From Candidatus Nanopelagicales bacterium (lineage in GTDB: Bacteria > Actinomycetota > Actinomycetes > S36-B12), in the NCBI GenBank assembly GCA_018402235.1, contig JAGYJJ010000004.1:827256-891255 (forward strand): a stretch of DNA of 64,000 nt, given 5' to 3'. A program made the translations under genes and the position numbers. How positions within the stretch are numbered: the first letter of the stretch is position 1; each line of letters begins with the position of its first letter. Below the pieces are notes generated by a model. That model searched no databases. It worked only from the letters and a program-made list of their open reading frames with translations, and was not told the origin of the DNA. Positions 1 to 64,000 of the stretch are shown piece after piece.

Positions 1-1012
1 CGGGCATGCTGGAGGTGGCCGGAAAACCTGGGCTGGTGGGTGCAACACCATGTCGGATCAAACGCGCACCGAGCGCGGCAACCATGGCACCGTTATCGGT
101 GCACAGATCCGGTCGCGGGACGCGCAGTATGAGGCCCGCGGATTCAGCGCGATCACCGGTGAGTGCACGCAGCCGCGAGTTCGCGGCCACCCCTCCCCCG
201 AGCACCAGGTGTTCGATCCCGTGCGTCCGGCATGCCTCCACCGCCTTGCGCGAGAGCACATCGGCCACCGCTTCTTGGAAACTCGCGGCTACGTCGGCCA
301 CCTGTCGGTCGCTCACCGGTTCGCCGAGTGAGGCCACTAAGCGAGTAACCGCGGTCTTGAGTCCGGAGAAGGAGAAATCGAATCGATGATCGGGATCGTG
401 AGCTAGCCCACGCGGCAGATCGAAGGCCGACGGGTCACCCTCTCGGGCGGCGCGATCGATATGCGGACCGCCCGGGAACGGCAGGCCCAGCACCCGAGCT
501 ACCTTGTCGAATGCCTCGCCGGCAGCATCGTCCAAAGTCTGACCCAGCGGCTGGATGCGATCTCCCTCAAGGAGCACCAAGGACGAGTGCCCACCAGAAA
601 CCAACAGCGCAATAACCGGATCGGGGAGTTCTCCGTGCTCCATTTCATCGACCGCCACGTGCGCAGCGAGGTGGTTGATGCCGTACAGGTCCACCCCCAA
701 CCCGCTAGCCAGACCCTTCGCCGCGGCAACACCCACCAACAGTGAACCGACAAGACCGGGTCCTGCGGTCACGGCCACCGCATCCACATCGGTCAATGCG
801 ATACCCGCCCGCTTGCAGGCAGCATCGATGGTGGGGCCGATCGCATCAACATGCGCCCTACTGGCCACCTCCGGCACAACGCCACCAAAACGGGCCTGCT
901 CATCGATACTCGAGGCGATCACGTTCGCGCGCAGCTCACCGTCGACCACGATGCCCACACCCGTTTCATCACACGACGTCTCGATGCCCAAAACCACCGG
1001 TGCACTACTCAT
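1..1012 (-). CDS. tsaD: tRNA N6-adenosine threonylcarbamoyltransferase TsaD (3' end cut off by window edge)
   Basis: TsaD transfers the threonylcarbamoyl group from threonylcarbamoyl-AMP to A37 of ANN-decoding tRNAs (t6A synthesis), in a cytoplasmic complex with TsaB and TsaE. I translated the minus strand from the ATG at 1012 and read 337 codons without a stop. The protein opens [20 protein letters not shown], the ASKHA-fold N-terminus. It also has the metal-binding NHLAAHVA motif near residue 110, a VSGGHSSL motif, FSFSGLKTA, and [11 protein letters not shown] near the end. Only the last few residues lie outside the window. The start overlaps the rimI stop by four bases (ATGA), suggesting translational coupling. 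The companion genes tsaB and tsaE are in the same run. Confidence 0.96.
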
Positions 1013-1473
1013 GCGGTGACTCCATCGGTCAAGTCAGGAAGCGGCCGGCAACGCATAATCAGGGCATCGCTGCCGTCGGGGTAGTAGCGGCTTCGCGTTG
1101 CGATGGTTTCGAATCCAGCGCCGGCGTACAACTTCTGCGCTCCGGTGTTGTCCGCGCGCACTTCCAAGATCATCGATGTAGCCCCTCGTTCGCGTGCACA
1201 CCCGAGCATCCTCGCCAGCAAGCGCCGACCGATTCCGGCTCCTTGATTGTGGGGATCAACGGCCAGGGTTTGCAGGTCACTATCGGGGCTGATCGTGGAA
1301 ATACCCGCGTACCCAAGCACGGCGCCGTCGTCGTCGGCCACTACGTAGTCGCGCGTCTGGCCAGCCAACTCGCGCCAGAACTGATCGACGCTCCAACAGT
1401 CCTGCGGAAAGCACGCCTGTTCGATGTGGTGCACGCGTGGGATGTCCCACCACCTCATCGGACGAACGGTCAT
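1009..1473 (-). CDS. rimI: GNAT-family ribosomal protein S18 alanine N-acetyltransferase-like protein RimI
   Basis: A 154-residue GNAT acetyltransferase. RimI acetylates the N-terminal alanine of ribosomal protein S18 in E. coli; actinobacterial homologues are less specific. The acetyl-CoA binding motif is visible as [15 protein letters not shown], followed by [19 protein letters not shown], the usual C-terminal half of the fold. The ATG at 1473 is chosen over upstream in-frame codons because it gives the expected start [14 protein letters not shown] and shares one base with the tsaB stop (TGATG). Its place between tsaB and tsaD is the classic actinobacterial order. The S18 target is inferred from the family and context. 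Confidence 0.9.
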
Positions 1474-2174
1474 CACGATGAACCTCCGGCTGCCTTTGCT
1501 GCCGGCGTCTTTGCGGAAATCGTGATGTCCGGGGCGCGCAGGTACAGCGGACGCGGCGCGAGCAACGGGCCGGCCGGAACCGTTACATCCGAGGCATCGG
1601 CCCCGTGCGGTGCCCACTGATGGGCGGTTGCCGTAGGCGCAAGACCGTCTGCGAGATAGCCGGCTACGCGCGCCGCCATCAGCGCCGGATCCACCTGCCG
1701 TTCGCGCACCACAGGAACATCGAAGTCAGTTATGTCTCGTGCCATCACCTGGGGACCGGCGAGGCGCATGGCAGTTGAGTCGTATCGAGCCCAGTAGATC
1801 TCGTTTCGGCGGGCATCGGTGGCGACCACGAAATCACCTGCATGCACGTGCTCGTCTACAACGGCCCAGGCGATAGCATCAAGGGAGCACACGCCCACCA
1901 CCGAGCACTGCCAGGCTCTCCCTAGCCCAATCGCGAACGCAATCCCCACCCGCAGACCGGAGTACGGACCCGGGCCAACGCCCACGGCAATGGCTTCAGG
2001 CTGCTGCCCGGCAAGGTGGTGCTGCACCTGCAGCATTAACCCATCGATCACTTCGGCGTGCTTGCGGCCACCTTCTTCGAACACCGCGAAACCCGGTTCG
2101 CCTGATCGCCCAAGACCCATACTTGTGACCGGCCCCGAGGTATCGATGGCGAGTACGAGGCTGCTCGTGATCAT
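1473..2174 (-). CDS. tsaB: tRNA threonylcarbamoyladenosine biosynthesis protein TsaB
   Basis: TsaB is the inactive ASKHA-fold partner that dimerises with TsaD and is needed for t6A formation at tRNA A37. The 233-residue protein starts MITSSLVLAIDTSGPVTSMG and contains GVGPGPYSGLRVGIAFAIGL, the most diagnostic segment of the family. It overlaps tsaE by four bases upstream and rimI by one base downstream, so the three are probably co-translated. Length is typical for the family. Confidence 0.94.
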   Translation of the reverse strand: MITSSLVLAIDTSGPVTSMGLGRSGEPGFAVFEEGGRKHAEVIDGLMLQVQHHLAGQQPEAIAVGVGPGPYSGLRVGIAFAIGLGRAWQCSVVGVCSLDAIAWAVVDEHVHAGDFVVATDARRNEIYWARYDSTAMRLAGPQVMARDITDFDVPVVRERQVDPALMAARVAGYLADGLAPTATAHQWAPHGADASDVTVPAGPLLAPRPLYLRAPDITISAKTPAAKAAGGSS

Positions 2175-2653
2175 GTTGATTGCTCAACAGCAGCAAGCAA
2201 CCGAGCCGAACGGGGGCCGTGCGATTGGATCGACAAAATACGTGCATCACCCTCGCCGCTGATACGCACATCGAGGTGGTCCGCCGGCAGCGCAGCCACT
2301 ACCCGCTCGCCCCATTCGATGACCGTGGCAACCGACTCCAGATCAAGATCGAGGTCATCCCACTCATGCAGCGAGGAAATGCGATTCGAGGAAATGCGAT
2401 ACGCATCAACGTGCACAAGTCCCACACCCGAAGTACCGATGGGCATTTCCCGTGCAACCACGAACGTAGGGCTGGTCACCGGATCCTCGATACCCATTCC
2501 CTGCGCAAGGCCCTGAGTGAACGTGGTCTTCCCGGCGCCAAGTTCCCCGGCGAGCACCACCACATCACCTGGGGTCAACGCCTGACCAAGCACCTCGCCT
2601 ATGCACCTAGTTCGCTCGGGTGATTGGGACGATATTTCCACCCGCGTTCTCAC
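2171..2653 (-). CDS. tsaE: tRNA threonylcarbamoyladenosine biosynthesis ATPase TsaE
   Basis: TsaE is the small P-loop ATPase of the t6A complex. The Walker A motif GELGAGKTTFTQG lies near residues 36-48, followed by SPTFVVAREM and HVDAYRISS, which matches the family pattern TSPTF...HxDxYR. The start is GTG at 2653, overlapping the upstream hydrolase stop by four bases. An oddity is the doubled RISSN-RISSL right after HVDAY, caused by a 15-base in-frame tandem duplication. Length is 160 residues, normal for the family. Confidence 0.93.
   Translation of the reverse strand: MRTRVEISSQSPERTRCIGEVLGQALTPGDVVVLAGELGAGKTTFTQGLAQGMGIEDPVTSPTFVVAREMPIGTSGVGLVHVDAYRISSNRISSLHEWDDLDLDLESVATVIEWGERVVAALPADHLDVRISGEGDARILSIQSHGPRSARLLAAVEQST
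2372..2401 (-). repeat. 15-base tandem duplication inside tsaE
   Basis: Two adjacent 15-base units, cgaggaaatgcgatt and cgaggaaatgcgata on the plus strand, differ only at the last base. They encode RISSN-RISSL in TsaE and keep the frame, adding five residues just after the conserved HVDAY segment. Confidence 0.85.
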
Positions 2654-3750
2654 GCCGCCCCACGGGTTGCGACCAGATCTCGTCGGACGCGGGCGATAAG
2701 TCCGGCGAGCAATTCGCTCACCTCGTGTGGTCGTTCCAGCATCACCATGTGACCGCTATCCCCGAGCACCGCGAACTCCGCTCCCGGGACTGCAGCGACG
2801 ATCTCTTCGCTCAGTTCCGGTGGCGTGAGTCGATCCGATGCACCAACGATCACCAGCAGTTCGGCGTTTTGGAAAATCGGTAACACAGCATGCTTGTCGT
2901 GTTCATGTAGTGCGGGAAGAAAATCGGCAACCACCTCCAACGACGTTCCTGCGAGCATGCGCGCTACAAAGCGCCCGGCTTGATCGGATGCCGGAGAACC
3001 GAAGGAATACACGCGAGTGAGCAATAGGCCCAGATCGCTATCGGACCACCCTTGAACAAGGTGCTCGCGCTCCGCGAGGAACTCCGCGATCGGGGGCGCC
3101 CAGGACTGCACCAATCGACCCAGCGGACCGGGCATACCGAGCGTGTTCGCTCGAACCCCGCCTGCTGTTGTCGCAACGAGCGCCACCCCGCGAACCCGCG
3201 AGCCGATTTGATCGGGATGCTGCTGCGCGTAGGCCATGACAGACATGCCGCCCATCGAGTGGCCCACGAGCACGATCGGTCCTTCGGGGACCACCGCTTC
3301 GATGACGGCTGCTAAGTCACTGCCCAACTGATCAACGTGGTGGGTATCGAATTCGGCCTTGGTGGAACGGCCATGGCTGCGCTGGTCATAGAAGACCAAA
3401 CGCGCGCTGCCCCGCAAATCTCGTCGCTGGTAATGCCAGGAATCTTGGGTGAGTGCATAGCCGTGGCAAAACACCACGGTGAGATCGGCAGCCGAGGGAT
3501 CATCGGGATCATCGGGTTCATCAGGTTCATCCACTTCCACGTGCAACCGGGTGCCGTCGGCAGTGATCAATTCGCGCACCTCACCGCGCAGCGTGCCCAG
3601 ACCTTCGTCGTCGTCGTCGAGCCGCGCTGAGCGCCGGATCAGTGCACGTTCAGCTAACACACCCACGGCAGCGCCAGCAGCGAGCACACCCGCGGCTGCC
3701 ACCCCACGGCCGGCAACACGCATCGCAGAAGTCAGATCCATCGGCGCCAT
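2650..3750 (-). CDS. alpha/beta-fold hydrolase
   Basis: A 366-residue alpha/beta hydrolase, substrate unknown. The nucleophile elbow GHSMGG places Ser at about residue 165, the acid is probably Asp306 (GASDRLTP) and the histidine His334 (GDSGHMVM); HGYALTQDSW is the oxyanion region. Residues 12-34 are Ala/Gly/Val-rich and could be a membrane anchor. A linker of repeated EPD/DPD units (about residues 75-86) follows. I chose the ATG at 3750, after alr, because codons further upstream would run into alr. It sits between alr and tsaE and overlaps tsaE by four bases; homologues often sit in this operon in actinobacteria, but its role there is not known to me. Confidence 0.85.
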   Translation of the reverse strand: MAPMDLTSAMRVAGRGVAAAGVLAAGAAVGVLAERALIRRSARLDDDDEGLGTLRGEVRELITADGTRLHVEVDEPDEPDDPDDPSAADLTVVFCHGYALTQDSWHYQRRDLRGSARLVFYDQRSHGRSTKAEFDTHHVDQLGSDLAAVIEAVVPEGPIVLVGHSMGGMSVMAYAQQHPDQIGSRVRGVALVATTAGGVRANTLGMPGPLGRLVQSWAPPIAEFLAEREHLVQGWSDSDLGLLLTRVYSFGSPASDQAGRFVARMLAGTSLEVVADFLPALHEHDKHAVLPIFQNAELLVIVGASDRLTPPELSEEIVAAVPGAEFAVLGDSGHMVMLERPHEVSELLAGLIARVRRDLVATRGAA

Positions 3751-3791
3751 TGTTGCCGATCGACCACGAGAAGTGGTGCTCCGACTACCGG

Positions 3792-4923
3792 CTATACGTA
3801 TTTGCGCGGGACCCGAGGGCCGATGCGCGTCACGATCTCGTATCCGATCGTGCCTGCCCACTGCGCCCAGTCCTCGGCCGTTGGCTCACCGTGGTTACCC
3901 GCACCGAACAGCACGACCTCATCCCCCGGGCGGTCAGCGGCGTTCGAGCCGAGGTCCACCACGAATTGGTCCATCGCGATCACGCCGAGAACTGGGCACC
4001 GCCGGCCATGGATGAGCACCTGCGCTGCGTTCGATGCTGCGCGCGGGATGCCGTCGGCATAACCCACCGGCACCAACCCCACGGTGGTGGGCGAGGTGGC
4101 CGTCCATGTTCCGCCGTAGGAAACCTTGTCGCCTATGGCGATCGTCTTGACGCTGGCCAACCGTGCGCGCAGCGTCATGGCCGGTCGTAAACCCAGGGCT
4201 TGCGCTGAGCCCAGCCCGGTGCCCGGCGTCACTCCATAGATCGCGATTCCGGCTCGGACGAGATCGAATGCGCAATCGGGTCGGTTGATTGCAGCGGCGC
4301 TATTCGCAATGTGACGAACCTGAGGCTCCACGCCGCTGGCTGTGGCAACGCCGAGTGCATCAAGGAATGCCAGCCGCTGCGCATCGGTCATCGGATCTTC
4401 GGGTTCATCGGCGCTGGCCAGGTGCGACCAGATGCCCACGATCTCCACGTGCCCCTCATCCTGGGCAACGCGGGCAGCCTCAAAGACCGAGCCCCACGAC
4501 GAGCGTGGAACTCCGTTTCGCGTCAGACCGGTGTCGACCTTGATGTGAATGCGCGCTCGCTTTGCCCAACCCGCGCGCTGCAGAAACAACGTCGATCAAG
4601 GACTGTTCGCACGAGATGGACAGATCCACGTCGGCGGCGATGCAATCCATCACACCCGGGTCACCCGGTACCCACAGCCACGCCAATAAACGTCCGCGGT
4701 CACCAGCTGCGCGAAGTTCGAGCGCCTCGGAGGGCAACGCCACACCCAGCCATTGCGCTCCGCTCTCTCGCAACATTCGGGCTACCTGCAATGCACCGTG
4801 GCCGTATCCATCGGCCTTGACGATCCCCATGACCGGGACACCCGCGCTCGACAAGCGCTCGTAGTTTGCAGCAATCGCGCCAAGTTCGATGACCGCTTCG
4901 GCACGGGTTGGATCGGCGGTCAC
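3792..4923 (-). CDS. alr: alanine racemase, reading frame broken by one extra base
   Basis: PLP-dependent alanine racemase converts L-alanine to D-alanine for peptidoglycan. The N-terminal part (from ATG 4923) contains the PLP lysine in GIVKADGYGHGA. The C-terminal part, in another frame, contains HIKVDTGLTRNG, the barrel segments, the catalytic tyrosine region KVSYGGTW and GVIAMDQFVVDL. The two halves join cleanly at RGLGK/RARIHIKV if one base near 4560 is removed, giving about 376 residues, the normal length. As written, the first frame ends early and no complete racemase is made. Because the gene is usually essential and both halves are fully conserved, an insertion error is the likeliest explanation. 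The start overlaps the nnr stop by four bases. Confidence 0.9.
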
Positions 4924-6402
4924 AGATCGAAGCCTTCCAGGTTCCCGGTACGAATGGCCGCGATCGCTTCCGGCACTGCTGCACTGATGTCGATAGCGGT
5001 GACCGGGCGCTCACCCGCAGCAGCAATTCGCCCGCACAGTCCGTGCAACCACACCGCTGCGGCAGCGGTTTCCGCAGCGTCATCGTGCGGATTCGCTGCC
5101 AGGAGGCCAGCCATCAATCCGGTTAAGACATCGCCGCTACCGGCGTACGCCAGATCAGGGGTTCCCATCGGGTCGACGAAAACCGCACCATCGGGGCTAG
5201 TGACGGTGGTGGCCGGTCCTTTGCGGACCACGATCACACCCCACGAGGCCGCAACCTCGGCTGGCTGCTGGCTCTGCACCGAATAGTCGTAGGTACTCCC
5301 CTTCGTGCGGCGTCAGCACGGTGGTCAGCCCTCGATCCGCACGAGCACGAATACCCGCTCGAAGATCCTCACTCGAAGCAACGCAATGCAACGCACCAGC
5401 ATCCAGCACGATGGGTGTGGGCTCTTGGAGCATCATCGCCACTGTTTGCGCATCGGCATCGGTGAAGCCAGGACCGCACCCCCAGGCGCGCACGCGTTCG
5501 TCGCTTCGTGCATCTCTTGGATCGGCCACAACATCGGGGAATGCTTCCACCACGCGAAGCGCCAACCCATCGCCTCGATCCAGGTAGCGCACCATGCCCA
5601 CACCGCTGTAACGGGCTGCACCCACCGACAGCACCGCTGCGCCCGGGTACGCGGCGCTTCCGGCGGCGATGCCCACCACCCCGCGGCGGTACTTGTGATC
5701 ATCGGGTTGCGGTGCAGCGACGAACCCCGCAACGTCGAGCAGATCAAGAACGCGCATGGCCGGTTCAGGCAGGTCGTCGTTGAGCCCGATATCCACCAGG
5801 TGCACCGCACCGGCGTTCTCGCGCCCGGGGTGCAAAAACAACCCTGACTTGTAGCAGCCGAAGGTGACGGTCACATCTGCTTCAAACGCAACACCGTCGA
5901 TCGAGCCGTCGTCCACGCCGATACCGCTGGGGATGTCCACGGCTATGCGCAACGCATCTGACGCATTTGCCGCCATCACCGCAGCGGCCGCAGGTTCGCG
6001 TAGGCCACCTCGGGCACCAATGCCCACGACCCCGTCCACGATCACGTCGGCCTGCTCCAGTAAGCGATCGACATCGTCAACCGATGCCAGGTGCCCACCT
6101 GTCTGCACCAGCGCCTGCGCGCCCTCGACGTGCCAGGAATCCGACACCGGCACTGCGGTAACAGCCATACCGCGCGAACTCAGGTAGGCACCGGCGAAGA
6201 GTGCATCGCCGCCGTTGTTTCTCCCGCCAACAAGCAGAACTACGCGGGCTCCCACAACAGATCCGCGCACGTCGGTCACCAGGCGAAGGATGTGCGTGGC
6301 GAGTCCGCGCGATGCGATCTGCATGAGCGAGCCCTCGGGAACCCGCGCGAGCAAACGGTCCTCGGCCCGACGGACCACATCTGCGGGGTACAGCCCGAAC
6401 AT
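4920..6402 (-). CDS. nnr: bifunctional NAD(P)H-hydrate epimerase / ADP-dependent dehydratase, frame broken by one extra base
   Basis: Nnr repairs damaged NAD(P)HX: the N-terminal YjeF_N domain epimerises and the C-terminal carbohydrate-kinase-like domain dehydrates. The epimerase part shows GGRNNGGDALFAGAYL and VDIPSGIGVDDG; the dehydratase part shows VLTPHEGEYLRLFG in the first frame, then AASWGVIVVRKGPATTV and YAGSGDVLTGLMAG in the second. The frame changes between about 5255 and 5275; removing one base restores a roughly 493-residue protein. The start is ATG 6402, sharing one base with the glmS stop; GTG 6405 is the alternative. The same kind of single insertion also breaks alr next door. 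Confidence 0.9.
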
Positions 6403-8252
6403 CACTCCACCGTGACGGACTTAGCCAAGTTGCGCGGTTGATCCACGTCGTGGCCTTTGACGGTGGCGAGTTCGCACGCGAAGACCTGCAGCGGGACCGT
6501 GGAGACCAACGGCTGCATCAAGGTGGGCGTTTCTGGGACGCGGATGATGTGGTCGGCGAACGGCACGATCGATTCGTCGCCTTCTTCTGCGATGGCAATG
6601 ACCACGGCGCCGCGGGCCCGAACTTCCTGGATGTTAGACACGATCTTGTCGTGCAGCACCGCTCGCCCGCGCGGAGACGGCACCACCACGATTACCGGAA
6701 CGCCATCTTCGATCAGCGCAATGGGCCCGTGCTTCAACTCACCCGCCGGAAAGCCTTCGGCGTGCATGTACGCCAGTTCCTTGAGCTTGAGTGCACCTTC
6801 GAGGGCAACCGGGTAGCCCACATGGCGGCCGAGGAACAGCACCGAGGTTGCATTCGCGAACTCCTGCGCCAGCGCGCGAACCGGCTCAACTGTGTCCAAA
6901 ACGAGGTCGACCTTCTGCGGCATGTCACTGAGATCAGCCAGTACCGCACGGATCTCGTCTTCAAACATCGTGCCGCGGGCCTGGGCCAAATACAGACCCA
7001 CCAAATAGGCGGCGATGATCTGCGTCAAGAACGCTTTGGTGGAGGCAACGGCAATCTCCGGGCCGGCGTATGTGTAAACAACGGCGTCGGATTCGCGCGG
7101 AATAGTCGAGCCCACGGTGTTACATATCGCGAGCGTGCGCGCGCCCTGCGCTTTCGCGTGACGCAGGGCCATCAGCGTGTCCATCGTCTCGCCGGACTGA
7201 GAGATCGCGATGACGAGTGAATCCGGTCCCACGATGGGATCGCGGTAGCGAAACTCACTGGCAAGTTCGACATCCACGGGCAGTCGGGTCCAATGCTCGA
7301 TCGCGTATTTGGCGACCATGCCGGCATGCGCTGCCGTGCCACAGGCGATCACCACCACTTTGGTGATGTCGCGCAGCACGGCGTCGTCGAGATTCGCCTC
7401 ATCGAGTTGGATTCGGTGCTCGGCATTGATGCGTCCGCGCAGAGCATCGGCTACTGCCTTGGGCTGTTCGGCGATCTCCTTGAGCATGAACAGGTCGTAG
7501 CCACCCTTCTCCGCGGCCGACGCATCCCAATCGATGGTGAAGGGCTTCGCTTGGACCACGTTGCCGGAGAAGTCGGTGACCTCAACACCATCGGAGCGGA
7601 CAATCACGATCTGGTCTTGTCCGAGTTCCAGCGCGTTACGCGTGTGTTCGACGAACGCGGCAACGTCGCTGGCCAGGAAGTTCTCACCCTCCCCCAGTCC
7701 GACCACAAGAGGCGAGTTGCGCCGCGCACCCACCACCAACGTGGGATCGTTCGGATCCATCGCAACCAGCGTGAAAGCACCCTCGAGCCGGTGGCACACC
7801 ACCTGCATCGCGCGCGGTAGATCACCATCTACATCCGGAAGCGCGCGGGCCAGCAAGTGCGCGACCACTTCAGTATCGGTTTCAGACGACAGTTGAACGC
7901 CGGCATCGGTGAGTTCGGTGCGTAGCGCTGAGAAGTTCTCGATGATGCCGTTATGGATCACGGCCACGCGTCCGTCTTCACTCACGTGCGGGTGCGCATT
8001 GTGATCGGTCGGACCACCGTGGGTTGCCCAGCGGGTGTGACCGATCCCGGTGGTGGACTGAGGGAGCGGATCTTGTCCCAGGAGGGTCTCGAGGTTGACG
8101 AGTTTGCCCGCCTTCTTGCGGACCTCGAGGCGCCCTTCGCTGATCACCGCCACGCCAGCGGAGTCGTAACCGCGGTACTCCAGGCGGCGCAGGCCGGCAA
8201 CCACAACCTCGAGGGCCTGCTTCTCACCTACGTAGCCCACGATCCCGCACAT
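6402..8252 (-). CDS. glmS: glutamine--fructose-6-phosphate aminotransferase (isomerising)
   Basis: GlmS makes glucosamine-6-phosphate from fructose-6-phosphate and glutamine, the first committed step to UDP-GlcNAc and peptidoglycan. The catalytic Cys2 is present (MCGIVGYVG), followed by the glutaminase signature RLEYRGYDSAGVAV and HTRWATHGGPTDHNAHPH. Two SIS sugar-binding domains follow, with ACGTAAHAGMVAKY and SQSGETMDTLMALRHAK, and the terminus is PRNLAKSVTVE. At 616 residues the length is normal. It leads the glmS-nnr-alr run, and only 37 bases separate it from the divergent DUF389 gene. Confidence 0.97.
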   Translation of the reverse strand: MCGIVGYVGEKQALEVVVAGLRRLEYRGYDSAGVAVISEGRLEVRKKAGKLVNLETLLGQDPLPQSTTGIGHTRWATHGGPTDHNAHPHVSEDGRVAVIHNGIIENFSALRTELTDAGVQLSSETDTEVVAHLLARALPDVDGDLPRAMQVVCHRLEGAFTLVAMDPNDPTLVVGARRNSPLVVGLGEGENFLASDVAAFVEHTRNALELGQDQIVIVRSDGVEVTDFSGNVVQAKPFTIDWDASAAEKGGYDLFMLKEIAEQPKAVADALRGRINAEHRIQLDEANLDDAVLRDITKVVVIACGTAAHAGMVAKYAIEHWTRLPVDVELASEFRYRDPIVGPDSLVIAISQSGETMDTLMALRHAKAQGARTLAICNTVGSTIPRESDAVVYTYAGPEIAVASTKAFLTQIIAAYLVGLYLAQARGTMFEDEIRAVLADLSDMPQKVDLVLDTVEPVRALAQEFANATSVLFLGRHVGYPVALEGALKLKELAYMHAEGFPAGELKHGPIALIEDGVPVIVVVPSPRGRAVLHDKIVSNIQEVRARGAVVIAIAEEGDESIVPFADHIIRVPETPTLMQPLVSTVPLQVFACELATVKGHDVDQPRNLAKSVTVE

Positions 8253-8289
8253 GCCCGCAAGACTACGCCCGAGGTGACAAGGTAGGGCC

Positions 8290-9270
8290 GTGCTGACGGT
8301 GCGGGTCTCTTGTCCTGCGGATCTTGCGCAGCGCTGTGAGGAGATCCTGCGCGCCGCTCCCAGCCTGACCTCCTTCTCCCGCTACAGCGGGGCGAGCATC
8401 GATCCCCCCGGGGATGTCTTCGAAGCCCAGGTGGAGCGCGACTCGGTCAACGATCTGGTCGGAGCGCTGACAGATCTAGGTGTGCAGGACGCCGGGACCA
8501 TCCAGATTTTGCAGCCAGGGTCGTGGGTGTCCCAGCGAGCTTTCGAAGCCGAACAGCAATCCCCCGACGCGGACAACGTGGTGTGGCCGCAGGTGATCGA
8601 GCAGGCCTACGAACAGTCGCGGATCACGCCTATCTTTCTGGCCTTCATGACGATGGCCACGCTGCTGGCAGCCATCGCGGTCATCACGGACTCACCGATC
8701 TTGGTGATCGGCGCGATGGTGCTCGGTCCGGAGTTCATGGCCGTGATCGCCCTGGGACTGGCCCTCGTGAGGAAACGCCGCGGTCTCCTTCGTCAGGCTG
8801 CCCGCACGCTGATCCTCGGCTTTGCTTTTTCCATCACCGTAACTGTTGGATTCGTGGCACTTGCTCGAATAACCGGGTTGGCCACGATGACAGACATTGA
8901 CGCCCCCCGCCCCGGTGTTTCCTTCATCTACTCACCCAACGCCTGGTCCTTGATCGTTGCGGTAATCGCTGCAGCAGCCGGTGTGCTCGCACTCACGTCT
9001 TCCCAGTCCACCGGAATCATCGGGGTGTTCATCTCGGTGACGACTATTCCGGCATCGGGAAACATCGCGGTGGGCATCGTGTTCGCTCAGTGGAACGAGG
9101 TGCTCGGAAGTGCGTGGCAGCTCGGGATCAATCTCACCGGCATGGCCATTGCTGGTTGGCTGACCTTGGTGCTACGTCAATGGATGTCGAAACGAACTAG
9201 TCGATTGCTAGCTCAGCGCTCACCACGGCGGCTATGGCGCCGGCAAGCCGCTCAGCGTCCTCACTCGTAG
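8290..9270 (+). CDS. DUF389 family membrane protein
   Basis: A 326-residue membrane protein of the DUF389 (TIGR00341-like) family, function unknown. A soluble N-terminal domain (about residues 1-100) precedes the characteristic PIFLAFMTMATLLAAIAVI helix and a SPILVIGAMVLGPEF motif; four more hydrophobic helices follow and the C-terminus is basic. It starts with GTG at 8290, only 37 bases from the divergent glmS start, and its last 74 bases overlap the 3' end of glmM on the other strand. It therefore sits in opposite orientation between the two amino-sugar genes glmS and glmM. Other starts are possible, as no strong ribosome binding site is seen. Confidence 0.85.
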   Translation: MLTVRVSCPADLAQRCEEILRAAPSLTSFSRYSGASIDPPGDVFEAQVERDSVNDLVGALTDLGVQDAGTIQILQPGSWVSQRAFEAEQQSPDADNVVWPQVIEQAYEQSRITPIFLAFMTMATLLAAIAVITDSPILVIGAMVLGPEFMAVIALGLALVRKRRGLLRQAARTLILGFAFSITVTVGFVALARITGLATMTDIDAPRPGVSFIYSPNAWSLIVAVIAAAAGVLALTSSQSTGIIGVFISVTTIPASGNIAVGIVFAQWNEVLGSAWQLGINLTGMAIAGWLTLVLRQWMSKRTSRLLAQRSPRRLWRRQAAQRPHS

Positions 9271-10555
9271 CCGCTTCCACCATCACCCGGATCACTGGTT
9301 CGGTTCCCGACGGTCGAAGCAGCACCCGGCCACGACCTGCCAGTTCATCCTCGGCCTGCATCAAGGCAGCTCGCACCCCGGCGTTGGAATCCAGCGCGGT
9401 CTTGTCCACCCCACCCACGTTCACGAGGATCTGCGGGAACTTCTCGACCATCGCGGCCAGTTCAGCCAAAGGCAGACCCGTCTGTGCCATCCGGGCGAGC
9501 AAGTGCAGCGCAGTCAAGACACCATCGCCGGTGGTGGCGAACTCGCTCATCACCACGTGACCGCTTTGCTCACCGCCCAGTGCATAGCCACTCGCGCGCA
9601 TCTCTTCTAGGACGTACCTATCCCCCACGGCCGTCTCGACAACCACGATGCCGGCCGATTCCATCGCAACCTTGAAACCGAGATTCGCCATCACGGTCGT
9701 TACAACGGTGTTGCCCGTCAAGCGTCCGCCGTCACGTAAAGAGGTCGCCAAGATCGCCAGGATGTGATCGCCGTCGATGATTGAGCCATCAGCCGCAACA
9801 GCGAGGCAACGATCGGCGTCGCCATCGTGCGCGATGCCAACGTCCGCGGAGTTCTCGATGACGGCTTTCGCGAGGGCATCAACATGCGTGGACCCGCAGC
9901 CTTCGTTGATGTTCCAGCCATCGGGTGCAGCGTGGATTGCGATCACCTCCGCACCAGCGCGACGCAACGCCTCCGGGGAGACCTCCGACGCAGCGCCGTT
10001 CGCGCAGTCCACCACCACGCGCAAACCCGACAAACTCACATCGATGGTGCCGAGTAAGTAATCCACGTACCTAGCGCCGGCGTTCGCATCTACCAACACG
10101 CGCCCAACACCGGCACCGGTAGGACGATCCCAGGGCTCGCCCAGGCGTTCCTCGATCTGATTTTCAATTTCATCGGCGAGTTTGTGACCGCCGCGGGCGA
10201 AGAACTTGATGCCGTTGTCGGGCATCGCGTTATGCGATGCGGACAACATCACACCGAGATCAGCACCCGTGCTGGCCGTCAGCCACGCAACGGCGGGGGT
10301 GGGAACGACGCCCACCACCGTGACATCCACGCCCGCGCTCGCTAGGCCGGCAACTACTGCAGCTTCGAGGAACTCTCCACTAGAGCGAGTATCCCGGCCG
10401 ACGATTGCCGTGGGTCGATCGGAGGCACGTCCTTCGAACGCGCCGACGTCGGCGAGCACGTGCGCAGCCGAGACCGCGAGATCCACGGCCAGTTCGGCCG
10501 TGATGTCCCGGTTGGCGAGGCCACGCACCCCGTCGGTGCCGAAGAGTCGGCCCAC
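9197..10555 (-). CDS. glmM: phosphoglucosamine mutase
   Basis: GlmM converts glucosamine-6-phosphate to glucosamine-1-phosphate, the step after GlmS. The protein begins GRLFGTDGVRGLANRDIT. It carries the phosphoserine loop SASHN (Ser at about residue 107), the metal loop DGDADRC and the substrate loop EQSGH, and ends with RPSGTEPVIRVMVEA. GTG at 10555 is chosen because it gives the conserved family start and falls five bases after rpsI; upstream codons would overlap rpsI. Length is 452 residues. Its 3' end overlaps DUF389 on the opposite strand. Confidence 0.96.
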   Translation of the reverse strand: MGRLFGTDGVRGLANRDITAELAVDLAVSAAHVLADVGAFEGRASDRPTAIVGRDTRSSGEFLEAAVVAGLASAGVDVTVVGVVPTPAVAWLTASTGADLGVMLSASHNAMPDNGIKFFARGGHKLADEIENQIEERLGEPWDRPTGAGVGRVLVDANAGARYVDYLLGTIDVSLSGLRVVVDCANGAASEVSPEALRRAGAEVIAIHAAPDGWNINEGCGSTHVDALAKAVIENSADVGIAHDGDADRCLAVAADGSIIDGDHILAILATSLRDGGRLTGNTVVTTVMANLGFKVAMESAGIVVVETAVGDRYVLEEMRASGYALGGEQSGHVVMSEFATTGDGVLTALHLLARMAQTGLPLAELAAMVEKFPQILVNVGGVDKTALDSNAGVRAALMQAEDELAGRGRVLLRPSGTEPVIRVMVEAATSEDAERLAGAIAAVVSAELAID

Positions 10556-10559
10556 AGAC

Positions 10560-11057
10560 TTAGCGCTTGCTGTATTGCGGAGCCTTACGGGCCTTCTTAA
10601 GGCCGTACTTCTTGCGCTCCTTGGCCCGGGGGTCACGAGTGAGGAAGCCGGCCTTCTTCAACGATGGGCGGTTGTTCTCTTCATCGATCGCGCTCAGTGC
10701 ACGCGAGATGCCCAAGCGCAGCGCACCGGCTTGTCCGGAAACGCCGCCGCCATGGATGCGGGCGATCACATCGAAGCGACCTTCGGCACCGAGGGTGACG
10801 AACGGCTCCTTGACCTCCTGCTGGTGCACCTTGTTCGGGAAGTACTCATCGAGCGAACGACCATTGATCGTCCACTGTCCGGTTCCGGGAACCAAGCGCA
10901 CCCGAGCAACGGCTTGCTTGCGACGACCAATGGCCGCGCTTGGTGCCTGCTTGATCTCACGGGCGACCGGTGCCGAAGCGGGGGTCTCGGTGGTGTACTC
11001 CGAAGGAGCGTCTTCTTCGGTGATGTCTTCGACGATGTCGACAGTTGTCTCAGTCAC
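10560..11057 (-). CDS. rpsI: 30S ribosomal protein S9
   Basis: S9 sits in the 30S head, with its C-terminal tail reaching the P-site tRNA. The core starts [21 protein letters not shown] and the tail ends [12 protein letters not shown], the canonical basic end. An extra acidic/Thr-rich N-terminus of about 40 residues precedes the core, as seen in many actinobacterial S9 proteins. It follows rplM by 31 bases in the usual L13-S9 operon. Confidence 0.97.
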
Positions 11058-11088
11058 GGTTGTCCTCTTCTACGTCAATACCGCGCGA

Positions 11089-11532
11089 CTACTGCGCGAC
11101 CTGGGTGATCAAATACGGCTGGGGGTTTTGCGCGGCGTGCGGATGCGCATCGCCGGAGTAGACCTTGAGCTTCTTGATCTGCTGACGGCCTAACTTGTTG
11201 TGCGGGAGCATGCCCTTGACGGCCTTCTCGATGGCGCGCTCGGGATTACTCGTGAGGAGTTCCTCATACGTGGTCGACTTCAAACCACCCGGGAAACCCG
11301 AGTGCCGGTAGGCGATCTTCTTGTCGCGCTTTTGACCGGTCAGAGCGACCTTGTCTGCATTGATGACGATCACGAAATCGCCGGTGTCCACGTGCGGAGC
11401 AAACGTGGGCTTGTGCTTTCCACGCAGCAGCGTGGCGACGTGGGTGGCAAGTCGACCGAGAACTACATCGGTCGCATCGATAACGTGCCAGCTGCGAGTG
11501 ATATCGCTGGCCTTCGGGGTGTAGGTGCGCAC
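11089..11532 (-). CDS. rplM: 50S ribosomal protein L13
   Basis: L13 is an early-assembly 50S protein. The sequence [20 protein letters not shown] at the start and [19 protein letters not shown] in the second half are diagnostic. I chose GTG at 11532, which gives 147 residues, the usual length; longer in-frame starts read through the leader hairpins. It is the first gene of the rplM-rpsI pair. Confidence 0.96.
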
Positions 11533-11566
11533 AGGACGCCGCCTCTCGTAGGTACCGGATTCTGTA

Positions 11567-11613
11567 CTCACCCACGGCGGGTGAGCCGTACTGAACGCCT
11601 TCCGGGCGTTCAG
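11567..11613 (-). promoter_or_regulatory. two hairpins in the rplM leader
   Basis: Two perfect inverted repeats lie upstream of rplM: CTGAACGCC/GGCGTTCAG (11591-11599 with 11605-11613) and CTCACCC/GGGTGAG (11567-11573 with 11579-11585), each with a five-base loop. They stand between the cupin stop and the rplM start. No U-run follows, so they could be an L13 autoregulatory leader or a weak terminator of the cupin gene; the sequence does not decide. Confidence 0.5.
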
Positions 11614-11672
11614 GCTGCCGTCTTCGGGGAAGGAGCAGCAAGGGCAAAGGCTACCGGAGCCGAGAATGTCCC

Positions 11673-12005
11673 CTACGCCAGGGTGATCCACACCTTGCGC
11701 AACGGTTTGGTGATGGTCCAGGTGGTCTTGGCACCCATAGGCAACAGACCTACCACTCCGGGGGCCAGGTCGATTCGTCCGCCTTCGTCGTCGGTAACCG
11801 TTCCCTCACCTTCGAGCACGACGAATACCTCCTCCACCTCCACATCAGTGGAGGTGCCCACGGAGTGCTCCCACACGCCCACTTCCATGTCACCTTCGGT
11901 GGCCTGAGCCGAAACCGCAGTGGTCACGTCCCCGCTGAGGTTGCGCTCATCGTCGAGGCGCGAGTGCTCCAGCACTATGCCTCGGCCATCGAAGGATCGG
12001 ATCAC
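11673..12005 (-). CDS. small cupin-domain protein
   Basis: A 110-residue single-domain cupin, ligand and role unknown. The family is suggested by [22 protein letters not shown] (first cupin motif, degenerate), [21 protein letters not shown] and [13 protein letters not shown] (second motif). The Glu and His positions suggest metal binding may be partly kept. It lies upstream of rplM on the same strand and directly downstream of the amidohydrolase stop (21 bases), so it may be the last gene of that accessory unit. Confidence 0.7.
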
Positions 12006-12026
12006 TCCCCGACTGTAGGGGCGAGA

Positions 12027-13751
12027 TCAGCACTTATGGGATAGCGCCGCGGCCGCCAAGTCCGGGTGCTCGGTTGGATCGATGGACTGGATCCGAGTGA
12101 GGAAGGCATCCGGATCGGTCTTAGATCCGTTGACCCAGGTACCCGACACCTTTACTTCCTCGGTCAACTTGTCCGAGTCCACGGTGTAGGGGTCGGCGGA
12201 CAGTTGGACGAAGTCGGCGATCTTGCCCACCTCGATGGACCCCAGGTCTTTCTCGCGGAACAACTGGTGGGCAGCATTGATCGTGTGGGCCTTGAGGGCG
12301 TCGTCCAAGGTCACCTGCTGCTCGGGGCCGTGGAGAGTGCCCGAGGGAGTGCGGCGAGTGACCATGCACTGGATGTTCAGCAACGGAATGGGCGGGCTCA
12401 CCGAACCGTCGTTGTGGAAGGTGACGAGGGCGCCGGAACGGAAGGCATCGCCGGCCCGCATCCACTGACTGCCGATCTCGGTCGGGAACATCTGGCCGTC
12501 GAGAAGATCACCCCAGTAGATGAACTGAGCCGGGAGCATCGAAATGGTCACGCCGAGTGAGGCGGCACGGTCGAATTGATCACCGCGACATCCACCTACA
12601 TGCTCAACGCGCCAGCGGTGGTCTGTGCCGAGCAAACCGTTCACGGTCAGTGCGTGTTCGTAGGCGTCCAGCACCACGTCGAGGCCAACGTCGCCGTTGA
12701 CATGGAACGCGAACTGCCAACCCATTGGCGCGTACTTCGCAAGAACCTGATCGAGTTCCGCGCGCGTGTAGTTCATCATCGCTTCACCACCTGGACCCAG
12801 AGGAATCTGTGCTGCCTTGACCACTGGTGAGTCCAAATACGGGAAGGATGATGCAATGTTTCCCACCCATGGTGAACCGTCGGCCCACAATTTGATTCCC
12901 TGCTTCCACAGCATGCCTTCCGGTGCCGCAATAGCGATCTTCTCGCCACAATCGGCCTCGATTGACATGTGATAAAGCGCCACACGAATCAACGCTTCCG
13001 ATACGGAAGCGCAAGCCTCGTAACCCTTCAGCAGATTGCTCTCATACGTGTGCTCAGTAGCCATCGTGACGCCATTGCGCGCCATCAACTGGAAGAATCG
13101 GGCAAGGGACTGCAGCGGATGCGGCACGGCTTCAGCCAAGACTTTCCCTGCAGCACCTAACACCGCTGGTATCTCGTAGGCACGTCCGTTGGATGTGCCA
13201 TCGGCATTGCGGCCATAGCGGGCGCCAACGGGGTCAGCTGGCGGCTTGTTGTCCGGCCAAGCATTCAGTGCAATCGTGGCGGAATTGAAGTAAGCCTCAT
13301 GGCCAGAGTTGTCGATCACGGCGACCGGACGGGATGAGAAGAACGCATCGAGGTCAGCGTTAGTCAGTTCCGGGGCTCCCTGCAGTAGCCGATCCAATCC
13401 GTTGAACAACAACGCCTGACCCGCGGGCAACTCGGCATCGAGCTTCTTCCAGAAGGCCTGAACGTCGTCGTAGGTCGGGTAACCCATGTAGGGGGAAATC
13501 CAGTACGCCGGCGCTTGGGTGACTATCCCACCGAGCGCTGGATGACTGTGAGCATCGATGAAACCGGGCATTAAGACTTCCGAGCCAAGATCGGTTACCT
13601 GCACTCCCGGTGAAGCCGCCTGCACTTCCGCCAGGGTGCCCACCGCCGTGATGGTGCCGGTTGTGGTGTCGACACCCACTGCTTCGGCGCGTGGTTGGGC
13701 ATTGTTCATGGTGATAACGGAAGATGCCTTCAAGATTCGGTCAGTTGCCAT
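12027..13751 (-). CDS. YtcJ-like metal-dependent amidohydrolase
   Basis: A 574-residue amidohydrolase-3 family enzyme, a metal-dependent TIM-barrel hydrolase acting on C-N bonds of small molecules; substrate unknown. It shows the HxH metal pair in FIDAHSHPA, then GIKLWADGSPW, a histidine in FAFHVNGDVGLD, RWRVEHVGG, FHNDGSVSPP and the C-terminal KDLGSIEVGKIADFVQL typical of the superfamily. No signal peptide is visible, so it is probably cytoplasmic. It lies 26 bases downstream of an MFS transporter and is probably co-transcribed, which suggests a transport-plus-hydrolysis pair for one compound (inference). Confidence 0.85.
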   Translation of the reverse strand: MATDRILKASSVITMNNAQPRAEAVGVDTTTGTITAVGTLAEVQAASPGVQVTDLGSEVLMPGFIDAHSHPALGGIVTQAPAYWISPYMGYPTYDDVQAFWKKLDAELPAGQALLFNGLDRLLQGAPELTNADLDAFFSSRPVAVIDNSGHEAYFNSATIALNAWPDNKPPADPVGARYGRNADGTSNGRAYEIPAVLGAAGKVLAEAVPHPLQSLARFFQLMARNGVTMATEHTYESNLLKGYEACASVSEALIRVALYHMSIEADCGEKIAIAAPEGMLWKQGIKLWADGSPWVGNIASSFPYLDSPVVKAAQIPLGPGGEAMMNYTRAELDQVLAKYAPMGWQFAFHVNGDVGLDVVLDAYEHALTVNGLLGTDHRWRVEHVGGCRGDQFDRAASLGVTISMLPAQFIYWGDLLDGQMFPTEIGSQWMRAGDAFRSGALVTFHNDGSVSPPIPLLNIQCMVTRRTPSGTLHGPEQQVTLDDALKAHTINAAHQLFREKDLGSIEVGKIADFVQLSADPYTVDSDKLTEEVKVSGTWVNGSKTDPDAFLTRIQSIDPTEHPDLAAAALSHKC

Positions 13752-13777
13752 GATGCGTTCCTTTTCGTAGGTGAACT

Positions 13778-15340
13778 TCAGTTGGATGTCGCTGGCGGTT
13801 GTGCGGGGGTGGATGGTGATGCCTTTTCGGGCCTACCGACCAAGAGGACGGCAGCCAAGCCGGCTATGAGCATCAAAGCCGCGCTGACCAACATCACAGT
13901 TGTGAACGCACCCGAGTAACTCGTGACAGCATTCGCAAGTGCTTCCTTGCCTAGTTTGGTGGTGGGCTCAGTTCCCGCGCGCGCGAAGGCATTGACCGAC
14001 GACACCGCCGTGCCGATCGAGTCGGGTTGCACGCCTGCGTCTGTCAGCTTCGACACCACACCACCGATGGTGAGCCGATCAACGAGAATCGTGGAGATTG
14101 CGAAACCGATGGAGTAGAAGAACTGGCCGATCGTGGTGCGCGAACTCGTGACCGGACCAAATTGCGCCGGCGGCGCCACCTTCATGATCAAGTTGCCAAA
14201 GGGAATGGACACCATGAATACCCCGGCACCGGTGGTGACTGCTCCCGGGAGGAAAGCCAGGAAAGACTTTTGGCTGCTCGCAAGAGCCAGCATCACAAAA
14301 CCACTACTGGTGATGAGTGTCCCAATGAGCATCACAGTCTTATTGCTCAAGCCCTTACCCATGAGTCGACCGGTGATGAGGGCGCTCACCACACCCGCTG
14401 CGGTGAGGGGCACTTGCCAAAATGCGATATCCCGTGTGGACACTTCGGTCACGTATTGCCACAGGTTGGTCAACTGTAGAAACGAGACGGCCGTACCGAA
14501 GTTGTACACGAATCCGATGAGAATCGCCGCTATAAACAAGGGCGAGCGGAAGATGTGGACCGGATAGAACGCATTCTTGGATTTCGCCTCGTGGATGAAG
14601 AACCACGCGAAGAGGACCGACCCGATAATCAGTGGCAGCAGAGTTTCCGGTGACGTAAAGCTTCTTCCCAGTTGGCTGACGCCGTAAAGCAACCCGACGA
14701 TGCCCAGTCCCAGAAGGACTTGGCCGAGTATGTCGAGTTTGACGCCTTTCAGCGCCGGCTCTGGCGGCAAGACGATAGGAACGAGGAGGAAGGCGATGAC
14801 AGCCACTACGGCGGTGACGAAGAAGCCGAGCCGCCAGTTAACTCCAACGAGGAAACTTCCCAGGAACATGAAGGCCACACTGCCCACACCGATCGTGGCA
14901 CCGAACACACCGAGTGCTGCCGGTAATTGGCCCGGTTTGGCGACCGCGCGGATATACGCGAAAGACGCTCCGTACACCGCGCCTAGACCAACACCGGTGA
15001 TCGCTTGCCCAAGGAAGTAGATGGCCGATACGGGAGCGAGTCCGGAGATCGCACTACCCGCCGCACCGACGAGTAGAGCAGCGAGCAGGACGCGGCGGCG
15101 GCCAAGTCGATCAGCGAGCAAGCCAGTCGTGATGACCGTCGCAGCGACGAACAGCGTCTGGATACTCGCCGCAAGGGCGACTGCACCGCCGCTCATATTG
15201 AGGTCACGAGACAGCGTGATGAGTGCCGTGCTGTTGATGTTGGGCGCAGACCCTTGGATGGCGCCCATGATTCCCAAGAGTGGCACCGCCAAAGCGATCA
15301 GTCGCGGTGATTTTCCGGTTGTTGGTGCTCTGGAACTCAC
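13778..15340 (-). CDS. MFS transporter, DHA2-like drug/proton antiporter
   Basis: A 520-residue membrane transporter with about 14 hydrophobic helices, which together with the length suggests the DHA2 (14-TMS) branch of the major facilitator superfamily. MFS motif A is visible as GLLADRLGRRRVL between helices 2 and 3. A polar loop of about 70 residues lies before the last helix, and the tail is Pro/Ser/Thr-rich. The start is GTG 15340, with a GGAGA ribosome binding site upstream and a good promoter 20-50 bases away. It precedes the amidohydrolase. Import or export of that enzyme's substrate is only inferred. Confidence 0.85.
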   Translation of the reverse strand: MSSRAPTTGKSPRLIALAVPLLGIMGAIQGSAPNINSTALITLSRDLNMSGGAVALAASIQTLFVAATVITTGLLADRLGRRRVLLAALLVGAAGSAISGLAPVSAIYFLGQAITGVGLGAVYGASFAYIRAVAKPGQLPAALGVFGATIGVGSVAFMFLGSFLVGVNWRLGFFVTAVVAVIAFLLVPIVLPPEPALKGVKLDILGQVLLGLGIVGLLYGVSQLGRSFTSPETLLPLIIGSVLFAWFFIHEAKSKNAFYPVHIFRSPLFIAAILIGFVYNFGTAVSFLQLTNLWQYVTEVSTRDIAFWQVPLTAAGVVSALITGRLMGKGLSNKTVMLIGTLITSSGFVMLALASSQKSFLAFLPGAVTTGAGVFMVSIPFGNLIMKVAPPAQFGPVTSSRTTIGQFFYSIGFAISTILVDRLTIGGVVSKLTDAGVQPDSIGTAVSSVNAFARAGTEPTTKLGKEALANAVTSYSGAFTTVMLVSAALMLIAGLAAVLLVGRPEKASPSTPAQPPATSN

Positions 15341-15366
15341 TTCAGACTCTCCATTTGACTAGAACC

Positions 15367-15395
15367 ACTCTATCACACGCGACGTTTGTGGACAA
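15367..15395 (-). promoter_or_regulatory. predicted sigma70-type promoter of the MFS-amidohydrolase unit
   Basis: On the minus strand, TTGTCC (15390-15395) and TAGAGT (15367-15372) are separated by 17 bases. Transcription would start near 15360, about 20 bases ahead of the GTG of the transporter. Confidence 0.55.
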
Positions 15396-15436
15396 ACCAT
15401 TTAGCAGGATTTCACTCGAAAGTGCTCTCGAGTCCA

Positions 15437-15453
15437 TACACCAATGAGGTGTA
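15437..15453. promoter_or_regulatory. inverted repeat, likely VapBC operator
   Basis: TACACC-aatga-GGTGTA is a perfect 6-base inverted repeat 12 bases ahead of the vapB ATG. It overlaps the possible -10 hexamer TAACGT at 15452-15457. VapB antitoxins bind such palindromes to repress their own operon. The -10 lies 7 bases from the ATG and no Shine-Dalgarno sequence is seen, so the mRNA may be leaderless. Confidence 0.5.
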
Positions 15454-15464
15454 ACGTTTTCCAC

Positions 15465-15701
15465 ATGTCTCGGACCAATATTGATATCGACGACGAACTG
15501 GTCGAGATTGTCATGATGCGCTACCAACTCAAGACCAAGCGGGAAGCGGTCGACTACGCCCTGCGCAATCTCGCTGGTCAGCCCATGACCAAGGAAGAGG
15601 CCCTGGCCATGTGCGGTTCGATGCCGGACTTTGAACTGCCCGAGGATCCGGCCGACTACGAACCTGTTTTCCAGCACGAGTGGCATGACGATCCTCGCTG
15701 A
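15465..15701 (+). CDS. vapB: VapB-family type II antitoxin
   Basis: A 78-residue antitoxin. The N-terminus [20 protein letters not shown] followed by [13 protein letters not shown] fits the ribbon-helix-helix DNA-binding domain of VapB. The acidic, Pro-containing C-terminus ([17 protein letters not shown]) would wrap the toxin. I chose the ATG at 15465 rather than 15444 because it gives the family start and follows the promoter and operator. It overlaps vapC by 17 bases, so the two are translationally coupled. It is on the plus strand, opposite to its neighbours. Confidence 0.88.
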
Positions 15702-16068
15702 CACCTCCATCTGGGTGGACGGACTGCGAGCCAGTAACTCGTGGTTGCCGCAGGCACTGAGAACTCCCGGGCCAATCGCTTACACCGAACCTGTACTCAT
15801 GGAGCTGCTGCTAGGTGCTCGAAACGAATCCGAATGGGAGAACCTGCGTCGATTCGTCACTGGCGGAACCTTGGTGCCTTTCGATTCCGCATCGGACTTC
15901 GACGCGGCTGCTGCGATCAATTGGGTGGGCCGACGACGTGGCCTTACCGCCGGCAAGGTTGACTGCCTCATCCTCGCCGTGGCACAGCGCGCTGATGCCA
16001 GATTCATCACGCGAGATCGCGGACAGGGTGAACTCGCACAGTTGCTCGGTATCGATCTGGCTAGCTAG
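15685..16068 (+). CDS. vapC: VapC-family PIN-domain ribonuclease toxin
   Basis: A 127-residue PIN-domain endoribonuclease, expected to cleave tRNA or rRNA when freed from VapB. All four acidic active-site residues are visible: Asp6 ([10 protein letters not shown]), Glu40 ([10 protein letters not shown]), Asp93 ([10 protein letters not shown]) and Asp111 (FITRDRG), so it looks catalytically intact. The ATG at 15685 lies inside the end of vapB and gives the family start. Its stop overlaps the truA stop on the other strand by four bases. The RNA target cannot be told from sequence. Confidence 0.9.
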
Positions 16069-16883
16069 TCCACGGTCCGCATCGTCCGTGTGCGCTCCTG
16101 TCGCGCAGCCCACTCGCTCTCTGGTGGATAGCCGACTTCTTCGAGGACGAGTGGGTGCGCCGGCATGACGGTCACGCCAGCTTCCCGCGCCTTTTGTTCA
16201 AGGGCCTGCTTTGGATAGTCGAGGGGCTTACGGTGTTCGCCTACAGGGATAAGCGCGCCGGCCAGACTGCGAACCATCGAATGGCAGAAGGCATCGGCGG
16301 TGACATGCATAACGGCAGTAGTGATACCTGTCTTGGAATCAGTGTCGCGTACCCAGTGCAGGTTACGGATCTCGCGCACTGTGGTGCCGTGCTCCTTGAG
16401 TTTGCAGTAGCTGGTGAAGTCGTGCTCGCCAACAAGGGCTTTCGCAGCTTGGTTCATTGCATCGATATCGAGCTGCCGTCCGACGTCTAGTTGATGACGA
16501 CGGCGCAAGGGATCCGGACCCCGTGGGTCATCACAGACGGTGTAGCTGTAGCGGCGCCACAGCGCTGAGAAGCGAGCGTCGAAGTCGGTGGTGACTTCGG
16601 TCATCGCTAGAACGCAGATGTCGTCGGGCAGTGCGCGATTGATGCGCTCAGCGTTGAGTTGTTCGGTGACTTCAGCATCGAGGTGCGCAACCTGACCACG
16701 CGCATGGACTCCTGAGTCGGTGCGGCCAGCACAGGTCAGTTGGATTTCGTGCCCGGCCAGGTGCGTGAGCACCCGCTGGAGTTCACCTTGCACCGTGCGC
16801 TGATCTTGTTGGATCGCCCAGCCGGAGAAGTCCGTGCCGTCGTAGGCGATACCCAAACGAAGACGGGTGATCGAATCACTCAT
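16065..16883 (-). CDS. truA: tRNA pseudouridine(38-40) synthase
   Basis: TruA isomerises uridines 38-40 in the anticodon stem-loop of many tRNAs. The catalytic aspartate is Asp56 in CAGRTDSGVHARGQVAH. RLGIAYDGTDFSGWA is at the N-terminus, and FTSYCKLKE and DAFCHSMVRSLAGALI are in the second half. The 272-residue length is normal. It follows rplQ by 33 bases, the usual actinobacterial position at the end of the alpha operon. Confidence 0.96.
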   Translation of the reverse strand: MSDSITRLRLGIAYDGTDFSGWAIQQDQRTVQGELQRVLTHLAGHEIQLTCAGRTDSGVHARGQVAHLDAEVTEQLNAERINRALPDDICVLAMTEVTTDFDARFSALWRRYSYTVCDDPRGPDPLRRRHQLDVGRQLDIDAMNQAAKALVGEHDFTSYCKLKEHGTTVREIRNLHWVRDTDSKTGITTAVMHVTADAFCHSMVRSLAGALIPVGEHRKPLDYPKQALEQKAREAGVTVMPAHPLVLEEVGYPPESEWAARQERTRTMRTVD

Positions 16884-16916
16884 GACTCGCTCACCCGTCC
16901 TGCGTTGGTGCTGTGA

Positions 16917-17516
16917 CTACTTGGTGTCGTCTGCGCCTTCTTCGGCGGCTTCCTCAGCGGCGACCTCGTCAACCGTCGCATCGACGATCTCATCGCTCAC
17001 TGCTTCAGCCGCTGCGTCCTCGGCAACTGCTTCGTCAGCCGCTGCATCTTCGACAACGGTCGCTACCGCAGTCGCTTCAGCTGCCTTCTCGGCCGTCTCA
17101 GCGTTCTCTTTAGCCGCGCGCTTGGTGGCGCCGGTTGCTTCAGCAACCACCTGCTCAAGCATCGGCTCGACAAGTTCGATCACGGCCATGGGGGCGTTGT
17201 CGCCCTTGCGCGGCCCGATCTTGGTGATGCGGGTGTAGCCGCCGGGACGGCCCGCGTACTGCGGACCAATCTCGGTGAACAACACGTGCACCACGGACTT
17301 ATCGCGCACGACGGTCATCACCTTGCGGCGAGCAGCGAGATCACCGCGCTTGGCAAAGGTGATCAGCCGCTCGGCGAGGGGACGCAGCCTCTTGGCCTTG
17401 GCCTCGGTCGTGGTGATCTTGCCGTGCTCGAAAAGCGCCGTCGCGAGGTTGGCGAGCATCAGCCGCTCATGTGCCGGACCACCGCCGAGACGGGGACCCT
17501 TAGTTGGCGTAGGCAT
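16917..17516 (-). CDS. rplQ: 50S ribosomal protein L17 with long acidic tail
   Basis: L17 core (about residues 1-120) starts [20 protein letters not shown] and includes [19 protein letters not shown] and [20 protein letters not shown]. An Ala/Glu/Val-rich acidic extension of about 80 residues follows and ends GADDTK; many L17 proteins stop near 120, so this tail is long. It lies 35 bases downstream of rpoA. Confidence 0.96.
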
Positions 17517-17551
17517 GTCGTTTCTCCTTGTGAGTTCTAGAACGTGCGGTT

Positions 17552-18604
17552 CTAGAGCTGCTCGTCCTCTGCGTATGCGGTGTTGTCGCCTTCAGTGCCG
17601 TCGTAGTTCTCGTAAACCTCGTCGTCCTCGTCGGCGAAGTAGACGGCTGCGCCGGGATCGAATCCAGGCGGGCTGTCCTTGAGCGCCAAACCAAGACCGG
17701 CGAGCTTGACCTTGACCTCATCGATCGACTTTTGACCAAAGTTACGGATGTCCAGAAGGTCGGCCTCACTGCGGGTGATGAGTTCACCCACAGTGTGGAT
17801 GCCCTCACGCTTGAGGCAGTTGTAGGAACGCACCGTCATGTCGAGTTGCTCAATCGGGGTTCCCAGCTGCTCGGCCACGAAAGCATCCGTGGGTGAAGGG
17901 CCGATGTCGATGCCCTCGGCGTCGACGTTCAACTCACGAGCCAGCCCGAAGAGCTCGACGAGGGTGTGACCGGCGGACGCAACAGCATCACGCGGACGCA
18001 TGCTCTGCTTGGTCTCGACGTCGAGGACCAACTTGTCGAAGTCGGTGCGCTGCTCAACGCGAGTCGCTTCAACCTTGTAGCTGACCTTGAGAACCGGCGA
18101 GTAAATGGAATCGACCGGGATCCGGCCGATCTCCTGGCCGGGCTGCTTGTTCATGACCGAGGGGACGTAGCCGCGACCGCGCTCGACGATGAGCTCGATC
18201 TCCAACTTGCCCTTGCCATTGAGGTTGGCCAGGTGCAGATCGGGGTTGTGCACCTCAACGCCAGCCGGGGGCTGGATGTCTGCAGCAGTCACGTCGCCAG
18301 GACCCTGCTTGCGCAGGTACATGACAACCGGCTCGTCGTGCTCAGAGGAAACAACGAGTTGCTTGAGGTTCAAGATCAGCTCGGTTACATCCTCGGTCAT
18401 GCCGTCGATCGTGGTGAACTCGTGGAGCACACCGTCCACGCGAATGCTGGTTACCGCTGCTCCGGGGATCGAGGACAGCAAGGTGCGACGCATTGAGTTG
18501 CCGAGCGTGTAGCCGAAGCCGGGCTCGAGCGGCTCGAGGATGAAGCGCGAACGAAACTCGCTGATCGGTTCCTCGGTCAGGATGGGGCGTTGACTAATGA
18601 GCAC
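17552..18604 (-). CDS. rpoA: DNA-directed RNA polymerase alpha subunit
   Basis: Alpha initiates assembly of RNA polymerase and contacts UP elements and activators. The N-terminal dimerisation domain (about 1-230) begins [12 protein letters not shown] and includes [20 protein letters not shown]. The C-terminal domain (about 245-315) contains [19 protein letters not shown] and [19 protein letters not shown] short acidic tail of about 35 residues follows. The start is GTG at 18604, with GGAAGGA upstream. Length is 350 residues. Confidence 0.98.
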
Positions 18605-18684
18605 TGTGTCTTTTCCTTCCCGCGACGACCGCTATATGAAGTCGCGTGCTTGACGAAGTTCCAGCCTCCGGTGAGGCCAGGTGC

Positions 18685-19311
18685 TTACTTGGAGTAGAGC
18701 TCGACGATGAGTTGCTCTTGGACGGGGGTGTCGATGACCTCACGCTCAGGGAGCGAGTGGACGATGATGCGCATCTTCGAAGGGACCACCTCGAGCCACG
18801 CAGGCACGGGCTTCTCGCCCATCTCGGCGTGGGCGACGATGAACGGAGTCATCTCACGCGAGCCGGGACGAACCTCGATGATGTCGTTCGGCGAGACGCG
18901 GTAGGACGGAATGTCTACCTTCTTGCCGTTCACCATGAAGTGTCCGTGGTTCACCAATTGACGCGCCATATCGCGTGACTTGGCGAAGCCTGCGCGGAAC
19001 ACCACGTTGTCCAAACGGGACTCCAGGATCCGCAGCAGGTTGTCGCCGGTCTTGCCGGACTGACGGTTGGCCTCGGCGTAGTAGTTACTGAACTGCTTCT
19101 CCAAAACACCGTAGATTCGAACGGCCTTCTGCTTCTCGCGAAGCTGGAGCAAGTACTCGCTCTCCTTGGTGCGGCCGCGACCGTGCTGACCGGGAGGGTA
19201 GGGGCGCTTCTCGAAGGGGCACTTCGGAGACTCGCACTTGCTGCCCTTCAAGAACAGTTTCATCTTCTCGCGGCGGCAGCGCTTGCAATCAGCGTCGGTG
19301 TATCGCGCCAT
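18685..19311 (-). CDS. rpsD: 30S ribosomal protein S4, zinc-binding type
   Basis: S4 is a primary 16S rRNA binder that starts 30S assembly. The N-terminus has the zinc-type cysteines ([10 protein letters not shown] and KCESPKCPF), and the S4 RNA-binding domain is at [20 protein letters not shown]. It ends [10 protein letters not shown]. The 208-residue length is normal. It lies between rpsK and rpoA, as expected in the alpha operon. Confidence 0.97.
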
Positions 19312-19339
19312 AGTTAATTTCTCCTTTTCCTACGCGCGA

Positions 19340-19738
19340 TCAGACGCGGCGGCGCTTGGGGGGACGGGTGCCGTTGTGGGGCACAGGGGTCACATCGGAA
19401 ATCGAGCCAACCTCCAGGCCGGTGGCCTGCAGGGATCGAATGGCGGTCTCGCGGCCCGAGCCCGGACCCTTGACGAAGACGTCGACCTTGCGCATGCCGT
19501 GCTCCATCGCGCGGCGCGCAGCAGCTTCGGCGGCGAGTTGTGCAGCGAACGGCGTGGACTTGCGGCTGCCCTTAAAGCCAACCTGACCGGCCGACGCCCA
19601 AGCGATCACCGCACCGGTGGGGTCGGTGATGGAGACGATGGTGTTGTTGAACGTGCTCTTGATGTGAGCGTGACCATGGGCCACGTTCTTCTTTTCCTTG
19701 CGGCGCACCTTCTTGGCGCCAGCAGTCTTGGGGGGCAT
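19340..19738 (-). CDS. rpsK: 30S ribosomal protein S11
   Basis: S11 forms part of the 30S platform near the mRNA exit. Diagnostic segments are [54 protein letters not shown] and the basic end [12 protein letters not shown]. It is 132 residues long and lies between rpsM and rpsD. Confidence 0.97.
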
Positions 19739-19802
19739 TGCGTTGCCTACTTCCTAAGTTCTCGAATGGACGATCGGAGTCTGAGTGGCCAAGCTGATCC
19801 GC

Positions 19803-20174
19803 TTAGGCCTTCTTCTTGCCGGCAACGGTCTTGCGCGGCCCCTTGCGGGTGCGGGCGTTGGTGTGGGTGCGCTGACCGCGGACCGGAAGTCCCTTGCGGT
19901 GGCGCAGGCCCTGGTAGCAGCCGATCTCAACCTTGCGGCGGATGTCGGCGGCAACTTCGCGACGCAGGTCGCCTTCGACCTTCAGATTGACTTCGATCCA
20001 ATCGCGCAGTGCGAGGGTCTGGTCGTCGGTGAGGTCCTTGGACTTCATCCCAGGATCGATGCCCGTGGCCTCAAGAGCCTTGGCAGCCTGCGAGCGTCCG
20101 ACGCCGTAGATGTAGGTAAGTGCGATTGCCATGCGCTTCTCGCGCGGCAGATCAACACCGATCAAACGTGCCAT
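19803..20174 (-). CDS. rpsM: 30S ribosomal protein S13
   Basis: S13 is a 30S head protein that contacts 50S and P-site tRNA. It starts [20 protein letters not shown], contains [12 protein letters not shown] and [19 protein letters not shown], and ends in a basic tail KTVAGKKKA. The 123-residue length is normal. A 178-base gap to rpmJ upstream holds no gene. Confidence 0.97.
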
Positions 20175-20352
20175 GTGGCGGTCCTATCTGTTCTCATTCA
20201 CGGGGTTTGCGGTGGGAGTCCAGTCCGGTCCGCCAAGACCGGTCATCGGCCCCGTGGCCGAAGGTGTCGTCCCCACCTTGCGGCGGGGGGTCGGGTGCTC
20301 CCATATTCATGTGGTGCGGGTTGTCTCTCCCGCGTACTGCTGCGTACTCGTC

Positions 20353-20466
20353 TTAACCCTGGCGCTGCTTGTGGCGGGGGTTAGTGCAGATCACCATGAC
20401 GCGACCGTGGCGACGAATCAGCCTGCAGTTGTCGCAGATCTTCTTGACGCTCGGTTGCACCTTCAT
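20353..20466 (-). CDS. rpmJ: 50S ribosomal protein L36, zinc-binding type
   Basis: A 37-residue ribosomal protein that I read by translating the minus strand from ATG 20466 to TAA 20353. It begins [20 protein letters not shown] and ends [11 protein letters not shown]. The zinc ligands C-x2-C, C and H are present, so it is the zinc form. It lies between infA and rpsM, its usual place. Confidence 0.96.
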
Positions 20467-20518
20467 GTGCTCTGTCCGTTCTCCCTCGCCCGAAGGCGCA
20501 CCTTGGCTTGCTGACGAT

Positions 20519-20740
20519 TTACTTGTAGCGGTAGACGATGCGGCCGCGGGTGAGGTCGTAAGGCGACAACTCCACGACGACGCGATCGTCCGGAAGGATT
20601 CGGATGTAGTGCATCCGCATCTTTCCGCTGATGTGTGCGAGCACTTCGTGCCCGTTGTCGAGTTCTACGCGGAACATGGCGTTGGGAAGTGACTCGGTGA
20701 TCGTGCCCTCGAGCTCGATCGCGCCGTCCTTCTTGCCCAT
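20519..20740 (-). CDS. infA: translation initiation factor IF-1
   Basis: IF-1 binds the ribosomal A site during initiation. This is a 73-residue OB-fold protein with [20 protein letters not shown] at the start, [20 protein letters not shown] in the middle and [13 protein letters not shown] at the end. It heads the infA-rpmJ-rpsM-rpsK-rpsD-rpoA-rplQ run. The 281 bases upstream contain a long palindrome and GC-rich sequence; I see no clear promoter hexamers there. Confidence 0.97.
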
Positions 20741-20946
20741 TCCGTGCCTTCCTCGTTGTGGGAATCGTGCCCCCGAAGTGGAGGTCCCGATCCACTGACC
20801 GGAATTTCCTGCCCCAACACGCGCGCAAATTAGCCGCCGAAGCGGCGAGGCGGTGCGGATGGACGGGGAAGCCCGATATCAGCCTGCGAAGTCTACGCCC
20901 GGGGCGCTTTTCCCCCACACCGGGGTGCCTTCCCCCGGCTCCGCCT

Positions 20947-21016
20947 CCCCGATGCGGTGTCAAACGTCGGGGCGACACGCCGGGCGGGGAGCCCGACGTT
21001 TGACACCGCATCGGGG
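20947..21016. repeat. 70-base palindromic element, copy 1 (between map and infA)
   Basis: A perfect inverted repeat has 25-base arms at 20947-20971 and 20992-21016, with a 20-base loop. The outer part of each arm is CCCCGATGCGGTGTCA; the inner part is AACGTCGGG. It starts five bases after the map stop codon. A second element with the same outer 16 bases is at 38276-38346. It could act as a terminator or mRNA-stabilising hairpin, or be a small mobile palindrome; there is no U-run. Confidence 0.85.
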
Positions 21017-21021
21017 CTGCT

Positions 21022-21804
21022 TTAGAGGCGGGTGCCCTCGAGGGAGGTCAGCACCCAAGGCCCCTCGTCGGTGATGGCCACGGTGTGCTCCCAGTGGGCC
21101 GCCGGCTTACCGTCGATGGTGACCACAGTCCAGTCGTCCTCGAGAACTCCCACGTTCGCCGACCCCAACGTGGCCATGGGCTCGATGGCCAGAGCCATCC
21201 CCACCTCCAGGCGCGGTCCTTCACCGGGCTTGCCGTAATTGGGCACCGGCGGGTGCATGTGCATTGACGTGCCGATGCCGTGGCCCACGTAGTCCTCGAC
21301 GATGCCGTAGTTGCCTGCATCCTTGATACACGTCTCGACCGCATGCCCGATGTCCGAAAGCCTGTTGCCCTCGCGTGCTTTCGCCAGACCGGCCCACATG
21401 GCGGCCTTGGTCGCCTCCGATAGCGCGACTACAGCGGAGTCGGCACCGGGCAGCACGATGGAGATAGCAGCATCCCCGTGCCAACCTTCCACGATCGCCC
21501 CGCAGTCAATCGACACGATGTCGCCGGCCTTGATAGCGGTCTCGCCCGGAATGCCGTGCACCACTTCGCGGTTGACCGACGTGCAGATCACGGCAGGAAA
21601 TCCGTGGTAACCCAGGAACGACGACGTTGCCCCGTGGCTCGCGATGCTCTCGCGGGCGATCGCATCCAGATCGGCCGTAGTCATGCCGGCCGTGACTTCT
21701 TGCCTCAGACGCTCGAGGGTGCGCGCTACGACCAATCCGGCCTCGCGCATGAGCGTCAGTTCATCGATCGATTTGATCTCGATCGGTTCGGACTTACCGA
21801 ACAT
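21022..21804 (-). CDS. map: type I methionine aminopeptidase
   Basis: Removes the initiator methionine from new proteins. Metal ligands are in segments I read as SIDCGAIVEGWHGDAAIS (two Asp), DYVGHGIGTSMHMHPPVPN (His), ALAIEPMA (Glu) and HWEHTVAIT with the final Glu-containing stretch. The 260-residue length is normal for a type I enzyme without an N-terminal extension. It follows adk by 16 bases. Confidence 0.96.
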   Translation of the reverse strand: MFGKSEPIEIKSIDELTLMREAGLVVARTLERLRQEVTAGMTTADLDAIARESIASHGATSSFLGYHGFPAVICTSVNREVVHGIPGETAIKAGDIVSIDCGAIVEGWHGDAAISIVLPGADSAVVALSEATKAAMWAGLAKAREGNRLSDIGHAVETCIKDAGNYGIVEDYVGHGIGTSMHMHPPVPNYGKPGEGPRLEVGMALAIEPMATLGSANVGVLEDDWTVVTIDGKPAAHWEHTVAITDEGPWVLTSLEGTRL

Positions 21805-21820
21805 TAGGAACGCCCGACCA

Positions 21821-22387
21821 TTAGTTGACGATAACCACGGCGATGAGCCGCTCGGTTACGTCTTCGATAGCCCCCATGCCATCAACACGCACCAGCAGGC
21901 CACGCTCGGAGTACGTCTCAATGAGTGGCGCGGTCTGCTCGGCGTACACCTCGAGGCGATGGCGCATGACATCTTCGGTGTCGTCTGAGCGGCCTTGATC
22001 TTGCGCACGCTTGACCAAACGCGTGACAACCTCGTCGATGTCGACGGTGAGCTCGACCACAACGTCGAGCTTCTGCCCCGCTGAGCGCAACATGGCATCT
22101 AGTTCAGCGACCTGCTCGACCGTGCGCGGATAGCCATCGAGCAGAAATCCGGGACGGCAGTCCTCGTGCGTGATTCGGTCGCGAACCATCGCGTTGGTAA
22201 CGGTGTCCGGGACATACTCCCCCGCGTCCATGTATTGCTGGGCCTGCTTGCCGAGCTCGGTTCCCTGAGCCACGTTGGCTCGGAAGATGTCGCCGGTGGA
22301 GATATGCGGAATACCAAGACGCGCAGCCAGCAACGCCGCCTGCGTGCCCTTGCCGGCTCCGGGAGGACCCATGAATACAACGCGCAT
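21821..22387 (-). CDS. adk: adenylate kinase
   Basis: Interconverts ATP+AMP and 2 ADP. The P-loop is GPPGAGKGTQAALLA, followed by HISTGDIFRANV and FLLDGYPRTVEQ. The LID is short: VKRAQDQGRSDDTEDVMRHRL, with no zinc-binding LID cysteines, as in the short actinobacterial form. It is 188 residues, and sits between secY and map. Confidence 0.97.
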   Translation of the reverse strand: MRVVFMGPPGAGKGTQAALLAARLGIPHISTGDIFRANVAQGTELGKQAQQYMDAGEYVPDTVTNAMVRDRITHEDCRPGFLLDGYPRTVEQVAELDAMLRSAGQKLDVVVELTVDIDEVVTRLVKRAQDQGRSDDTEDVMRHRLEVYAEQTAPLIETYSERGLLVRVDGMGAIEDVTERLIAVVIVN

Positions 22388-22396
22388 CTCCGCCCC

Positions 22397-23695
22397 CTAG
22401 CCCAAGAAGCCTTCGTAATTTCGCTGCTGCAACTGCGACTGAATCTGCTTCACGGTGTCCAGGCCAACTCCCACCATGATCAGCAGGCTCGTGCCACCGA
22501 AGATGAAGTCCTGCGCGACTCCCAGGCCGCCGAAGGCGAATACCGGGAGCACGGCGATCAAGCCGAGGTAGAGCGAACCGGGCGCGGTCAACCGAGTGAG
22601 GACGTAATCCAGATAGTCGGCAGTGGGCTTGCCCGCGCGAATACCGGGGATGAAGCCGCCGTACTTCTTCATGTTGTCGGCAACGTCGGTCGGGTTGAAG
22701 GTGATCGAGACGTAGAAGTAAGCGAAGAAGATCACTAGCAGGAAGTAGGTCAGTAAGTACCACGCTCCGGTGCCGGTACCGAAGTTTTGCTGAACCCACT
22801 GGGCCCAGCCGGACTGACTTCCGGTCAATTGAACGAAAAGCGTTGGAAGGAACAACAACGACGACGCGAAGATAACCGGGATAACGCCGGCCATGTTCAC
22901 CTTGAGCGGGATATAGGTGGAGGTTCCGCCGTACATCCGGCGTCCCACCATCCGCTTTGCGTACTGAACTGGGATGCGGCGCTGAGCTTGCTCCACGAAC
23001 ACCACGAACGCGATGACAGCCAGACCGACCAGCAGCGTGATGGTGAAGGTGAAGGCTCCGCGGCTTCCCAGGATCGAGACGAACTGCGCCGGGATGGTGG
23101 CGATGATCGCGGTGAAGATCAGAACCGACATGCCGTTACCGACACCCCGTTCGGTGATCAACTCGCCGAACCACATGACCACCGCGGTGCCGGCAGTCAT
23201 GACGATGACCATGACTAACAGCACCCAGACGCTGTCGTTGGGGATGATCGTCTCGTTACAGCCGCTGAAAAGGGCACCCGGCGTTCGCGCAAGGGACAAG
23301 ATCGCCGTGGACTGCAAGACGGCCAGACCGATAGTCACGTAACGCGTGTACTGAGTAATCTTCGATTGGCCAGCTTGGCCATCCTTCTTGAGCACCTCCA
23401 AACGTGGGATCACCACGGTAAGGAGCTGCAAGATGATGCTGGCAGTGATGTACGGCATGATGCCGAGCGCGAAAATGCTCAGTTGGAGCAGCGCACCACC
23501 GCTGAACAAGTTGATGAGTGCGTAGACCGAGTTGTCTTGGACTACGTCGATACACCGCTGGATGGCGGCGTAATCCACACCCGGAGTCGGGACGACAGAT
23601 CCCAGTCGGTAGATCGCCAGCAGGCTGAGGGTGAACAGGATTTTCTTGCGCAGGTCAGGCGTACGCAGGGCTGCCCCGAAAGCACTGATGTGCAC
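22397..23695 (-). CDS. secY: protein translocase subunit SecY
   Basis: SecY is the central channel of the Sec translocon in the cytoplasmic membrane. It has about ten hydrophobic helices over 432 residues. Diagnostic segments include RLGSVVPTPGVDYA, SIFALGIMPYITASIILQLL, FGELITERGVGNGMSVLIF, FNPTDVADNMKKYGGFIPGI and the end QLQQRNYEGFLG. It follows rplO by 68 bases and leads into adk and map. Its partner SecE is encoded at 58719-58964. Confidence 0.97.
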   Translation of the reverse strand: MHISAFGAALRTPDLRKKILFTLSLLAIYRLGSVVPTPGVDYAAIQRCIDVVQDNSVYALINLFSGGALLQLSIFALGIMPYITASIILQLLTVVIPRLEVLKKDGQAGQSKITQYTRYVTIGLAVLQSTAILSLARTPGALFSGCNETIIPNDSVWVLLVMVIVMTAGTAVVMWFGELITERGVGNGMSVLIFTAIIATIPAQFVSILGSRGAFTFTITLLVGLAVIAFVVFVEQAQRRIPVQYAKRMVGRRMYGGTSTYIPLKVNMAGVIPVIFASSLLFLPTLFVQLTGSQSGWAQWVQQNFGTGTGAWYLLTYFLLVIFFAYFYVSITFNPTDVADNMKKYGGFIPGIRAGKPTADYLDYVLTRLTAPGSLYLGLIAVLPVFAFGGLGVAQDFIFGGTSLLIMVGVGLDTVKQIQSQLQQRNYEGFLG

Positions 23696-23763
23696 TAGGT
23701 CCCTACCTCCCTCGGCCTTCGCTTGCCCTGCTATGCCCGGTGCGCCCGAGGCGCCCCGTCGCC

Positions 23764-24204
23764 TTACAGCTCGGTGACCGAACCTCCGGCAGCCTCGATC
23801 TTGTCACGAGCGGCCGAGGAGAACTTGTCCGCGGTCACGCTTATGGCCACGGAGATGTCACCTTGACCGAGAACCTTGACCGGCTTGCCCGAACGCACAG
23901 CGCCTTTGGCAACCAGATCCGACACGCCCACGGTGCCCCCCGAGGGGAACAACTTGGCGAGGGCAGCCACGTTCACCACCTGGAACTCGACCTTGTTCGG
24001 GTTCTTGAAGCCCTTCAACTTGGGAAGACGCATATGCAACGGCATCTGGCCACCTTCGAAGGCGGCCGAGACGGTGTTACGCGCGCGCGTTCCCTTGGTG
24101 CCGCGGCCGGCAGTCTTGCCCTTCGACGCCTCACCGCGGCCTTTGCGGGTCTTGGCGGTTCGCGAACCGGGTGCCGGACGCAAGTGATGGACCTTAAGAG
24201 TCAT
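23764..24204 (-). CDS. rplO: 50S ribosomal protein L15
   Basis: L15 is a late-assembly 50S protein. It starts [20 protein letters not shown] and has [20 protein letters not shown] and [21 protein letters not shown] 24204 is used because it gives the family start just after rpmD; a codon seven residues upstream is in frame but lies in rpmD. It ends [11 protein letters not shown]; 146 residues. Confidence 0.96.
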
Positions 24205-24205
24205 G

Positions 24206-24388
24206 TCAGTCAACCTCCTCGACATCGACCAGATGAGACACGGTGTTCACCATGCCACGGATCTCCGGTCGGTCTTCTTTGACGACGACGTCGCCGATTC
24301 GCTTCAGGCCAAGCGAGCGCAGCGTGTTCCGCTGATTGCTCGTTCCGCCGATTTCGGACTTGCGCTGGGTGACCTTCAACTGTGCCAT
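24206..24388 (-). CDS. rpmD: 50S ribosomal protein L30
   Basis: A 60-residue protein with [34 protein letters not shown] and [11 protein letters not shown], typical of bacterial L30. It shares one base with the rpsE stop (TGATG) and is directly followed by rplO. Confidence 0.95.
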
Positions 24389-24972
24389 CAGGACTTCACT
24401 CCTGCCTTGGCACGCAACATGGCTGCCGGCGCAACGTCTTCCAGCGGCAAGCCGCGACGGGCAGCCACAGCTTCTGGCGACTCAAGCATCTTCAGCGCGG
24501 CGACGGTCGCGTGCACGATATTGATCGCGTTGTCCGAACCCAAGGACTTGCTGAGGATGTCGTGGACGCCGGCGCACTCCAACACGGCGCGAACCGGTCC
24601 ACCCGCGATGACGCCGGTACCGGGAGCGGCCGGACGCAACATAACCACGCCGGCAGCAGCTTCACCGGTGACCGGGTGCGGGATGGTCCCCTGGATGCGG
24701 GGAACACGGAAGAAGTGCTTCTTGGCTTCCTCGACACCCTTGGCGATGGCCGCGGGAACTTCCTTGGCCTTGCCATAGCCCACGCCCACCTGGCCATCGC
24801 CGTCGCCGACGACAACGAGTGCGGTGAAGCTGAAACGACGACCACCCTTGACGACCTTGGCGACACGATTGATCGAGACCACGCGCTCGAGGAATTGCGA
24901 CTTCTCCTCGCGCGGTGTCCGTTCCTTGCGGTCGCGGCGCTCGCCGCCTCCGCGTCGGTCGGTTCCTGTCAT
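24388..24972 (-). CDS. rpsE: 30S ribosomal protein S5
   Basis: S5 contributes to decoding fidelity and mRNA unwinding. The S5 double-strand RNA domain contains [40 protein letters not shown] and [19 protein letters not shown] follow. A basic/Gly/Arg N-terminal extension ([15 protein letters not shown]) is typical of actinobacteria. 194 residues. Confidence 0.97.
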
Positions 24973-24998
24973 GTTTTCCTCTTTCGCTCTCGGTCGTC

Positions 24999-25388
24999 TC
25001 AGAAGTCCAGGCCCGCTTCGCGGGCTCCTTCGGCCAAGGCCGCGACGCGGCCGTGGAAGCGGTTGCCGCCACGGTCGAAGACGACCGTTTCGACTCCGGC
25101 TGCCTTGGCGCGCTCGGCAACCTTCTGGCCCACCTTGCGGGCCTTGGCGGTTTTGTCGTTGGTGTCTCCGCGCAGATCAGCTTCCATCGTGGACGCCGAG
25201 GCCAGGGTACGCCCGGCGGTGTCGTCGACCACCTGGGCGACCACGTGACGCGCAGAACGGGTAACAACCAACCGCGGGCGAGCGGGCGTGCCGGACACCT
25301 TCTTGCGGACTCGGATGTGACGACGCTTGCGGCCCACGGCAACCTTGTTGCCCGAACCCAGCTTCACGCCATAGGTACTGGTGCTCAT
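24999..25388 (-). CDS. rplR: 50S ribosomal protein L18
   Basis: L18 binds 5S rRNA. Visible features are [40 protein letters not shown] and [20 protein letters not shown], ending REAGLDF. 129 residues, between rplF (2-base gap) and rpsE. Confidence 0.96.
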
Positions 25389-25390
25389 CG

Positions 25391-25927
25391 CTACTTACCG
25401 GCCTTTCCAGCCTTGCGGCGGACGACTTCATTCTCATAACGCACGCCTTTGCCCTTATATGGCTCGGGCTTGCGCAGTTTGCGAATATTCGCGGCGGTCT
25501 CACCCACGAGTTGCTTGTCGATCCCAACAACCGTGAATTTATTGGGGTTCTCAACCGCGAAGGAGATGCCTGCAGGGGCCTTAACCGTGATCGAGTGGCT
25601 GAACCCGAGAGCAAACTCCAGGTCCTGGCCCTTCGCCGTGACGCGGTAGCCGGTGCCGACGAGTTCGAGGGTCTTGGCATAGCCCTCGGTAACACCCGTG
25701 ACCATGTTGTCGACCAGGGTGCGGGTCAGGCCATGCAGGGCCTTGGTCGGACCTTCGTCGTTGGGACGTGACACGATGAGTGATCCGTCTTCTTCCTTAA
25801 CCGTGATGGGCTCAGCGACATTCAGTGAGAGTGTCCCCTTCGGCCCGGTGATGGTCACGGACTGACCCTCGATGGTGGCGCTCACGCCCGAGGGAACAGG
25901 GATGGGCAACTTGCCGATGCGTGACAT
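25391..25927 (-). CDS. rplF: 50S ribosomal protein L6
   Basis: L6 lies near the sarcin-ricin loop. It starts [20 protein letters not shown]; the C-terminal domain has [20 protein letters not shown] followed by [23 protein letters not shown] 25927 is chosen over 25969 because it matches the family start and avoids overlap with rpsH. 178 residues. Confidence 0.97.
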
Positions 25928-25940
25928 GTCGTTCCTCCCC

Positions 25941-26339
25941 TCACCAGACGTAGGCGAGGACTTCCCCACCCACGCCCTTCTTCGAAGCCTGTCGATCGGT
26001 CAGCAGACCGTTCGAGGTGGACAAGATCGCAATACCCAGACCGCCCAGCACACGCGGCAACGTCGTGCTCTTGGCGTACACGCGAAGCCCGGGCTTGGAC
26101 ACGCGGCGCAGTCCAGCAATGGAACGCTCGCGCGAAGGGCCGTACTTGAGTTCGAGCGTGAGGGTCTTTCCAACCTCGGCATCAGCCACGTCGTATCCGG
26201 CGATGTAACCCTCCGCCTTCAAGATCTCGGCGATGTTCGCTTTGATCTTCGAGTGCGGCATGGCAACCGCATCGTGGTACGCCGAGTTGGCGTTGCGCAG
26301 ACGAGCAAGCATGTCTGCGATCGGGTCTGTCATTGTCAT
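25941..26339 (-). CDS. rpsH: 30S ribosomal protein S8
   Basis: S8 binds the central domain of 16S rRNA and in some bacteria represses its own operon. It starts [20 protein letters not shown], includes [16 protein letters not shown], and ends GILTDRQA-type sequence then [11 protein letters not shown]. The second methionine (26333) is an alternative start. 132 residues. Confidence 0.97.
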
Positions 26340-26401
26340 GGCCTACCGGCCTTCCTCGCCGTGGTATCCCCGAGCGGATTGCTCAAGGACCTTCGGCGTA
26401 G

Positions 26402-26587
26402 TTACCAACTGCTCTTCGTGACTCCGGGTAGCTCGCCAGCGTGCGCCATCTCGCGAAGGCACACCCGGCACAAGCCGAACTTGCGGTACACCGAATGCGG
26501 ACGGCCGCACTTGGTGCAACGTGTATATGCGCGGACCTTGAACTTCGGGGTCTTGCGCTGCTTTTGAATCAAAGCCTTCTTGGCCAT
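26402..26587 (-). CDS. rpsZ: 30S ribosomal protein S14 type Z
   Basis: A 61-residue zinc-type S14. The zinc site is formed by CTKC (24-27) and CRVC (40-43), in [20 protein letters not shown] ... [20 protein letters not shown]. This short form is the housekeeping S14 of actinobacteria. It lies between rplE and rpsH in the spc cluster. Confidence 0.97.
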
Positions 26588-26590
26588 GGC

Positions 26591-27155
26591 CTACGCCTCC
26601 TTGAAGGGGAAGCCGAGCAGCCGAAGCAGCGCCCGCCCCTCGTCGTTGTTTGTGGCGGTGGTGACGATGGTGATGTCCATGCCACGCGTGCGGTCGATCT
26701 TGTCCTGGTCGATCTCGTGGAACATGGACTGTTCGTTGAGACCGAAGGTGTAGTTGCCCTTGCCGTCGAATTGCCTAGGCGATAGACCGCGGAAGTCGCG
26801 GATGCGCGGCAAAGCGATCGACAGCAACCGGTCCAAGAACTCCCACATGCGGTCGCCCCGCAAGGTCACGTGCGCGCCGATGGGCTGCCCCTCGCGCAGT
26901 TTGAACTGCGCGATCGACTGACGAGCCTTGGTTACCTGGGGCTTTTGGACCGGTGATCTCGGTGAGGTCACGAATGGCGCCTTCGATCAACTTGGAATCG
27001 CGAGCAGCTTCGCCCACACCCATATTGACCACAACCTTGGTGACGGTGGGAACCTGCATCACGTTCGCGAAGTCGAACTCCTGGCGCAACTCCGGCAGGA
27101 TCTCCTCGCGATAGCGCGCCTTCAAGCGCGGCATGCTGCTCGTGGCGGTACTCAT
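26591..27155 (-). CDS. rplE: 50S ribosomal protein L5, reading frame broken by one extra base
   Basis: L5 links 5S rRNA to the central protuberance and is essential. The first part (from ATG 27155) reads [20 protein letters not shown] to RDLTEITG. The rest, in another frame, reads [20 protein letters not shown] through [20 protein letters not shown] to FPFKEA. Removing one base of the GG at 26947-26948 joins them as DLTEITGQKPQVTK, the exact family sequence. As written the protein is truncated after a garbled stretch. A base insertion error is the best explanation. The start shares one base with the rplX stop. Confidence 0.93.
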
Positions 27156-27517
27156 CACAGATCCTTCCCTGTGCGCTTCGAAACGCGCACGCTGCGCTCG
27201 CTTTCGTAGGTGGAGCCGTCTGGGCGACGCTTCTCCACCTTGTCCTTGCGATAACCGATGCGGGTGGGTCGACCGTCTTCTGGATCAACCACCATCACGT
27301 TCGACACGTGGATCGGAGCTTCCGTGGTGATGATGCCGCCGGTCTTGGAGCCACGGGCGTTTTGTCCCACGCGAGTGTGCTTCTTGATCCGGTTCACACC
27401 CTCAACGATGAGTCGGTCGGACTCGGGGTAGACCTCAATCACCTTGCCGGTGATCCCACGATCCTTGCCGGAGATGACTTGAACGGTGTCGCCCTTGCGG
27501 ACATGCAACTTGGCCAT
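27155..27517 (-). CDS. rplX: 50S ribosomal protein L24
   Basis: L24 starts assembly of the 50S subunit. The KOW motif is in [40 protein letters not shown] and [17 protein letters not shown] follow. ATG 27517 gives [10 protein letters not shown]; a codon two residues upstream is less likely. 120 residues. Confidence 0.96.
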
Positions 27518-27519
27518 GA

Positions 27520-27888
27520 TCACAGCACCTCCGGAGCCAGCGAGATGATCTTCATGAACTTCTTCTCGCGCAGTTCGCGACCAACCGGTCCGAAGATGCG
27601 AGTTCCACGGGGCTCACCATCACCCTTGAGAATCACCGCAGCGTTCTCATCGAAACGGATGTAGGAGCCATCAGGACGACGACGTTCCTTCTTGGTGCGG
27701 ACGATCACTGCCTTGACGACCTCGCCCTTCTTCACGCCACCACCGGGGATCGCATCCTTGACGGTGGCCACGATGACGTCGCCTACTCCGGCGTAGCGTC
27801 GTCCCGAGCCACCGAGCACGCGGATGCACAAGATCTCCTTGGCACCGGTGTTGTCGGCAACTCGTAGTCGCGACTCTTGCTGGATCAC
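27520..27888 (-). CDS. rplN: 50S ribosomal protein L14
   Basis: L14 forms bridge B8 to 30S. It starts [20 protein letters not shown] and includes [20 protein letters not shown] and [20 protein letters not shown], ending SLAPEVL. 122 residues, first gene of the spc cluster; 78 bases separate it from rpsQ. Confidence 0.97.
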
Positions 27889-27966
27889 TTAATCTCTCCT
27901 GATCGTCTGCCGGTTCTCGGTCGAGCCTGGCGGAACTCACCCGGCCGCGCCCCGCGGTGGGTCTTG

Positions 27967-28251
27967 CTACTTGGCCTTCTCGAGGATCTCCACCACACGC
28001 CAGCGCTTCGTGGCGGACAGTGGACGGGTCTCCATCACCAAGACGCGGTCGCCCACGCCTGCGGTGTTCTGCTCGTCGTGCGCCTTCAACTTGCTGGTGC
28101 GGCGCACAACCTTGCCGTACAGCGGGTGCTTGAAGCGGTCTTCGACAGCGACCACGACGGTCTTGTCCATCTTGTCGCTGACGACTAGTCCCTCGCGGAC
28201 CTTGCGGTACCCGCGCTGCTCCGCTGACTCTTTCGTTGCCGAAGTGCTCAT
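27967..28251 (-). CDS. rpsQ: 30S ribosomal protein S17
   Basis: S17 is a primary 16S rRNA binder with an OB fold. It has [40 protein letters not shown] and [21 protein letters not shown] short N-terminal extension is present. 94 residues; its start overlaps the rpmC stop by four bases. Confidence 0.96.
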
Positions 28252-28508
28252 GCGGCACCTTCCTCACTGTCGGTGGCGTCGCTAGCAGAATCGAGTACGG
28301 GGGTGATGCCCAACTCGCGCTCGCGCAAAATCGTGTAGATGCGGGCGATGTCTCTGCGGACAGCGCGCAACCGCCCATGGCTCTCGAGCTGACCGGTAGC
28401 GCCCTGAAAACGAAGGTTGAACAACTCTTCCTTCGCCTCACGCAACTTCGCGACCAGTTCTTCTTGGTTCAGGTTGCGCAGTTCACCTGCGGCTGTTCCG
28501 ACTGCCAT
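28248..28508 (-). CDS. rpmC: 50S ribosomal protein L29
   Basis: L29 lies at the peptide exit tunnel. [20 protein letters not shown] and [20 protein letters not shown] are diagnostic. It is 86 residues, with a short acidic tail. It shares one base with the rplP stop. Confidence 0.95.
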
Positions 28509-28930
28509 CAGTCTTCACCTGCCTCATCGCGCCGAATGATTCGGCACTTCATCGGGAGTTTGTGCACGGCACGCATCAGCGCATCGTGCGCGATCTTCTC
28601 GTCTGGATAGGACAACTCGAACATGACGCGTCCGGGCTTGACGTTCGCAACCCACCATTCCGGCGAGCCCTTGCCCGAACCCATGCGGGTTTCGGCCGGC
28701 TTCTTGGTCAGTGGCCGATCGGGGTAGATGTTGATCCACACCTTGCCACCACGTTTCACGTGGCGGGTGATCGCAATACGAGCAGACTCAATTTGCCGGT
28801 TGGTGACGTAGGCCGGCTCGAGAGCCTGAATTCCGTATGTGCCGAACGTGACTTTGGTTCCGCCCTTGGCAGCACCCGTGCGCTTGGGGTGGTGCTGCTT
28901 ACGGTGCTTGACCCTGCGAGGAATAAGCAT
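28508..28930 (-). CDS. rplP: 50S ribosomal protein L16
   Basis: L16 organises the A-site region of 50S. It starts [20 protein letters not shown] and includes [40 protein letters not shown] and [20 protein letters not shown]. 140 residues; two bases downstream of rpsC. Confidence 0.97.
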
Positions 28931-28932
28931 GA

Positions 28933-29790
28933 TCAGCCCTCCTGACCTTCGGTGGCAGGTGCCTCGACGGCAGCTTCGGCAACGGCTGCTTCGGCGACGG
29001 CTGCGTTAGCAGCTGCGGCTTCAACCGCGACGGTTTCAGTCGCTTCGACCTGTGCTTCGTCTTCTGCGCGGGCCCGGCGCGGACGCTCGGGACGAGCGCG
29101 CTGACCGGACAGGCGAGCAGCTGCGGCGGCGGCCTCACGCTCGGCGCGCGATGCCAGGGCCTCGCCCTTATAGATCCAGACCTTCACGCCGATGCGACCG
29201 AAAGTGGTGCGCGCTTCGTAGAAGCCGTAATCGATGTCTGCGCGCAGCGTGTGCAGGGGCACCCGCCCTTCGCGATAGAACTCGGTGCGGGACATTTCTG
29301 CGCCACCGAGTCGGCCGGAAACCTGAACACGAATGCCCTTGGCACCTGCCTTCATGGCGCTTTGCATGCCCTTGCGCATCGCTCGACGGAAGGAGACGCG
29401 GCTGGACAACTGCTCGGCGATACCTTGCGCCACCAGCTGCGACTCGATCTCGGGGTTCTTCACCTCAAGAATGTTCAGTTGCACCTGCTTGCCGGTGAGC
29501 TTCTCCAGGTCACCGCGAATGCGGTCGGCCTCGGCGCCACGGCGACCGATGACGATGCCCGGGCGCGCGGTGTGGATGTCCACCCGAACGCGCTCACGGG
29601 TGCGCTCGATCTCGACCTTGGCGATGCCGGCCCGCTCCATGCCCTGGCTGAGCAGTTTGCGGATCTTGACGTCCTCTTCGACATAGTCGCGATAACGCTG
29701 CCCCTTCTTGACGTCGTCGGCGAACCACCGCGACGTGAAGTCGGTAGTGATGCCCAGCCGGAAGCCGTGCGGGTTTACTTTCTGTCCCAC
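28933..29790 (-). CDS. rpsC: 30S ribosomal protein S3
   Basis: S3 lines the mRNA entry channel. The KH domain shows [20 protein letters not shown]; the C-terminal domain has [20 protein letters not shown] and [15 protein letters not shown]. An Arg-rich then Ala/Glu/Val-rich acidic tail of about 65 residues ends ATEGQEG. 285 residues. Confidence 0.97.
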
Positions 29791-29792
29791 GA

Positions 29793-30398
29793 TCAGTCCT
29801 CTTCCTTCTTGGCGGTCGTCTTCTTCGCGGCCGTCTTCTTGGCTGCAGTGGCCTTCTTTTCCGCTGGCGCGGCCTTCTTCGCGGTGGCCTTCTTCGCGGT
29901 CGTCTTCTTCGCGGTCGTCTTCTTCGCGGTCGTCTTCTTGGCTACCGGCGCGGCTTCCGTTGTTTCCGCGGCAGCCTCATCAGCAGCAGGTTTGGGGGCG
30001 GCCTTTGCGGGACTCTTCGAAGCGCTCTTCGAAGCAGGTTTCACCAGCGGAGCCACGATGACCTCCGTGCCATCGGTCAACACCACGGTGATGTGGCTGG
30101 TGCGCTTACCTATCCGGAAAGCACGCCCCTGAGCGCGCGGCCGGATCCGCTTGAGCGTGGGGCCCTCGTCGACGAATGCCTGCGCAACAACGAGCTCACG
30201 GGCGTCCATCGCGTGATTGTTCGTCGCGTTGGCGATCGCGCTCGCGAGAACCTTGCCCACGGGTTCGCTCGCCGCTTGCGGCGCGAACCTCAGCACGTCC
30301 TGCGCATCGGAGGCCTGCATCCCACGGATGAGGTCGATGACGCGGCGCGCTTTCATGGGCGTGACGCGGACGTACCGCGCTTGGGCCCTGGCTTCCAT
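29793..30398 (-). CDS. rplV: 50S ribosomal protein L22 with Lys/Ala-rich tail
   Basis: L22 spans the exit tunnel. The core (about 1-115) has [40 protein letters not shown] and [21 protein letters not shown] tail of about 85 residues follows, made largely of repeated AKKTT units ([13 protein letters not shown]), strongly basic. Many L22 proteins are 110-130 residues, so this tail is long; similar tails occur in some actinobacteria. It overlaps nothing and is two bases from rpsC. Confidence 0.96.
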
Positions 30399-30465
30399 TG
30401 TTATTCCCCTTGCTCGTCTACTGCTTACGAATTCCCTGGTTGCTTCTTATCGAGTCGTGTGTTCT

Positions 30466-30747
30466 CTAGCGACGCTTGGCTTTGCGGTCGTCCTTGATGT
30501 GTCCCTTGAAGGTGCGGGTGGGCGCGAATTCGCCAAGCTTGTGCCCAACCATGTTCTCGGAGACGAACACCGGAACGTGTTTGCGTCCGTCGTGCACGGC
30601 GATGGTGTGTCCGAGCATCGCCGGCACGATCATCGAGCGACGTGACCAAGTCTTGATCACCGTCTTTGAGCCGTTCTCGTTTTGCACTTCCACCTTCTTC
30701 ATCAGGTGGGAGTCGACGAACGGACCCTTCTTCAGGCTACGTGGCAT
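30466..30747 (-). CDS. rpsS: 30S ribosomal protein S19
   Basis: S19 sits in the 30S head. It starts [20 protein letters not shown] and has [20 protein letters not shown] and [20 protein letters not shown]. 93 residues, normal. Confidence 0.97.
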
Positions 30748-30758
30748 GACGAATTCCC

Positions 30759-31595
30759 CTAGCGCTTCTTGCCGGTCTTGCGGCGACGGACGATGAATTT
30801 GTCGCTGGCCTTCTTGGCCTTGCGGGTGCGGCCCTCAGGACGGCCAGCGGGGTTAACCGGGTGACGACCACCGGAGGTCTTACCCTCACCACCACCGTGC
30901 GGGTGGTCGACCGGGTTCATAGCCACACCGCGCACGGTCGGGCGCTTGCCCTTCCAGCGCATGCGGCCAGCCTTACCCCAGTTGATATTGGACTGCTCGG
31001 CGTTACCGACCTCACCAACCGTTGCACGTGAGCGCACATCAACGTTGCGGATTTCACCGGACGGCATGCGCAGCTGCGCGTACGGGCCATCCTTTGCGAC
31101 GAGCTGCACGCTGGCGCCGGCCGAGCGAGCGATCTTGGCGCCCCCACCGGGCTTGATCTCCACGGCGTGGATAACAGTGCCGACGGGGATGTTGCGCAGC
31201 GGAAGGTTGTTGCCAGGCTTGATGTCCGCAGCGGGACCGGTCTCAACACGATCACCCTGCTTGAGCTTGTCCGGGGCGATGATGTAGCGCTTCTCGCCAT
31301 CGGCGAAGTGCAGGAGAGCGATACGTGCGGTGCGGTTGGGGTCGTACTCGATGTGAGCGACCTTTGCGGGCACGCCGTCTTTGTCCGCACGCTTGAAGTC
31401 GATCAGTCGGTACGCACGCTTGTGCCCACCGCCCTTGTGGCGCGTGGTGATCTTGCCGGAGTTGTTGCGGCCGCCGGACTTGGACAGCGGGCGCAGCAAG
31501 GACTTCTCCGGCTCCGATCGCGTGATCTCGACGAAATCGGCAACGCTCGAGCCGCGACGACCGGGGGTCGTGGGCTTGTACCTACGGATTGCCAT
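30759..31595 (-). CDS. rplB: 50S ribosomal protein L2
   Basis: L2 is close to the peptidyl transferase centre. It starts [20 protein letters not shown]; the C-terminal part has [20 protein letters not shown], with the conserved His, and ends [13 protein letters not shown]. 278 residues. Confidence 0.98.
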
Positions 31596-31631
31596 GGTGT
31601 GTCCGTTCCTCTACGTCTCGTGTTACGCCGG

Positions 31632-31931
31632 TCAGGAGACCGGCCCTCCGAAGATGTCGATGCGATCGCCTGCGGCCACAGTCACGATCGCCCGCTTGGT
31701 GGCCGAGCGACGTCCCCAGCCCTGACGGGTGCGAACGCGCTTGCCCTCACGGTTGTTGGTATTCACGCCGGTGACCTTCACCCCGAAGACCTGCTCGACA
31801 GCCACCTTGATCTGGGTCTTGTTGGCATCCGGAGCGACGATGAAGGTGTACTTATTCTCGTCGAGCAAGCCGTAACTCTTCTCCGAGATGACCGGTGCGA
31901 TCAGCACGTCACGTGGGTCCGCGATCCTCAT
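31632..31931 (-). CDS. rplW: 50S ribosomal protein L23
   Basis: L23 docks trigger factor and SRP at the tunnel exit. Features are [20 protein letters not shown] and [20 protein letters not shown], then [20 protein letters not shown]. 99 residues; overlaps rplD by four bases. Confidence 0.96.
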
Positions 31932-32602
31932 GCCGACACCTCACTTTCAACTGCAACGGCCTTGGCACCCTTACCGGCCACCGGGCCAGCCACGAACGCC
32001 GCGAACGCCGCCTCGGTGAACACGACCCGATCGTTGACAAGGACGTCGTAGGTGTTCAGTTGGTCCGGGGCGACAACCATGATGTGGGGCAGGTTGCGCA
32101 AGCTCAACCACGACGACTCTTCATCGCGAGTGATAACTGCTAAGCAATCACCTTCGGCGCCGACGGCCACCAAAGCCGCGATCGCGGCTTTGGTCGAGGG
32201 GTCCTCGCTCGCAGCGAATGTGGTGACGACGTGAATTCGTCCTTCGCGTGCCCGATCGGACAAGGCTCCGCGCAACGCGGCGGCCTTCATCTTCTTGGGG
32301 GTGCGCTGGGTGTAGTCGCGGGGTGTTGGGCCATGCACCGTGCCACCGCCAACGAATTGCGGTGCGCGGATCGAGCCTTGCCGGGCGCGACCGGTGCCCT
32401 TTTGCTTGTAGGGCTTGCGACCGCCACCACTGACCTCAGCGCGGGTCTTGGTGTCGTGGGTGCCCTGACGAGCGGCCGCCAATTGGGCGACCACCACCTG
32501 GTGAATCAACGGAACGTTCACCTCAACGTCGAATACTTCTGCTGGCAGCTCGACCGAGCCGGACTTTTTGCCGGCAGGATCGAGAACGTCGACCGCACTC
32601 AT
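31928..32602 (-). CDS. rplD: 50S ribosomal protein L4
   Basis: L4 lines the exit tunnel. It has [40 protein letters not shown] and [20 protein letters not shown], with a globular C-terminal half. 224 residues; overlaps rplC by four bases. Confidence 0.97.
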
Positions 32603-33261
32603 GCCGAGACCTCCTTCACTGCATCCTTGACCGCAGTAGTGATCATCACGAGACCACCCTTGGGACCGGGGATCGCTCCCTTCAGGAGCAGCAAACCCTT
32701 CTCGGTATCAACGCCCGCAACCTTCAGGTTCTGGGTGGTCTGCCGATCACTACCCATCCGGCCCGCCATCCGCAGACCCTTGAACACGCGGCCGGGAGTT
32801 GCGCATCCACCGATGGAGCCAGGCGAGCGGTGCTTGCGCTGCACACCATGCGAAGCGCGCAGACCGCTGAAGCCATGGCGCTTCATTACGCCCGCGAAGC
32901 CCTTGCCCTTGGTGGTGCCGGTGGCATCCACGTTTTGACCCACTTCGAAGGTGTCGGGGCCAAGTTCTTGGCCAACGGTGTACTCCGAGGCATCGGCAGT
33001 GCGCAGTTCGACGAGGTGCCGCCGCGGCGTGACGCCAGCCTTAGCGAAGTGTCCGGTCATCGGCTTGTTCACCTTGCGAGGATCGATGGCACCGAAGCCC
33101 AGTTGTACAGCGTTGTAGCCATCGGTTTCTGGGGTGCGCACCTGGGTGACCACGCAGGGGCCGACCTTGACGACAGTCACGGGGATGACGCGGTTGTTCT
33201 CATCCCAGATCTGCGTCATGCCGAGCTTGGAGCCCAGCACACCCTTGATCGTCTTCTCCAT
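32599..33261 (-). CDS. rplC: 50S ribosomal protein L3
   Basis: L3 initiates 50S assembly. [20 protein letters not shown] starts the protein, and [40 protein letters not shown] and [13 protein letters not shown] are the conserved core. 220 residues; 10 bases after rpsJ. Confidence 0.97.
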
Positions 33262-33271
33262 TGCAGATCCC

Positions 33272-33580
33272 CTACAGCTTGATCTCGATGTCGACGCCTG
33301 CAGGCAGATCCAGGCGCATGAGCGAATCGACGGTCTTCGGCGTGGGGTCGAGGATGTCGATCAAGCGCTTGTGCGTGCGCATCTCGAAGTGCTCGCGGCT
33401 GTCCTTGTACTTGTGCGGTGAGCGGATCACGCAGTACACGTTCTTCTCGGTGGGCAACGGCACCGGACCGGCCACCTGCGCCCCAGTACGAATGACCGTC
33501 TCGACGATCTTCTTCGCCGAGGAGTCGATCACCTCGTGGTCGTAGGCCTTGAGCCTGATGCGGATCTTCTGTGCCGCCAT
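33272..33580 (-). CDS. rpsJ: 30S ribosomal protein S10
   Basis: S10 (NusE) sits in the 30S head and also binds NusG and NusB. It reads [40 protein letters not shown] and [23 protein letters not shown] 33580 gives the usual 102 residues. The frame is open for 43 further codons upstream through the leader repeats, but that sequence is not S10-like. First gene of the S10 cluster. Confidence 0.97.
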
Positions 33581-33628
33581 GGTGGCTTGCCGTCCTTCTT
33601 CTCGTTCCAACCGGAGTGGTGCGGGTCC

Positions 33629-33673
33629 TGCGTGCTTGTTGCTATCTGGCTTGTTGCTGTCTGGCTTCTTGCT
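33629..33673 (-). repeat. three 15-base tandem units in the rpsJ leader
   Basis: Three adjacent 15-base units (33629-33643, 33644-33658, 33659-33673) share the core cttgttgct or cttcttgct on the plus strand. The last two differ at only two positions. They lie between the tuf terminator hairpin and rpsJ. As the unit is a multiple of three they read in frame with rpsJ as [15 protein letters not shown], but translation there is unlikely. Confidence 0.7.
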
Positions 33674-33675
33674 GT

Positions 33676-33712
33676 TTCGTGGTGGGCGGTGGATCGCACC
33701 GCCCACCACGAA
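33676..33712 (-). terminator. long hairpin after tuf
   Basis: A perfect 15-base stem, TTCGTGGTGGGCGGT (33676-33690) with ACCGCCCACCACGAA (33698-33712), has a 7-base loop and lies 34 bases past the tuf stop. No U-run follows, so it is a terminator-like or attenuator hairpin between the str and S10 clusters. Confidence 0.65.
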
Positions 33713-33745
33713 GTCAGCGGGGAGGGTTGGGTACCTCCGGATCCG

Positions 33746-34942
<1,197 letters not shown>

Positions 34943-35025
34943 GTGAGTTCTCCCTTGTCTTGTGCCGTCCGGCTTGCGCGGATCGGTTCGGTGCGGTTGC
35001 TCTTCTCTTGTGTTGTGATCCGCGA

Positions 35026-37128
35026 CTATTCGCCGCGAGCCTTAGCGATGATCTCCGTCGCCACGGCCTGCGGGACCTGGGCGTAGGAGTCGAACTGCAT
35101 GCTGTAGCTGGCTCGGCCTTGTGTGCGAGAGCGAAGGTCGCCCACGTAGCCGAACATCTCCGACAACGGAACCAGTGCCTTAACGACCCGAGCGCCGGAG
35201 CGCTCTTCCATCGCCTGCACCTGTCCGCGCCGGGAGTTGAGGTCGCCGATGACATCGCCCATGAAGTCTTCGGGCGTGGTGACCTCAACGGCCATCATCG
35301 GCTCGAGCAGCGCCGGCTTGGCACGGCTCGCTCCCTCCTTGAACGCCATCGAACCGGCGATCTTGAAGGCGAGTTCGGAGGAGTCGACATCGTGGTACGC
35401 ACCGTCGAGCAGCGTGACCTTTACGTCGACCATCGGATAACCGGCGAGGATGCCGTTTTGCATTGCTTCCTGGCAGCCAGCGTCAACCGACGGAATGTAC
35501 TCGCGCGGGATGCGGCCGCCGGTGACTTTGTTCTCAAACAGGTAACCGCCGCCCTCTTCGGTGTTCGGCGCAACGGCGATGATCACGCGACCGAACTGAC
35601 CCGAACCACCGGTCTGCTTCTTGTGCGTGTACTCGACCTTCTCGACCGGCTTGGTCAAGGTTTCGCGGTAGGCAACCTGCGGCTTGCCGACATTCGCCTC
35701 AACCTTGAACTCACGCTTCATGCGGTCCACGAGAACCTCGAGGTGGAGTTCGCCCATACCTTCGATGATGGTCTGGCCGGTTTCCTCGTTGGTGCTGACG
35801 CGGAAGGTCGGATCCTCTTCGGCGAGGCGCTGAATAGCGGTGCCAAGTTTTTCTTGGTCGGACTTGGTCTTGGGCTCGATCGCAACCGAGATAACAGGCT
35901 CGGGGAAGGTCATCGACTCCAGCACCACGGGCTTAGAGGAGTCGCACAGGGTGTCGCCTGTGGTGGTGTCCTTCAGACCCATGACGGCAACGATGTCGCC
36001 GGCGCCCGTCGAATCGATTTCTTCACGCTTGTTCGCGTGCATTCGGTAGATCTTGCCGATCCGCTCTTTGCGGTCCTTGGTGCTGTTGAGTACCTGGGTT
36101 CCGGTCTGCAGTTTGCCGGAGTAGATACGCACGTAGGTGAGTTTGCCCAGGTGGGGGTCGGACATGATCTTGAATGCCAAACCACTGAAGGGCTCGTCCT
36201 CGCTGGGCTTGCGAAGCATCGGCTCGTTCTCATCGCCCATCTTGTGGCCTTCGATGGCGTCGACGTCGAGCGGCGAGGGCAGGTACGCGACAACGGCGTC
36301 GAGCATTGGCTGCACGCCTTTGTTCTTGAAGGCGGTTCCGGTGAGCACCGGGGTGACCTTCGCGGCGAGGGTCGCGCGGCGAATGCCGGCCTGGATCTCC
36401 TCAACACTGAGCTCTTCACCTTCGATGTATTTCTCCATGACGGAGTCGTCGTTCTCCGACAACGTCTCGAGCAACCTCTCGCGCCACTCGTCGGCCTTGG
36501 CCTGCAGGTCCGCCGGAATCTCTTCCACGGTGTAGTCCTCGCCGATGGCGGTTTCGCCGCGCCAGGTGAGAGCGCGCATGCCCACGAGGTCGACAACCCC
36601 GATGAAGTCGGCCTCACTACCGATCGGCAACTGCAGCACGAGCGGAACGGCGTTCAAGCGCGAGACGATCATGTCGACGCACATGTAGAAGTCGGCACCG
36701 GTGCGGTCGAGCTTGTTGACGAAGCACATGCGGGGGACGCTGTAACGGTCAGCTTGACGCCACACGGTCTCGGACTGGGGCTCAACTCCGGCAACACCGT
36801 CGAAAACGGCAACAGCGCCGTCGAGAACGCGCAGTGAGCGCTCAACCTCAACTGTGAAATCGACGTGCCCGGGGGTGTCGATGATGTTGATCGTGTAGCC
36901 CTTCCACTCACAGGTGGTGGCTGCAGAGGTGATAGTGATGCCGCGCTCTTGTTCTTGCTCCATCCAGTCCATCGTGGCTGCGCCGTCGTGGACTTCGCCG
37001 ATCTTGTAGTTGATGCCGGTGTAGAACAAGATCCGCTCGGTGGTTGTGGTTTTGCCAGCATCGATATGCGCCATGATCCCGATGTTGCGGATCTTGGCGA
37101 GGTCGATACCAAGTGCGGTGGACACCAT
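35026..37128 (-). CDS. fusA: elongation factor G
   Basis: EF-G drives translocation. G1 is [21 protein letters not shown]3 [21 protein letters not shown]4 [10 protein letters not shown]. Domain IV contains [20 protein letters not shown] and the C-terminus has [20 protein letters not shown]. 700 residues, normal. Start ATG 37128; 45 bases from rpsG. Confidence 0.98.
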
Positions 37129-37173
37129 CTGCTCCGTTGTCTCTTCGTTTCGTCTCGTTGGCCTTGTGGGCGA

Positions 37174-37644
37174 TTACCAGCGGTAGTGCGCGAAGGCCTT
37201 GTTGGACTCCGCCATCTTGTGGGTGTCCTCGCGCTTCTTGACAGCAGCGCCAAGGCCGTTCGAGGCGTCGAGGATCTCGTTCATGAGGCGCTCGGTCATG
37301 GTCTTCTCACGGCGCTGCCGCGCGAAACCGATGAGCCAGCGCATGGCCAAGGTGGTGCTGCGCACCGGCTTGACCTCGACGGGCACCTGGTAGGTAGCAC
37401 CGCCAACACGACGGGAGCGCACCTCGAGCGTGGGTCGTACGTTGTCGAGGGCGCGCTTGAGTGTTTGGACAGGATCGGTGCCGGTCTTCTCGCGGCAACC
37501 TTCCAAGGCGCCGTACACAACGGCCTCCGCCTTGGAACGCTTGCCGTCGAGCAGCACCTTGTTGATGAGCTGCGTGACGACCGGGGAGGCGTAAACGGGG
37601 TCGATGACGATGGGGCGCTTGGCGGCCGGACCTTTGCGAGGCAT
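37174..37644 (-). CDS. rpsG: 30S ribosomal protein S7
   Basis: S7 nucleates the 30S head. It starts [20 protein letters not shown] and has [40 protein letters not shown] and ends KAFAHYRW, the actinobacterial C-terminus. 156 residues; start shares one base with the rpsL stop. Confidence 0.97.
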
Positions 37645-38018
37645 TAGCCCTTCTCCTTCTTCGCTCCGTAGCGCGAGCGCGCCTGCTTGCGGTTCTTCAC
37701 GGCCTGGGTATCGAGCGCGCCGCGGATGACCTTGTAACGAACACCCGGCAGGTCACGGACGCGACCACCACGAACCAACACGATCGAGTGCTCTTGCAAG
37801 TTATGCCCCACGCCGGGGATGTAGGCGGTGATCTCGATGCCGGAGGTGAGGCGGACGCGGGCCACCTTGCGCAGCGCGGAGTTCGGCTTCTTGGGCGTGG
37901 TGGTGTACACGCGCGTGCACACGCCACGACGCTGCGGGCTGCCCTTCAGGGCCGGTGCCTTGGTCTTAGAGACCTTGTCCTGGCGACCCTTGCGGACCAG
38001 CTGCTGGATGGTGGGCAC
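37644..38018 (-). CDS. rpsL: 30S ribosomal protein S12
   Basis: S12 controls decoding accuracy. It reads [40 protein letters not shown] (the lysine altered in streptomycin resistance is present) and [20 protein letters not shown]. Start GTG 38018, with GGAGAGG upstream. 124 residues, first gene of the str cluster. Confidence 0.97.
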
Positions 38019-38230
38019 GAGGCGCCTCTCCTACTCGCTCGAAACCGGTATTTTTCCTCCTGAAGTTCCGACCCACGCGGTCGGGCGTGTCGGGCTCTTT
38101 CGAGCGCGCGACGATGCCGTCTCGTCGGGTTGGATCCTGGTCCTTGGGCAACCGCCCGAGGTACCCCGCACACTTCTTCAGGGGGAAGCCGTGCGCAGCA
38201 GGATGTGCCCGGGGCCGGGCACGAAGTGGA

Positions 38231-38259
38231 ACAGTACCCGGTGACCATGAGCCGGTCAA
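38231..38259 (-). promoter_or_regulatory. predicted promoter of the rpsL-rpsG-fusA-tuf cluster
   Basis: On the minus strand, TTGACC (38254-38259), a 17-base spacer and TACTGT (38231-38236) make a near-consensus sigma70-type promoter. The start would be near 38224, giving a leader of about 206 bases before rpsL. It lies directly downstream of palindrome copy 2. The leader itself holds no gene I can support. Confidence 0.65.
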
Positions 38260-38275
38260 AACCGGGGTCCCTCCT

Positions 38276-38346
38276 CCCCCGATGCGGTGTCAGTTGTGGT
38301 CGCGATTCGACGGAATTTGCGACAACAACTGACACCGCATCGGGGG
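38276..38346. repeat. 71-base palindromic element, copy 2 (upstream of rpsL)
   Basis: 28-base arms at 38276-38303 and 38319-38346 pair with one mismatch around a 15-base loop. The outer part is CCCCCGATGCGGTGTCA, shared with the element at 20947-21016; the inner part, GTTGTxGTCGC, is different. It begins seven bases after the stop codon of the small membrane protein gene and ends 17 bases before the -35 box of the str promoter. Confidence 0.85.
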
Positions 38347-38353
38347 GGACGGG

Positions 38354-38800
38354 TTAGAGCGTGGAGAAGGCTCCGCCCGCTGCGGCCACAATGAAGACCA
38401 ACAGACCGATAGCGATCAGCGCCGCGTACAGCCCGATATTGATCCACGCCACAATCTTCGAGGCGGTCACCAGGCCACCCCCGGTCACCCAGCCGTTACT
38501 GGCAGCAATCTCCCGATCGGCTTTGCTGGCGAAGACCAAGGCGATGATCGCCGGGATGACCGGGCAGATAATCCAGGAGACGATCGACAAGATCAACGCT
38601 GCGATCGCCGAATTGGACGTTTGCGGGAAGGGACCATACGCCGGCGGCGGGGGTACAGCGGCAAAACCGGCGCCACCCGGCTGTGCGGTTTCCGGCTGAG
38701 ATGGCCACTGCGGCGTGGCGGCTGGCTGATCGCTGGAACCGGCGGCCTGCTCGCCTTGGTCCGGAAGGTTCGGTAGGTTCGGCTCATTCGGCTGTGTCAT
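38354..38800 (-). CDS. DUF4190-like small membrane protein
   Basis: A 148-residue protein of unknown function. The first 60 residues are Pro/Gln/Asn-rich (NEPNLPNLPDQGEQ, PPPPAYGPFPQ) and probably cytoplasmic and disordered. Two hydrophobic segments follow: NSAIAALILSIVSWIICPV through IIALVFAS, and IVAWINIGLYAALIAIGLLV. This layout matches DUF4190 proteins of actinobacteria. It is read toward rpsL and divergently from the HAD gene, 59 bases away. Confidence 0.75.
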   Translation of the reverse strand: MTQPNEPNLPNLPDQGEQAAGSSDQPAATPQWPSQPETAQPGGAGFAAVPPPPAYGPFPQTSNSAIAALILSIVSWIICPVIPAIIALVFASKADREIAASNGWVTGGGLVTASKIVAWINIGLYAALIAIGLLVFIVAAAGGAFSTL

Positions 38801-38859
38801 GCCCCCAGCCTGCCATGGTCCGCCGCAGATAGGCAGTCATCAACCGCCAAGATAGCTGC

Positions 38860-39531
38860 GTGACCACATGGCCGGCTGCGGTGCTCTTCGACATGGACGG
38901 AACACTCGTGGAATCACACGACAACGTCGAGCGCGCGTGGACTACCTGGGCACTGGCCCGCGGACTGGACCCGAGCGGTGTTCTCGCTGGCGCACATGGC
39001 CTGCCCGCGGAGGCAACCGTCTCGCGCTGGTTGCCCGATGCGAGTGACGATGAGATCGCGATTGCCGCAGCAGAGCAACTCGCGTTGCAATACGACGACG
39101 TCACAGGAATCACAGCCATCGACGGTGTGCCAGAACTGCTCCCCTTCCTTACCGAATCACGCATCCCGTGGGCCGTTCACACCAGCGCCGATGATCGCTT
39201 AGCGCGCGTTCGCCTCGACGCAGCGGGAATCTCACCGCCGGTACTCGTCACGCGCGATCAAGTCCAGCAAGGTAAGCCCGCACCCGATGGGTACCTTCGG
39301 GCTGCTGAACTCCTCGGACTTGCACCGGAGGAGTGCATCGTGGTCGAGGACACTTCGGTGGGCATCGAATCGGGAAGGAACGCCGGTATGCAAACGGTAG
39401 GAGTGCGCGGGGTTCAGGGTGATCTTCCGATTCGATCAATTACGGAACTGCATCTGTGGCTGTTCGTCACAACACGGAAAAGTGAAGAAGGGAACCACCA
39501 GGGTTCCCCTTCTTCACTTAGCGAGCTGTGA
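38860..39531 (+). CDS. HAD-superfamily phosphatase, beta-phosphoglucomutase-like
   Basis: A 223-residue HAD hydrolase acting on a small phosphorylated substrate, probably a sugar phosphate. Motif I is LFDMDGTLVES (Asp11, Asp13), motif II HTSADD, motif III lysine GKPAPDGYL and motif IV VVEDTSVGIESG. The cap is inserted after motif I. Start GTG 38860; the next ATG is out of frame. Its last 17 or so codons run through the terminator hairpin shared with rpoC, so the natural C-terminus is odd (RKSEEGNHQGSPSSLSEL). Confidence 0.85.
   Translation: MTTWPAAVLFDMDGTLVESHDNVERAWTTWALARGLDPSGVLAGAHGLPAEATVSRWLPDASDDEIAIAAAEQLALQYDDVTGITAIDGVPELLPFLTESRIPWAVHTSADDRLARVRLDAAGISPPVLVTRDQVQQGKPAPDGYLRAAELLGLAPEECIVVEDTSVGIESGRNAGMQTVGVRGVQGDLPIRSITELHLWLFVTTRKSEEGNHQGSPSSLSEL
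39480..39519. terminator. bidirectional terminator hairpin between the HAD gene and rpoC
   Basis: AAGTGAAGAAGGGAACC (39480-39496) pairs with GGTTCCCCTTCTTCACTT (39502-39519) with one bulged C and a short loop. It lies 16 bases past the rpoC stop on the minus strand and inside the final codons of the HAD gene on the plus strand. Confidence 0.75.
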
Positions 39532-39535
39532 TTGC

Positions 39536-42500
39536 TCAGTACCCGCGGTATTCGAACTCCTCGAGCGGAACAGCCGGACCGGAGCTAGCTCCGAAGGCCG
39601 CGTAGTCCATCTCGTCGTAGCCGGTGAACGAGGCGTACATCGCAGCCTTGGCCTCTTCGGTAGCCTCCACCCGGATGTTGCGGTACTGCGGCATGCCCGT
39701 ACCGGCCGGGATGAGCTTGCCCAAGATCACGTTCTCCTTCAGGCCCAGCAGCGAATCGGACTTGGCGTGGATCGCTGCATCGGTGAGGACGCGCGTGGTC
39801 TCCTGGAAGGAGGCCGCAGACAACCACGACTCCGTAGCCAGTGAGGCCTTGGTGATGCCCATGAGTTCGGGGCGGCCAGATGCCGGCGTGCCGCCTTCGG
39901 ACACAACGCGGCGATTTTGCGCCTCGAACACAGTGCGCTCCACCAATTCACCAGCGAGGAACGGAGCATCCCCGGACTCGATGATGGTGATGCGCTTGAG
40001 CATCTGGCGAACGATTACCTCGATGTGCTTATCGTGGATGGACACACCCTGCGAGCGATACACCAGCTGCACCTGATCGACCAAGTGCAACTGCACCTGC
40101 CGCGGTCCCAGGATGCGCAGCACCTGCTTGGGATCGACTGCGCCCACAATGAGCTGCTCGCCTACCTCAACTTGGGCACCGTCCTCAACCAGCAACCGCG
40201 CACGCTTGCTGACCTGCTGAGCGATCTCCTCCGAGCCATCGTCGGGAATCACGACCAACTTGCGGGTCTTCTCGGCGTCCTCGATGCGAACGCGGCCATT
40301 AACCTCCGCGATCGGCGCAACACCCTTGGGTGTGCGTGCCTCGAAGAGTTCCACAACGCGCGGGAGACCGTGCGTGATGTCCTCTCCGGCCACACCACCG
40401 GTGTGGAAGGTACGCATCGTGAGTTGGGTTCCCGGCTCACCGATCGACTGGGCGGCGATGATGCCCACGGCCTCGCCAACATCGACGAGCTTCCCGGTTG
40501 CCATCGAACGGCCGTAGCACATCGCGCAGGTGCCCACCGATGACTCGCAGTTGAGCACGGTGCGCACGCGGATCTTCTCAGCGCCGTCGGCTACCAGAGC
40601 TTCCAGGCGCGGAACATCGAGCTCCTCACCTGCCGTTCCGACCACTTTGCCGTCGACCTCGACGTCGCGAGCAAGCACCCGGCTGGATGCAGACGTGTCG
40701 AGATTGTCGACCGGGCGAAGAACGCCATCGACCTTCTCACCGATCACGATCTCGCTACCACGCTCGGTTCCACAATCGACCTCACGGATGATCACATCCT
40801 GCGAGACGTCGACGAGACGTCGCGTGAGGTAACCGGAGTCGGCGGTCCGCAACGCGGTGTCTGCCAGACCCTTGCGGGCACCGTGCGTGGAGATGAAGTA
40901 CTCCAGCACCGACAGACCCTCGCGGAAGTTCGACTTGATCGGCCGCGGGATGATCTCGCCCTTCGGGTTGGCCACCAGGCCTCGCATGCCGGCGATTTGA
41001 CGCACCTGCATGTAGTTACCGCGAGCACCAGAATCGACCATCATGTGGACCGGGTTGGTCTCCGGGAAGTTGTCCTGCATCGCACGAGCAACCTCGTCCG
41101 TGGCGCGCGTCCAGATCTCGATGAGTTCTTGACGGCGCTCGGAGTCGGTGATCAATCCACGCTCGTATTGCTGCTGAACCTTGGTTGCCTTCTCCTCGGC
41201 ATTGCCCAGCAACTCGGCCTTGGCCGGAGGTGCGACCACGTCGGAGAACGCGATCGTCACACCCGAGCGCGACGCCCAGTGGAAGCCGAGCTCCTTGAGT
41301 TGGTCAAGGGTTTCTGCGACCTTCACCTTGGAGTAGCGCTCCGCGAGTCGATTGACCGTGGCGCCGAGGACCCTTTTGTCGACCTGCACGTTCACGTACG
41401 GGTAGTCGGCAGGCAACGCCTCATTGAACAGCGCACGCCCCAAAGTGGTGACGAGGGTGAACGGCTGGCCCGGCTCCCAGCCTTCGGGAATCTGCCAACC
41501 CTCGGGCGGAATGGTGCCGGTGATGCGAATGCGAATGCGCTCCTGCAGCTCCAGTCCGCCGGTATCCAACGCCATGACAGCTTCGGCGATGTTGGTGAAG
41601 CTCCGTAGCTCGGAATCCTTCACCGCGGCGTTCTTGCCGTTCTCGGTGGTGAGGAAGTAGATACCCAGAACCATGTCCTGCGTGGGCGTGGCGATCGGAC
41701 GACCGTTAGCCGGCGACAAGATGTTGTTGGTCGACAACATCAAGATGCGCGCCTCGGCCTGCGCTTCAGCGGAAAGCGGCAAGTGCACGGCCATCTGGTC
41801 GCCGTCGAAGTCCGCGTTGAACGCGGTGCATACGAGCGGGTGGATCTGGATGGCCTTGCCTTCGATCAGTTGTGGTTCGAAGGCCTGAATGCCTAGACGG
41901 TGCAGAGTGGGTGCCCGGTTCAGCAGAACCGGGTGCTCGGCGATGACTTCCTCAAGAACATCCCACACGACCGGGCGTGAACGCTCGACCATGCGCTTGG
42001 CGCTCTTGATGTTCTGCGCATGGTTCAAGTCGACCAGGCGCTTCATCACGAACGGCTTGAACAGCTCCAAGGCCATCTGCTTGGGCAGACCACATTGGTG
42101 CAACTTCAGCTGCGGGCCGACCACGATCACCGAACGACCGGAGTAATCCACGCGCTTGCCCAGCAGGTTCTGGCGGAAACGACCCTGCTTGCCCTTGAGC
42201 ATGTCGGACAGGGACTTCAGCGCACGGTTACCCGGCCCAGTGACCGGGCGACCACGACGACCGTTGTCGAACAATGCGTCGACCGACTCCTGCAGCATGC
42301 GCTTTTCGTTGTTGACGATGATCTCCGGCGCACCGAGGTCAAGCAGCCGCTTCAAGCGGTTGTTGCGGTTGATTACACGTCGGTACAGATCATTCAGGTC
42401 TGAGGTGGCGAAACGACCACCGTCGAGTTGCACCATCGGGCGCAGGTCCGGTGGGATGACCGGCACCGCATCGAGCACCATGCCCAGCGGAGAGTTCGTG

Positions 42501-43414
42501 GTGTTCAAGAACGCAGCCACAACTTTCAGTCGCTTGAGTGCACGGGTTTTCTTTTGGCCCTTGCCCGTTGCAACAATCTCCTTGAGCGACTCAGCCTCGG
42601 CTCCGAGGTCGAAGGTCTCCAGGCGCTTTTGGATCGCCTCAGCGCCCATGCCGCCGTCGAACCACCGGCCGTAGCGATCGCGCATCTCGCGGAACAACAT
42701 CTCGTCGCCCTCGAGGTCTTGGACCTTCAGGGTGCGGAAACGATCGAAGATGCGATCGAGTCGATCGATCTCTTGATCGGCACGACGACGAATAGCCGCC
42801 ATTTCGCGCTCACCAGATTCGCGCACCTTGCGGCGAACATCGGACTTAGCGCCCTCGGCTTCAAGCTCAGCAAGATCGGCTTCAAGCTTTTGCTGACGGG
42901 TCTCGATATCTGAATCGCGGCGCGAAGCAATCTGCTTCTTCTCGACTCCGAGCTGCTTCTCCAAGTTCGGCAGCGCCTCGTGGCGGCCTTCCTCGTCGAC
43001 CCAGGTGATCATGTAAGCAGCGAAGTAGATGACCTTCTCGAGGTCCTTCGGTGCCAGGTCGAGTAGGTAGCCCAGACGGCTCGGCACACCCTTGAAGTAC
43101 CAGATGTGGGTGACCGGAGCCGCGAGTTCGATGTGACCCATCCGCTCACGACGCACCTTCGCGCGAGTTACCTCGACGCCGCAGCGCTCACAGATGATGC
43201 CCTTGAAGCGCACGCGCTTGTACTTGCCGCAGTAGCACTCCCAGTCGCGAGTAGGTCCAAAGATCTTCTCGCAGAACAGACCATCCTTCTCCGGCTTCAG
43301 CGTCCGGTAGTTGATGGTCTCCGGCTTCTTGACCTCGCCGTAGGACCAGGTGCGGATATCGTCCGCAGTTGCCAGGCCAATGCGCAGATCATCGAAGAAG
43401 TTGACATCCAGCAC
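39536..43414 (-). CDS. rpoC: DNA-directed RNA polymerase beta' subunit
   Basis: Beta' carries the catalytic magnesium loop [17 protein letters not shown]. The N-terminal zinc ribbon is at [20 protein letters not shown], and the second zinc cluster at CGTERG through [12 protein letters not shown]. The bridge helix and trigger loop regions ([20 protein letters not shown] and [20 protein letters not shown]) are present. It starts [20 protein letters not shown] and ends EYRGY; 1292 residues. 52 bases from rpoB. Confidence 0.98.
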
Positions 43415-43466
43415 GTGGGTTTCCTTCGTTAGTTCCGGTCAGGTGTGTTAGTTGTCGGGTGATCGC

Positions 43467-46931
<3,465 letters not shown>

Positions 46932-47244
46932 GACGGTTCCTTCCGGGGCGCATCTGCGACGCTGACGTCATTCACGCTGACCGGGCGCACGCCACTTCGT
47001 CCTGGACTGTCAAATCCGCCGGGATTGAACCGTGGCGAACACGACCGCTCAGGGGGAGGGGTGTGAGGGCAGCGCAAAGCGGCAGCATACCCCGGGGGCA
47101 CGCCGCTGTCTAACCCGGGGGGTTCCCGACAGTCCCTCGATCAAGCCCTGGCGGTGGAGCGGGGGGTGACAGCGAACCTGTCCCCTGCCCTTCCAGGCTC
47201 GATCCTCGTCCTGACGGATCCGCACCGGGTATGTGCGTGCGTAG

Positions 47245-47273
47245 ATCGTGACTGCCCAAAGCCGAAACGTCAA
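47245..47273 (-). promoter_or_regulatory. candidate rpoBC promoter
   Basis: On the minus strand, TTGACG (47268-47273), 17 bases, then CACGAT (47245-47250). The -35 is good and the -10 is weaker. The start would lie near 47238. Confidence 0.4.
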
Positions 47274-47331
47274 GCGCGGCGCGGTTTTTTCATCATCGTG
47301 CGGTCTTCACGCACAGTTCGTGATCGATTTG

Positions 47332-47360
47332 TGACCTGCGCGTGTTTCTTGTCCTATCCT
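47332..47360 (+). promoter_or_regulatory. candidate promoter of the small plus-strand gene
   Basis: TGACCT (47332-47337), 17 bases, TATCCT (47355-47360), about 70 bases ahead of the ATG at 47429. The -35 is weak. Confidence 0.35.
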
Positions 47361-47428
47361 CGCCGTATTCACGGCCTTCGCCGCACCGCCCCGGTGCCCA
47401 GCTAACGCCCACCCACACAGGAGGATCC

Positions 47429-47731
47429 ATGTCCCATGTCGTCGAGTTCACCTTGGACGTCAAGCCAGGCCATTACCAAGACGTGGTGGACCTTTATTCG
47501 GAATTCGCCCACGATTTCATGGCGATTGATCCCCATCTCACCGACGTCCTTATCGTCGGTGATCCAGGGCAAGGCCTGGTTCGGGGTATCGGAATCTTTG
47601 ATTCTCAAGAAGCGGCAGAGGCGGTCAACAGCGACGTCATCTTTGCAACCTTCAACGATGCGATCGCCCCGCTGATTAGCGCGCCCCCGCAGCGAGTCAT
47701 CCTCGACCTTTTGCACGCGTGGAATCGCTGA
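47429..47731 (+). CDS. small uncharacterised protein, possible dimeric alpha-beta barrel fold
   Basis: A 100-residue protein I do not recognise by name. It starts MSHVVEFTLDVKPGHYQDVV; the pattern of a beta strand, a helix ending in YSEFAHDF, then VLIVGDPGQGLVRGIGIFDS and a second helix resembles dimeric alpha-beta barrel (ABM/Dabb-like) proteins, but that is only a fold guess. No signal peptide or membrane segment is present. The ribosome binding site AGGAGG (47419-47424) is perfect and decides the ATG at 47429. It is single, with its own promoter and a terminator shared with rplL. Confidence 0.75.
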   Translation: MSHVVEFTLDVKPGHYQDVVDLYSEFAHDFMAIDPHLTDVLIVGDPGQGLVRGIGIFDSQEAAEAVNSDVIFATFNDAIAPLISAPPQRVILDLLHAWNR

Positions 47732-47763
47732 CCGCGGCAAACAAACACAAGCCTCACCCAAAA

Positions 47764-47801
47764 GATGAAGGGGAACCACCTCACGGTGGCTCCCCTTCAT
47801 C
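47764..47801. terminator. bidirectional terminator between the small gene and rplL
   Basis: GATGAAGGGGAACCACC (47764-47780) pairs with GGTGGCTCCCCTTCATC (47785-47801) with one mismatch. On the minus strand it is followed by TTTT, so it fits an intrinsic terminator of rplJ-rplL. Confidence 0.8.
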
Positions 47802-47827
47802 GGGTTCGCGGTACTACTTGAGCGTGA

Positions 47828-48220
47828 TTACTTGAGCGTTACGGTGGCCCCGGCGCCCTCGAGGGCCGCCTTGGCTTCCTCGGCCTTGGCCTTGTTGACC
47901 TTCTCCAAGATCGGCTTCGGTGCACCCTCGACCAAGTCCTTGGCCTCCTTAAGGCCCAGGCTGGTGAGTGCGCGCACCTCCTTGATCACGGCGATCTTGT
48001 TGCCGCCATCGGCCTCGAGAACGACGTCGAACTCGTCCTTCTCCTCGGCCGCGCCGCCGGCATCGCCACCACCGGCAGCCGGAGCGGCAGCCGCGACGGC
48101 AACGGGGGCAGCAGCGGTAACGTCGAAGGTCTCCTCGAAGGCCTTCACGAACTCGCTGAGTTCCAGCAGGGACATCTCCTTGAACGCATCGAGGAGTTCA
48201 TCGGTGTTCATCTTCGCCAT
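47828..48220 (-). CDS. rplL: 50S ribosomal protein L7/L12
   Basis: The stalk protein that recruits translation GTPases. N-terminal dimer part [20 protein letters not shown], Ala/Gly hinge ([20 protein letters not shown]), C-terminal domain [20 protein letters not shown] through [17 protein letters not shown] 48220 is chosen, with AAAGGA upstream. 130 residues. Confidence 0.97.
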
Positions 48221-48264
48221 GGTGGCGTCCTTTCGAATCGTTCCGGCCGAGGGCCGGGTGGGCA

Positions 48265-49011
48265 TCAGCCCTCGGTGGTCTCCGCCGCCTCGGCTGTTTC
48301 CGCAGCCGGTGCGTCGGGGGTCTCATTGGTTGCTTCCTCGGTAGTTGCTTCAGCAGCAGCCACCTCGGTTGCGGTTTCTTCGGTTGCGGCTTCGACTACC
48401 TCTTCAGAAGTGGCCTCTTCCACGGCAGTGCTCGTCGATTCCTCGACAGCAGCCTCCGCCGGTGCGGTGCTTGCCGTCGCGCTCGTGGCCGACGGATCGG
48501 ACTCGAGCTTGGTCTGCAACGCGCCAACGGCGCGAGCGGCCTTCGCCAACGGTGCCGCGAACAGCGCAGCAGCCTGGGACTGCTTGGCCTTCATTGCTCC
48601 GGCCAGCTTGGACAACAGCACCTCGCGTGATTCCAGGTTCGCGAGCTTGGTGAAGTCCTCTGGCGAAAGCAGTGCACCGTCCATGTATCCGCCCTTGACG
48701 ATCAAGGCCGGATTGTCCTTGGCGAAGTTGCGGATGCCCTTGGCGGCATCGACCGGATCGCCTTCAACAAAGGCGATGGCGCTCGGGCCAACCAACAGCG
48801 CATCGATGCCGTCGATACCGGCATCGGCGGCTGCCCGCTTGGTCAGGGTGTTCTTGACGACCGAGAACGTGACCGTCGGGCCCAGCGAACGACGAAGGTC
48901 CTTCATCTGGGCGACGGACAGGCCGCGGTAGTCGGTCAGGACGGCAACAGCAGACGCGCGAAATCGATCGGCGATCTCAGTGACGGTCGCGACCTTGTCT
49001 TGACGGGCCAT
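48265..49011 (-). CDS. rplJ: 50S ribosomal protein L10 with long acidic tail
   Basis: L10 anchors L7/L12 to the ribosome. The core starts [20 protein letters not shown] and has [20 protein letters not shown] and [15 protein letters not shown]. After about residue 175 comes an Ala/Glu/Thr-rich tail of some 70 residues ([15 protein letters not shown]), longer than the usual L10. ATG 49011 follows an AAGGAGGA ribosome binding site. 248 residues. Confidence 0.95.
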
Positions 49012-49150
49012 CGTGGCTTCCTCCTTAAACAGGACCGAACGACGGATCCGCGAGGAGGAGCGACGAGCGCAGATGAGCGCAGATGAAACTGCGAAACTCT
49101 CTCCTGCGCGGGTCGCCCGCTGCTGCGGGGCCTTCGACTCGATCATGCGA
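49012..49150 (-). promoter_or_regulatory. probable L10 leader region
   Basis: The bases ahead of rplJ should contain the L10 autoregulatory leader known from many bacteria. I see AAGGAGGA next to the start, GC-rich arms around 49110-49130 and a 10-base tandem repeat gagcgcagat at 49065-49084, but I cannot fold it with confidence. The rest of the gap up to 49237 shows no gene. Confidence 0.3.
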
Positions 49151-49240
49151 TCGAGCAACCTGCGGTCTTCGGCGGGCCAAACAGTACGCCACCAGATCTA
49201 CCGCAGACCAGCGGGGGCCAGGCTCACGGGTTCAGACATG

Positions 49241-49277
49241 CACGAAGGCCGGTCCCTCATCGGGACCGGCCTTCGTG
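49241..49277 (-). terminator. strong hairpin after the secreted hydrolase gene
   Basis: A perfect 16-base stem, CACGAAGGCCGGTCCC (49241-49256) with GGGACCGGCCTTCGTG (49262-49277), has a 5-base loop. It lies 35 bases past the hydrolase stop. There is no U-run, but stem strength suggests a terminator. Confidence 0.7.
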
Positions 49278-49311
49278 TACGGGTACTGCTAGTTGGCTGT
49301 TGCCGCTCCCA

Positions 49312-51033
49312 CTAGTTGGCTGTAGCCAACGGGAACTTCAGCGGTTCCGGAGCGAAGAACCGGTCACGGTTCACGCCCGGCGCCCGGTAGGGCAGACGCT
49401 TGGCCGCAGCAACGGCCTTGGCCGTCTTGGCCTTGATCAACGCCTGGAGCGCCTTGACACCACCCACGTGCTGGTCAGCGGTGAAGGCGCAGTGGCCCAC
49501 ACCCGAACCGCCTGTAGCAGCCAGACTCAGCGCCGCGCTCGGGCTCTTGGCTCCCGGCTCGAACTTCGTGTACTCCAGATCCAGTGGATCTGTGTAGTAC
49601 TGAGCAGCCTTCAACATGCCCTTGTCATCAGCACGCTGCGCGGCCTTCGAACCAGCCATGTCCTCGAAGAACGTGTACTGATTTCCCGCCGGCACGATGG
49701 CGTCGTACGTGGTTGACATGAACACCGCAGGCTTGCGGTAGACCGGCTCGGCTGCCGGAAGGGCGTTCACGACGGTCACCGCGACAGGGTTCGCTGGGAA
49801 TCGAGCGGTCTGGCTGCCCACGCTGGCATCCAGCGCACCGAGCATGCGGTCAAGCACACCCGGTCCGGCGGCCGTGAAGGTGCCTTCGAACTCGTTGCGC
49901 TGCTCTAACGAGAGCAACTTGCTATACACGACGGGAACATTGTCGTTGAAGTTGGCGTTATCCGTCGGCGCCAATCCACCGATCGCGCGCGCGCGCTGCT
50001 CCAGGTCATAGCGACCCATGATGCCCAAAGCCGCTGCCGCTCCCACGTTCTGCAGCATGGCCGCAGTCGAGTTGGCGCCAGCAGACAGCGGGGCGAATCC
50101 GCCGGCAATCCCGGCACCCAATCCCTGCTCCGTGACCACGGGGTTCACCGTGATGCCGTCGTACTCCTGGGACTTGGTGGGCAATCCGCCCATCAGCCCA
50201 GCCAGCAGGTTGGCCTGGGCGATCGGGAAGCCGACAGGTGAGACGGTGGCCTGGCCGGTTGACACCGCATTGAGTGTCCCGAAGACCTTGGCCAGATCAC
50301 CCACTGCCTCCGCGTAACCGGCCTGGCCAGCGGAGTAGTTCGCGACCTTGAGGGTCGGATCGATCAGCGTCTTCCAGGTGTACAGCACCGTCATCGCGCT
50401 ACTGAATGCCTGCTCCGGGCCCTCCATCACGCCACACAGTGGCAAGGTTCCGGCGATCTTGCCCGGATTGCGCTGCACCAACGTCTGAGTAATGAGACCA
50501 CCGAGGGAATCTCCCCACGCGATGACTTCCTTGACACCAGATACAGCGCCACCGTTGATGTGACGGATGAGCAACTCGCCGGCCTCAACGCCTTCGGCAG
50601 TAGCCCAACCCTGCCGGGCGTAACCCGCACCAGCGAGGGCGTAGCCCTGGGCAAGGAGGTTCGCCGCAGACTCAGCCGACGGAGCAACCTGTGCTCCGCC
50701 GTTGCCCACGAGGGCCGGCCCGATTCCGGGGACCGTGGTCTGCGAGTAATACGGGGACCGATCCAAACCGAGCGCGCCAGCAATCTGCGCCGGAACCGGC
50801 TGAGCGATGCGGTACCCGTGCGAGTACAGCAGCACTGTGCCGTTGAACTTCGGCGGCATCGTGATCTGGAACGTGGTGTCGCCCAGCGAGCCGGTGAGCG
50901 CGCCGGAGCACGTCTCACCGAGCCCGCAGGCGTCGGCGGCATTAGCCGCCGGCGCCACGGTGGGAACGGCTACCAGCGCCAACCCCAGCGATGCGATTGC
51001 CGCAACGATGCGGCGGGACATAGTGATCTTCAC
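49312..51033 (-). CDS. secreted alpha/beta hydrolase
   Basis: A 573-residue exported hydrolase of unknown substrate. Residues 1-32 form a Sec signal peptide (MSRRIVAAIASLGLALVAVP, cleavage near ANA/AD). The nucleophile motif is WGDSLGG (Ser176), with LLYSHGYR as the oxyanion region, a possible acid in TTYDAIVPAGN and a histidine in GVGHCAF. The layout recalls bacterial secreted tannase-like or peptidase-like hydrolases, but no specific family is proven. Start GTG 51033. It follows the Liv-type binding protein by 29 bases, so the two are probably co-expressed and it might release a compound for import (inference). Confidence 0.85.
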   Translation of the reverse strand: MKITMSRRIVAAIASLGLALVAVPTVAPAANAADACGLGETCSGALTGSLGDTTFQITMPPKFNGTVLLYSHGYRIAQPVPAQIAGALGLDRSPYYSQTTVPGIGPALVGNGGAQVAPSAESAANLLAQGYALAGAGYARQGWATAEGVEAGELLIRHINGGAVSGVKEVIAWGDSLGGLITQTLVQRNPGKIAGTLPLCGVMEGPEQAFSSAMTVLYTWKTLIDPTLKVANYSAGQAGYAEAVGDLAKVFGTLNAVSTGQATVSPVGFPIAQANLLAGLMGGLPTKSQEYDGITVNPVVTEQGLGAGIAGGFAPLSAGANSTAAMLQNVGAAAALGIMGRYDLEQRARAIGGLAPTDNANFNDNVPVVYSKLLSLEQRNEFEGTFTAAGPGVLDRMLGALDASVGSQTARFPANPVAVTVVNALPAAEPVYRKPAVFMSTTYDAIVPAGNQYTFFEDMAGSKAAQRADDKGMLKAAQYYTDPLDLEYTKFEPGAKSPSAALSLAATGGSGVGHCAFTADQHVGGVKALQALIKAKTAKAVAAAKRLPYRAPGVNRDRFFAPEPLKFPLATAN

Positions 51034-51062
51034 AGTAATCCTCTTCTCCTAGTCCCCGCCGA

Positions 51063-52331
51063 TTACGGCAGCAACTTCCGGGTCGGGTTGGCCGGCTTGA
51101 AGTTGGCCCTCTTCGCCTTACCGGTCGAAGCACTGGTGGCCGTGATGATGTAGTTCGTCAAGCGGTCGAGCTCACCGTTGCTGTACTGACCCATCCAGTA
51201 ACCGGTCAGACCCTGGTGCGAGCTCTTGCTGTAGCGCAGCGGAACCGACGCGGCCGAGCGGAACTTGCTGGAGTTGGTCTCAAGGGAATTGATCAGACCC
51301 TTGCGTGTCAGGTTCGGACCAGCCATGTCGATCGCCTGGGCGAGGACGTAGGCGGTGTTGATGCCGTAGTAGGTGTAGAAGTTCCACGGCAGGTTAGCGC
51401 GATCAGCGATGACCTTCATCTGACGTACGTACGCGTTCCGGGTGTCTTGGATCGGGTGAATGAAGCTGGGTGTGTACACACCGTTCAAGATCCCCTTGGT
51501 GCCGACGAGTCCACCAACGATGTCCGGATCCGATCCGACCGAGGTGACCATCCAGGTGGGCTGGAAGCCCGCGCGAGCAGCAGTTCCCAGCAGGTTCGCC
51601 GTGGCCGAGGTCACACCGAAGAACACGACCAGTTCACAGCCAGCCGAACGAAGGGTCGATACCTGCGATGTCAGCGGCGACAATTGCTGGCCTGAGAAGT
51701 AGGAGGTCTCTGCGCTGAAGGAGATACCCGCAGCCTTGAACCCCGCCTTGGCGTTATCGCCAAACTCGCCGTCCTGGTACATCAAGCAACGCTTCTTGGC
51801 CTTGAGCTCAGGAGTGTTATCGATGTAGTAGCCCATGGCCTTGGATTCAACAATGTAGGAGGGGAAGAACGGGAAGGTGGTGGGGTAACGCCGAGGGTTA
51901 TCGAAGCTCGCCGCTCCCGTGTTCACGAATACGTCGGGAATGCCGCGTCGGTTGAGGTCGGCGATGACGGATGAATGAGTGGGCGTACCGAGCGCACCGA
52001 ACATCGCGAAGATCTTGTCGCGGTTGATCAACTGCGCGGTGCCGACCTTCGTCTTGGCGGGGTTGTACTGATCGTCGTAGACCCTCAGATCGATTTTGCG
52101 ACCGTTGATCCCACCATTCGCGTTCACGTAGTCGAAGTAAGCCTCGGCTGCTGCAGGGATGTCCTTGTAACCGGGAGCCGCTGGTCCGGTAAGCGGCGTG
52201 GTCATGCCGATGGTTATCGAGTTCCTGGTAACACCAGGATCCGCTGCCGAGGCCGGGGCGATGGCCCCAGCCATTCCGAGTGCGGTCACGGCGCCGATGG
52301 CTACCGCCCGCTTTGCAAAGGCCTTACCCAC
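51063..52331 (-). CDS. branched-chain amino acid type ABC transporter substrate-binding protein
   Basis: A 422-residue periplasmic-binding-protein-like domain of the LivJ/K family. The signal peptide (VGKAFAKRAVAIGAVTALGM to APASA) is cleaved by signal peptidase I: no lipobox cysteine is present, unusual for a Gram-positive binding protein, which is normally a lipoprotein. The mature start is ITIGMTTPLTGPAAPGYKDI, followed by NANGGINGRKIDLRVYDDQY. The C-terminus is basic (KAKRANFKPANPTRKLLP). Start GTG 52331, with GGGAGG upstream. It belongs with the LivM, LivH, LivF and LivG genes just upstream; the ligand could be an amino acid or another small organic acid. Confidence 0.92.
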   Translation of the reverse strand: MGKAFAKRAVAIGAVTALGMAGAIAPASAADPGVTRNSITIGMTTPLTGPAAPGYKDIPAAAEAYFDYVNANGGINGRKIDLRVYDDQYNPAKTKVGTAQLINRDKIFAMFGALGTPTHSSVIADLNRRGIPDVFVNTGAASFDNPRRYPTTFPFFPSYIVESKAMGYYIDNTPELKAKKRCLMYQDGEFGDNAKAGFKAAGISFSAETSYFSGQQLSPLTSQVSTLRSAGCELVVFFGVTSATANLLGTAARAGFQPTWMVTSVGSDPDIVGGLVGTKGILNGVYTPSFIHPIQDTRNAYVRQMKVIADRANLPWNFYTYYGINTAYVLAQAIDMAGPNLTRKGLINSLETNSSKFRSAASVPLRYSKSSHQGLTGYWMGQYSNGELDRLTNYIITATSASTGKAKRANFKPANPTRKLLP

Positions 52332-52472
52332 GTGAGTTCCCTCCCATAGTTGTGCTCGCCCGAACGCCGCGGCGCGACATGAATGACGGGTGAACACCGA
52401 GTGTCCGTGAGGCTAGTCACACCAGCCCCACAGGGCAATAGCTTTCGAAAAAAAGGACGATCCGGGCCTTGC

Positions 52473-53885
52473 TCAGCGACGGTTGAGGCGTTTAGCGAAC
52501 CCCTGGACCCCGCCTACGAGCCCCCCAGGCGCTGCAAGGACCACGAGAACTACCAGGATTCCGTAGAGGAAGTTCGGGGCATTGTTGGTGATTTGGTCGT
52601 CCCAACCCCGGTCAGCGGACACGTCCAAGACGAATTCGGGTAGCCAGACCAAGATGACGGCACCGATCATGGCTCCGATGAGTGACGTTCGGCCTCCAAG
52701 GACGATGCCCACGAGCAAAGACAGGGAAAGCCCGAGAGTGAAGGCCCCTGGGCCCACGAAACTGAGGATCTGCGCAAACACGGCCCCCGCGAGGGCCGCG
52801 AACAGGCTGCTCACGACGAAGGCTGAGATCTTCGATCCCGCTGGGGAAATGCCCGAGACGGCGGCCGCCACCGGGTCATCTCGAACTGCTTGCCAGACCC
52901 GTCCCTGGCGTCCGCGCACAAGGTTCAAGGCAACGAAACCCACGATGCAGGCAACCGCGATCGCGACAGAGGCCTGCCACTGCTCGATGACGAACCCAGC
53001 GTCGAGGCCGTCAATGGCCGAAACATCCGAACCGAGGTCTCCCTCCACACCGAAGGCCTCGTCGTCGAATGCCTCCTCGGGCACGACATCGTCCGTGGTG
53101 AAACCATCGTTGGTGGAGAAGTCGTCGTCGCTCAGGAAGTCGTCGTCGGACAAAAAGTCGTCGTCACCGAGAAAATCGTCGTCGGACAAAAAGTCGTCGT
53201 CGCTCAGGAAATCCTCATCCGAAAGAAAGTCATCACCGGCGAAATCGTCTTCGATAACGGCCTGCTCGTCCGTGAATAAGTCATCCGGAAGTTCCTCGTA
53301 CAACGGTTCATCGCCCCCACCAAGAAATTCGTCGGTCGATGCATCATCCGTGAGGCCGCCGGTAGCAGCTGCGTAACCGCCAGCAGGGTAGGGAACTTGG
53401 ATCATTAAGCCGTTCTCGCCGCCGAGTAAGCCGGGAAAACGATTAGCGATGGCGGGGACTCCCACGGCGATGCCCAGTGTTAAACCTGCGAGGTACGGAC
53501 CCTTAAGACGCGCGGCAATGCCACCGATCAGCAAACCGAAGACAACTCCGCCGATTCCGGCGAACACCATCGACCAGACAGCGTTCCATGGAGTACCCAA
53601 GATGGGCACGGTCTGCCAATTCAATGACGTCAGGGCGAATATGTAGCCGCCCACGGCCATCAATGCGCCGTTGCCGAGTGACACTTGTCCGGAAAGCCCA
53701 ACGAGGATCGTCATGCCGAACATTGCTGTCGCGTACATCGCCGCGGTAGCCAGGTAGTAGCTCAGCAGCGGATCGATGAACTGATTGATCCAAGTCAAGA
53801 GCCCGAAGATGACCAAGGCGATCAGGGCATGGCTGACCAGTCGAGTTCCCGGTAGTCGCTCCGTAAGGCTAGTGAGTCGCGACAT
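52473..53885 (-). CDS. livM: LivM-type ABC permease with acidic repeat insert
   Basis: Inner membrane permease of the branched-chain amino acid importer family, 470 residues. Helices near 20-40, 44-64, 70-90, 103-125 and 130-148 precede the insert; helices near 305-323, 354-375, 378-398, 404-420 and 440-458 follow. GLSGQVSLGNGALMAVGGY and the coupling loop VWQAVRDDPVAAAVSGISP are typical. Between GGENGLMIQ (about 158) and helix 6 there is an acidic insert of roughly 120 residues with D-D-D-F-L-S/G repeats (about 215-258), replacing a usually short loop. The topology puts this loop outside the cell. ATG 53885 shares one base with the livH stop; GTG 53888 is an alternative. Confidence 0.92.
   Translation of the reverse strand: MSRLTSLTERLPGTRLVSHALIALVIFGLLTWINQFIDPLLSYYLATAAMYATAMFGMTILVGLSGQVSLGNGALMAVGGYIFALTSLNWQTVPILGTPWNAVWSMVFAGIGGVVFGLLIGGIAARLKGPYLAGLTLGIAVGVPAIANRFPGLLGGENGLMIQVPYPAGGYAAATGGLTDDASTDEFLGGGDEPLYEELPDDLFTDEQAVIEDDFAGDDFLSDEDFLSDDDFLSDDDFLGDDDFLSDDDFLSDDDFSTNDGFTTDDVVPEEAFDDEAFGVEGDLGSDVSAIDGLDAGFVIEQWQASVAIAVACIVGFVALNLVRGRQGRVWQAVRDDPVAAAVSGISPAGSKISAFVVSSLFAALAGAVFAQILSFVGPGAFTLGLSLSLLVGIVLGGRTSLIGAMIGAVILVWLPEFVLDVSADRGWDDQITNNAPNFLYGILVVLVVLAAPGGLVGGVQGFAKRLNRR
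53115..53249 (-). repeat. 18-base tandem repeats encoding D-D-D-F-L-S units in livM
   Basis: About seven six-residue units, from E-D-D-F-A-G and D-D-F-L-S to D-E-D-F-L-S, then D-D-D-F-L-S/G several times, ending D-D-D-F-S-T. The codons vary at silent positions (TTC CTG AGC, TTT TTG TCC, TTT CTC GGT, TTT CTT TCG), while the residues are kept. Confidence 0.9.
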
Positions 53886-54763
53886 CACACGGTCCGAGCC
53901 TTGTGGTGGGTGAACACACCCTCGGGCTTGAACAACAAGTTGACGACGAGCAGGACGAGCGCAACGACCGGGGCGTTGCTGGAATCTGTGTAGCCAGATA
54001 CGAGTGAGATCACCAGTCCGGTGCCGATTCCGAAGGCCACCGCGCCTACCAAACTGTCAAGGCCGCCGATAACCGCCGCGGTGAAGGCGAAAACCAAAAA
54101 GACATCGAAGGCAGTGGGTGAGAGCGTTGTCAATGGCGCAACCAGCACACCGGCCACAGCCCCTACGAATCCCGCAATTGCCCAACCGAGAACCAACATG
54201 CGACTCACGCGCACACCCGATAGTCGGGCCACTTCAGGGTTGAACGCCGACGCCCGCATGGCGAGACCGACAGACGTGCGAGTGAAGACGATTGTTAACG
54301 CCAGCACCAATACGATGACTGTCACGACCACCAGGAGGTCGTACGGGGAAAATGGCCATACACGCCCACCGATTTCGAAGCCCGTGTTCCTGATCGGCGG
54401 CGGGAACGCCTTACCGTCTCCACCCCAGATCATTCCAGCGAACGCTTCCAACGCGATGAGTACGCCAAACGTCGCGATGATCGCGCCGGAGGTATCCATG
54501 CGCTTGACCGGCCGAATCACCAGGAAGTGGACGATCACGCCGAGCACCAGGCCAGAGGCCAATGCAGCCGCAAGTGCAAGCAGCCACGATCCCGTCAGGT
54601 CCCGAACCGTCAAGGCTATGAAAGTGGTGAACATCGCCTGCGCCAGTTGCGCAAAGTTCACAACGCGTGTCGATCGCCACACCAGCACTAGGGCGAGCGC
54701 CATCAACGCGATGATCACACCCGACGAGATGCCGCCGAGGAAATAGTCGATGAAGTTCGTCAT
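53885..54763 (-). CDS. livH: LivH-type ABC permease
   Basis: Second permease of the importer, 292 residues with about eight hydrophobic helices. It starts MTNFIDYFLGGISSGVIIAL; GLAMRASAFNPEVARLSGVR is the cytoplasmic coupling loop and FAFTAAVIGGLDSLVGAVAF is the conserved late helix. It overlaps livM by one to four bases and follows livF by 27 bases. No insert is seen, unlike its LivM partner. Confidence 0.93.
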   Translation of the reverse strand: MTNFIDYFLGGISSGVIIALMALALVLVWRSTRVVNFAQLAQAMFTTFIALTVRDLTGSWLLALAAALASGLVLGVIVHFLVIRPVKRMDTSGAIIATFGVLIALEAFAGMIWGGDGKAFPPPIRNTGFEIGGRVWPFSPYDLLVVVTVIVLVLALTIVFTRTSVGLAMRASAFNPEVARLSGVRVSRMLVLGWAIAGFVGAVAGVLVAPLTTLSPTAFDVFLVFAFTAAVIGGLDSLVGAVAFGIGTGLVISLVSGYTDSSNAPVVALVLLVVNLLFKPEGVFTHHKARTV

Positions 54764-54790
54764 CGGTCGTTGTCCTCCCCCGCATGCACG

Positions 54791-55495
54791 TCAGTAGCCC
54801 AGGTACGCATGACGCAACTCCTCGTCCTGTGCGATCTCTTGCGCAGGTCCGCTCTTGACGATCTCCCCGAGGTTCAACACGATGCCGGTTTTGGCAACAC
54901 GCAAGGCAGTGGTTGCGTTCTGCTCAACCAGAAGAACGGCCAGTCCGGAGTCCTTCGCCATGGTGCCGACCAATTCGAGGATCTGCGTAACGATCAACGG
55001 AGCCAGACCAAGCGATGGTTCGTCGAGCAGGAGCACCTGCGGACCGGTCATCAATGCTCGACCAATGGCCAGTTGCTGGCGCTCACCACCGCTGAGGGTG
55101 TCCGCACCGAGGGATCGACGCTCGCCCAACACAGGGAACAGCGTGTAGGCGCGCGTGAGTGAGGTATTGCGCTGGGCATGCGTGCGCCACATACCCCCGA
55201 GTTTCAGGTTCTCCTCGACCGTGAGGTCGGGAATGGTCGAGCGACCCTCGGGCACTAGCGCAATACCCATCCGAACTACGTCCTCGGGCTTGCGCCCGGT
55301 GATGTCCGTGTCGTTGAACGTCACGCGGCCGGACTGCGGCTTCTCTAGACCGGCGAGTGTGCGCATCAATGTGGACTTACCCGCGCCGTTTGCGCCAATA
55401 ACCGCGGTAACGCGGCCGGGGGGTACTTCGAGGGAGACGCCCTTCAACGCTTGAACGGCGCCGTAGCTGACCGATAGGTCCTCGATGGTCAACAT
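54791..55495 (-). CDS. livF: LivF-type ABC ATP-binding protein
   Basis: ATPase subunit, 234 residues. Walker A is GANGAGKSTLMRT, the signature LSGGERQQLAIGRAL, Walker B LLLDEPSLGLAP and the H-loop position LLVEQN, where Gln-Asn replaces His as in most LivF proteins. The start ATG 55495 shares one base with the livG stop, so the two ATPases are translationally coupled. Confidence 0.94.
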   Translation of the reverse strand: MLTIEDLSVSYGAVQALKGVSLEVPPGRVTAVIGANGAGKSTLMRTLAGLEKPQSGRVTFNDTDITGRKPEDVVRMGIALVPEGRSTIPDLTVEENLKLGGMWRTHAQRNTSLTRAYTLFPVLGERRSLGADTLSGGERQQLAIGRALMTGPQVLLLDEPSLGLAPLIVTQILELVGTMAKDSGLAVLLVEQNATTALRVAKTGIVLNLGEIVKSGPAQEIAQDEELRHAYLGY

Positions 55496-56290
55496 CAGGC
55501 GCCGACCTCTTCTTCTTCGCCGAGGTAGGCCGCGAGCACTGCCGGGTCGTTACGCACTTCATCCGGGCTTCCCGCGGCGATGACCTTGCCAGCATCGAGC
55601 ACCCAGATGAGATCGCATACCGCCATGACAAGTTCCATGTGGTGCTCCACGAGCAACACCGTGCGCTCGGGTGTCCAACTGCGGATCAAGCGTCCGAGTT
55701 CGGCCATGTCGCCGGCACCGATGCCACCCGCGGGTTCATCGAGCAAGAGCACCTTGGGATCACTGACGAGGGCACGAGCAAGCGCCACGCGCTTTTGCAC
55801 CGGGTAGGGCATCTCACCTGGAAGCCTGTTCGCCTCCTCGAGCACGCCCAGTTCAGCCATCGCTGCCTCGGCGCGCTCTCGAATCTTGCGCTGCTCGACG
55901 TCGACCCAGGGCAGCGCCAGCGAGTCAGCAACGATTCCACTCTTCACGGTGCCCGAAGCCCCGAGCATCACGTTCTCTAGTGCACTGAGCGATGGAAACA
56001 GCCCCACACCCTGCAATGTCCGCGGAGATACCCATCTTCGACAGATGGTGCGTCTTGATGTGGCGCAGCCGCTTGCCGTCGAATTTCACCTTGCCAGAAT
56101 CGGGCTTCACGAATCCGGTCATGACGTTGAAGACGGTGGTCTTGCCCGCACCGTTGGGACCGATCAGTCCGGTGACTGACCCCTCGGGGATACCGATGCT
56201 CACTTCATTGAGGATCTGCAGGCCACCGAAGGACACACTTATGTCCACGGTCTGGAGCAGAGGATGTGTGAGCGGAAGGTGATACTTCAC
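55495..56290 (-). CDS. livG: LivG-type ABC ATP-binding protein, reading frame broken by one extra base
   Basis: Second ATPase subunit. The first part has Walker A GPNGAGKTTVFNVMTGFVKP and ends at HHLSKMGIS; the rest continues in another frame as RTLQGVGLFPSLSALENVML. Walker B is LLLDEPAGGIG and the H-loop LLVEHH. The segment before Walker B reads MPYPVQKRVALARAL instead of the usual LSxGQ signature, so the signature itself may be weak or degenerate. Removing one base at about 56023 restores GISRTLQGVGLF, which fits the family perfectly. The repaired protein is about 264 residues. As written it is truncated. Confidence 0.9.
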
Positions 56291-56396
56291 GCAGACACCC
56301 TCCCGCCGGACGAGGCGCCCAGGCAGGCGGCGCCGAATGGTCAGGACAGTGTGTACGGCAGATGAACGCCGGTCAACCGAAAATCACAGGGAAATG

Positions 56397-56426
56397 AAAA
56401 AGGCCCAGCAGATGCCGGGCCCTTTT
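56397..56426 (-). terminator. intrinsic terminator after rplA
   Basis: On the minus strand, AAAAGGGCCC, a 10-base loop, GGGCCTTTTT: a GC-rich stem followed by a run of T, ending some 15-45 bases past the rplA stop. Confidence 0.8.
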
Positions 56427-56439
56427 CCTGTGTTCGGGT

Positions 56440-57141
56440 CTAAAGGTCGTCGTCCTCGTTCTTGGCCGGGTCGATCGGGATACCCGGGCCCATCGTTGAC
56501 GACATCGTGGCCTTTTTTATGTAGCGGCCCTTGGCAGCCGATGGCTTCAGGCGGTTGATCTCATCCACCACTGCCGTGAAGTTCTCCGCGAGTTGGTCGG
56601 CTCCAAAAGAGGCCTTGCCAATCGGGAACTGCAGATTGGAGTGCTTGTCGAGACGGAACTCGATCTTGCCGCCCTTGATGTCGCCCACGGCCTTGGCGAC
56701 GTCCATCGTGACGGTGCCGGTCTTGGGGTTGGGCATCAAGCCACGCGGGCCCAGGACCTTGCCGAGCGTGCCGACCTTGCCCATGAGATCAGGTGTGGCG
56801 ACCACGGCATCGAAGTCGGTCCAGCCGCCCTTGACCTTCTCGAGCATGTCGTCCGAACCGACGTAATCGGCTCCAGCAGCTCGCGCCTCCTCGGCCTTTT
56901 CGCCACCGGCGAATACCAGCACGCGGGCGGTCTTGCCGGTGCCGTGCGGGAGATTGACGGTGCCGCGGACCATCTGATCGGCCTTGCGGGGATCCACCCC
57001 AAGACGCATCGAGATATCGATGGTCGGGTCGAACTTGGTCGAGACCGAATCCTTAATGATCTTGATCGCACCCACGGGGCTGTAGATCTTGTCGGCCTCG
57101 ATTTTCTCGGCCGCTTGGCGGTATGCCTTACTGCGCTTCAT
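56440..57141 (-). CDS. rplA: 50S ribosomal protein L1
   Basis: L1 forms the stalk that moves deacylated tRNA, and often represses its own operon. [20 protein letters not shown] starts the protein; [20 protein letters not shown] and [20 protein letters not shown] are the conserved RNA-binding parts. ATG 57141 is chosen as the family start. 233 residues. Confidence 0.97.
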
Positions 57142-57231
57142 CTCTGCTCTCCTTATTTGGCAGTTGTGGTTGGCGAGCCGCGCTGGCTCTCCCACACTCT
57201 TGTTCGGTTATTTGGTTGTGTGCCTGCAGTA

Positions 57232-57663
57232 CTACGCGGTGACGGTGATGCCCATCTGACGCGCAGTTCCTTCGATGATCTTCATCGCGGCCTCAACATC
57301 GTTGGCGTTGAGGTCGGGCATCTTGGTCTCGGCGATCTCGCGCACCTGATCCTTGGTGATCGAACCGGCCTTGACGGTGTGCGGGGTTCCCGAACCCTTG
57401 GGAATGCCCGCGGCCTTCAAGATCAACTTGGCGGCGGGCGGTGTCTTCAAGATGAAGTCGAAGGAACGGTCTTCGAACACCGTGATCTCGACTGGGATGA
57501 CCGTGCCGCGCTTGTCTTCCGTGGCGGCGTTGTAAGCCTTGCAGAAGTCCATGATGTTGACGCCGTGCTGGCCGAGTGCTGGGCCCACGGGAGGAGCCGG
57601 GTTGGCCTGGCCTGCCTCGATCTGCAACTTGATCAGGCCAGTGACCTTCTTCTTGGGTGCCAT
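57232..57663 (-). CDS. rplK: 50S ribosomal protein L11
   Basis: L11 forms the GTPase-associated centre. It has [40 protein letters not shown] and ends [15 protein letters not shown]. 143 residues; 52 bases from the nusG stop. Confidence 0.97.
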
Positions 57664-57686
57664 TGTCTTCTTCCTCTTGTTTGCTT

Positions 57687-57748
57687 AGTTCTCGTCGATC
57701 TGGCTCAACGCCAGCTCAGTTCTTGTCGATCTGGCTGAACGCCAACTC
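57687..57748 (-). repeat. 31-base tandem duplication at the nusG stop codon
   Basis: Units 57687-57717 and 57718-57748 match at 28 of 31 bases. The upstream unit encodes the last residues [10 protein letters not shown] of NusG; the second copy would encode [10 protein letters not shown] with a TAA, but in a frame shifted by one base, so NusG stops at the TGA between them. Confidence 0.85.
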
Positions 57749-58654
57749 AACGGGGGTCTCGCGTCCGAAGATCTCGACCAGGCCGGTCACCTTCTGGGCT
57801 TCGATGTTGATCTCGGAGATCGTGGCGTGCAAAGTAGCGAACGGCCCATCGACCACCGTCACAGAATCGCCCACCGAGAAGTCGATCTCGATAGGCGTGG
57901 CGGCCGCCGCAGCGGCTTCGCCGATGCTGGTCGGGCCGGCAGCCGCAGCAGGCTTCTTCTCTGGCGTGGGGGCAAGGATCGCCACTACTTCGTCCAAGGA
58001 CAACGGAGCGGGCGAGTGCCCATGACCGACGAAGCCGGTCACACCGGGCGTATGACGAACCACACCCCATGACTCATCCGTTAGGTCCATCCGAACCAGG
58101 ACGTAACCGGGGAACTTGTTGCGCTTGACCTGCTTGCGCACACCGCTTTTGATCTCGGTGACCTCTTCCATCGGAACCTCGACCTGGAAGATGTAGTCCT
58201 CCATGTTGAGCGTGGTGGTGCGCGCCTCAACGTTGCCCTTCACCTTGTTCTCGTAACCGGAGTACGAGTGAACTACGTACCAATCACCCGGAGCGATGCG
58301 CATCTCCTGGCGGAATGCCTCGACCGGATCGATCTCCTCTTCGACGACTTCTTCGGCAGCTTCGGCTGAGTCCGCTTCAACTGCGTCCGCTTCAACTGCG
58401 TCCGCTTCAACTAGAGCGTCGGCAGCGGATTCCGCAGCAAGGTCGGCATCGCCGGCCGCGTCCGCAATCTCCTGCGCCTCAGCAACGACCTCTGCCTCGG
58501 CTTCGGCTTCGGCCTCGTCGATTAAGACGTCGTCGGCGGAGGTGGTCGGCTCGGTGAACTCGATCGCGTCGCCAGCAGGCTGACTCACATCAGACTGGTT
58601 CGCGTTCTCACCGACCGAGAACGGGTCGATCGATGGCTGGTCCTGCTCGGACAC
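57716..58654 (-). CDS. nusG: transcription termination/antitermination factor NusG
   Basis: NusG couples RNA polymerase to Rho or the ribosome. An acidic, Ala/Glu-rich N-terminal extension of about 115 residues precedes the NGN domain ([20 protein letters not shown] to [20 protein letters not shown]). A spacer of about 45 residues rich in Ala and Pro follows, then the KOW domain [20 protein letters not shown]. The long acidic arm is typical of actinobacteria. 312 residues. Confidence 0.96.
58371..58415 (-). repeat. 15-base tandem repeat in the nusG acidic arm
   Basis: Three 15-base units tccgcttcaactgcg (last one ending aga) encode repeated V-E-A-D-A in the acidic N-terminal arm of NusG. Confidence 0.8.
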
Positions 58655-58718
58655 GTCGGTGTTCTCCTTGACTCGTGGTTTCTCGTACTAAGAATCGGGG
58701 GTTGGTGGCGGTTACTCG

Positions 58719-58964
58719 TCAGCCGAAGATGAACAGCACTCCTTCAGTAAAGACGAAGTCGTACGCGGCGATGATCCCGGCCATAACGAGGACGAAGAAC
58801 AGCACCACGGTCGTGTAGGCGATCAACTCCTTGCGCGTGGGCCAGATGACCTTGCGTAACTCGGCGATGACCTGACGGATGAACAGTGCTAGGCGAGCGA
58901 ACGGACCGCGTTCGGGCGCAGCAGCTCCATCGCTGGGCTGCTGACGCTCGTCAACGTCTGCCAT
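58719..58964 (-). CDS. secE: protein translocase subunit SecE
   Basis: SecE clamps SecY in the membrane. An 81-residue protein with an acidic/Gln N-terminus (MADVDERQQPSDGAAAPERG), the amphipathic IRQVIAELRKVIWPTRKEL and one membrane helix (TTVVLFFVLVMAGIIAAYDF). ATG 58964 gives the family start. It lies between tRNA-Trp and nusG, as in other actinobacteria. Confidence 0.95.
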   Translation of the reverse strand: MADVDERQQPSDGAAAPERGPFARLALFIRQVIAELRKVIWPTRKELIAYTTVVLFFVLVMAGIIAAYDFVFTEGVLFIFG

Positions 58965-59021
58965 CGTCTCGCCTTTCACTTTCTTGTGGTCGGCCTCTCG
59001 ACCGTCCAGCGTTCCTGTCAG

Positions 59022-59094
59022 CAGGGCCGAAGGGACTTGAACCCCCAACCGCCGGTTTTGGAGACCGGTGCTCTACCAATTGAGCTACAGCCCT
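59022..59094 (-). tRNA. tRNA-Trp (anticodon CCA)
   Basis: Reading the minus strand, the acceptor AGGGCTG pairs with CGGCCCT; the anticodon loop is CTCCAAA between CCGGT and ACCGG, giving CCA. The T loop GTTCAAGTC is present. The discriminator is G and CCA is not encoded. It stands ahead of secE, the usual actinobacterial position. Confidence 0.96.
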
Positions 59095-59214
59095 CGGACG
59101 GGGCCACGACTACCGACCTGACTACCGTCCAGTAGGCAGGCTGACGCCGAGGTACCGCGGGAGGAGTCTACGGCGCGCCCCGGTCTGTCGACCACCCCGG
59201 CCCTGTTCGTGCCC

Positions 59215-59255
59215 AGATGACGCGCCTGAGATGACGCGCCTGAGATGACGCTGCC
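59215..59255 (+). repeat. 14-base tandem repeat ahead of the aminotransferase gene
   Basis: Two full units agatgacgcgcctg (59215-59228 and 59229-59242) and a partial third (to about 59255) end 11 bases before the GTG of the aminotransferase gene. Confidence 0.8.
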
Positions 59256-59266
59256 AAGATGGAGCC

Positions 59267-60478
59267 GTGACATCTCCGGCATCCCGAGTATCCCGGCGCA
59301 TCGGCGCTATCAGCGAGTCGGCCACCTTGGCGGTCGATGCCAAGGCCAAGGCTCTGGCCGCCGCCGGGCGCCCAGTGATCGGTTTCGGCGCCGGGGAGCC
59401 CGATTTCCCCACGCCGGACTACATCGTGCAAGCGGCCGTTGAGGCCTGCACGGATCCCCGCTGGCACCGGTACACCCCCGCGGGCGGTCTGCCGGTCCTC
59501 AAAGAGGCGATCGCCGCCAAGACACTGCGGGACTCCGGTCTGCAGGTTGGTGCCGACCAGGTTCTGGTGACTAACGGCGGTAAGCAGGCTCTCTACAACG
59601 CTTTCGCCGCGCTGCTCAACCCCGGCGACGAAGTGATCCTGCCGGCGCCGTACTGGACCACCTACCCCGAATCGATTCAGCTTGCCGGCGGGGTTCCGGT
59701 CGAGGTACCCACCGATGAAACCACCGGCTACCGGGCATCCGTTGCGGACTTGGAAGCCGCCCGCACCGACAAAACCACCATGATCGTCTTCGTCTCACCC
59801 TCTAACCCGACAGGTGCGGTCTACTCCCCCGCTGAAGTCGAAGCCATCGGTCGCTGGGCCCTCGAGCACGGGTTGTGGGTGGTGACAGACGAGATCTACG
59901 AGCACCTCGTGTACGGCGATGCGCAGTTCTCCTCGATGCCGGTGCTTGTCCCCGAACTCGCCGATCAGTGCGTGGTGATTAACGGTGTTGCCAAGACATA
60001 CGCCATGACCGGCTGGCGCGTGGGTTGGATGATCGGACCGAAAGACATAGTCAAGGCCGCAACAAATCTGCAATCGCACGCGACATCCAATGTTGCCAAC
60101 GTCTCCCAGGTAGCGGCTCTTGCCGCTGTAAGCGGCGGGCTCGAAGCGGTCGAGGAGATGAAGGTTGCCTTCGACAGGCGTCGCCACTTGATTGTGGGAA
60201 TGCTCAATGCGATATCGGGCGTGAACTGCCCCACCCCGGAAGGCGCCTTTTATGTCTACCCATCGGTGCAGGGTCTCCTCGGCAAGGAGATCCGTGGCGT
60301 AACTCCATCGTCGTCGAGTGAGCTCGCCGCGCTCATCCTCGATGAGGTGGAAGTGGCCGTGGTCCCCGGCGAAGCTTTCGGAACACCCGGCTACCTACGA
60401 CTGTCCTACGCCACCTCGGATGCGAACATCACTGAGGGTGTGCAGCGGATGACTGACCTGTTGACCGAAGTCCGCTAG
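59267..60478 (+). CDS. aspC: class I pyridoxal-phosphate aminotransferase, probably aspartate aminotransferase
   Basis: Transfers an amino group, most likely between aspartate and 2-oxoglutarate. [20 protein letters not shown] starts the core; [11 protein letters not shown] and [11 protein letters not shown] follow. The PLP lysine is in [17 protein letters not shown], and the substrate arginine is in [11 protein letters not shown] 59267 is used; 403 residues. The stop overlaps the murB stop on the other strand by four bases. Confidence 0.93.
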
Positions 60479-61518
60479 AGGGAGCAGCCGATCAGCCGCG
60501 GTTCGGGCGCAAGTTCAATACCGAATCGATCGAATACCCGACTGCGGATCGCACGTGCTAGCTGCACAACGTCTTCACTCGTTGCATTACCTGCGTTGCA
60601 AATCGCGAGTGTGTGCTTGGTGGAAAGACGCGCATCAGATTCCGGTAGCGCGAAGCCACGATCGATGCCGCTGTTCTCGATTAACCATGCAGCACTGACT
60701 TTCACTCCATTACCTGCCGGAAACTTCGGACAGTCCTCTGCTAGGGCACCGGCCACGTGTTCTTCGACAACGGGATTGACAAAAAAAGAACCCACGCTCC
60801 AGGTGTCTGGGTCGGCGTCGTCGAGCACCATGCCCTTATTGCGTCGTAATGCAAGAACTGCATCGCGAACCTGCTGTCCTCCAACAGCATCACCCACGCG
60901 AGCATTGAGTGCGTCTGCCAGCTGCGCGTAATCAACGACAACGGACTCATCCAGCGGCAGGTCGTAGACCACTTCAAGAACCACGAATCGATCGGGCTGA
61001 ACTTTGAGTGCGCTTGTGCGATAGCCAAACTCGCACTCCTCATCGGTCAGTTCGCGCACCGCGCGCTCAATCCGGTCCCACACCCGCACGGACGTGATGA
61101 ATTGCGAAACCTCAGCTCCGTATGCACCCACGTTTTGTATTGGCGTGGCCCCGACCAAGCCTGGAATGCCGCTCAACGGCGCCAGCGAACCCGAACCTGC
61201 CTCAAGTGTTCGGACCACGAGTTGGTCCCACGCCTCCCCGGCAGCTGCGATCACTTGAAGGTGGCCGCCACGATCAGTGAAAGACACACCCGTGGGTGCT
61301 ATCTGCACGACCGTTCCTGGAAATTCTTCGTCTGAGCACACGATGTTGGATCCACCGCCCACGATGAGGCAAGGGCTACCGATGTCGTCGCATTCAACTA
61401 TCGCTTCTATGCAGGCATCTTCCGACCGGGCCACTATCCATCGAGAAACCGGGCCACCGACCCGCAGGGTTGTGTGATCGGCAAAGACCGCAGGACCAAC
61501 GTCTACCGGTGAGGTCAC
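60475..61518 (-). CDS. murB: UDP-N-acetylenolpyruvoylglucosamine reductase
   Basis: MurB reduces enolpyruvyl-UDP-GlcNAc to UDP-MurNAc with FAD and NADPH. The FAD region is [40 protein letters not shown] and [10 protein letters not shown] follow. The catalytic serine is in [18 protein letters not shown] and [12 protein letters not shown] follow near the end. 347 residues, a type I MurB. Confidence 0.96.
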
Positions 61519-61565
61519 ATCAGAACCCTACGCGGCGATGACGAGTTTCAAAGGGTGCGTTCAGG

Positions 61566-61989
61566 TCAATCGATGCGCACGGTGGCGGTTGCCTTGCCCA
61601 GCACAGTCACACCAGCGCTCACGGCAGCCAGCGTGATCACTGCTCGACCATCGTCGATGGACGTGACCTTGCCTGTCACTTCCAGCAACGCACCCTCGCC
61701 ATCGTCGGGGACCACCACAGGCCGGGTGAACCGGCACCCGTAGTCGAGCAAACGCGAAGGGTCATCGAGCCAATCGGTTACGACGCGAATGGCCAAGCCC
61801 ATGGTCAACATGCCGTGTGCGATCACGTTGGGGAGACCAACATCTGTTGCCACCCGCTCGTTCCAGTGGATCACGTTGAAATCTCCGGATGCACCTGCGT
61901 AGCGGATCAGCGTCTCGCGCGTTATCGGGAAACTCTTCGAGGGCAGCTTCATAGCCGATCGTGATGTCGGACCAATCGCGGGCAACCAT
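61566..61989 (-). CDS. MaoC-like (R)-hydratase subunit HadB-like, reading frame broken by one extra base
   Basis: A hotdog-fold dehydratase or hydratase resembling mycobacterial HadB. The first part, from ATG 61989, reads MVARDWSDITIGYEAALEEF. The rest is in another frame and reads PITRETLIRYAGASGDFNVI followed by HWNERVATDVGLPNVIAHGM with the Asp and His of the hydratase motif. Removing one A of the AAA at 61930-61932 joins them. The repaired length is about 140 residues. It overlaps the upstream MaoC gene by one base. Confidence 0.85.
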
Positions 61990-62432
61990 CACACATCACT
62001 TCCACGTGCCACGAGCGTTGAGTGACTCGTGACTACGAGTTCGCCCGAGACCGTACGGATCTCTGCACGCGTGGTGAGGATGTCATTACCTGCTGCTGAG
62101 CGGATGCCATCGATCGTGACGGTTGCTACCAACTCATCACCGGCAACTATGGGACGGGCGTATTCGAACCGCTGATCACCGTGCACCACACGGGTGTAGT
62201 CCAGGCCCAAATCCGGATCCATGACAACGTTCTCGGCAGCGGCCATCGACAACCGGATCGCGTAGGTGGGGGGCGCCACCACATCCGAGAAGCCACGGGC
62301 GCGAGCGGCATCTACATCGAAGTAGACCTCATCGATCTCACCCAGAGCGCGCGCGAACTCGCGAACCTTCTCTCGTCCCACCAGATAGGGAGCAGACGGT
62401 GGATACGAGCGACCGATGAAATCAGGATTCAT
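61989..62432 (-). CDS. MaoC-like dehydratase subunit HadA-like
   Basis: A 147-residue hotdog-fold protein resembling the HadA partner of the HadAB dehydratase. It starts MNPDFIGRSYPPSAPYLVGR and has EKVREFARALGEIDEVYFDV, VVAPPTYAIRLSMAA and DYTRVVHGDQRFEYARPIVA. HadA subunits help bind substrate and HadB carries the active residues, which agrees with this pair. It lies next to rpmG and murB, the usual actinobacterial place; the substrate is not known outside mycolate producers. Confidence 0.87.
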   Translation of the reverse strand: MNPDFIGRSYPPSAPYLVGREKVREFARALGEIDEVYFDVDAARARGFSDVVAPPTYAIRLSMAAAENVVMDPDLGLDYTRVVHGDQRFEYARPIVAGDELVATVTIDGIRSAAGNDILTTRAEIRTVSGELVVTSHSTLVARGSDV

Positions 62433-62462
62433 GCGAGCGCTGGGTTCGTGAGAACCAAGGAA

Positions 62463-62630
62463 CTAACGCGTTTCCTTGTGCACGGTGTGCTTGTTGCACT
62501 TGGGGCAGAACTTCTTCACCTCGAGGCGATCGGGGTCGTTGCGCCGATTCTTCTTGGTGATGTAGTTGCGCTCCTTGCAGTCTTCGCACGCCATGGTGAT
62601 CTTCGGCCGTACGTCGGTGGCCTTAGCCAT
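62463..62630 (-). CDS. rpmG: 50S ribosomal protein L33, zinc-binding type
   Basis: A 55-residue protein I read from ATG 62630 to TAG 62463: [40 protein letters not shown] and [15 protein letters not shown]. Two CxxC pairs (CEDC, CPKC) make it the zinc form. It lies between tRNA-Met and the MaoC genes. Confidence 0.96.
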
Positions 62631-62703
62631 GTCTTCCTACCCTTCGTGCGACTGCTTCGCCGCTTTGCGTGAATCGATCTGTTCGTGTGCAGCTGTTCCT
62701 TCG

Positions 62704-62777
62704 TAGCGGGGGCGGGACTTGAACCCGCGACACAGCGATTATGAGCCGCTTGCTCTGCCAGGCTGAGCTACCCCGCC
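62704..62777 (-). tRNA. tRNA-Met (anticodon CAT)
   Basis: On the minus strand the acceptor GGCGGGG pairs with CCCCGCT (one G-T). The anticodon loop CTCATAA between AGCGG and TCGCT gives CAT. T arm CGCGGGTTCAAGTCCCGC. The first acceptor pair is G-T, so an elongator rather than the mismatched initiator form is likely. Confidence 0.95.
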
Positions 62778-62837
62778 TTGCACGGGCGATCCCGAGGTCT
62801 CGACGAACTCGAGTTTCCCGACAACATCCGTGCGCCG

Positions 62838-62910
62838 AGCCCCAATACGGAATCGAACCGTAGACCTTCTCCTTACCATGGAGACGCTCTGCCGACTGAG
62901 CTATTGGGGC
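62838..62910 (-). tRNA. tRNA-Thr (anticodon GGT)
   Basis: On the minus strand the acceptor GCCCCAA pairs with TTGGGGC. The anticodon loop ATGGTAA between TCTCC and GGAGA gives GGT. The T arm contains GGTTCGATTCC. Next to tRNA-Met upstream of rpmG. Confidence 0.95.
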
Positions 62911-63000
62911 CTGAAGCCGGTAAAGAGTACCTGGGCCTGCGCCGTGCTCCCACCCCAGCCCCGACCTGCCAAGTGATCACAGATGGGCTTCACTAAAGAC

Positions 63001-63958
63001 ATGTCAACGAATCACGATCACGCAAACCGGCAGCGCTGGACCGTGGCCGAGATGCCCGACCTCACCGGCCGCACGGCTCTGGTGACCGGCGCAAATTCCG
63101 GCCTTGGCTTCTACACCGCCCAGGCCCTGGCCCGCAGCGGAGCCTCGGTCACTATGGCGGTGCGGGACGTGACCAAGGGCAACCAGGCCAAGGAACTCAT
63201 GGGGCCGGTATCGGGCAACCTGGAGGTCTGGCGCCTGGACCTCAGCGACCTCGATTCGGTGCGCACCTTCGCCGACGCCTGGTCCACCGCACACTCAGGC
63301 GGTCTGGATCTGCTCATCAACAACGCCGGGATCATGGCGATCCCCCGGCGTGAGAGCTCCGATGGTCACGAACTGCAGTTCGCCACCAACCATCTCGGCT
63401 CACTTCGCTCTGACCGGCTTACTGTTGCCGGCCCTCGTGGCTATCCCGCACTCGCGGGTGGTGAACGTGTCTTCGAGTGCGCATCGGATGGCCAGGCGCA
63501 TCAACTTCGAGGACCTCATGGGCGAGAAGAAGTACAGCAAATGGGGCGCCTATGGTCAAAGCAAACTCGCAAACCTGCTGTTCACATCCGAACTACAACG
63601 ACGTCTCGCCGCGAACGATCTGAGCGTTACCGCGTCCGCTGCGCACCCGGGTTTCGCCGCTACCAACCTCCAGGGCGTGGGTCCCAGCATGCGCGGCGCA
63701 AAGTTCGAGGGGCGGATTACCGCACTTGCCAGCAACCTCATCGCTCAATCACCCCAAATGGGCGCACTTCCGATCCTGTTCGCCGCCACGATGCCCGGGC
63801 TACCGGGCGACTCCTACGTTGGTCCCGGTGGCCGTGGCGAAGTCAAGGGCCACCCGAAACTTGTCGACCGGTCGCAATCGGCCAAGGACATCTCCCAAGC
63901 TCAGCGCCTGTGGTCAGTGAGCGAGGAACTGACCGAGGTCACCTACCCACTCGATTGA
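63001..63958 (+). CDS. short-chain dehydrogenase/reductase, reading frame broken by one extra base
   Basis: An NAD(P)-dependent oxidoreductase of the classical SDR family, nearest in pattern to retinol-dehydrogenase-like proteins; substrate unknown. The cofactor motif is TGANSGLGFYTAQALA and NNAGIMAIP follows; the frame then changes. The second part has HFALTGLLLPALV, VVNVSSSAHRM (catalytic Ser) and YGQSKLANLLF (Tyr and Lys). Removing one base at about 63400 gives QFATNHLGHFALTGLLL. The repaired length is about 318 residues. Start ATG 63001; a codon at 62983 is also in frame. Confidence 0.88.
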
Positions 63959-64000
63959 TGGGCGCAATGGGCGACGCTGGTGGCAGGTAGTGGATTCGAA

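Follow-up and report, generated by a model that had tools for sequence, protein, structure and literature searches.

Within family f1, a group of aquatic actinobacteria, the charge of an acidic loop in the LivM-type permease and that of the basic C-terminal tail of its substrate-binding protein evolve together, as shown statistically on the sequences. We tentatively read the loop as a landing pad for the free binding protein, added to a system that was already free, and regard this as quite possible, if short of probable. Both elements lie in the window (the whole 64,000-nucleotide stretch of DNA that was analysed), in a minus-strand cluster with the gene order livG-livF-livH-livM-binding protein-hydrolase (Table 1). 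On its gene content, the cluster is a Liv-type (Peripla_BP_6/LivFGHM) importer with a free secreted binding protein.

Table 1. Features of the importer cluster, in positions of the window.
Feature	Position	Strand	Basis
Secreted alpha/beta-hydrolase-like protein, adjoins binding protein	49312..51033	-	weak PF12146 match, under cut-off
Substrate-binding protein (Peripla_BP_6), secreted free, 422 aa	51063..52331	-	PF13458 E 1e-52
C-terminal tail KAKRANFKPANPTRKLLP (residues 405-422), basic, net +6, no acidic residue	51066..51119	-	sequence
Signal peptidase I type signal, residues 1-29, no Cys	52245..52331	-	read from sequence
LivM-type permease	52473..53888	-	PF02653 E 1.9e-27
LivM insert (residues 173-298), acidic and disordered, repeated DFLSDDDF-like motif	52995..53372	-	sequence and AlphaFold
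LivH-type permease	53885..54763	-	PF02653 E 2.1e-29
LivF-type ATPase	54791..55495	-	ABC_tran E 1.2e-32
LivG-type ATPase, two frames	55495..56290 (55925-56290 and 55495-56016)	-	Pfam match on each half

The binding protein scored 180 bits on PF13458 (cut-off 31.7), which places it in the Peripla_BP_6 family, and comparison of its predicted model pointed to a fold like those of 4n03 and 3lkb (Z about 41). The best structural match, 4n03 from Thermomonospora curvata (Z 41.0, rmsd 2.5, 364 aligned), has 21% identity, and its alignment stops at model residue 408, with most of the tail beyond. The permease has a BPD_transp_2 domain and LivH, LivF and LivG as neighbours, as expected of LivM; NF008450 (LivM) matched it at E 3.7e-28, far under the model cut-off of 366 bits, and the NCBIfam branched-chain amino acid importer models likewise scored far under cut-off for this system. 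A PDB sequence search gave no match for LivM, and Foldseek gave none under E 0.001 for its model (best PsaBC, E 0.57). The hydrolase had no close family and no PDB sequence match. livG is broken across two frames that overlap, either by a real break or by a sequencing error; most relatives carry it as a single ORF (about 260-310 aa).

A GGGAGGG ribosome site precedes the GTG start codon of the binding protein at 52331. The signal of the protein, MGKAFAKRAVAIGAVTALGMAGAIAPASA followed by ADPGVT, has an AxA site and no Cys. The orthologues keep the AxA-type signal end and likewise lack a lipobox, so the protein does not have the mark of a bacterial lipoprotein, the lipobox Cys. The start, the AxA site and the missing lipobox bear out the signal peptidase I type signal without Cys proposed in the first-pass annotation, and the strongly basic C-terminus proposed there also holds: among the 376 18-mers of the mature protein, net +6 was reached only by the 4 C-terminal ones. 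The tail ends in LLP in 16 of the 17 aligned rows, the seventeenth being one codon short from the coordinates given. In the AlphaFold model (17 sequences in, mean pLDDT 88.4), residues 401-422 have pLDDT of about 86-92, so the tail probably lies on the protein body and is not a free string. The "tail" is thus not predicted to be floppy.

The missing lipobox is special in this genome. A genome-wide absence of lipoproteins is ruled out by lgt, present here and in all of the 21 genomes searched, and by the lipobox of 8 of the 10 other binding proteins of the same genome (five Pfam families searched, three LacI-type regulators set aside). The two others without a lipobox are L032 and L244, and no permease was seen adjoining either. 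In genus g14 (L143-L156), we observed tandem arrays of Peripla_BP_6 proteins in which 18 of 21 ORFs have no lipobox; the 14 loci of these arrays gave no permease match. Binding proteins of the family therefore need no loop to be free.

The acidic outside loop that had been claimed for LivM was recovered as 126 aa between VPYPAGGY and FVIEQW, with 48 D/E, 0 K/R and a net charge of -48. AlphaFold gave pLDDT <50 across most of residues 169-297 and showed the fifth membrane helix (131-150) before the insert and helix 301-325 after it. Since five membrane helices precede it and helix 301-325 leads into the cytoplasmic coupling segment, helix counting in the model puts the insert on the extracytoplasmic side. 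Loops of f1 are about 70-170 residues long, with charges from -9 to -69. The 32 complete inserts (3834 residues) contain 1030 D/E, no Cys, no Trp and a single K/R, against 10.3% K+R in the ORFs of the window. The repeat core is D-[LMF]-L-[TS]-x-[DE]-[DN]-F. A DLLTxDDF-like pattern, drawn up after viewing the inserts and hence a description and not a test, occurred in 32 of 36 inserts that were long enough (partial ones in, the window's own out), 91 times in total against 0.3 after shuffling; the inserts of L042, L064, L068 and L179 lack it. Repeats of 18 and 36 bp are visible in the DNA at 53117-53231, inside the insert, so its length likely changes through slippage. Other acidic tracts nearly without K/R lie at 48268-49158, 57719-58654 and 16920-17516 (minus strand), being RplJ, NusG and a third ORF. 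Titles and abstract openings, in a coverage with most subscription journals outside it, held no report of such an acidic loop.

We then compared relatives. A search of family f1 with the binding protein gave matches in 45 of 85 genomes at E 1e-60, and a class-wide search in 116 of 394, of which the regions of 40 places were used; 8 further f1 matches coincide in coordinates with loci already in the set and are no independent replication. After duplicate removal, 117 binding-protein loci remained: 42 f1, 33 f31-like (assigned by family label or score), one f6 (L070, of the same order), 35 lipobox loci (34 recognised by pattern and L131 by eye), plus 6 others. The f1 proteins have no lipobox wherever the N-terminus was read, and their tails run from +2 to +6 (mean 4.4, n=38). 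A long acidic loop was measured in 32 of the 42 loci, the remaining 10 being cut off or having LivM outside the region retrieved. The f31 proteins also have no lipobox; their tails run from -1 to +4 (mean 3.0, n=32) and their loops are short in all 33 (31 measured, 2 by eye). L070 has no lipobox, no insert and a +1 tail. In the lipobox loci, tails run from -8 to +1 (mean -2.7, n=35, including L238, whose ORF runs on so that the value is not that of the real C-terminus), and the loop is short in all 32 of the 35 loci where it could be read (24 measured, 8 by eye). Every measured f1 permease thus has the insert, which was found in none of the f31, f6 or lipobox loci. Two Acidimicrobiia loci have neither lipobox nor insert.

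The co-occurrence expected by the first-pass annotation therefore held in part: among the measured loci, without exception, an insert goes with a missing lipobox and a lipobox with a missing insert, whereas the converse fails, as 33 f31 loci and L070 lack both, so that the proposed replacement of the anchor does not survive the test set for it. In a FastTree tree of 109 sequences, f1, f6 and f31 group in one clade with support 0.99; the two Acidimicrobiia loci attach to it (1.00), and every lipobox protein falls outside. The root used fits either a lipobox loss in the clade or a gain in the others. Support for f1 versus f6 is low (0.30), f6 being a single sequence without insert. Having no anchor is an old character that f1, f6 and f31 share, and tails are basic in f1 and in the majority of f31 proteins. 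Because the clade without lipobox is older than the insert and f6 and f31 lack the latter, the insert is most simply a gain within the f1 line that came after the free form. Beyond f1, f31-like actinobacteria appear to run importers with unanchored binding proteins widely.

Loop and tail charge gave a raw rank correlation of -0.80 over 23 pairs, uncorrected for relatedness. Independent contrasts over 27 f1 pairs, on a tree built without the tail, gave r -0.57. Under a Brownian null, p is 0.001 as a single test and 0.076 for the best of 334 windows, i.e. with the tail not named beforehand; the tail windows rank first of the 334 for co-variation with loop charge. Adding the window, L034 and L068 raised n to 30 and gave r -0.55 (p about 0.001), the LivM-core tree r -0.53, and tail lengths set at 12 to 30 residues r -0.50 to -0.67. 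Loci of f1 with incomplete loops or tails were excluded from these contrasts. None of the controls tracked loop charge: r was -0.08 for the binding-protein body, -0.01 for the 22 residues preceding the tail, -0.14 for the hydrolase (n=21), -0.09 for LivH (n=26) and +0.21 for LivF (n=23). Genus g14 is a counter-example, with a loop of -9 in one species and a tail of +5 in another (binding proteins 95% identical over 416 aligned residues); added as one point, it gave r -0.53 (p 0.001, n=31). We must also note that the binding-protein ORF of L034, in a draft genome (G008), is interrupted by an in-frame TAG, and that in L045 the binding protein and hydrolase share one ORF of 1022 aa (1288-4353, minus strand), with LivM frame-broken inside its repeats.

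The one observation which suggests that loop and tail touch is this co-variation of charge. In the landing-pad reading, an importer of the f1 line would already have worked with a free binding protein when its permease gained an outside, disordered acidic loop, nearly free of K/R and growing by repeat slippage. The loop would weakly bind its own binding protein, on the face with the basic tail, through multivalent electrostatic contacts, and might thereby raise the local binding-protein concentration at the translocator and speed docking. Contact, capture and benefit are the conditional parts of this scheme, which builds on the position, composition, spread, order and co-variation described above. 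The best-window p of 0.076, the predicted order of the tail and the weak g14 loop beside a +5 tail speak against it. A more specific version, in which a non-covalent multivalent tether (a disordered, repeat-built acidic loop and a basic C-terminal patch, acting through charge and the DLLTxDDF motif and tunable by repeat number) recruits the free binding protein in a monoderm, seems to us doubtful. Because f31 proteins have basic tails and no loop, the tail must serve some other function as well.

The first-pass annotation had proposed that the acidic loop replaces the lipid anchor and retains the free protein at the cell. Its pairing of loop and tail is supported by the co-varying charges in f1, and the mutual exclusion of insert and lipobox would also fit the proposal. 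Nevertheless, L070 and the f31 loci have free proteins although they lack the loop, and the idea that the free form arose by anchor replacement is rejected on that ground. On the tree, too, the free state came first, so the lipid was not superseded by the loop. With the lipobox-less arrays of g14 also standing against it, we consider a retaining role in place of the anchor very unlikely. The proposal that the binding protein is free in order to collect the product of the neighbouring secreted hydrolase off the membrane, with the loop incidental, is the least probable of those weighed here. The hydrolase gene does lie next to a free binding protein in 31 of 33 f31 loci (2 undecidable), in the f6 locus and in 27 of 42 f1 loci (6 undecidable), and in 0 of 35 lipobox loci, but 9 f1 loci with room downstream have no hydrolase there and keep a free protein, and the charge co-variation is left unexplained.

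Two further explanations concern the charges themselves. The loop could be low-complexity sequence grown by slippage, with little function, and kept acidic by a tolerance or preference of the lineage for such tracts. The 18- and 36-bp repeats agree with this, and among 68 non-overlapping ORFs of the window, 5 (RplJ and NusG included) contain an acidic K/R-poor 60-mer; because of these other tracts, a general tendency of the lineage to grow acidic sequence stays a serious rival. Set against it are the insert kept in every measured f1 permease, the motif core conserved between genera and a co-variation specific to the tail with null controls, and on balance we think it unlikely. Alternatively, loop and tail might answer separately to a common factor, such as salinity or wall charge, with no mutual contact. 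Genus g1 is among both the most acidic loops and the most basic tails, and f31 tails are basic without a loop, as this explanation would have it; however, the body, the secreted hydrolase, LivH and LivF fail to track loop charge, and we rate it as distinctly unlikely.

The system is like the LivJ/LivK-LivFGHM branched-chain amino acid importers in gene families, operon and fold (Peripla_BP_6, BPD_transp_2), and differs from them by the 126-aa acidic insert in LivM and by a free binding protein in an organism taken as monoderm. In importers of the OpuA type, the binding domains are fused to the permease and so held near the translocator; both arrangements would keep the binding domain there, here without a covalent link. 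Lipoprotein binding proteins of Gram-positive ABC importers, the subject of a review (PMC7530257), belong to the same family and operon in 35 actinobacterial lipobox loci, whereas the protein described here has no lipobox, an adjoining hydrolase gene and a basic tail in place of a neutral or acidic one. A pneumococcal lgt mutant shows widespread ABC defects (PMC3404074), which by analogy suggests that a monoderm pays for lost anchoring with poorer uptake. The binding-protein transcripts of several transporters in acI actinobacteria, including branched-chain ones, range from 1.7 to 411 times the median (PMC5574706); by analogy with these transcripts, perhaps of other genes, anchoring could matter less where binding protein is in high supply. 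As a co-evolving pair, loop and tail would provide a concrete, removable interaction in monoderm importers with unanchored binding proteins, for which the orthologues with loop charges from -9 to -69 form a natural test set.

Follow-up and report, generated by a model that had tools for sequence, protein, structure and literature searches.

Why would a LivM-type ABC permease, from an amino-acid-type transporter, carry an acidic loop of 126 residues between two of its membrane helices? The question is raised by one gene in the 64,000-nucleotide stretch of DNA analyzed here (the window). The permease family is known, and the arm formed by this loop is new and clade-specific. To our knowledge, few bacterial permeases have been described with a disordered extracellular arm that bears conserved linear motifs in tandem, and a literature search for a LivM loop of this kind, or for a LivHMGF structure, found nothing among the papers searched. 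The hosts are uncultured aquatic actinobacteria, so their nutrient uptake is of ecological interest. We tentatively suggest, as a plausible reading that stops short of being probable, that the acidic arm on the permease captures the unanchored binding protein encoded in the same operon.

The permease and its loop

The operon and the features discussed below are as follows (window coordinates).

49312 to 51033, minus strand: secreted protein resembling alpha/beta-hydrolases, with weak S33 similarity, encoded downstream of the binding protein
51063 to 52397, minus strand: partner substrate-binding protein (Peripla_BP_6, LivJ fold) with a Sec signal peptide and no lipobox
52473 to 53888, minus strand: LivM-type ABC permease with insert, 471 aa (Pfam match; AlphaFold2 core pLDDT mostly 86–98)
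52995 to 53372, minus strand: extracellular, acidic, disordered loop (the arm) between TM5 and TM6, 126 aa with 48 D/E and 0 K/R (from pLDDT and composition)
53112 to 53237, minus strand: array of seven six-residue DDDFLS-like units (from TRF, codon comparison and translation)
53885 to 54763, minus strand: LivH-type permease partner
54791 to 55495, minus strand: LivF-type ATPase
55495 to 56290, minus strand: LivG-type ATPase, in two pieces because of a frameshift in the assembly

The permease scores 96.5 bits against PF02653 (BPD_transp_2), for which the gathering cut-off is 26.8, and it is encoded with LivH, LivG (frameshifted in the window), LivF, and a LivJ-like binding protein. Against the NCBIfam model of the E. 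coli-type LivM (PRK11301), it reaches 99.1 bits where the curated cut-off is 366, and thus it is a distant relative of that type. The loop comprises LivM residues 173–298 and contains 37 Asp and 11 Glu but no Lys or Arg. Within it, residues 218–259 read GDDFLS, DEDFLS, DDDFLS, DDDFLG, DDDFLS, DDDFLS, DDDFST. A preliminary description of the DNA, made from the letters alone, had named a LivM permease with an Asp-rich, outward-facing insert of ~120 residues at 53000–53370 and about seven D-D-D-F-L-S/G units. All of this holds, although the exact DDDFLS unit occurs only three times.

No Pfam domain was found in the insert by profile search. In AlphaFold2 models built from a 51-sequence alignment, pLDDT is below 50 across nearly all of residues 171–293 and averages 41–58 per 10-residue block, so the loop is predicted to be intrinsically disordered. 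The orientation of the loop follows from its flanks: TM5 is preceded by a basic ARLKG turn and TM6 is followed by a basic RGRQGR/coupling segment, and both should be cytoplasmic by the positive-inside rule, which places the loop outside the cell. The AlphaFold model and the lack of K/R in the loop agree with this placement. A search of LivM against PDB structures gave no significant match, and no solved structure of a LivHM-type relative was found by sequence or by fold.

A trait of one actinobacterial family

Relatives were gathered by whole-genome search and by a scan of GTDB species genomes, and loop lengths were taken at the same alignment columns. All 36 of the 36 long-loop LivMs on the tree have 85–190 residues at the same site, and they come from a single Nanopelagicales family; three further clade members have a secondarily shortened, motif-poor loop of 62 residues. 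The clade is probably GTDB family S36-B12, whose genomes are 2–3 Mb with about 60% G+C (PMC9726936). Other LivM/BPD_transp_2 proteins (PF02653), including those of Nanopelagicaceae and Micromonosporaceae, share the membrane core, the coupling segment, the GGENGL segment and the operon partners, but have only 17–33 residues at this site (21 in Nanopelagicaceae, 17–21 in Micromonosporaceae, and 21–33 in the two nearest outliers), whereas the loop of the clade is long, acidic and disordered, with a tandem motif. In a maximum-likelihood tree of the LivM core, from which the loop was excluded, the 36 long-loop and three 62-residue sequences group together (bootstrap/aLRT 95/99). The loop is kept in all 39 clade rows of the tree, and the 62-residue group is nested inside the clade, so one gain and one shortening suffice.

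The preliminary description knew of no other LivM with such a loop; the relatives make it a trait of the whole clade rather than of the window protein. Absence or a broken frame in close relatives, which that description had also considered, is not what we see: the loop is retained, and no frame-broken copy was seen among the relatives. Misassembly of the loop is rejected as well, given that relatives carry it. Records L033, L034, L043, L046, L047, L049, and L055 are titled Rubrivirga, Gammaproteobacteria, or Bifidobacterium breve; they hold the clade operon and look mislabeled.

One motif, many repeat units

The 40 loops collected total 4,509 residues, in which K, R, H, W, and C are nearly absent. 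The D+E fraction is 0.34–0.39 in loops of the window's own genus, the most acidic, versus 0.12–0.32 elsewhere; this genus was sampled in part from the Caspian and apparently from the open ocean. The repeated unit changes from lineage to lineage (DDLLTSDNFPSGDASVAP, EDLLTLEDAQQGVAQ, DDMLTPSDVTGSTSP, DELTLDTFPTAQPSGGTG, EEDLLT, and, in the window, DDDFLS), and common to all is a motif of approximately D-[DE]-[LMF]-L-[TS]-x-[DE]-[DN]-[FL], with spacers that vary by lineage. The DDDFLS hexamer, first taken to be the unit, is therefore the lineage-local form of a wider DDLLTxDDF-like motif. Of the 40 loops, 36 hold a 4-residue core of the motif (about 6 after composition-preserving shuffling), and 32 hold a 7-residue form (about 1 after such shuffling). 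Because the loops are homologous and hence nonindependent, these counts measure retention and not independent origin. Even the loops of L044 and L010 (L010 and L045 are one locus), just 12%–14% acidic, retain the motif as DMLTPSD. One short motif has thus been reduplicated as different units across lineages while the spacers turned over.

The motif was sought in the window's own genome and in a set of 40 genomes, of which the family supplied 24 (own genome included). No credible carrier other than LivM was found in the own genome or in the 23 other family genomes; the marginal matches inspected, set aside as housekeeping or unrelated, were phosphoglycerate kinase, an aminopeptidase-like protein, and a mechanosensitive-channel-like protein. 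As far as the searched genomes go, LivM alone carries the motif, and we therefore reject it as a general anchoring signal. Signatures were checked for two roles offered in the preliminary description. For cation binding, the calcium-binding RTX (GGxGxDxU) and TSP3 (DxDxDG) signatures are absent from all 40 loops and EF-hand-like matches are rare (2–4 of 40). For cell-wall tethering, a sortase LPxTG signal occurs in just 2 of 40 loops and is not conserved.

Repeat DNA and selection on the loop

Tandem Repeats Finder reports the array at a period of 36, with 3.1 copies and a score of 156. The codons of neighboring units differ silently (pooled pS 0.91, pN 0.18), as the preliminary description had noted in arguing against recent slippage. 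That argument stands only in part: units 3 and 5 match at 18 of 18 bases, which makes one portion of the array a 36-bp duplication of recent date, and copy number varies. The array is a mix of older divergence and recent duplication. Two relatives that are almost identical, L033 and L034, are set apart by an in-frame block of 37 residues (collapse of one copy in assembly is possible).

Between close relatives (L035 vs. L033 or L034), dN/dS is 0.05–0.06 in the loop, not far from the 0.02–0.03 of the core. The loop is thus under purifying selection at short range, which bears out the earlier claim that selection acts on the protein. Between species, the loop sequence diverges fast.

A basic binding protein without a lipid anchor

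In the window's binding protein, the signal peptide closes with an AxA-type site and lacks a lipobox. Cys is absent from the signal-peptide region in 34 of 34 clade binding proteins, whereas a lipobox is present in eight of eight Micromonosporaceae orthologs. Lipidation is available to the host, because Lgt was found in its own genome. The same genome has another livH/livM pair, whose LivM paralog lacks the insert and has a loop of ordinary, short length. Near this loopless livM lies a paralogous binding protein with a LAAC lipobox (L116, C3:236140–237159). It carries an acidic Glu/Asp-Thr-Ala linker after the lipobox, so external linkers may often be acidic in this host.

The mature binding protein of the window has a net charge of about +13. 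Charges across the clade are +9 to +26, versus −2 to −12 in Micromonosporaceae (L066 is omitted, as its binding-protein gene ends at a contig edge). Compared with both outgroups, conserved changes comprise six basic residues gained and four acidic lost, against two basic lost and two acidic gained. Loop and binding-protein net charges correlate negatively across the clade (Spearman −0.57, p=0.001), but phylogenetic contrasts remove the significance of this correlation (r=−0.26, p=0.17), and the unrelated control rplA correlates with the loop more strongly and in the same direction. Charge coevolution therefore lends weak support, and the binding protein is a putative partner of the loop. Docking of the binding protein, which the preliminary description had listed among possible roles, has gained circumstantial support.

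The lack of an anchor extends beyond the clade. Nanopelagicaceae (acI) and L083 have nonlipidated, basic binding proteins and a loop of only 21 residues. The anchor was thus lost before the loop arose, and its loss can be tolerated, which counts against capture by the arm. At the C-terminus, clade binding proteins have a conserved PT[KRS]KLLP tail (PTRKLLP in the window, 51063–51140); the outgroup tails are related but different.

What the arm may do

The reading we favor is that LivM carries an extracellular, disordered, acidic arm whose tandem short motif would bind the basic, nonlipidated binding protein and hold it near the translocator. With a number of weak sites on one flexible tether, the binding protein would be more concentrated near the translocator, and the arm would take over the role that lipidation or fusion has in other Gram-positive-type importers; such capture may be the reason that the loop is retained. 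In its favor are the single gain and later retention of the loop, the motif that outlasts its spacers, the basic, lipobox-free binding proteins of the clade in a host with Lgt, and the short-looped LivM paralog near a binding protein with a lipobox. Against it stand the short-looped Nanopelagicaceae and L083, the acidic linker of L116, the loss of the charge correlation after phylogenetic contrasts, and the frameshift in livG. The lineage-specific repeat units fit a picture in which what counts is having copies of a single short binding motif, and confinement of the motif to LivM speaks against a signal for anchoring in general. Some replacement for the lost tether would be of use, because the secreted, nonlipidated form of MetQ barely stimulates its transporter whereas the lipidated form does (PMC8416018). 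If the arm does recruit the binding protein, this would explain how a single-membrane cell retains an unlipidated one. That it represents a new mode of retention, in which a disordered permease arm uses the avidity of its tandem motifs to catch a binding protein that is exported free, we regard as rather doubtful.

Known systems offer partial parallels. The P2 loop of MalF, in the E. coli maltose importer, is likewise a large external permease insertion that contacts a binding protein; it is cited in PMC3150292 as binding MalE, and is a precedent for contact between a permease loop and a binding protein. P2, however, is structured and sits at a different site in an unrelated type I permease, whereas the window arm is predicted to be disordered, is acidic and repetitive, and binds only putatively; its low pLDDT gives no sign of a folded external domain. 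GlnPQ and OpuA would meet the same need, in that the binding domain stays with the transporter and requires no lipid anchor of its own, but there the domain is covalently fused, whereas in the clade the binding protein is a separate exported protein with its own gene and, in the window, the insert contains no such domain. Lipoprotein binding proteins of Gram-positive-type importers are alike in being tethered; there the anchor sits on the binding protein, whereas that of the clade has none.

Other explanations must be weighed against capture. The arm could be an acidic brush with no specific partner, repelling the cell wall, hydrating the vestibule or concentrating cationic or metal-bound substrates near the pore, in which case composition matters and the motif is incidental. 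The near absence of K, R, H, W, and C and the concentration of the most acidic loops in a genus found partly in Caspian and apparently open-ocean samples fit a brush, but it leaves unexplained a sequence-specific motif in 36 of 40 loops, its persistence in weakly acidic ones, and the lack of calcium-binding signatures, and we judge it unlikely. We would give about the same small weight to near-neutral expansion, in which an exposed loop tolerates slippage, its repeats drift, and only positive charge and folding are disfavored. Lengths from 62 to about 190 residues, the block that separates L033 from L034, and the identity of units 3 and 5 are what such expansion would produce; it is hard to reconcile with the low loop dN/dS, with a single gain kept in 39 of 39 clade members, and with a motif that stays constant, and in frame, as the spacers diverge.

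Less likely again is docking to another extracellular partner, such as the cell wall, a surface polymer, or another secreted protein. The motif does resemble a protein-binding linear motif, but the rarity of LPxTG argues against the wall. The hydrolase of the operon is missing in L044, L053, L059, L063, L065, and L076, of which five retain the long loop (L076 is masked at the loop), and because these members keep the loop without the gene we reject the hydrolase as docking partner. Finally, a misassembly or spurious frame might be suspected, given that repeats are prone to assembly error and that livG of the same operon is frameshifted. An in-frame loop at the same site in tens of independently assembled genomes makes an artifact extremely improbable, and only the copy number in the window is uncertain.

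Genomic setting

In the window, livG consists of two overlapping frames with a frameshift near 55925–56016; relatives have a single intact frame. The split reflects a sequencing error or else a pseudogene of recent origin, and a true pseudogene would mean that the transporter is silenced in the window genome. On complete clade contigs, the operon and the hydrolase gene lie inside a ribosomal-protein cluster, in the order nusG-rplK-rplA, liv genes, rplJ-rplL (47828–58654 in the window), and the liv loci of Nanopelagicaceae lack this neighborhood. Elsewhere in the window, at 29805–29939, a 15-bp unit with the consensus CTTCTTCGCGGTCGT is repeated in tandem about 8.4 times.
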